The notes under the pieces are model-generated. The model had not been told where the DNA came from. It did no database searches and saw nothing but the letters and a program-made list of their open reading frames with translations. Below are positions 1 to 33,110 of a stretch of DNA of 33,110 bases, in pieces. The position numbers and the translations under genes were made by a program. Numbering within the stretch: the stretch's first letter is position 1; each line of letters begins with the position of its first letter. This stretch comes from Flavobacteriaceae bacterium (lineage in GTDB: Bacteria; Bacteroidota; Bacteroidia; Flavobacteriales; Flavobacteriaceae). The stretch spans positions 1-33,110 of the forward strand of contig JAGXIE010000012.1 in NCBI GenBank assembly GCA_024635765.1, read 5' to 3'.

Positions 1-653
1 AGCACCAAAAATAACGAACACAAAACATTGAGAATATTGATGTCCGATATATAAAAGTAGGTCATCTGAATCACTTCCGAAAAGAAAATGAAAATGGATC
101 CCAATAATAAATTCATAGATTTTTGCGTGTTTTTAGACATATAGTTAATCATTGCAACCGTCAATAGCAACATAATAATTGCGTTGTAAAAAAACTCTAA
201 TGAAAATTGGTGATTCGAAAGCCTTTTTTCTGTGGTGCCAGAAAGAATTACAACACAAAAAATATCTAGTACAATCAAAATCAATAAATGAATCCAGAAT
301 TTTTTAAAGACTTCCTTAATATTCATATCTATTAAAATCCGGAATATCAAAAAGACATATGAAATAATATAAAGACTATTAGCGAAATAATAAAAATAAT
401 CAGTAGAAGTAGTATAATCAATTTCTACAAAATAGGATACGAATCCGATTACTTCTGCCAAAGAAAAGCAGATCAGAAAAAGAAAGAAAAATAACTGCTT
501 TGATTTTATCCCTATATAATATAGTAGAGTCAATAACAATACTAATGTAACTCGTGCACCTGCCGCTTCAAATTCTCGGTTCATTATCTGAAGTCCCAAA
601 AAAATGAAGCAAACGGTAATTAAGGCTCCTTTAAGAATTCGTTCTAAATGCAT
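1..653 (-). CDS. Multi-pass integral membrane protein (possibly YhhN-like), truncated by window edge
   Basis: Reverse-strand reading from ATG at 653 stays open to base 1: MHLERILKGALITVCFIFLGLQIMNREFEAAGARVTLVLLLTLLYYIGIKSKQLFFFLFLICFSLAEVIGF...; several hydrophobic helices. Family assignment is tentative. Absent from the ORF track because it runs off the window. Confidence 0.7.
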   Translation of the reverse strand, partial: MHLERILKGALITVCFIFLGLQIMNREFEAAGARVTLVLLLTLLYYIGIKSKQLFFFLFLICFSLAEVIGFVSYFVEIDYTTSTDYFYYFANSLYIISYVFLIFRILIDMNIKEVFKKFWIHLLILIVLDIFCVVILSGTTEKRLSNHQFSLEFFYNAIIMLLLTVAMINYMSKNTQKSMNLLLGSIFIFFSEVIQMTYFYISDINILNVLCSLFLV

Positions 654-677
654 AATTTTATTTATCTATATATGAGA

Positions 678-685
678 CAAATATA
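678..685 (-). promoter_or_regulatory. Putative Bacteroidetes -7 element (TATATTTG) for the membrane protein gene
   Basis: Reverse complement of caaatata is TATATTTG, matching TANNTTTG, about 25 nt upstream of the ATG at 653. No clean -33 TTG was identified. Confidence 0.4.
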
Positions 686-752
686 ATTAATTTTTACAAT
701 TAAACGTATATTATTGCATTTTATCGATGAAATAATATATTTTGTACGAAAT

Positions 753-2774
<2,022 letters not shown>

Positions 2775-2807
2775 TTACCTTATATTTAAAGCATCTAATA
2801 TACTAAA

Positions 2808-5069
2808 ATGCCATTCAAGAAAAGAGCTTACCTTTTTGTTTTTATCACTTTTTTATCAAGTACCTTGATGGCTCAAATGGAGGTTGTTACACCCGAAATT
2901 CTCCCAGCACCATCGAGTATTATAAAAAGTAAAGGGAATTTCGTCTTAAATAGTTCTACAGGAATAATCTATGATGATGAATTTGAGGTGTCTGCTAATT
3001 TCTTGAAAAATTATATTGAAAATGGAAGCGCGATCCAGCTTCAAAAGAATAATTCTATTCAGTTTTTAAAGGATGAAAATATCTTGAGTCCTGAAGGCTA
3101 CAAACTTGAAATCAGTCCAAAACACATTAAAATATCAGCAAATTCTGATCAAGGCGCTTTTTATGCTGTTCAAACTTTGAGGCAACTTCTTCCTGAAACT
3201 TTTGAAAACTCCACTTTTAAAGATAAAAGTATTCTTATTCAATGTTTGACTATAATAGACGAACCACAATTTACCTATAGAGGAATGCATCTGGATGTGG
3301 CACGCCATTTTTTCTCGATTGAATTTATCAAAAAATACATCGATGCTCTTGCCATGTTGAAAATGAATACCTTTCATTGGCATCTAACGGACGACCAAGG
3401 TTGGCGTATTGAGATCAAGAAATATCCAAAACTTCAAAACATTGCAGCATTTAGAAAGGAAACACTTATTGGACATTACAATTCTGACCCTCAAAAGTAT
3501 GACGGAAAACCATATGGTGACTTTTATACACAGGAGCAAATCAAAGACCTAGTTGCTTATGCAAAAACAAGGCATGTTACCATTATTCCAGAAATTGAGA
3601 TGCCAGGACATGCTCAAGCAGCCATTTCTGCCTATCCAAAATTGGGTTGTTCTGGAGATCAAATCGACGTTGCAACAAAATGGGGAGTTTTTGAGGATAT
3701 TTTTTGTCCAAAAGAATCAACGTTTGAGTTTTTAGAAAATGTTTTGGACGAAGTTTTGTTATTGTTCCCATCTAAATATATTCACATTGGTGGAGATGAA
3801 GCACCAAAGACAAAATGGAAAAATTGTACCCAATGTCAAGAGCTGATTAAGAAGGAAGGTTTACAGGATGAGCATGAACTCCAGAATTATTTTATAACTA
3901 GAATTGAGAAATACCTTAACAATAAAGGGAGACAAATAATTGGTTGGGATGAAATTCTGGAAGGAGGCCTAGCTCCAAACGCCACTGTCATGTCTTGGCG
4001 TGGCACCCAAGGTGCTGTGGAAGCAGCAAAAAAGAACCACCAAGTTATTATGACACCTACCTCTCATTCCTATTTTGATTATTACCAATCTGATAACGAT
4101 TCTGAACCTTTGGCTATTGGAGGATTCCTACCCTTGGAAAAAGTCTATGGATTCAATCCGATTCCAAAAGAATTGACAGAAGAGAAATCAAATTATATAC
4201 TAGGTGCACAAGGAAATCTCTGGACTGAATACATTGCTGATGAACAACAAGTGGAATACATGGCATTTCCTCGCATGATCGCCATGAGTGAGGTTGTTTG
4301 GTCCAAACCCAATAATAAAAATTATGCGAATTTTGTATTGAGACTGGAACACTTTCATAAACGGTTGGAAGCTTTAGATATCAATTATGCCAATCATCTA
4401 TATGAAGTAGAGGGCAATCTAAAACCTGAAGGATATGAACTGACCACCTTGACTAAAAATAAAACCATTAAATTTACCACGGATGGTTCTGAGCCAAATT
4501 TGAACTCAAAAATATATTCAAAACCAATTACAATCATACAGAACACGATTCTGAAAGCTGCTGTTTTTAATTCTGAAAGAAAATTAGGCGCCACTTTTGA
4601 ACAAAGTATTAATTATCATAAGGCTTTTGGCAAAAAAGTCACATTAAATATTGAACCCAATAAAGCCTATTATGGAAGTGGAGCACAAGGCCTGGTCAAT
4701 GGGATTTCAGGAAGTGATAGTCGATATGGTGATAAAGAATGGTTAGGATTTTGGGGAGATGATTTAGAAATTACAATTGATTTGGGCGAGGAAAAAGCCA
4801 TCCAATGGATAAAGACTCGTTTTTATAACGCGACCGGACAATGGATTTATGCACCAAGTAAAGTGGAAGTGACCTTTGATGATGGACGAACATTTCCAAT
4901 TTTGGAAGAGCCAAATCCAAATAAATCTATAAAAAATGTCAGGATTTGGACAAATATAAAATCTCGATTTCTGAAATTCCATATAAAAAACTACGGAATA
5001 ATTCCAGATGGTCAACAAGGTGCTGGTCAAAAAGCTTGGACCTTTATTGACGAAATTAGTATCAAATAA
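2808..5069 (+). CDS. Beta-N-acetylhexosaminidase (GH20) with C-terminal accessory domains, secreted
   Basis: Signal peptide-like N-terminus; GH20 signatures RGMHLDVARHFF, HWHLTDDQGWRIEIKKYP, IHIGGDEAPKTKW; C-terminal chitobiase-type and discoidin-like region. Confidence 0.95.
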   Translation: MPFKKRAYLFVFITFLSSTLMAQMEVVTPEILPAPSSIIKSKGNFVLNSSTGIIYDDEFEVSANFLKNYIENGSAIQLQKNNSIQFLKDENILSPEGYKLEISPKHIKISANSDQGAFYAVQTLRQLLPETFENSTFKDKSILIQCLTIIDEPQFTYRGMHLDVARHFFSIEFIKKYIDALAMLKMNTFHWHLTDDQGWRIEIKKYPKLQNIAAFRKETLIGHYNSDPQKYDGKPYGDFYTQEQIKDLVAYAKTRHVTIIPEIEMPGHAQAAISAYPKLGCSGDQIDVATKWGVFEDIFCPKESTFEFLENVLDEVLLLFPSKYIHIGGDEAPKTKWKNCTQCQELIKKEGLQDEHELQNYFITRIEKYLNNKGRQIIGWDEILEGGLAPNATVMSWRGTQGAVEAAKKNHQVIMTPTSHSYFDYYQSDNDSEPLAIGGFLPLEKVYGFNPIPKELTEEKSNYILGAQGNLWTEYIADEQQVEYMAFPRMIAMSEVVWSKPNNKNYANFVLRLEHFHKRLEALDINYANHLYEVEGNLKPEGYELTTLTKNKTIKFTTDGSEPNLNSKIYSKPITIIQNTILKAAVFNSERKLGATFEQSINYHKAFGKKVTLNIEPNKAYYGSGAQGLVNGISGSDSRYGDKEWLGFWGDDLEITIDLGEEKAIQWIKTRFYNATGQWIYAPSKVEVTFDDGRTFPILEEPNPNKSIKNVRIWTNIKSRFLKFHIKNYGIIPDGQQGAGQKAWTFIDEISIK

Positions 5070-5071
5070 GT

Positions 5072-5803
5072 ATGCAACTCGAAATCTGTGCTTCAAATTA
5101 CCATTCTGCCGTCAACGCACAAAAAGCTGGGGCACATCGTATAGAATTGTGCAGTGAATTAGCTTTGGGTGGTATCACACCTTCTTATGGACTCATAAAA
5201 CAGGTCATGGAAGCAATAAAAATACCAGTATTTGTTCTCATTCGCCCTCGTAGTGGAAATTTTAACTATACAAACGATGAATTTGACATCATGAAGCGCG
5301 ATATTCAACTCTGTAAGGACTTGGGTTGTGCAGGAATTGTTTCCGGCATTTTAAAGGTGGATAATTTCATTGATAAGAAACGAACAGGAGAACTTATAGA
5401 ATTCACAAGACCTTTAGAATTCACATTCCACAGGGCATTTGATTGGACACCAAATCCTTATGAGGCAATGGAACAACTCATAGCGTTAAATGTGAATAGA
5501 ATTTTGACTTCAGGACAAGAATCATCAGCAGAAAAAGGTATTTTTGTACTCCAACAATTGAAAAAACTGGCAAATGGACGAATTAACATTCTTCCGGGTG
5601 GCGGAATCAATATAGAGAACGTATTGATTTTCAAAGGTGGTGGTTTTGAAGAAATTCATTGTTCAGCAACGGTTGTAAAATACGCTATTGCGTCTCCTAA
5701 AGTGCCAATGAACAACCCAAAGTTTTTTGCAGAAACCATAAAAAGTTATTCTGATGTTGCCTTGATACAATCCATTTTAAATCTAATCAATGATAAAGCA
5801 TAG
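5072..5803 (+). CDS. cutC: CutC family protein (copper homeostasis annotation; TIM barrel)
   Basis: MQLEICASNYHSAVNAQKAGAHRIELCSELALGGITPSYGLIK..., VLIRPRSGNFNYTNDEFDIM, FHRAFDWTPNPYEAMEQLI, RILTSGQ, ILPGGGINIENV are CutC signatures. Starts 2 nt after the GH20 stop. Confidence 0.95.
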   Translation: MQLEICASNYHSAVNAQKAGAHRIELCSELALGGITPSYGLIKQVMEAIKIPVFVLIRPRSGNFNYTNDEFDIMKRDIQLCKDLGCAGIVSGILKVDNFIDKKRTGELIEFTRPLEFTFHRAFDWTPNPYEAMEQLIALNVNRILTSGQESSAEKGIFVLQQLKKLANGRINILPGGGINIENVLIFKGGGFEEIHCSATVVKYAIASPKVPMNNPKFFAETIKSYSDVALIQSILNLINDKA

Positions 5804-8330
5804 TTTTATTTTCCTCTTTTTAATAAGCCTCTGTTATAGTTGCGAAACTCAATACAACACACCTAGAACTGCATTCATTGATTCAGATTGGTCGTTCAAA
5901 AGTTTAGCTGATAATACTTGGCGGGAGGCATCTGTTCCTGGAAATGTTTATTCCGATTTGTTAAGGAATGATTTGATTGCTGATCCATTCGTAGCAGAAA
6001 ATGAACTTAAAGTACAATGGGTTTCTGAAAATGATTGGGAATATAAAACCACTTTCAAAATTGATGATAGTACATTTCAAAAAAAACATATTGAACTCAA
6101 TTTTGATGGATTAGATACTTTTGCTTCGGTTTTTTTAAATGATAGCCTTATTCTTCAAACAAATAATGCTTTTAGGAATTATCAAGTGGATGTAAAGTCA
6201 TTTATAAAAAAAGAGAACAAATTACACGTGGTTTTTAATAGCACTCACTATTTTGAAGAGGAAGGCAAAAACAAGCTGAATTATAAACTCCCAGAAGGTG
6301 ACCGAATTTTTATAAGGAAGCCACAGTTTCAATATGGTTGGGATTGGGCACCAAAATTGAACACTTCAGGAATTTGGAAGCCCATAACTATTACATCGTG
6401 GAACGATTTAAAAATCAATGATCTGTTCATAAAGCAAAATTCAATTGAAGAATCGTTCGCCAAATTAACCGCTCAAGTAGAATTTTCTACATCTCTAAAT
6501 GATGAGTTGACCTTTGAAGTTATGGTCAATGACGATATTGTTAGTAAGACAAAAGTTCAGGTGGATTCACTGCAAACCACTTATGAAATTCCGTTTGAAA
6601 TTGAAAACCCAAAACGTTGGTGGCCACATAATTTGGGTGAACCCTACCTCTACAATATTTCAATACGAATAAAAAAAGGATGGAGCATTCTCGATTATAA
6701 AAGTTTGTCAAAAGGTCTGCGAACCATAGAACTCATTACTGAAAAAGATTCCATCGGTGAATCGTTTTATTTAAAAGTGAATGACATTCCCGTATATATC
6801 AAAGGATCCAACTATGTGCCCCAAAACAGTCTTCAAATTGAGGTGACCGATAATGATTATCACAAATTGCTTGATGACGTAGTGGATGCAAATATGAACA
6901 TGCTCCGTGTTTGGGGAGGTGGCATCTATGAAAATGATATTTTTTATGATTTATGTGATGAAAAAGGCATTTTAGTCTGGCAAGATTTTATGTTTGCATG
7001 CGCCATGTATCCTGGTGACAAAGAATTTTTAGAAAACGTCAAACAAGAAGCCATCGATAATGTGAAACGCCTACGAAACCATTCATCGATAGCCTTGTGG
7101 TGTGGTAACAATGAAGGTTCTGAAGGCTGGGAGAACTGGCATTGGAAAGATGGAAAATCAAAAGCTCAACAAGCGGAAATTTGGAATAATTACATTAAAT
7201 TATTCAATAATATCCTTCCAAATACTATTAGAGAATTAACTGATAATTCTTCCTATTGGGAAACTTCTCCAAAATTCGGCCGTGGGAATGAAAATTATAA
7301 TACAGAAGGTGACACTCATGATTGGTTTGTGTGGCATGATTCTTATCCGTTTGAACATTTTGAACAAAAAGTACCACGATTCATGAGTGAATTTGGTTTT
7401 CAGTCATTTCCAACTTATGAAACCATCAGATATGCTTCTGAAAATGATTCGAATTCGATAGATTCAGTTGCATTTTCAACTCATCAAAAACATGTGAGAG
7501 GTGCAGAATTGATCAATGAATATATGAAAAGGGATTTTCCAGTACCAACAAAATTTGAAGATTATGTTTACATGAGTCAACTACTTCAAGCCTATGGGAT
7601 TACAAAAGGCATTGAAGCCCATCGTCGTGCCAAACCTTATAATATGGGAAGTATGTATTGGCAATTGAATGATAGTTGGCCAGCAGTTTCTTGGTCAAGC
7701 ATTGACTTTTTGGGCAATTGGAAGGCACTGCATTATGAAGCAAAAAAGGCCTTCAAAAACGTGATCACATCATCTATTATTGAAAATGACACTCTCAAAA
7801 CTTTCGTCATCAACGATGAAATGGAATTGCAAAAAGGTGATTTATCTATTAGGATTCTTGATTTTATAGGTACTGAACTCTGGTCCTTGAGTGATACGAT
7901 TTCAGTAAGCGCTTTAAGTAGTGAATTAAAACATGAATTGAATTTAAAAAACTTAAAACTAAACAAGAATGCCGTTGTAATTGAAACAATTTTCAATACT
8001 GATATTTCCTATTTTTACCTCGTGAGACCAAAGGATCTACAATTGCCGATTTCAGATATTGAACAAACGATCACCAGAACAGATAGCGGATTTACCATAG
8101 AACTTTTTAGCCAAACCCTACAGAAAGATGTGTTTTTGTTTAATGCTTCTAAAGGTCATTTCAGCGATAACTTCTTTGACTTAATGCCGAATGAACGAAA
8201 AATAATTGAATATAAAACGAGATCTGGAGATTTAGAAGATTTAAATATCAAGACTTTGAATCAATTTATCAAATTAAAAAAAGAAACACCTCCTCCGAAA
8301 GTTGTTAATCGCGAGCCAGAATCGCTTTAA
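5790..8330 (+). CDS. Beta-mannosidase-like glycoside hydrolase family 2, lipoprotein
   Basis: Lipobox-like SLCYSCE; GH2 features including LRVWGGGIYENDIFYDLCDEKGILVWQDFMFACAMYP, acid/base LWCGNNEGSEGW, nucleophile region FMSEFGFQSFP. Overlaps the cutC end by 14 nt. Confidence 0.93.
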   Translation: MIKHSFIFLFLISLCYSCETQYNTPRTAFIDSDWSFKSLADNTWREASVPGNVYSDLLRNDLIADPFVAENELKVQWVSENDWEYKTTFKIDDSTFQKKHIELNFDGLDTFASVFLNDSLILQTNNAFRNYQVDVKSFIKKENKLHVVFNSTHYFEEEGKNKLNYKLPEGDRIFIRKPQFQYGWDWAPKLNTSGIWKPITITSWNDLKINDLFIKQNSIEESFAKLTAQVEFSTSLNDELTFEVMVNDDIVSKTKVQVDSLQTTYEIPFEIENPKRWWPHNLGEPYLYNISIRIKKGWSILDYKSLSKGLRTIELITEKDSIGESFYLKVNDIPVYIKGSNYVPQNSLQIEVTDNDYHKLLDDVVDANMNMLRVWGGGIYENDIFYDLCDEKGILVWQDFMFACAMYPGDKEFLENVKQEAIDNVKRLRNHSSIALWCGNNEGSEGWENWHWKDGKSKAQQAEIWNNYIKLFNNILPNTIRELTDNSSYWETSPKFGRGNENYNTEGDTHDWFVWHDSYPFEHFEQKVPRFMSEFGFQSFPTYETIRYASENDSNSIDSVAFSTHQKHVRGAELINEYMKRDFPVPTKFEDYVYMSQLLQAYGITKGIEAHRRAKPYNMGSMYWQLNDSWPAVSWSSIDFLGNWKALHYEAKKAFKNVITSSIIENDTLKTFVINDEMELQKGDLSIRILDFIGTELWSLSDTISVSALSSELKHELNLKNLKLNKNAVVIETIFNTDISYFYLVRPKDLQLPISDIEQTITRTDSGFTIELFSQTLQKDVFLFNASKGHFSDNFFDLMPNERKIIEYKTRSGDLEDLNIKTLNQFIKLKKETPPPKVVNREPESL

Positions 8331-9180
8331 TCATTCTATCGTTTCCAAATATATCTTTTTTCAATTCTATATCTTGGAAATTGACACCCTTCATCAATTC
8401 GATCATCTCTTGACCTAGATACTGATTGATTTCAAAATAAATCTGACCATCTTCTTTGAGATATTTGGATGCAAATTCAGTTATGGATTCATAAAATATT
8501 AAAGGATTTTCATCTTCTACAAATAAAGCAGAATGAGGTTCATTTTGCAACACATTGTTGGTCATTTCAGCCTTTTCTAGATGTCGCACATATGGAGGAT
8601 TTGAAACAATGATATCAAATTTGAGTTCATCAAATCGTGAAATCCATTGAGTTCGATTCAGGATATCTCCTTTTGTAAAAAGAACATTTGTCTCATTCAA
8701 CTTTGCGTTTTCGTTGGCGATTTCAAGAGCTCTTAAGGAAATATCCATGGCAAATACATGAGAATTGGGTAAATTTTTAGCGAGAGAAATAGCTATGCAC
8801 CCAGACCCTGTTCCAATATCTAGGATTTTGATTCGTTTTTTTTTGGATGTTTTCTGATCGGAAATTATCCAATTGACCAGTTCTTCAGTTTCCGGTCGTG
8901 GAATTAGTGTGTGTTCATTCACTTTAAAAGGCAATCCTAAAAACTCTGTTTTACCTAGAACATACTGTATAGGTTGTTCCCTTTTCAATTTGGATAAAGC
9001 CTCAAACAAAGATGTTACTTCTTCTTTAGAAATAAAAAACTCTGGCTGCTGCGATAGCGCTAAACGCCTCATTCCAAAATGTTCATCTGTTAAGAGATAA
9101 AAAAAACTATCGACTTCTTCCTTACCATAGATCACGTCTAATTCTAAATGAAACTTGTTTTGAACTTCCTTTAACCTCAT
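8305..9180 (-). CDS. prmC: Peptide chain release factor N5-glutamine methyltransferase PrmC
   Basis: QPIQYVLGKTEFLGLPFKVNEHTLIPRPETEELV, SAM motif ILDIGTGSGCIAISLAK, catalytic NPPY (IIVSNPPYVR). Confidence 0.96.
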   Translation of the reverse strand: MRLKEVQNKFHLELDVIYGKEEVDSFFYLLTDEHFGMRRLALSQQPEFFISKEEVTSLFEALSKLKREQPIQYVLGKTEFLGLPFKVNEHTLIPRPETEELVNWIISDQKTSKKKRIKILDIGTGSGCIAISLAKNLPNSHVFAMDISLRALEIANENAKLNETNVLFTKGDILNRTQWISRFDELKFDIIVSNPPYVRHLEKAEMTNNVLQNEPHSALFVEDENPLIFYESITEFASKYLKEDGQIYFEINQYLGQEMIELMKGVNFQDIELKKDIFGNDRMIKAILARD

Positions 9181-9668
9181 AACGCCTTCGTCATTAGCAC
9201 TTCGCAGGAAAAATGACCTGTATTTCCGAGAGCTCGATCAATATGTACAAAACCGATAGATTCATAAATGTGTATGGCTGCTTTTAAGGCTGGAATAGTT
9301 TCCAAATAACAGGTTTTGAACCCAAACTCTTTTGCTTTTTCCAAACATTTCAAGAGAATTTCCTTTCCTAATCCCTTACCACGAATTTCTGGTGAGAAAT
9401 ACATTTTTTGCAATTCACATACGTCATGCTCAAAATCACCAAGTGGCTTGATACCTGCACCACCAAATATTTTTCCTTCTTTTTCAATAACAAAATAAAT
9501 ACTCTTTTCACCTTGATAAGATTCGTACATCATCCCCGTTTCGACATCGGCATATGCAGTTCCGACCGTTGGCAATCCAAATTCATGAAAAACAGACTTA
9601 ATAACCGTTTCCATTGATGCGTTGTCCCTTTGTTGAATCTGCCTAATTGTAAATGTATTGTTGCTCAC
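9177..9668 (-). CDS. GNAT family N-acetyltransferase
   Basis: LQKMYFSPEIRGKGLGKEILLKCLEKAKEFGFKTCYLETIP; acetyl-CoA binding motif RGKGLG. Overlaps prmC start by 4 nt. Confidence 0.88.
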   Translation of the reverse strand: MSNNTFTIRQIQQRDNASMETVIKSVFHEFGLPTVGTAYADVETGMMYESYQGEKSIYFVIEKEGKIFGGAGIKPLGDFEHDVCELQKMYFSPEIRGKGLGKEILLKCLEKAKEFGFKTCYLETIPALKAAIHIYESIGFVHIDRALGNTGHFSCEVLMTKAL

Positions 9669-9686
9669 TTTAAAATCTTATTTTTG
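9658..9686 (+). promoter_or_regulatory. Putative Bacteroidetes sigma-A promoter for ribD (TTG-N18-TATTTTTG)
   Basis: TTG at 9658-9660 and TATTTTTG at 9679-9686 match the Bacteroidetes -33/-7 consensus. Confidence 0.5.
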
Positions 9687-10801
9687 TGGCTGTGAAGATA
9701 CATGAAAAATACATAAAAAGATGTATTGAAATAGCCAAAAACGGCTTGGGAACAACAGCCCCGAACCCAATGGTAGGCTGCGTCATCGTGCATAATGAGC
9801 TAATTATTGGAGAAGGCTACACAAGCCCTTATGGTGGAAATCACGCAGAAATTAATGCCTTGAATTCCGTTGTGAATAAATCTCTTTTAATGGAATCAAT
9901 TTTATACGTCACATTAGAGCCTTGCTCCCATTACGGAAAAACACCTCCTTGTGCTAATGCCATCTTAGAGAATAAAATCCCTAAAGTTGTGGTGGGCACA
10001 ACTGATACCCATAGTAAAGTCGCTGGTAATGGGATTAAAAAATTAAGAAGTTCTGGTTGCGAGGTAATTGTTGGTGTGTTGGAAAATGAATGCAAAGAAC
10101 ACCATAAACGTTTTTTCACGTATCACAATAAACAACGACCATATATCATTTTAAAATGGGCCGAAACAGCTGATGGATTTATAGCACCCAAAACAAGGAG
10201 CGATGCTAAACCAGTTTGGATTACCAACGAAATCTCTAGGCAAATAGTACATAAATGGCGTTCAGAAGAACAGGCAATTTTAGTGGGAACGAGCACCATT
10301 ACCGAGGATAATCCCAGATTAACGGTTCGTAACTGGAAGGGGAGAAATCCTGTAAGAGTGGTGATGGATAAGCAAATGAAATTATTAAAAAAGTATTATA
10401 TTTTTGATGAAACTGCTGAAACGATTGTCATTAGTTCTATGGATAAAGTGGTGGATGCAAAACATGAAGCGCGAGGCTGGAATCAAAGTTTGGAAAGTCC
10501 AAAAATAAATGCTGTTTATTCTGATAAGTGGAAATTCAATTTTATTGATTGGTCTGCAAACCACAGAATCGCTGACCAAATAGGAAAGGTGCTTTATGAA
10601 AGACATATCAATTCAGTAATTATAGAAGGTGGAAGACAAACCCTTCAAACTTTTATAGATGAAAATCTTTGGGATGAAGCACGTGTGTTTAATGGCAATT
10701 CGATCTTTAATGATGGTGTCAAGGCTCCAAAATTCATTGGAAAATTGATTTCGGTAGAAAAAATTCTAGATGACACTTTAAAAATTTTCTTAAATGATTA
10801 A
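9686..10801 (+). CDS. ribD: Bifunctional diaminohydroxyphosphoribosylaminopyrimidine deaminase / 5-amino-6-(5-phosphoribosylamino)uracil reductase RibD
   Basis: Deaminase motif HAEINAL...TLEPCSHYGKTPPC and C-terminal reductase domain (RPYIILKWAETADGFIAP..., VIIEGGRQTLQTFID). GTG at 9686; GTG at 9692 may be the true start. Confidence 0.95.
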   Translation: MAVKIHEKYIKRCIEIAKNGLGTTAPNPMVGCVIVHNELIIGEGYTSPYGGNHAEINALNSVVNKSLLMESILYVTLEPCSHYGKTPPCANAILENKIPKVVVGTTDTHSKVAGNGIKKLRSSGCEVIVGVLENECKEHHKRFFTYHNKQRPYIILKWAETADGFIAPKTRSDAKPVWITNEISRQIVHKWRSEEQAILVGTSTITEDNPRLTVRNWKGRNPVRVVMDKQMKLLKKYYIFDETAETIVISSMDKVVDAKHEARGWNQSLESPKINAVYSDKWKFNFIDWSANHRIADQIGKVLYERHINSVIIEGGRQTLQTFIDENLWDEARVFNGNSIFNDGVKAPKFIGKLISVEKILDDTLKIFLND

Positions 10802-11405
10802 AAATATTATTTTTGATTTCGGTGATGTATTCATCAATTTGGATAAAGAAGGTGCCATGAAAAATGCACTCGATCTTTTTGGAATAGACTCTTTTTCGGA
10901 AGAAATAACCGCTTTTAATAGTTTTTACGAACAAGGCCTAATTTCGACTGATGAATTTCTCGAATTCTATCTCAAAAACTTTCCCAATTTATCACGAGAG
11001 CAAATTTTGGATGCTTGGCAATCCATTTTAAAGGATTTTCCAACCCATCGGTTGGAATTCATTCAAAAATTAGCGTCCGATAAAAAATACAAGCTAATTT
11101 TATTGAGTAATACCAACGAGCTTCATATTAATTGGGTTAAGGAAAATGTTCCATTTTATGAAGATTTCAAGAATTCTTTTGATGCATTTTATCTTTCACA
11201 CGAAATAAATTTACGAAAACCTAATGTTGATATTTATCAATTCGTTCTCAATACGCATGATTTAAAAGCTGAAGAAACTTTATTTATTGACGATACTGAA
11301 GAAAACACTTTGGCCGCATCAAATTTAGGAATTCATACTTGGAACATTGATCCCTTTAAGGATGACATCGCCCAACTGTTCAAATTAAAATCAATACCGT
11401 TTTGA
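10794..11405 (+). CDS. HAD superfamily hydrolase
   Basis: MIKNIIFDFGDVFINLD (motif I), LILLSNTNELH (motif II), LRKPNVDIY (motif III), TLFIDDTEENTLAA (motif IV). Confidence 0.9.
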   Translation: MIKNIIFDFGDVFINLDKEGAMKNALDLFGIDSFSEEITAFNSFYEQGLISTDEFLEFYLKNFPNLSREQILDAWQSILKDFPTHRLEFIQKLASDKKYKLILLSNTNELHINWVKENVPFYEDFKNSFDAFYLSHEINLRKPNVDIYQFVLNTHDLKAEETLFIDDTEENTLAASNLGIHTWNIDPFKDDIAQLFKLKSIPF

Positions 11406-12259
11406 TTTATATTTTATTTAGCATACTCTCTTCAACTTTCATTTTTATAGTTTTCAAATTATTGGACACATTTAAAATTGATGCATCAAAAGCTATTGTC
11501 ATTAATTATATTTCAGCCTGCCTTTTTGGAATCTTCACAACTACAAAACCTGTGAATATCAATCAAATTGTCATTGAGAAATGGTTTTATGGCGCCATTG
11601 CCCTTGGCATTCTCTTTATTGCCATTTTTAATGTCATGGCCATGACAGCTCAAAAAAACGGATTGTCTGTGGCATCGGTAGCGACCAAAATGTCAGTAGT
11701 GATTCCTGTAGTTTTTGGGGTTTTGCTTTATAAGGAAGCTCTCAACCTCACTTTGGTTTTAGGAATAGTTCTCGCATTGTTATCAGTTTATTTAACATCT
11801 TCAAAATCCAACACGGTTAGTAACCTTAAACGCAATTTAACACTTCCATTATTTCTTTTTATCGGCTCTGGAATCATCGATACTACTATCAAGTTCTTTC
11901 AAACGAATTATATGGCAAACGATGGCATTTCTATTTTTTCCGCTACCATATTTTGCTTTGCAGCAATCGTTGGAATCATTCAACTGATCATCAAAAAGAA
12001 TATTAAATATGACTTTAAAACTATTATCGGTGGAGTTATTCTGGGCTTGGTTAATTTTGGATCCCTTTATTTTATTATAAAATCACTACAATTGGAAGGA
12101 TGGTCTAGCTCAACGGTTTTCACCCTAAATAACGTAGGAGTTGTAATGATCTCTACCTTAGTTGGTAAATTTCTATTTAAAGAACATTTATTGCCAAAAA
12201 ATTGGATTGGAATTGCAACTGCCATAGTATCTATTATTATTATAACTTTTGCCATATGA
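11402..12259 (+). CDS. EamA/DMT-family transporter
   Basis: Ten or so hydrophobic segments with internal duplication and EamA-like GVLLYKEALNLTLVLGIVLALLSVYL and LVGKFLFKEHLLPKNWIGIATAIVSIIII. TTG start overlaps the preceding stop. Confidence 0.85.
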   Translation: MIYILFSILSSTFIFIVFKLLDTFKIDASKAIVINYISACLFGIFTTTKPVNINQIVIEKWFYGAIALGILFIAIFNVMAMTAQKNGLSVASVATKMSVVIPVVFGVLLYKEALNLTLVLGIVLALLSVYLTSSKSNTVSNLKRNLTLPLFLFIGSGIIDTTIKFFQTNYMANDGISIFSATIFCFAAIVGIIQLIIKKNIKYDFKTIIGGVILGLVNFGSLYFIIKSLQLEGWSSSTVFTLNNVGVVMISTLVGKFLFKEHLLPKNWIGIATAIVSIIIITFAI

Positions 12260-12876
12260 TTGAAAAGGATTCCTATAAAACTATTACCAAATCCTCAGCA
12301 GAAGTTTTATTTAAGGATAAAAACAGCAAATTTTATGCTTATGCATTTCCTGTTTCAACAGAAGAAAAAGTAAAAGTCACAATTGAAACTTTAAAAAAGC
12401 AGCATCATTCGGCTCGTCACTTTTGCTATGCGTATCAATTTGGAAAGCAAGACAAAGACATCACATTTCGTGCAAATGATGATGGAGAACCCAATAACAG
12501 TGCTGGAATGCCCATTTATGGACAAATACAATCATTTGGCGTGACTAATATCCTAATTGTTGTTGTTCGGTATTTTGGAGGTACAAAACTTGGAGTTAGT
12601 GGATTAATTAACGCTTATAAAACCGCTGCTCAAATGGCATTGGAGTCTTCCAAAGTTATTGTTAGGACCATTAATCTAAATTACCTCATCACTTTTGATT
12701 ATAAAAACATGAACAAGGTGATGCGCATCATAAAGGAAAAGAATTTAAAAATCATAAATCAGACATTGGAAGTTAAATGTCAAATCGAAATTTCTGTCAG
12801 AATGAAAAATGCCGATACCGTTTTTGAGATTTTTAATAGTTTTCATCAAATTAACATCCGAGTTTTAAACGATTAA
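12256..12876 (+). CDS. IMPACT/YigZ family protein
   Basis: ARHFCYAYQFGKQDKDITFRANDDGEPNNSAGMPIYGQIQ and VVRYFGGTKLGVSGLINAYKTAA. The track start at 12202 is upstream; the likely ATG is 12256 (MIEKDSYKTI). Confidence 0.93.
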   Translation: MIEKDSYKTITKSSAEVLFKDKNSKFYAYAFPVSTEEKVKVTIETLKKQHHSARHFCYAYQFGKQDKDITFRANDDGEPNNSAGMPIYGQIQSFGVTNILIVVVRYFGGTKLGVSGLINAYKTAAQMALESSKVIVRTINLNYLITFDYKNMNKVMRIIKEKNLKIINQTLEVKCQIEISVRMKNADTVFEIFNSFHQINIRVLND

Positions 12877-13283
12877 TTTTGCAGTTTGTCTAAAAGATAT
12901 TGCGGACATCTGGTAGGTCGATTCCTATTAATATCCATAAAAACTAAAGATGTATTACCAGTCGCCAAAAGTTCGTTTTGTTCATTTAGTATTTCGTAAT
13001 CAAATTCGATAGTCGCTGTTGGAATTTTAACCAATTGTGTTTTTACTTTAATCAAGTCGTCATAACGAGCTGACTTTTTGTATTTTATACTCAAAGAGAT
13101 CACTGGAAGCATAATTCCATTTTCCTCCATTTGTTTATAAGACACTCCAAATTTTCGCAACCATTCCACCCTTCCAATCTCAAAATACTGTGCATAATTC
13201 CCATGATAGACCACACCCATTTGATCGGTTTCTCCATATCGAACTCTAAATTCAATTTCATCGTATTTTAGTGATTCTATCAT
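12873..13283 (-). CDS. Acyl-CoA thioesterase, YbgC/4HBT hotdog family
   Basis: FRVRYGETDQMGVVYHGNYAQYFEIGRVEWLR is the YbgC-type hotdog signature. Confidence 0.92.
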   Translation of the reverse strand: MIESLKYDEIEFRVRYGETDQMGVVYHGNYAQYFEIGRVEWLRKFGVSYKQMEENGIMLPVISLSIKYKKSARYDDLIKVKTQLVKIPTATIEFDYEILNEQNELLATGNTSLVFMDINRNRPTRCPQYLLDKLQN

Positions 13284-13473
13284 CTTTTCTTAATTTTTTT
13301 TTGTAATTTCCACAAGATTTAAACATGAGGAAAAATTTCTTAATATTCAATACTAATTCATTTTTTTATTAAGAATTTTGTTCACATATTTGTCGAACTA
13401 AAATATTCAAGAGAAACTCAATTTTCTCTTTTTTTTGCTAATTAACTATCAACGAAAAAAAGTTACCTTAAGA

Positions 13474-14901
13474 ATGAATTTAACTGCACAAACAGTTTGG
13501 GATAACTGCCTGACTTTTATAAAGGACAATATACAACCTCAAGCATACAAAACCTGGTTTGAACCAATTGGAGCAGTAAAACTCACAGATAACGCGTTAA
13601 GCATTCAAGTACCAAGCAAATTTTTCTACGAATGGCTTGAAGAACATTATGTAAAGATATTGAAAGTTGCCTTAACCAAAGAACTTGGAGAATCTGCAAA
13701 GCTAGTCTATGTAATCAAAATGGAAAACAGTTATGGCAATAAGCAACCATTTACTGAAAAGATACCTAGTTCAAATAGAGGTGCTGTAAAATCTCAAGAT
13801 GTAGATATTCCGTTGCAGAATAAAAACCCTGAACTCAAAAATCCTTTTGTGATTCCGGGCATTCGAAATGTGAAGATTGAATCTCAATTGAATCCTAATT
13901 ATAATTTTGAAAATTTTCTAGAAGGCGACTCTAATCGCTTGGCAAGAAACGCTGGTTTAGCAGTTGCCAATAAACCTGGAGGCACTTCATTCAACCCTTT
14001 ATTAATATTTGGAGGAGTTGGTCTTGGAAAAACTCATTTGGCGCATGCCATCGGTGTAGACATAAAAGACAAGTATCCAGAGAAAACAGTTCTTTATATT
14101 TCAGCTGAAAAATTTACACAACAGTATATAGATTCGGTCAAAAAGAATAATAGAAATGATTTTATCCATTTTTATCAAATTATCGATGTGCTGATTATCG
14201 ATGACGTTCAGTTCCTATCAGGCAAATCTGGTACACAGGATGTATTCTTCCATATTTTCAACCATTTGCATCAGAACGGAAAACAGGTTATTTTAACCAG
14301 TGACAAGGCTCCCGTTGACATGCAGGATATTGAGCAACGCTTGCTTTCGAGATTTAAATGGGGACTTTCGGCAGAATTGCAAACACCAGATTTTGAAACC
14401 CGTGTTTCGATTTTGAAAAACAAACTCTATCGCGACGGTGTTGAAATGGACGATGATATTATTGAATACGTTGCTAAACATATCAAAACAAATGTCAGGG
14501 AATTAGAAGGCGCCATCATTTCTCTAATCGCACAATCCTCTTTTAATAAGAAGGAGATTACAGTCAGTCTGGCAAAAGAGATTGTAGAGAAGTTTGTTAA
14601 AAACACTAAACGTGAGGTATCAATTGATTATATACAAAAAGTAGTATCAGATTACTTCCAAATGGATGTGAGCACGCTTCAATCAAAAACTAGAAAACGA
14701 CATATAGTACAGGCAAGACAATTGGCCATGTTTTTTGCAAAAAAATTCACGAAAGCTTCTTTGGCAAGTATCGGTTCGCAAATTGGAAAGCGTGATCATG
14801 CCACTGTATTGCATGCTTGCAAAACAGTGGACAATCTTTCTTCTACTGATAAGCAGTTTAGGAAATACGTAGAGGATCTTTCAAAGAAACTGTCTCTTTA
14901 A
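13474..14901 (+). CDS. dnaA: Chromosomal replication initiator DnaA
   Basis: Walker A GGVGLGKTHLAHAIG, Walker B VLIIDDVQFLSGK, domain IV RHIVQARQLAMFFAKKFTKASLASIGSQIGKRDHATVLHAC. Likely start MNLTAQTVWDNCL at 13474 rather than 13435. Confidence 0.98.
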   Translation: MNLTAQTVWDNCLTFIKDNIQPQAYKTWFEPIGAVKLTDNALSIQVPSKFFYEWLEEHYVKILKVALTKELGESAKLVYVIKMENSYGNKQPFTEKIPSSNRGAVKSQDVDIPLQNKNPELKNPFVIPGIRNVKIESQLNPNYNFENFLEGDSNRLARNAGLAVANKPGGTSFNPLLIFGGVGLGKTHLAHAIGVDIKDKYPEKTVLYISAEKFTQQYIDSVKKNNRNDFIHFYQIIDVLIIDDVQFLSGKSGTQDVFFHIFNHLHQNGKQVILTSDKAPVDMQDIEQRLLSRFKWGLSAELQTPDFETRVSILKNKLYRDGVEMDDDIIEYVAKHIKTNVRELEGAIISLIAQSSFNKKEITVSLAKEIVEKFVKNTKREVSIDYIQKVVSDYFQMDVSTLQSKTRKRHIVQARQLAMFFAKKFTKASLASIGSQIGKRDHATVLHACKTVDNLSSTDKQFRKYVEDLSKKLSL

Positions 14902-14911
14902 TTTCAGCATT

Positions 14912-15370
14912 ATGACACGAATACTTTTTGTATGCTTAGGGAACATTTGTCGTTCACCTTTGGCTCACGGTATTTTGGAGTCAAAACTAGATTCTGACCA
15001 ATTTTATGTAGATTCTGCTGGAACCGGAAATTACCATATTGGTTCTCCACCTGATGATCGCTCTATAGAAGTTGCAAGGTGCAACGGTATCAACATTTCC
15101 AACCAGAAATGTCGACAATTTGAAGTTTCAGACTTTGATCATTTCGATTTTATTTATGTGATGGATAAGTCAAATTTTAGTGACATAGTAAAATTGGCTA
15201 GAAATCCTCATGATATTGAAAAAGTGCAATATATTCTGGACTCTGAAAGGCAAAATCTAAAAGAAGTCACTGACCCATACCATGGAGATCATAAGGACTT
15301 TGAGAATGTTTTTAACATATTAGACAAGGCCTGTGAATCAATTTCTGCAACGCTTCAAAGTTTTAAATAG
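14912..15370 (+). CDS. Low-molecular-weight protein tyrosine phosphatase
   Basis: P-loop VCLGNICRSPLAHG and C-terminal DPYHGD. Confidence 0.95.
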   Translation: MTRILFVCLGNICRSPLAHGILESKLDSDQFYVDSAGTGNYHIGSPPDDRSIEVARCNGINISNQKCRQFEVSDFDHFDFIYVMDKSNFSDIVKLARNPHDIEKVQYILDSERQNLKEVTDPYHGDHKDFENVFNILDKACESISATLQSFK

Positions 15371-15440
15371 GAAAATTCTCTCCCTCTTTTTATCCTTTTT
15401 TTTGTAAATTACACTCAACAACCGCCTAAATATTGATAAA

Positions 15441-16841
15441 ATGAAATATTTAATATCAGTTGCTTTGGGCCTTATGTGCTCTTTTTTTTACGCACAAGAA
15501 ATAGATATTGAAGTTTTTGCAACTGGATTAAATAACCCTGTAAGTATCAAATATGCCGGTGATTCAAGACTTTTTGTTGTTGACCGAGATGGTTTGATAC
15601 AAATAGTAAATTCAAATGGTTCAAAAAATAGCACACCATTTTTAAATATTAATTCCATTGTTATTGATGGTGGAGGCGAACGTGGACTGTTGGGTTTGGC
15701 ATTTCATCCAAATTATAACTCAAACGGATATTTCTATGTTAACTATATCAATAATAGTGGTGATACAGTAATATCAAGATTCACAAGAAGCAGTACTGAT
15801 CCCGACCTTACCGATCAAAATTCCGAATTACAACTTTTGAGTTATGCGCAGCCTTTTGCCAATCATAACGGAGGTGACATGGAATTTGGGCCAGATGGTT
15901 ATTTGTACATCGCGTCAGGAGATGGTGGTTCAGCAGGAGATCCGGGCAATAGAGCACAATCATTAACAACTTTATTAGGTAAATTACTCCGAATAGATGT
16001 TGATGGCAATAGCAATGGAAATTATGGAATACCTGCTGATAATCCTTATGCGGGAAGTACAAGCGCAATGGAAGAAATATGGGCCTACGGTTTAAGAAAT
16101 CCCTGGAGGTTTTCATTTGATCGTTCTACTGGAGATCTTTGGATTGCAGATGTTGGACAAAATGCCATAGAGGAAATCAATATGGTTGCTTCAACTGTTG
16201 GTGGCGTTAACTATGGTTGGAGATGCTATGAAGGTAACTCTCCGTTCAATCTTTCAGGTTGTCCTACAAGCGATGCCTTCACTTTTCCAATAGCACAATA
16301 TACTCATACTGGGAGTGGAGCATTTAAATGCTCAATTACTGGTGGCTATCGTTATAGGGGAACGGCTCAACCATCCCTTTTGGGATTGTATTTCTTTGCT
16401 GACTTCTGCAGTGATGAAATTGGAATTCTAGAGCAATCTGGTGCCAATTGGAACATGACATTTACCCCTGCATTTACTGGAAATGGCTGGACTACCTTTG
16501 GTGAAGACATAAATGGTGAACTTTATATTGCTGGAATTGATTCAGATACTGTTTATAAAATTATTGATTCTAATTTGAGTGTAGATGAAAATGCTGCGTT
16601 TGAAGTAAAATTATTTCCTAATCCTGCCCAAAGCCAGATAACTTTGGATCTTATTGATTCTACAATAATCGTTCAATCAATAAACATTTACAGCGTTCAA
16701 GGAAAATTAATGATTTCTAATTCGGATATTAGTAGTCAATTAATCACTCTTTCTACAAAAGGACTGACAAGTGGAGTATATTTTGTAGAAATAATAAATA
16801 ACGAAGGATTTAGAGTTATTAAAAAGCTAATAAAACATTAA
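15441..16841 (+). CDS. PQQ-dependent sugar dehydrogenase-like beta-propeller protein with T9SS C-terminal sorting domain
   Basis: GERGLLGLAFHPNYNSNGYFYVNY, YLYIASGDGGSAGDPGNRAQSLTTLLGKLLRIDVDG, GLRNPWRFSFDRSTGDLWIADVGQN; C-terminus VKLFPNPAQSQITLDL...GVYFVEIINNEGFRVIKKLIKH typical of type A T9SS sorting domains. Confidence 0.93.
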   Translation: MKYLISVALGLMCSFFYAQEIDIEVFATGLNNPVSIKYAGDSRLFVVDRDGLIQIVNSNGSKNSTPFLNINSIVIDGGGERGLLGLAFHPNYNSNGYFYVNYINNSGDTVISRFTRSSTDPDLTDQNSELQLLSYAQPFANHNGGDMEFGPDGYLYIASGDGGSAGDPGNRAQSLTTLLGKLLRIDVDGNSNGNYGIPADNPYAGSTSAMEEIWAYGLRNPWRFSFDRSTGDLWIADVGQNAIEEINMVASTVGGVNYGWRCYEGNSPFNLSGCPTSDAFTFPIAQYTHTGSGAFKCSITGGYRYRGTAQPSLLGLYFFADFCSDEIGILEQSGANWNMTFTPAFTGNGWTTFGEDINGELYIAGIDSDTVYKIIDSNLSVDENAAFEVKLFPNPAQSQITLDLIDSTIIVQSINIYSVQGKLMISNSDISSQLITLSTKGLTSGVYFVEIINNEGFRVIKKLIKH

Positions 16842-17557
16842 TGGAACACCAACCTGGAAAACTATATTTAATCCCTACTGGTTTAGGTGACAATCCTCCA
16901 TTAGAGATTTTACCTATTTCAATTAAAAAAGTCATAGAGTCGATAGACAATTATATTGTTGAAAATGAGAAAACGGCAAGACGGTTTATCAAATCAATCG
17001 ACCAAAAAAAATCACAACCTAGTTTAAAATTCCATATTTTAAATAAATATACCCAAGATGAAGAGCTTGCTCATTATCTTGATGCATGCAAGGAAGGTAA
17101 ATCTATGGGATTACTTTCAGAAGCTGGTTGTCCTGCTATTGCAGATCCAGGAGCTGATATTGTTAGACTGGCCCATCAAAATCACATTCAAGTAATACCA
17201 TTAGTTGGCCCTTCGAGCATTATACTGGCCTTAATGGGATCAGGGATGAATGGTCAGAGTTTTACTTTCAACGGGTATTTACCAATCGAGAAAAATGAGC
17301 GTAAAATGGAGTTAAAACGTTTGGAAAAATTATCGTTTGACCTTAACCAGTCTCAATTATTTATCGAAACGCCCTATAGAAATAATAAAATGCTTGAAGA
17401 TTTGTGCAGTATCTTACAACCGCAAACAAGGGTTTGTGTAGCTTGTGACTTAACACTTTCAACTGAATACATTAGAACAATGACGGTCAAAGACTGGAAG
17501 TTCGTGAAGGTTGATCTACACAAACGCCCAGCCATTTTTATTATTCACAAAGATTAA
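16841..17557 (+). CDS. SAM-dependent tetrapyrrole-type methyltransferase, RsmI-like
   Basis: GKLYLIPTGLGDN, GLLSEAGCPAIADPGADIVRLAHQ, PLVGPSSIILALMGSGMNGQSFTFNGYLP. Confidence 0.88.
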   Translation: MEHQPGKLYLIPTGLGDNPPLEILPISIKKVIESIDNYIVENEKTARRFIKSIDQKKSQPSLKFHILNKYTQDEELAHYLDACKEGKSMGLLSEAGCPAIADPGADIVRLAHQNHIQVIPLVGPSSIILALMGSGMNGQSFTFNGYLPIEKNERKMELKRLEKLSFDLNQSQLFIETPYRNNKMLEDLCSILQPQTRVCVACDLTLSTEYIRTMTVKDWKFVKVDLHKRPAIFIIHKD

Positions 17558-18226
17558 TCAAAGGGTAATCTTGGCCCGTCGATCTGGGATAATTGAAGAT
17601 GTATCGTAACCTGAAAATTTCTTCATGTAAGATTTTATGGAAGTGCCAAAAGCATCAGAAAAAGTGTCGTTCCCATAACTTCTTAAGAACTTTTTAACGC
17701 TCCCAGGTCCAGCAAGATGTGCAGCAGCTAAAATTCCTGACTCAGTAATTTTAATGCCACTAACCGTTTTTCCTTCGAAACGGGTAATATCTTTACGTAA
17801 AACCCATTTGTTACGTTGAGCATTCGCTAAAAATGCTTTTTCCTGAAGTTCTGGGTTATATAAAAACTGATCAGCATTGTAAATACCAATTAACTTTAAC
17901 GTCTCTAGACCAAATTGGTATTTGCCTAGATAACCAAAATCATTTACAATTCTATAGTTACCTCTAGACTCCTTAAACCCGACGGCTTCCTTAAAACCTA
18001 GATAAGATTTACCTAATTGTGGTGAAAAAGGGGTTTGTATATTATTTTGAATTCCGTGACTACTTTCAGATAACATTGCGATATCCTTGTGAACTGTATA
18101 GTTAAGTTCTAATCCTGCCGTAGAATAATTAGTCATATCTACAGTTTTTTCCGGAAACAATGCGAAAATAACAACAGTTAAAATTGCAAGAGGGATTGCA
18201 AAATAATTAGTTAATTTTTTTATCAT
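17558..18226 (-). CDS. Lysozyme/transglycosylase-like secreted protein
   Basis: N-terminal hydrophobic anchor MIKKLTNYFAIPLAILTVVIFALF; EAVGFKESRGNYRIVNDFGYLGKYQFGLETLKLIG resembles a lysozyme-like fold with catalytic Glu. ORF track extends to 18286; MIKKL at 18226 is a likelier start. Confidence 0.7.
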   Translation of the reverse strand: MIKKLTNYFAIPLAILTVVIFALFPEKTVDMTNYSTAGLELNYTVHKDIAMLSESSHGIQNNIQTPFSPQLGKSYLGFKEAVGFKESRGNYRIVNDFGYLGKYQFGLETLKLIGIYNADQFLYNPELQEKAFLANAQRNKWVLRKDITRFEGKTVSGIKITESGILAAAHLAGPGSVKKFLRSYGNDTFSDAFGTSIKSYMKKFSGYDTSSIIPDRRAKITL

Positions 18227-18333
18227 AACTCCTAATTTTATAGAACATAACAAACGTGTTTTTTGTTCTAAATTTTCAGCATGCAAAGATATAAATATTA
18301 TTTACTTGCTGACAATTAGACTGTTAATGTATG

Positions 18334-19245
18334 TTAAAAGTAGATGAAGTGCGCCTTCAGACCATTTTTACCGTCCAACTGCAGAGCGGGAAATGGAACC
18401 TTAATTACGTTCAAAACGTCAAATACTGATTTCAAAACATGGGAATTTGTTTTTATTTTTGTCAAATCTACATCTAAACTTAAATAGTATTGACGCCGAG
18501 ATTCAGGAATTATAATGATGTTATTAACAGATTCACTTTTTCCTTTGAGCATTCCTTCTCCACCATATCCAAAAGCAACGTTCAGCCATTTTGGGATCGT
18601 GCTTTCCTTAAAAAAAGAATGCACATTGACGCTCAACCAATAGGTTTGTCCATTGTAATCTTTTAATAATTCTTCAAGAAAACCATTTCCTAATTTATCA
18701 GGACGCTGTTGAGCAAAATCTGTTTGATGAAAAGAATATTTTAAAGTGATACGCTGTTCCTTCCATAGTAATTCTTGACCAACATACAACCCAGTTCCTG
18801 AAGCGTTGGCTATCATATCTCCCCAAGAGAAACCCCATTCTTCGCTAAAACCGTCAAAAACTTCAACCGCTGTTAAAAAAGCAAATCCCAAGGTGGAACC
18901 GTAAATTAATTGATTTTTTTCACTTTCTCCACTCCATTCCAGCATGTTCGCCCCTATCCTACCTATTTGGTATGATGAAAACATATGGCCTAGCTTATCC
19001 ATTTGAAGCCATTCGTCGTTATCATTTATGGTATGAAAATTTGATTGTGGATAATCCTTATACCATAATTGGTTCAAGCCAATTAAGGAAATAGTTGCCA
19101 AGGACGCTTCGGTAATATAAACGGCATTACGTCTTGGAATGTTTAATGTATCACTTGATTTTAAAAAGGAATCGATTTTAGATTGAGAAAAAGCAGACAA
19201 CGAAAGTAAAGAGACACATAGGATATGTTTTATTGAGCGTTTCAA
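18334..19245 (-). CDS. DUF2279-like (YfiM-type) outer-membrane-associated protein
   Basis: Signal peptide; WLQMDKLGHMFSSYQIGRIGANMLEWSGESEKNQLIYGSTLGFAFLTAVEVFDGFSEEWGFSWGDMIANASGTGLYVGQELLW matches the DUF2279 pattern. Confidence 0.8.
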   Translation of the reverse strand: MKRSIKHILCVSLLSLSAFSQSKIDSFLKSSDTLNIPRRNAVYITEASLATISLIGLNQLWYKDYPQSNFHTINDNDEWLQMDKLGHMFSSYQIGRIGANMLEWSGESEKNQLIYGSTLGFAFLTAVEVFDGFSEEWGFSWGDMIANASGTGLYVGQELLWKEQRITLKYSFHQTDFAQQRPDKLGNGFLEELLKDYNGQTYWLSVNVHSFFKESTIPKWLNVAFGYGGEGMLKGKSESVNNIIIIPESRRQYYLSLDVDLTKIKTNSHVLKSVFDVLNVIKVPFPALQLDGKNGLKAHFIYF

Positions 19246-19247
19246 AA

Positions 19248-20291
19248 TTATCGATTAACACCTTGCTGATTTATCCATCTTACATACTCTTGACGGTTGA
19301 CGTTGTGTTGCGATAAAGTTTTGGCAAATTTATGATACCCAAAATTGTTCACGTCAGCTACGAAATAGAAGTAGTCGTGTTTTTCTGGATTCAAGACTGC
19401 GTCAATTGAAGAAATATCTGGCATAGCAATTAAGCCAGGAGGCAAACCAGAAAATTTGTAAGTATTGTAAGGTGAATCGATCACTAAATCTTTGTAAAGC
19501 ACGCGTTTGATCACTTGTTCAAAATCGTTTGTATTTTTCTTTATAGCATAAATAACCGTTGGATCTGCTTGAAGTGGCATCCCTACGTTCAATCTATTCA
19601 AATAAACACCTGCCACTCGAGGACGTTCATCGGCTTTTGCTGTTTCCTTTTGAACTATGGACGCCAACACCATAACTTGATTAGGTGAGAGATTCACAGC
19701 TTGCGCTTTATTCACTCTTGCTTCTGTCCAAAAGCGTTTATACTCTTTCAGCATACGATCTCTAAACTCTTCGGCAGAGGTATTCCAAAAGAATTCATAA
19801 CTATTGGGGATATACATGCCCAAAGCGGTTGAGCTCGTGAAATTATTTTGGCTCAAAAATTCAGGGTCTGTCATAACGTTGACGAGCGATAAACTATCAG
19901 CTTCAATTTGAGAGGAAATTCGACCAGCAAGACTTTCCAGCGTTTCTTGATTATTAAAGGATAATTGCAATGGCAAATTATTGCTGCGTATGGAATTAAT
20001 AATATCGTTGTTGTTCATTCCTTTTTTGATACGATATCGACCAGCTTTGATATTACTAATATATTTTTTTTGTTTTGCGAGCATATCGAAGCTTTCAATG
20101 TCTTTCAACAACGGTTCTAGCTGCTCTCTCACATCAACATAAGTAGCATTAGTTGGAATGTATATATAAGCCTCTTCGTTATTGAATGCGGTATTAGAGT
20201 TAAACATAATCGTGTAGATATTGAAGGCAATAATTCCAGCAATTACTAATCCAATAAGCACAATGGCGATAAGAATTTTTTTTATATACAT
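19248..20291 (-). CDS. mltG: Endolytic transglycosylase MltG
   Basis: VMVLASIVQKETAKADERPRVAGVYLNRLNVGMPLQADPTVIYAI and YNTYKFSGLPPGLIAMPDISSIDAVLNPEKHDYFYFVAD; single N-terminal TM. Confidence 0.96.
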   Translation of the reverse strand: MYIKKILIAIVLIGLVIAGIIAFNIYTIMFNSNTAFNNEEAYIYIPTNATYVDVREQLEPLLKDIESFDMLAKQKKYISNIKAGRYRIKKGMNNNDIINSIRSNNLPLQLSFNNQETLESLAGRISSQIEADSLSLVNVMTDPEFLSQNNFTSSTALGMYIPNSYEFFWNTSAEEFRDRMLKEYKRFWTEARVNKAQAVNLSPNQVMVLASIVQKETAKADERPRVAGVYLNRLNVGMPLQADPTVIYAIKKNTNDFEQVIKRVLYKDLVIDSPYNTYKFSGLPPGLIAMPDISSIDAVLNPEKHDYFYFVADVNNFGYHKFAKTLSQHNVNRQEYVRWINQQGVNR

Positions 20292-20816
20292 TTAATGATT
20301 GATAAGTTGAAATAAATATTCGTTTTGATAGCTACCATTAATAGCATTCCAGTCTTTTTTGAGACCAATTTTTTCAAACCCTTGGTTAGAGAACAATGAA
20401 ATACTAGCTTTATTGTCTTCTGCTATATTGCAATACAATTGGTGCAAATTTAAATGTTGAAAGCTATATGTAATTAATAATTTCAGGGCTTCCTTTCCTA
20501 CGCCTTTGTTGCGATCTGAAGATTGTTTAACTAAAATACCAACTCCTGCACGACTATTTTTAAAATCGAAATCGAACAAATCAATCATACCGAGCGCTTC
20601 ATTTTCATAATTGGAAATAACCAATCGTAACTGTTTGACCTCAAAAATATCCTTATGGGAATTTTCTAAATATTGCTTTAATATATAACGAGAAAAAGGT
20701 GTTTGTGTATTGCTAACTTGCCAAAAGATCTCATCATTCTCTATTGTATGGATAAACTCAAGGTCCTCTGGCTCCAAAGCTCGTAAATAGATATGTTCTC
20801 CTTTAAGCGTAATCAT
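20292..20816 (-). CDS. GNAT family N-acetyltransferase (RimJ/RimL-like)
   Basis: ITLKGEHIYLRALEPEDLEFIHTIEND, RNKGVGKEALKLLITYSFQHLNLHQLYCNIAEDNKASISLFSNQGFEKIG. Confidence 0.92.
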   Translation of the reverse strand: MITLKGEHIYLRALEPEDLEFIHTIENDEIFWQVSNTQTPFSRYILKQYLENSHKDIFEVKQLRLVISNYENEALGMIDLFDFDFKNSRAGVGILVKQSSDRNKGVGKEALKLLITYSFQHLNLHQLYCNIAEDNKASISLFSNQGFEKIGLKKDWNAINGSYQNEYLFQLINH

Positions 20817-21586
20817 ATCATGCCTTTAAAAACTTGAGCTGCAGGACCAATCAACCATATATTTTTATATCCTTGACCTTTCTTCTCAAATGTGACCTGC
20901 AATTTCCCGCCTTGGGTTTGAAGTGTCACGCTATTCTTTTCAGTTTCACCTATATAATTCATTGCTAATGCAACTGCCGTTACACCAGTACCACAAGACA
21001 GTGTTTCATCCTCAACACCTCGTTCATAGGTGCGCACAAGAAAAGTATCCTCGCTCAATTTTTTTACAAAATTTACATTGCACCCTTCTTTAAAATAAGG
21101 TGCTCCGTAGCGAATACGGCTTCCTTCAGCTTTAATATCGAGAATTTCTAAATCAAATTCGATCTGAACATGATGTGGAGAACCAGTATTCAAAAACTGA
21201 TAATTTTCGTGGTTTTCAATAGTTTTGACATCCTGCATTTGAAGTTTTACCAACTCATTTTCTATTATCGAATGATGGATACCATCAATAGCCTCAAAAG
21301 TCGCTTTATTTTTGATGATCCCTAAAAAGTTAGCAAACGCAGTGATACAGCGTCCTCCATTGCCACACATACTACTTTCATTGCCATCGGCATTATAATA
21401 AACCATCTTGAAATCAGCTTTGTCATGGTTCTCCAATAATATTAAACCATCTGCACCGATGCCAAATCGTCGGTCACATAAATGAGCTATGAGTTTGGTA
21501 TTGTTTTTGTTCAATACCTCCTGACGATTATCAATCATCACAAAATCATTGCCTGCTCCTTGATATTTATAAAATTCAATATTCAT
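20813..21586 (-). CDS. dapF: Diaminopimelate epimerase
   Basis: FYKYQGAGNDFVMIDNR, SSMCGNGGRCITAFANF and ETLSCGTGVTAVAL (both catalytic Cys motifs). Likely start MNIEFYK at 21586. Confidence 0.97.
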   Translation of the reverse strand: MNIEFYKYQGAGNDFVMIDNRQEVLNKNNTKLIAHLCDRRFGIGADGLILLENHDKADFKMVYYNADGNESSMCGNGGRCITAFANFLGIIKNKATFEAIDGIHHSIIENELVKLQMQDVKTIENHENYQFLNTGSPHHVQIEFDLEILDIKAEGSRIRYGAPYFKEGCNVNFVKKLSEDTFLVRTYERGVEDETLSCGTGVTAVALAMNYIGETEKNSVTLQTQGGKLQVTFEKKGQGYKNIWLIGPAAQVFKGMI

Positions 21587-21743
21587 ACGTAATGGCAAAT
21601 ATAAGAATAATCAATTGCTTTTTTCAGGTTGTTAAATGAGCGTTAAAGTAGACGTTAAAAATCGTTAAACCTGAATTGTCAATTCAATAAATAATTAATT
21701 TTAATCGTTAAGTATAAACATAATTATCAAAAATAAAATTCAT

Positions 21744-23150
21744 ATGAAAAAGATTTTAACCTTACTATTCGTTTCAGTTTTGGGTGGAATCATGACCCTT
21801 TCTGCCTACAAACTTTTTATAGAAAAAGATGCTAAATTTTTTGTTTCAAACGCTGATTCAAAACCGTCGTTTATAACCACAAATAGCACATCATCTAATC
21901 TGCTTTATAATAACGCAAATGCTCCGGATTTTACGATAGCAGCTGAAAACGCAGTACATGCTGTGGTTCACGTTAAAAATACAACGGTAAACCAAGGCGG
22001 TCCAGTAACCTTGCAGGATTTGTTTTATGGCAGAAGTCAACCTAGAACACAAATTGGTACAGGAAGTGGTGTTATTATTTCACCAGATGGATATATCATT
22101 ACGAATAATCATGTTATAAAAAGTGCCCGTGACATTTCAATTACGCTAAATAATAATAAAATCTATTCGGCCAAACTAATAGGGACTGATGAAAAAACAG
22201 ATATTGCTCTTCTAAAAATAGATGCAGATGAGGATCTACCATATACTACTTTTGGAGATTCTGACCAAGCCAAAGTTGGTGAATGGGTCTTGGCGGTGGG
22301 AAACCCCTTTAACCTGACTTCTACGGTAACAGCAGGAATTATCAGTGCCAAGTCTAGAGATTTATCAGGCGTCAATGCACAGTCATTCATTCAAACGGAT
22401 GCCGCGGTAAACCCCGGAAATTCTGGAGGAGCACTAGTGAATATCAATGGTGATTTAATAGGAATCAATACAGCTATCACAAGTCAAACTGGATCATATA
22501 TTGGTTATTCGTTTGCAGTACCTAGTAATATTGCTCGCAAAGTTGTTGAGGATATTATGGAATTCGGAGATGTCCAAACCGGAATTTTAGGTGTTAACAT
22601 ACTTAATAAAAATTCGGAATATGCCGTTGAAAACGGTCTGAATGAAATAAATGGTGTTTATGTCAGTGATATTGAAGAAAATTCAGGTGCAGCTAAAGCT
22701 GGCATTCAAAATGGTGATATCATCAAAAAAGTTGACAACATCAAAATATCAAAATTTTCTGATTTGAGTGGTTATCTGAACACAAAACGACCTAATGATG
22801 TGGTTAATGTAACTATCAAACGTAATGGAAAAGAAAGAACCATTCCTGTAACCTTGTCAAAAAGCGAAATTATGACTGTGGAATATCTCGATATGCAACT
22901 CAAGAATATTCCAAAACAGGCCAAAGAAAAATACAATATCGATAATGGCGTGTTGGTCGTAAAGAATGAAAATTATGCACTTTATAAAAATGCAGGAATT
23001 AATCAAGGATATGTAATTACCGAAATAAATGGAGAGACAGTCAATTCTGTAGATGATATAATCAAATTGCAACAAAAATTTGGTGACAAAATCACCAAAA
23101 TAAGTGTCATCAATACAAAAGGACAAAAAGAAAGTTTTATCTTCAGATAA
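21744..23150 (+). CDS. Deg/HtrA-family periplasmic serine protease with PDZ domains
   Basis: Catalytic His ITNNHVIKS, Asp DEKTDIALLKID, Ser NPGNSGGALVNINGDLIGINTAI; PDZ segment SGAAKAGIQNGDIIKKVDNIKI. Confidence 0.96.
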   Translation: MKKILTLLFVSVLGGIMTLSAYKLFIEKDAKFFVSNADSKPSFITTNSTSSNLLYNNANAPDFTIAAENAVHAVVHVKNTTVNQGGPVTLQDLFYGRSQPRTQIGTGSGVIISPDGYIITNNHVIKSARDISITLNNNKIYSAKLIGTDEKTDIALLKIDADEDLPYTTFGDSDQAKVGEWVLAVGNPFNLTSTVTAGIISAKSRDLSGVNAQSFIQTDAAVNPGNSGGALVNINGDLIGINTAITSQTGSYIGYSFAVPSNIARKVVEDIMEFGDVQTGILGVNILNKNSEYAVENGLNEINGVYVSDIEENSGAAKAGIQNGDIIKKVDNIKISKFSDLSGYLNTKRPNDVVNVTIKRNGKERTIPVTLSKSEIMTVEYLDMQLKNIPKQAKEKYNIDNGVLVVKNENYALYKNAGINQGYVITEINGETVNSVDDIIKLQQKFGDKITKISVINTKGQKESFIFR

Positions 23151-23172
23151 AATCAATCAAAAATAATTAGTT

Positions 23173-23220
23173 AAGCCCTATGAGACTAAAAATCTTGAAG
23201 GGTTTTTTATTTTCAAAAAA
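23173..23220 (+). terminator. Putative intrinsic terminator after deg/htrA
   Basis: AAGCCCT (23173-23179) pairs with AGGGTTT (23209-23215, one G-U), followed by a T run. Confidence 0.6.
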
Positions 23221-23291
23221 CCTTACGAAAACGTTTGAATTATAGTATTTTTGCAAAAAATTTAAAAACAACACATTAAACCTAAACAACT

Positions 23292-24740
23292 ATGAGTTTG
23301 AACGGAACTTATGAAAATGAATTGGCTTTTCAAGCCGATCGAAGACGCGCTACAGTTGAATTTATCAAGATTGTAAGTGATCTTTGGTATGACAAATCAA
23401 TTGAGCTGGTCATATTTAGAAACCAACTAATTGATAAAAACGTCAGCGAAATTCTCAACTTACACGAATATGCAGGCGCATTTGTGGGTAAACCAATTTC
23501 GATTTTCGATTCAGTAGAAATTGCACAAGCCATTAAGCAATTGGATATTCCACCGGCCAAATTAGACATAGGCAAATTAACTTACGAATACCATCTAGAA
23601 GATCAAAAATATGGTAATGCGATGGCCTTCGTGTCGGACAAACTCAAAGGTGCCAGTAAGTATGAAAGCATCAAACCTAAAGATGTCATATTATATGGAT
23701 TTGGTAGAATAGGACGTTTAGTTGCAAGGGAATTAATGACCAAGACAGGAAAAGGAAGCCAGATGCGATTAAGAGCAATCGTTACCCGTGGCAAAATTGA
23801 CCAATCAGCATTGGACAAAAGAGCCTCGCTATTGCGAAATGATTCTGTACATGGAGATTTTTCGGGAACCGTTATAACAGATTTAAAGAATAGTGCTTTA
23901 ATAATTAATGGAACTACTGTCAATATCATTTCAGCAAATAATCCGGAGGATATTGATTATACTAAATATGGTATTAAAGATGCGCTAGTAATTGATAACA
24001 CCGGAGTTTTTAGAGATAAAGAAGCTTTAACGAGACATCTGTCTTCAAAAGGTGTTGATAAGGTATTGTTAACAGCTCCAGGAAAAGGCGTACCAAACAT
24101 AGTTCACGGTGTAAATCATTTAGAATATGACCCAGACAAAGTGCATGTTTTTTCTGCCGCTTCTTGCACAACCAATGCCATTACGCCTGTTTTGAAAGCT
24201 GTTGAAGATACATTAGGTGTAAAACATGGTCATATAGAAACAATTCATGCTTATACCAACGATCAAAATTTGGTCGATAATTATCATGATAAATATCGCC
24301 GCGGAAGAGCTGCCGGATTGAATATGGTCATTACCGAAACTGGAGCAGGCAGTGCAGTCACCAAGGCACTACCTTCCATGTATGGAAAATTGACTTCAAA
24401 CGCAATTAGAGTTCCTGTTCCAAATGGTTCACTCGCCATCCTGAATTTAGAGTTGGAGAAAGAAACAACACTCGAAGGTATCAATGGTATTTTGAAAAAA
24501 TACGCTCTTGAAGGTCATTTAGTGGAGCAAATTAAATATGAGATGAGCGACGAATTAGTTTCAAGTGATATCGTCGGCGTCTCTGCTCCTGCAATTTATG
24601 ATAGCAAAGCTACAATTGTAAGAGCCGATGGAAAAAATGCAATCCTTTACATTTGGTATGATAATGAATATGGTTACAGTCATCAAGTTATCAGATTAGC
24701 AAAATATATTTCAAAAGTAAGACGTTATACTTACTATTAA
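23292..24740 (+). CDS. Glyceraldehyde-3-phosphate dehydrogenase, long form with N-terminal extension
   Basis: Rossmann start VILYGFGRIGRLVARELM at about residue 134; active site FSAASCTTNAITPVLKAVED; IHAYTNDQNLVDNYHDKYRRGRAAGLNMVITETGAGSAVTKALP; WYDNEYGYSHQVIRLA. Confidence 0.96.
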   Translation: MSLNGTYENELAFQADRRRATVEFIKIVSDLWYDKSIELVIFRNQLIDKNVSEILNLHEYAGAFVGKPISIFDSVEIAQAIKQLDIPPAKLDIGKLTYEYHLEDQKYGNAMAFVSDKLKGASKYESIKPKDVILYGFGRIGRLVARELMTKTGKGSQMRLRAIVTRGKIDQSALDKRASLLRNDSVHGDFSGTVITDLKNSALIINGTTVNIISANNPEDIDYTKYGIKDALVIDNTGVFRDKEALTRHLSSKGVDKVLLTAPGKGVPNIVHGVNHLEYDPDKVHVFSAASCTTNAITPVLKAVEDTLGVKHGHIETIHAYTNDQNLVDNYHDKYRRGRAAGLNMVITETGAGSAVTKALPSMYGKLTSNAIRVPVPNGSLAILNLELEKETTLEGINGILKKYALEGHLVEQIKYEMSDELVSSDIVGVSAPAIYDSKATIVRADGKNAILYIWYDNEYGYSHQVIRLAKYISKVRRYTYY

Positions 24741-24766
24741 AAGAAGTTAAAATCAAAAAAAAATTA

Positions 24767-24802
24767 AAATCTTGCTCTCCCTGAGCAGGATTTTTTTTTT
24801 TG
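24767..24802 (+). terminator. Intrinsic terminator after GAPDH
   Basis: AAATCTTGCTC / GAGCAGGATTT stem (one T-G), loop tccct, followed by an 11-12 T tract. Confidence 0.88.
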
Positions 24803-24884
24803 AAATCAAAGCAACCTTTTTGACTTTATTGCATCTACTAGTTAACGTCAATAAAGTGTTCACTAACTAATCAAATTAGAGTCT

Positions 24885-25400
24885 ATGAAAAAAGTCAAAT
24901 TATTAGTGCTGCTCATAACAGCTGCGGCATTACAAAGTTGTTGGTGGACCAACCAAGCCGATGATATAGCCATCAGTCAACCGCAGCCATCGGATTATAG
25001 CCCAGTGATTGTTGCACGTTTGGATTTAGAGACTTCCACTGAATTTGAAAGTCCTCAACCAATTATTAATTCTGGAAAAATATATGTGATAGATGAATTT
25101 CTATTTGTCAACGAAAAGAATTTAGGTTTTCATGTGTTTGATAATAGCAATCCCGAAAGTCCTGTTAATATTGGGTTTCTAAAAGTTTTAGGATCATCGG
25201 ACCTTGCAATTAAGGATGATGTTATCTATATAAATAATGCTGTGGACTTAATAGCCATCCAACCGAATTTTTCAACAGCAACCATTGAAATTACAAAGCG
25301 AATTCCGAATACGTTTCCGCAAATGTTTTCTCCTGACGGATTTCAATTTTACAATTTACAGGAAGATGAAATCATTGTTAATTGGACTTTAAACGATTAA
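24885..25400 (+). CDS. Lipoprotein with LVIVD-like repeat (hypothetical)
   Basis: Lipobox LITAAALQSCWW; repeat-like unit LGFHVFDNSNPESPVNIGFLKVLGSSDLAIKDDVIYI. Confidence 0.75.
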   Translation: MKKVKLLVLLITAAALQSCWWTNQADDIAISQPQPSDYSPVIVARLDLETSTEFESPQPIINSGKIYVIDEFLFVNEKNLGFHVFDNSNPESPVNIGFLKVLGSSDLAIKDDVIYINNAVDLIAIQPNFSTATIEITKRIPNTFPQMFSPDGFQFYNLQEDEIIVNWTLND

Positions 25401-25404
25401 AATC

Positions 25405-26142
25405 ATGAAAAAATACATACTAGTACTTATTCTCATTTCCGTATTATTCAGTTGCAGTTCAGATAGTTCAAATTCAAATAGCGCGTTTAGTGAGGCGGGA
25501 CAAGGTGGATCATTAGCGAGATTTGTGTTAAAAGACAATTATCTTTACACTGTCGACATTTATGGATTGAATGTTTTTAATGTATCCAATCCTACCTTAC
25601 CAGTTCAAGTAAACAATGTTCCGATCAGTTTCAATATTGAAACCATCTTTAATTTGAAGGATAAGCTATACATTGGTTCACAAAACGGAATGTATATATA
25701 TGACATCTCCACTCCCGAAAACCCAACTTACGTTTCGGACGTAAGACACTTTACGGCCTGTGACCCAGTTGTTGCAAACCTAACGCACGCTTTCGTGACT
25801 TTGCATGCTGACATTGGCTGTGGCACAACAATTAATGTTCTTGAGACATATGATATTACTGATATCACTAACCCTGTTCTAGTTTCTACAAGAAATTTAA
25901 CAAAACCAATTGGGATGGGACTTTACCAGAATTATTTGGTCGTGTGTGATGATGAAGTGAAAATATTTGATATCTCCAATCCTGAAAATTCGGTTTTAGT
26001 TCATGCAATTAATAAAAATGCCTTCGATGTCATTATTTATGACAACTTAATGGTGCTGATTGGTGAAACAGGACTGTATCAATTTCTTTTAGATGATGAG
26101 AATATTCAGAACATATCAGAATTAAGCACAATAGACATCTAA
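25405..26142 (+). CDS. Lipoprotein with LVIVD-like repeats
   Basis: Lipobox LISVLFSCSSDSS; repeats LNVFNVSNPTLPVQVNNV, MYIYDISTPENPTYVSDV, YDITDITNPVLVSTR, VKIFDISNPENSVLVHAI. Confidence 0.85.
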   Translation: MKKYILVLILISVLFSCSSDSSNSNSAFSEAGQGGSLARFVLKDNYLYTVDIYGLNVFNVSNPTLPVQVNNVPISFNIETIFNLKDKLYIGSQNGMYIYDISTPENPTYVSDVRHFTACDPVVANLTHAFVTLHADIGCGTTINVLETYDITDITNPVLVSTRNLTKPIGMGLYQNYLVVCDDEVKIFDISNPENSVLVHAINKNAFDVIIYDNLMVLIGETGLYQFLLDDENIQNISELSTIDI

Positions 26143-26163
26143 AATATAATGTTCTTCGTATAT

Positions 26164-26194
26164 AAAATAGCCTTACATATGTGAGGCTATTTAT
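26164..26194 (+). terminator. Near-palindromic hairpin, probable terminator
   Basis: AAATAGCCT (26165-26173) pairs perfectly with AGGCTATTT (26184-26192), with inner ACATATGT; short T-rich flank. Confidence 0.7.
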
Positions 26195-26264
26195 TTAAAT
26201 TGAAACAAATAATAATTTTAATTCTTATCTTGTTCAAAATTAACCACGTCTAAAAAAAAATTAA

Positions 26265-26885
26265 ATGCATTCTATTAAAACTTTAACTGTTACCTTATTT
26301 TTTTTGTTGTTCATTTTCAACGTTAGCGCCCAGGATTCTTCTAGTGAAACAGACAATGACAAGCTTTCATTGACTGAAGGAACCATTGACAATCAGTTTG
26401 AATACGTCATACAAAAATCTTATAGTTACCAAGAGTTCAAAAATGTAAAAAAATCTTGGCTGTATGAGTTAAAAGCGCATACACTTGATTCATTAAAAGC
26501 TGTACAAAATGATTTGAGTAATACTCAAAAATCAGTTGATAGTTTGGTTCAGGAGATTGCTGTGCTTAAAACCAACTTGTCCAATACAAAAACTCAATTG
26601 GAACAAACGAAGAAAGAAAAAGATAATATGTCCTTATTTGGTATGCAAATGAGCAAGTCTAATTATAGTCTAATTATGTGGAGTATCATTGGAGTATTGT
26701 TTGTGTTATTACTTTTGTTTATCTATAAATTTAGAAATAGTAATGCCGTTACGACACAGTCTAAAAAGGCATTGTCAGATATTGAAGAAGAATTTGAGGA
26801 ACACCGACGAACGGCACTCGAACGTGAACAAATCGTTAGGCGCCAACTTCAAGACGAACTTAACAAGCAAAAAAAGACAAAATAA
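26265..26885 (+). CDS. Secreted/membrane coiled-coil protein of unknown function
   Basis: Signal peptide; heptad-like DSLKAVQNDLSNTQKSVDSLVQEIAVLKTNLSNTKTQLEQTKKEKD; TM YSLIMWSIIGVLFVLLLLFIYKF; charged C-terminal tail. Confidence 0.75.
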   Translation: MHSIKTLTVTLFFLLFIFNVSAQDSSSETDNDKLSLTEGTIDNQFEYVIQKSYSYQEFKNVKKSWLYELKAHTLDSLKAVQNDLSNTQKSVDSLVQEIAVLKTNLSNTKTQLEQTKKEKDNMSLFGMQMSKSNYSLIMWSIIGVLFVLLLLFIYKFRNSNAVTTQSKKALSDIEEEFEEHRRTALEREQIVRRQLQDELNKQKKTK

Positions 26886-26891
26886 TAAATC

Positions 26892-26924
26892 AAAAATCTG
26901 CAAACAACTAGCAGATTTTTTTTT
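26892..26924 (+). terminator. Intrinsic terminator upstream of trmD
   Basis: AAAAATCTGC (26892-26901) perfectly pairs with GCAGATTTTT (26911-26920), then T tract. Confidence 0.85.
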
Positions 26925-26953
26925 CGCATCTTTGCAATTCATAACAGTTAACA

Positions 26954-27631
26954 ATGCGAATTGATATCATCACAGTATTACCAGAACTTTTAAAAAGCCC
27001 TTTTGAAGCATCCATTTTAAAGCGAGCAATTGAAGCCAATCTAGTTAGTGTTCATTTTCATAATTTGAGGGATTATGCTTCTGACAGATATAAATCAGTT
27101 GATGACACACAATTTGGCGGTGGCGCAGGAATGGTCATGATGGTCGAACCCATTGATAAATGCATCTCGCAATTGCAAGCAGAGCGCAATTATGACGAAA
27201 TCATCTATATGACTCCAGATGGTGAAACATTAAAACAAAGCATTGCCAATCAGCTTTCATTAAAGGAAAATATCATCATTCTATGTGGACATTATAAAGG
27301 TGTGGATCAACGAGTTCGCGATATGTTCGTCACTCGTGAAATCTCTATTGGTGATTATGTTCTTTCCGGTGGAGAACTCGGAGCTGCCGTACTTTGTGAT
27401 GCTATTATAAGATTGATTCCTGGTGTATTAGGTAATGAGACCTCTGCTCTTACGGATTCGTTTCAAGATAATTTATTGGCTCCACCTATTTACACAAAAC
27501 CGAGAGAATACAAAGGCTTAAAAGTTCCTGAAGTCTTATTCAGCGGCAACTTTCCAAAAATTGAAAAATGGCGTGAAGAACAGGCCTATCAAAGAACAAA
27601 AGACCGAAGGCCTGATTTACTTGATGATTAA
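26954..27631 (+). CDS. trmD: tRNA (guanosine(37)-N1)-methyltransferase TrmD
   Basis: [64 protein letters not shown]. Confidence 0.97.
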
Positions 27632-27741
27632 GAGTACATTTCAAGATTACAGTAGGAGTGTTATAACTAAATTCGAAATAGAATTAACCAAAAGTATTAT
27701 AAATCAATAAGATAGACCAAAAAAAAATTTATAATTAATAA

Positions 27742-27771
27742 TTGTTAATTACCAATTAATGATTATTTTTG
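27742..27771 (+). promoter_or_regulatory. Putative Bacteroidetes sigma-A promoter for rplS (TTG-N19-TATTTTTG)
   Basis: TTG at 27742-27744 and TATTTTTG at 27764-27771. Confidence 0.6.
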
Positions 27772-27782
27772 CATCCTATTTC

Positions 27783-27824
27783 AGATTAACCTCTGGCGAT
27801 GTACGCGAATGTTGGTTTGAATCA
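27783..27824 (+). promoter_or_regulatory. Putative structured 5' leader of rplS
   Basis: GATT+AACC (27784-27791) can pair with GGTT+AATC (27814-27823, TG bulge), enclosing GCG-atgta-CGC (27796-27806); alternative CAGA/TCTG pairing overlaps it. Confidence 0.55.
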
Positions 27825-27843
27825 ATCTTAAAATATAAAAGAA

Positions 27844-28194
27844 ATGAATTCTTTAGTAAAATTTGTACAAGACGAATTTGTAGAAAAAAAAGAGATTCCA
27901 GATTTTAGCGCTGGTGATACGATCACAGTGTATTATGAAATCCGTGAAGGTGAAAAAAAACGTACACAGTTCTTTAAAGGTGTTGTTTTGCAACGTAAAG
28001 GAACTGGAAGTTCTGAAACATTCACCATTCGTAAAATGTCAGGAACCATTGGAGTGGAACGTATATTTCCAGTCAATTTACCAGCTCTTCAAAAAATTGA
28101 AGTGAACAAAAAAGGTAAAGTTAGACGTTCAAGAATTTACTATTTCAGAGGTCTCACTGGTAAAAAAGCAAGAATTAAAGAGAAGAGAAATTAA
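27844..28194 (+). CDS. rplS: 50S ribosomal protein L19
   Basis: FSAGDTITVYYEIREGEKKRTQFFKGVVLQRKGTGSSETFTIRKMSGTIGVERIFPVNLPALQKIEVNKKGKVRRSRIYYFRGLTGKKARIKE. Confidence 0.98.
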   Translation: MNSLVKFVQDEFVEKKEIPDFSAGDTITVYYEIREGEKKRTQFFKGVVLQRKGTGSSETFTIRKMSGTIGVERIFPVNLPALQKIEVNKKGKVRRSRIYYFRGLTGKKARIKEKRN

Positions 28195-28213
28195 TCTAGA
28201 CTCATTTAAATAT

Positions 28214-28245
28214 AAGAAAGCCTTGAGATTCAAGGCTTTCTTGAT
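28214..28245 (+). terminator. Intrinsic terminator-like hairpin after rplS
   Basis: AAGAAAGCCTTG (28214-28225) and CAAGGCTTTCTT (28231-28242) form a perfect 12-bp stem with 5-nt loop. Confidence 0.8.
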
Positions 28246-28266
28246 TTATTAACTTTTGTTAATAAA
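28245..28266. repeat. Perfect 9-bp inverted repeat with 4-nt spacer (TTTATTAAC-tttt-GTTAATAAA)
   Basis: Read directly at 28245-28253 and 28258-28266. Confidence 0.85.
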
Positions 28267-28306
28267 CTATGTTTACAAGATGTTGAAAACTAAACAGTTG
28301 TAATTG

Positions 28307-28337
28307 TTGGTTTTTTTGAAAAACTTTTGTAATTTAG
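28307..28337 (+). promoter_or_regulatory. Putative Bacteroidetes promoter for the ncRNA candidate (TTG-N20-TAATTTAG)
   Basis: TTG at 28307-28309 and TAATTTAG at 28330-28337 (one mismatch to TANNTTTG). Confidence 0.5.
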
Positions 28338-28342
28338 TAAAA

Positions 28343-28855
28343 CGAATTAGCAACAACCCTCGGGTTGGTTTCAGCATCGAAAATTGAATTAGTGCTAATC
28401 CGTATGAAGTAACGTTCTTTATAAAATTGTCTTTTGAGGTTTTTGTAGTGTCACGTGTATGCGTGAAGAACTAAAAAATCATGATATCTTAAAAAGTACC
28501 GCATGTTTAGGCAGGCCGTAACTAGTAAGGTTGAAAGTTTCCAAAGATGACTGCTGCGAAAGCAAATATCAAAGTAGGAAACAATGTTTTTAGACGTTGT
28601 AAGTTGTGAAAGCGAAGTGCAAAAGAGGAGACATCAAGAAAGATAATTAACTGAAACACAGTAATAACAGATCAATTCATTTTGAAAGTTATGAACCGTT
28701 TCATTGAAATAGTGAAATTTGAATTGAAAAAGACGATTCAGAACGCAAGTTCTAATCGGCTGATGTAACAGCAATGTTGCATAGATCACAAAGTAACTGT
28801 TTCAAAAAAGCCATGTCAGAGTAGTCTAACTACAGTGATATGGCTTTTGTGTTTT
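28343..28855 (+). ncRNA. Candidate large structured non-coding RNA (~510 nt), family unknown
   Basis: No long ORF; promoter-like element upstream, intrinsic terminator at the 3' end. Helices: 28346-28352/28393-28399; 28440-28449+28451-28455/28462-28466+28470-28478; 28537-28542/28577-28582; 28672-28679/28720-28727; 28734-28758 (GCAA-capped); 28764-28781 (GCAA-capped); 28653-28662/28796-28803. Confidence 0.65.
28804..28855 (+). terminator. Intrinsic terminator of the ncRNA candidate
   Basis: AAAGCCAT ... ATGGCTTT outer stem, inner TCA/TGA and GTAGT-cta-ACTAC, followed by TTTTgtgtttt. Confidence 0.82.
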
Positions 28856-28870
28856 ACATATGTTTGGTTT

Positions 28871-29491
28871 TTAGTTGTAATAAGGTGTATTTAAGGTCGT
28901 CATTGTAGAATTGACCATGTCACCTTTTATGACCGTTAACCGTAAACGATATGTTTCATAATACTCTGGGATGTCCAATAATAAATCAGGATCATCACCA
29001 ACTTCATTTATTGTGAGGTAATTTCCGTGGGAATCACATTTCACCAATGCCCATTCAAGTTTTAAATCATCATCATTTTTTATTCACTGCCAACCATTTT
29101 CTGGATCATACCGCATTGCGTAATAAAAAACTTTCTTTTCAGAATCCAACAATACCAATGTTTTTAAAATTCTAACCGATGGTTCTGCTAATGTAACTTT
29201 AAATCTCAAAAGCTCTTTGCCTAATTGAAAATATGCCAATTTATTTCTCCCCTTTCGATCAATCAAACGATCAAAAATCAATTTATCAATTTGATGCTGG
29301 TCTCTCCAATTTGTAATGAAAAATGATTGGTCTGAACCCAATAAGTTTAACTTGCCCATCATTTTTAGGGATACATCTGCACAAACATATGATATTTTTA
29401 AAGATTCAAATGATTTTAGAATTATCATAGGGTCGTCTGAATCAGTTGTAATGATCAACCAAATGGCATCTATACCATTAATTGTCCCCAT
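28871..29491 (-). pseudogene. Hypothetical protein gene interrupted by one in-frame TGA (135 + 70 codons)
   Basis: The track ORF 29084-29491 ends ...RYDPENGWQ-TGA; the same frame then stays open for 70 codons to TAA at 28871-28873: IKNDDDLKLEWALVKCDSHGNYLTINEVGDDPDLLLDIPEYYETYRLRLTVIKGDMVNSTMTTLNTPYYN. Confidence 0.6.
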
Positions 29492-29743
29492 CAGTTTTTT
29501 CGCTCTAACTGGTGAATCATCATTATAAACTATGATTAAAATTGCGATTATTGGTAAGATTTGTTTGATTACGGAACAATATAATCAAATAATTAATAAA
29601 ATTTTTACGTTTCGAAGTATGATTTTAGGCAATTGAAACAGTAATCTATATTAGTTCGTCGTGCTCTATATTGGATATTTTAAAATTTGAATTTTGTATA
29701 TTTGTATTCTTTTGAATTAATAAATTCCTAAATTAAATTTTAA

Positions 29744-31990
<2,247 letters not shown>

Positions 31991-32041
31991 GTTTGAACAA
32001 ATATTTGTTTAAAATATTCTTGATATTATTAAACAAAATTA

Positions 32042-32075
32042 ATAAAAGCTCCTTATATTTATGGAGCTTTTTATT
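32042..32075 (+). terminator. Intrinsic terminator after icd
   Basis: AAAAGCTCC (32044-32052) pairs with GGAGCTTTT (32063-32071), then T-rich. Confidence 0.82.
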
Positions 32076-32091
32076 TACCCAAAAATTGTTA

Positions 32092-33110
32092 ATGAATTAT
32101 TTCATCAAAGGATTACTGATTATTGTTTTTTTTCTGCCATTTTTAACTATAGCTCAAGAAAAATATACCATAAGTGGCACCGTCACAGATCAACATAGCA
32201 ACGAAACATTAATAGGTGTCAACATTATCTTTCCTGAAATACAATCTGGGACAACCACTAATGAATATGGTTTTTATTCCATAACCCTTCCGAAAGGTGA
32301 TTATAAGCTTCACGTTAGCTATCTTGGATTTACAAGTATTTCAGAAAATATTTCACTCGACGAAAACAAAATTATTAATTTTAAATTATCTGAATCTTCA
32401 GAGAGTTTAGATGAAGTGGTCATCACCGAAAATGTTGAAAGACTCAATATCAAAAAACCACAAATGAGTGTAAATACCCTAACAATTAATACAATTAAAC
32501 AAATTCCGGTGGTACTCGGGGAAGTAGACGTAATTAAGGCTCTTACACTGTTGCCTGGCGTCACGAACGCTGGTGAAGGTTCATCAGGTTTTAATGTTCG
32601 CGGAGGTGCGGTAGATCAAAACCTAATTTTACTTGATGAGGCCACTATCTTTAATTCATCACATTTGTTTGGTTTGTTTTCTGTATTCAATCCAGATGCA
32701 ATTAAAGACTTAAAATTATATAAAGGAGGGATTCCCGCTAAATATGGTGGCAGAGTCTCTTCCGTTTTGGATATTTATCAGAAGGAAGGCAACAGTAACC
32801 AATTTCATATGAATGGAGGTGTTGGTTTAGTGTCGAGTAGATTATTGGCGGAAGGACCTATAGAAAAAGAAAAAGGATCTTTTTTGTTTGGGGGACGAAG
32901 TAGTTATGCCCATTTATTTTTACCACTTTTTGATATTGATAACATAGCCTACTTCTACGATTTAAATACGAAGTTGAGTTATAAACTCAATGATACTAAC
33001 AATATTTACCTTTCTGGTTATTTTGGAAGGGATGTATTTTCTATATCCGATAGTTTCGAAAATACTTATGGCAATACCGTGGTAAATTTTCGATGGAATC
33101 ATCTGTTTTC
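32092..33110 (+). CDS. TonB-dependent outer-membrane receptor with N-terminal carboxypeptidase-regulatory-like domain, truncated by window edge
   Basis: MNYFIKGLLIIVFFLPFLTIAQEKYTISGTVTDQHSNETLIGVNIIFPEIQSGTTTNEYGFYSITLPKGDYKLHVSYLGF; plug LLPGVTNAGEGSSGFNVRGGAVDQNLILLDEATIFN. Frame stays open to the last base. Confidence 0.92.
   Translation, partial: MNYFIKGLLIIVFFLPFLTIAQEKYTISGTVTDQHSNETLIGVNIIFPEIQSGTTTNEYGFYSITLPKGDYKLHVSYLGFTSISENISLDENKIINFKLSESSESLDEVVITENVERLNIKKPQMSVNTLTINTIKQIPVVLGEVDVIKALTLLPGVTNAGEGSSGFNVRGGAVDQNLILLDEATIFNSSHLFGLFSVFNPDAIKDLKLYKGGIPAKYGGRVSSVLDIYQKEGNSNQFHMNGGVGLVSSRLLAEGPIEKEKGSFLFGGRSSYAHLFLPLFDIDNIAYFYDLNTKLSYKLNDTNNIYLSGYFGRDVFSISDSFENTYGNTVVNFRWNHLF

Follow-up and report, generated by a model that had tools for sequence, protein, structure and literature searches.

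A structured RNA of about 510 nt between rplS and icd as a candidate new RNA family of Flavobacteriaceae

To our knowledge, few conserved stand-alone bacterial RNAs reach a size of about 500 nt. A candidate for such an RNA lies in the gap between rplS and icd of a bacterium of the Flavobacteriaceae, a major bacterial family whose members are mostly aquatic. A sequence-only reading of the window (the whole stretch of DNA analysed, 33,110 nt of contig G000:C132 in a 200-contig genome) had proposed that this gap encodes a stand-alone structured RNA of a possibly undescribed family. Is there a real RNA gene at this locus, does it belong to a known family, and what might it do? These questions gain interest from three large bacterial RNAs with recently solved structures, which turned out to form RNA dimers and nanocages (PMC12286853). 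Here, we describe the borders, fold, evolution and distribution of the rplS–icd RNA, and weigh how it might function.

Gene borders and fold

The structured RNA gene extends on the + strand from 28342 to about 28850-28855 (Table 1). Sense ORFs lying wholly within it reach 28 aa at most, in line with the earlier statement that the + strand of the gap holds no long ORF, and in homologous loci the longest sense ORF has a median of 35 aa versus 32 aa in shuffled sequences, so we rejected a coding gene. The promoter-like element ahead of the gene is found as first described and is conserved in homologues. Under the flavobacterial consensus TAnnTTTG at -12 to -5, as given in PMC9723704, transcription is predicted to start around 28342. 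A stand-alone RNA of about 510 nt would be transcribed from a promoter of the sigma-A type. Further downstream, a second reverse-strand ORF (28871-29047) lies in the frame of the one at 29084-29491, separated from it by an in-frame stop. No Pfam match was found for the 29084-29491 ORF, and the pair (28871-29491, - strand) is possibly a decayed gene.

Table 1. Features at the rplS–icd locus, in window positions
Feature	Position	Strand	Remarks
trmD	26954-27631		upstream of the L19 leader
L19-Flavobacteria leader (RF03130)	27787-27814		29-position element upstream of rplS (cmscan)
rplS	27844-28194		upstream neighbour of the RNA gene
rplS intrinsic terminator	28213-28243	+	sets rplS apart from the RNA gene; hairpin here in related loci too
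Operator-like palindrome	28246-28265	.	TTATTAACTTTTGTTAATAA, consensus TTATNAACANNTGTTNATAA; conserved across loci
Further half sites	28270-28278; 28281-28289		TGTTTACAA; TGTTGAAAA; just past the palindrome
Predicted flavobacterial promoter, sigma-A type	28307-28337	+	TTG (28307-28309), 20-nt spacer, TAATTTAG (28330-28337); conserved in homologues
Structured non-coding RNA gene	28342-28855	+	shuffle folding, homologues, covariation
5′ domain	28346-28399	+	closing helix 28346-28352/28393-28399 around two hairpins; helices 1-3
5′ domain hairpins	28354-28358/28363-28367; 28370-28373/28385-28388	+	
Hairpin with conserved loop	28405-28421	+	AACGUU (mostly ACGUU in subtype 2)
Central multi-branched domain	28426-28647	+	10-bp closing helix 28426-28435/28638-28647; GNRA-capped hairpins; helices 6-16
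Arm GAAAC/GUUUC	28653-28702	+	bears conserved hairpin UCAAUACAUUUUGA (UCAAUUCAUUUUGA in the window); helices 17-19
3′ domain	28704-28805	+	closed by UUGAAAUAGU/ACUGUUUCAA (28704-28713/28796-28805); helices 20-23; model R1
Terminator	28806-28855	+	hairpin 28806-28848, stem AAAGCCAUGUCA/UGAUAUGGCUUU, unusually conserved in sequence; then U-rich tail to 28855
ORF	29084-29491	-	between the RNA gene and icd
Monomeric icd	29753-31990		downstream of the reverse-strand ORF

The RNA folds into about 25 helices plus an intrinsic terminator. Its sense strand reaches -136.5 kcal/mol, compared with -105 ± 5.5 for dinucleotide shuffles (z = -5.7), and none of 100 shuffles folds as well; the folding of this stretch is not due to chance. 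Much of the architecture outlined in the sequence-only reading holds up in relatives. The 5′ domain, described as ATTAGCA/TGCTAAT around a CAACC-CTCG-GGTTG hairpin, is conserved, with two-sided changes in helices 1-3, and gains a second hairpin (28370-28373/28385-28388) that had not been listed. The middle domain stood in part: GTTTCC/GGAAAC and the GAAA-capped stem are conserved, whereas the proposed ACAATG/CGTTGT pairing is not the conserved helix, as the AATG of ACAATG pairs in the consensus with 28628-28634 and not with the neighbouring CGTTGT. The closing helices of the central and 3′ domains had both been overlooked. The strong terminator, placed at 28804-28855, is indeed present, and in its stem 11 of 12 pairs are invariant among 26 sequences, a constancy far beyond what termination needs.

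Compensatory change and family membership

Alignments for the covariation analysis were sequence-based, not structure-based. In a set of 26 sequences, all below 80% identity, the consensus structure comprises 140 pairs, and 94.7% of the pair cells hold standard pairs. Two-sided change occurs in 86 of the 140 pairs, covering 405 cells. When partners are slid by 1-3 columns, only 39-43% remain paired and only 34-47 pairs show two-sided change; a shuffled control gives 45. Because a structure derived from the same alignment favours itself, we added a tree-aware test of all column pairs (our own script, in the manner of R-scape), in which 154,290 column pairs from 87 sequences are set against null alignments simulated along the tree of these sequences. 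At E<0.05, six pairs are significant, and all six lie inside the predicted structure; five reach at least 80% standard pairing, the sixth 79%. Among all column pairs of the 87 sequences, no pseudoknot or other significant pair was found outside the structure. Restricting the test to the structure's own pairs gives 25 of 133 at E<0.05 and a summed statistic of 3300 versus 15 ± 78 in the null, both optimistic figures as the structure comes from the same alignment. Fifteen null alignments were refolded, and none yielded any consensus structure. Conservation and covariation in relatives, which the earlier reading had named among its checks, are both very strong, and this comparative analysis demonstrates the gene borders, the sense strand and a modular RNA architecture maintained by compensatory change.

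The sense strand outfolds the antisense in both sequence sets, the consensus fold reaching -168 versus -128 kcal/mol, as expected for an RNA with G-U pairs. This preference also argues against the idea that the stretch is a chromosomal replication origin, its structure reflecting DNA hairpins or an origin-linked transcript. The idea was prompted by upstream repeats (TTATNAACA) that resemble DnaA boxes (TTATCCACA) and by dnaA, which lies about 13 kb upstream of the locus inside the window. However, two complete genomes show no switch of GC skew at this position, which rules against an origin and leaves it with next to no probability.

With cmscan against Rfam 15, no family reached its gathering score on the RNA, whether in the window, in a permissive scan to E=5 or at 15 homologous loci. 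The earlier reading had already seen no RNase P RNA, tmRNA or 6S RNA here, and both programs used agree: RF00010 and RF01685 (6S-Flavo) do not match at the locus and are instead found on other contigs of the same genome (G000:C124 and G000:C161, respectively), and ARAGORN finds no tmRNA in the window. Literature searches returned no description of an rplS–icd RNA. We are close to certain that the stretch is a real structured RNA gene. The proposal of an undescribed family gains support from the lack of an Rfam match together with the strong covariation, and the best reading of these comparisons is a new family of Flavobacteriaceae, probably inherited mainly by descent.

Distribution, subtypes and genomic context

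A blastn search of 60 relatives returned full-length copies in other genera, and the rplS-downstream regions of relatives yielded about 140 homologous loci, as the earlier reading had suggested collecting. The closest RNA at a named locus is that of Gelidibacter maritimus (80% over 507 nt); other named hosts include Maribacter, Zobellia, Algibacter, Psychroserpens, Tenacibaculum, Kordia, Cellulophaga, Aquimarina and Formosa. A covariance model of the 3′ domain plus terminator (R1) matches 190 of 301 Flavobacteriaceae genomes and 143 of 219 genera. The genome count is a lower bound, since several genomes missed by R1 keep diverged traces behind rplS (the upstream block, a hairpin with the ACGUUC motif, or a similar terminator). 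Outside the family, R1 found nothing in an order-wide sample, and a class-wide sample matched the window's own genome only. A strong copy (129.6 bits) on a contig binned as Chlorobiota (L224) probably sits on a misbinned Flavobacteriaceae contig, and a Clostridium match to the terminator pattern (L223), lacking both rplS and IDH and scoring weakly with the model, was dismissed as chance.

The RNA is usually single-copy, chromosomal and syntenic at rplS–icd. Among the 160 loci first fetched, rplS and icd were both detected at 113; eight with neither are weak blastn matches elsewhere, and the other 152 have one or both genes and all carry the terminator motif. One genome (G159) has three model matches (among them L074 and L087), and L087, with icd and without rplS, matches the 3′ part only; the extra matches may represent a second copy or a mixed assembly.

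This neighbourhood raises the alternative that the RNA is a cis-acting leader or attenuator of icd, or the 3′ UTR of rplS. At least one of the two genes adjoins the RNA at all true loci, and icd frequently lies about 95-140 or 200-207 nt from the RNA. Yet rplS ends in its own terminator ahead of the RNA, which in turn has a promoter-like site and terminator of its own, and a conserved promoter-like TTTTGTATATT-GC block precedes icd after the RNA terminator. At some loci, RNA and icd stand about 700-900 nt apart, a distance that in the window includes a reverse-strand ORF, and several genomes keep rplS–icd without the RNA. Given that icd comes with a promoter-like site of its own and is often set apart from the RNA by other DNA, a leader role is highly unlikely, and a stand-alone gene remains our reading.

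Two subtypes that share a single architecture can be distinguished. Subtype 2 (34 loci) has a similar order of elements, with the interior of the 3′ domain swapped for a conserved GCAAUCAAUGGUUGC hairpin; its covariation alone is too weak for significance over all pairs. Other lineages lack the RNA. It is absent from the seven examined genomes of g141, the largest sampled genus of the family and frequent in the order sample, which may be Flavobacterium. In five of the seven, monomeric icd follows rplS at a distance of 236-291 nt, and the other two have an open frame after rplS whose start, read by eye, resembles that of a different isocitrate dehydrogenase. In genus g145, the RNA is missing from one genome (181-nt gap) and present in another (1019-nt gap). 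From this pattern, the RNA behaves like a discrete module, cleanly missing from some lineages, and, since some genomes do without it, is not essential in general. The related genomes without the RNA are natural controls, and the many cultured genera that carry it (e.g. Maribacter, Zobellia, Formosa, Tenacibaculum, Cellulophaga and Gelidibacter) make deletion, partners and structure directly accessible to study.

Regulation, possible function and known RNAs

Upstream of the predicted promoter lies an operator-like palindrome that was absent from the first list of features. Allowing three mismatches, its consensus TTATNAACANNTGTTNATAA is found in 119 of 126 loci, and allowing one, in 106 of 126, compared with 1 and 0 in the shuffled control; one or more half sites usually come after it. 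A regulator binding this conserved palindrome would set expression of the RNA. A palindrome-like site (TAATTAACAAATGTTGATAA, position ~2001-2020 in L201-L205) also stands upstream of a gene in five genera that we named gyrB from its protein sequence, read by eye; judging from the likeness of the sites, both are possibly under a shared regulator. At L353 and L332, the operator-like repeats occur once more, about 600-720 nt downstream of rplS, and at L353 this second copy stands ahead of icd.

How might the RNA act? Conservation is higher in paired columns than in unpaired ones (0.79 versus 0.66), conserved stretches without pairing measure just 4-6 nt, and covarying stems are capped by GNRA loops. 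With the fold thus under selection, we propose that the RNA acts through its folded shape, which fits these features better than a long antisense stretch would. It may serve as a scaffold or RNP RNA to which one or several proteins, or other copies of the RNA, bind, in the way of OLE, ROOL and GOLLD; by analogy, we hold this role to be about evenly balanced against all others. Two specific contacts were considered and rejected. Homodimerization through a palindromic kissing loop (AACGUU) fails as most of subtype 2 has lost the palindrome and usually keeps only ACGUU. A loop–loop contact between the GUGUAUGC and UACAUU hairpins, noticed by eye, fails as loop variants occur without matching changes; nor did this contact yield a significant pair outside the structure.

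Instead, the RNA could be a trans-acting regulator whose conserved loops pair with mRNAs, with the rest of the fold there to present these loops and stabilize the RNA. In the unpaired loops AACGUU and UACAUU, conservation is 89% or more, and there is a precedent in Rfp18, a structured sRNA of Flavobacterium psychrophilum whose deletion lowers the mRNA of predicted base-pairing targets, according to PMC9723704. However, each conserved unpaired stretch offers only 4-6 nt, and the RNA is far larger than the 176-bp median of independent transcripts reported there, so that we consider such a regulator rather unlikely. More doubtful still is an RNA that, like 6S or CsrB, sequesters protein, in which recurring GAAA loops or junctions would titrate a regulator. 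Several such elements do recur and are conserved, but GAAA loops also serve as ordinary tertiary-contact elements, and the same genome already encodes 6S-Flavo elsewhere. Taken together, a stand-alone RNA of about 510 nt with a sigma-A-type promoter, forming a new Flavobacteriaceae family, acting as a scaffold through its folded shape and regulated through the palindrome, is the reading we lean towards slightly. More speculative, and in our view improbable as a whole though less so than a trans-acting regulator, is a new ornate RNA class that builds a cellular RNA–protein or RNA-only particle under a dedicated regulator shared with gyrB-like genes.

Among known RNAs, 6S-Flavo and RNase P RNA are stand-alone housekeeping RNAs at other loci of the same genome. 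The L19-Flavobacteria leader shares the operon neighbourhood and the genomes of the rplS–icd RNA and is a separate element. The Rfp sRNAs of F. psychrophilum are likewise structured and independently transcribed (as predicted here), but mostly short, going by the main text of PMC9723704, which does not mention rplS. OLE, ROOL and GOLLD measure from about 600 to over 800 nt (PMC12286853) and show no sequence or structure match to the rplS–icd RNA in the cmscan searches (window, permissive scan and 15 loci). ROOL and GOLLD have been described from phages and prophages, frequently close to tRNA islands, whereas the rplS–icd RNA is chromosomal and syntenic and, unlike all three, limited to Flavobacteriaceae in the samples searched. 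Like OLE-, ROOL- and GOLLD-type RNAs, it combines large size and extensive covarying structure with a (predicted) gene of its own; all four are RNAs of poorly known function that stand alone and fold into multi-branched, elaborate and conserved structures.
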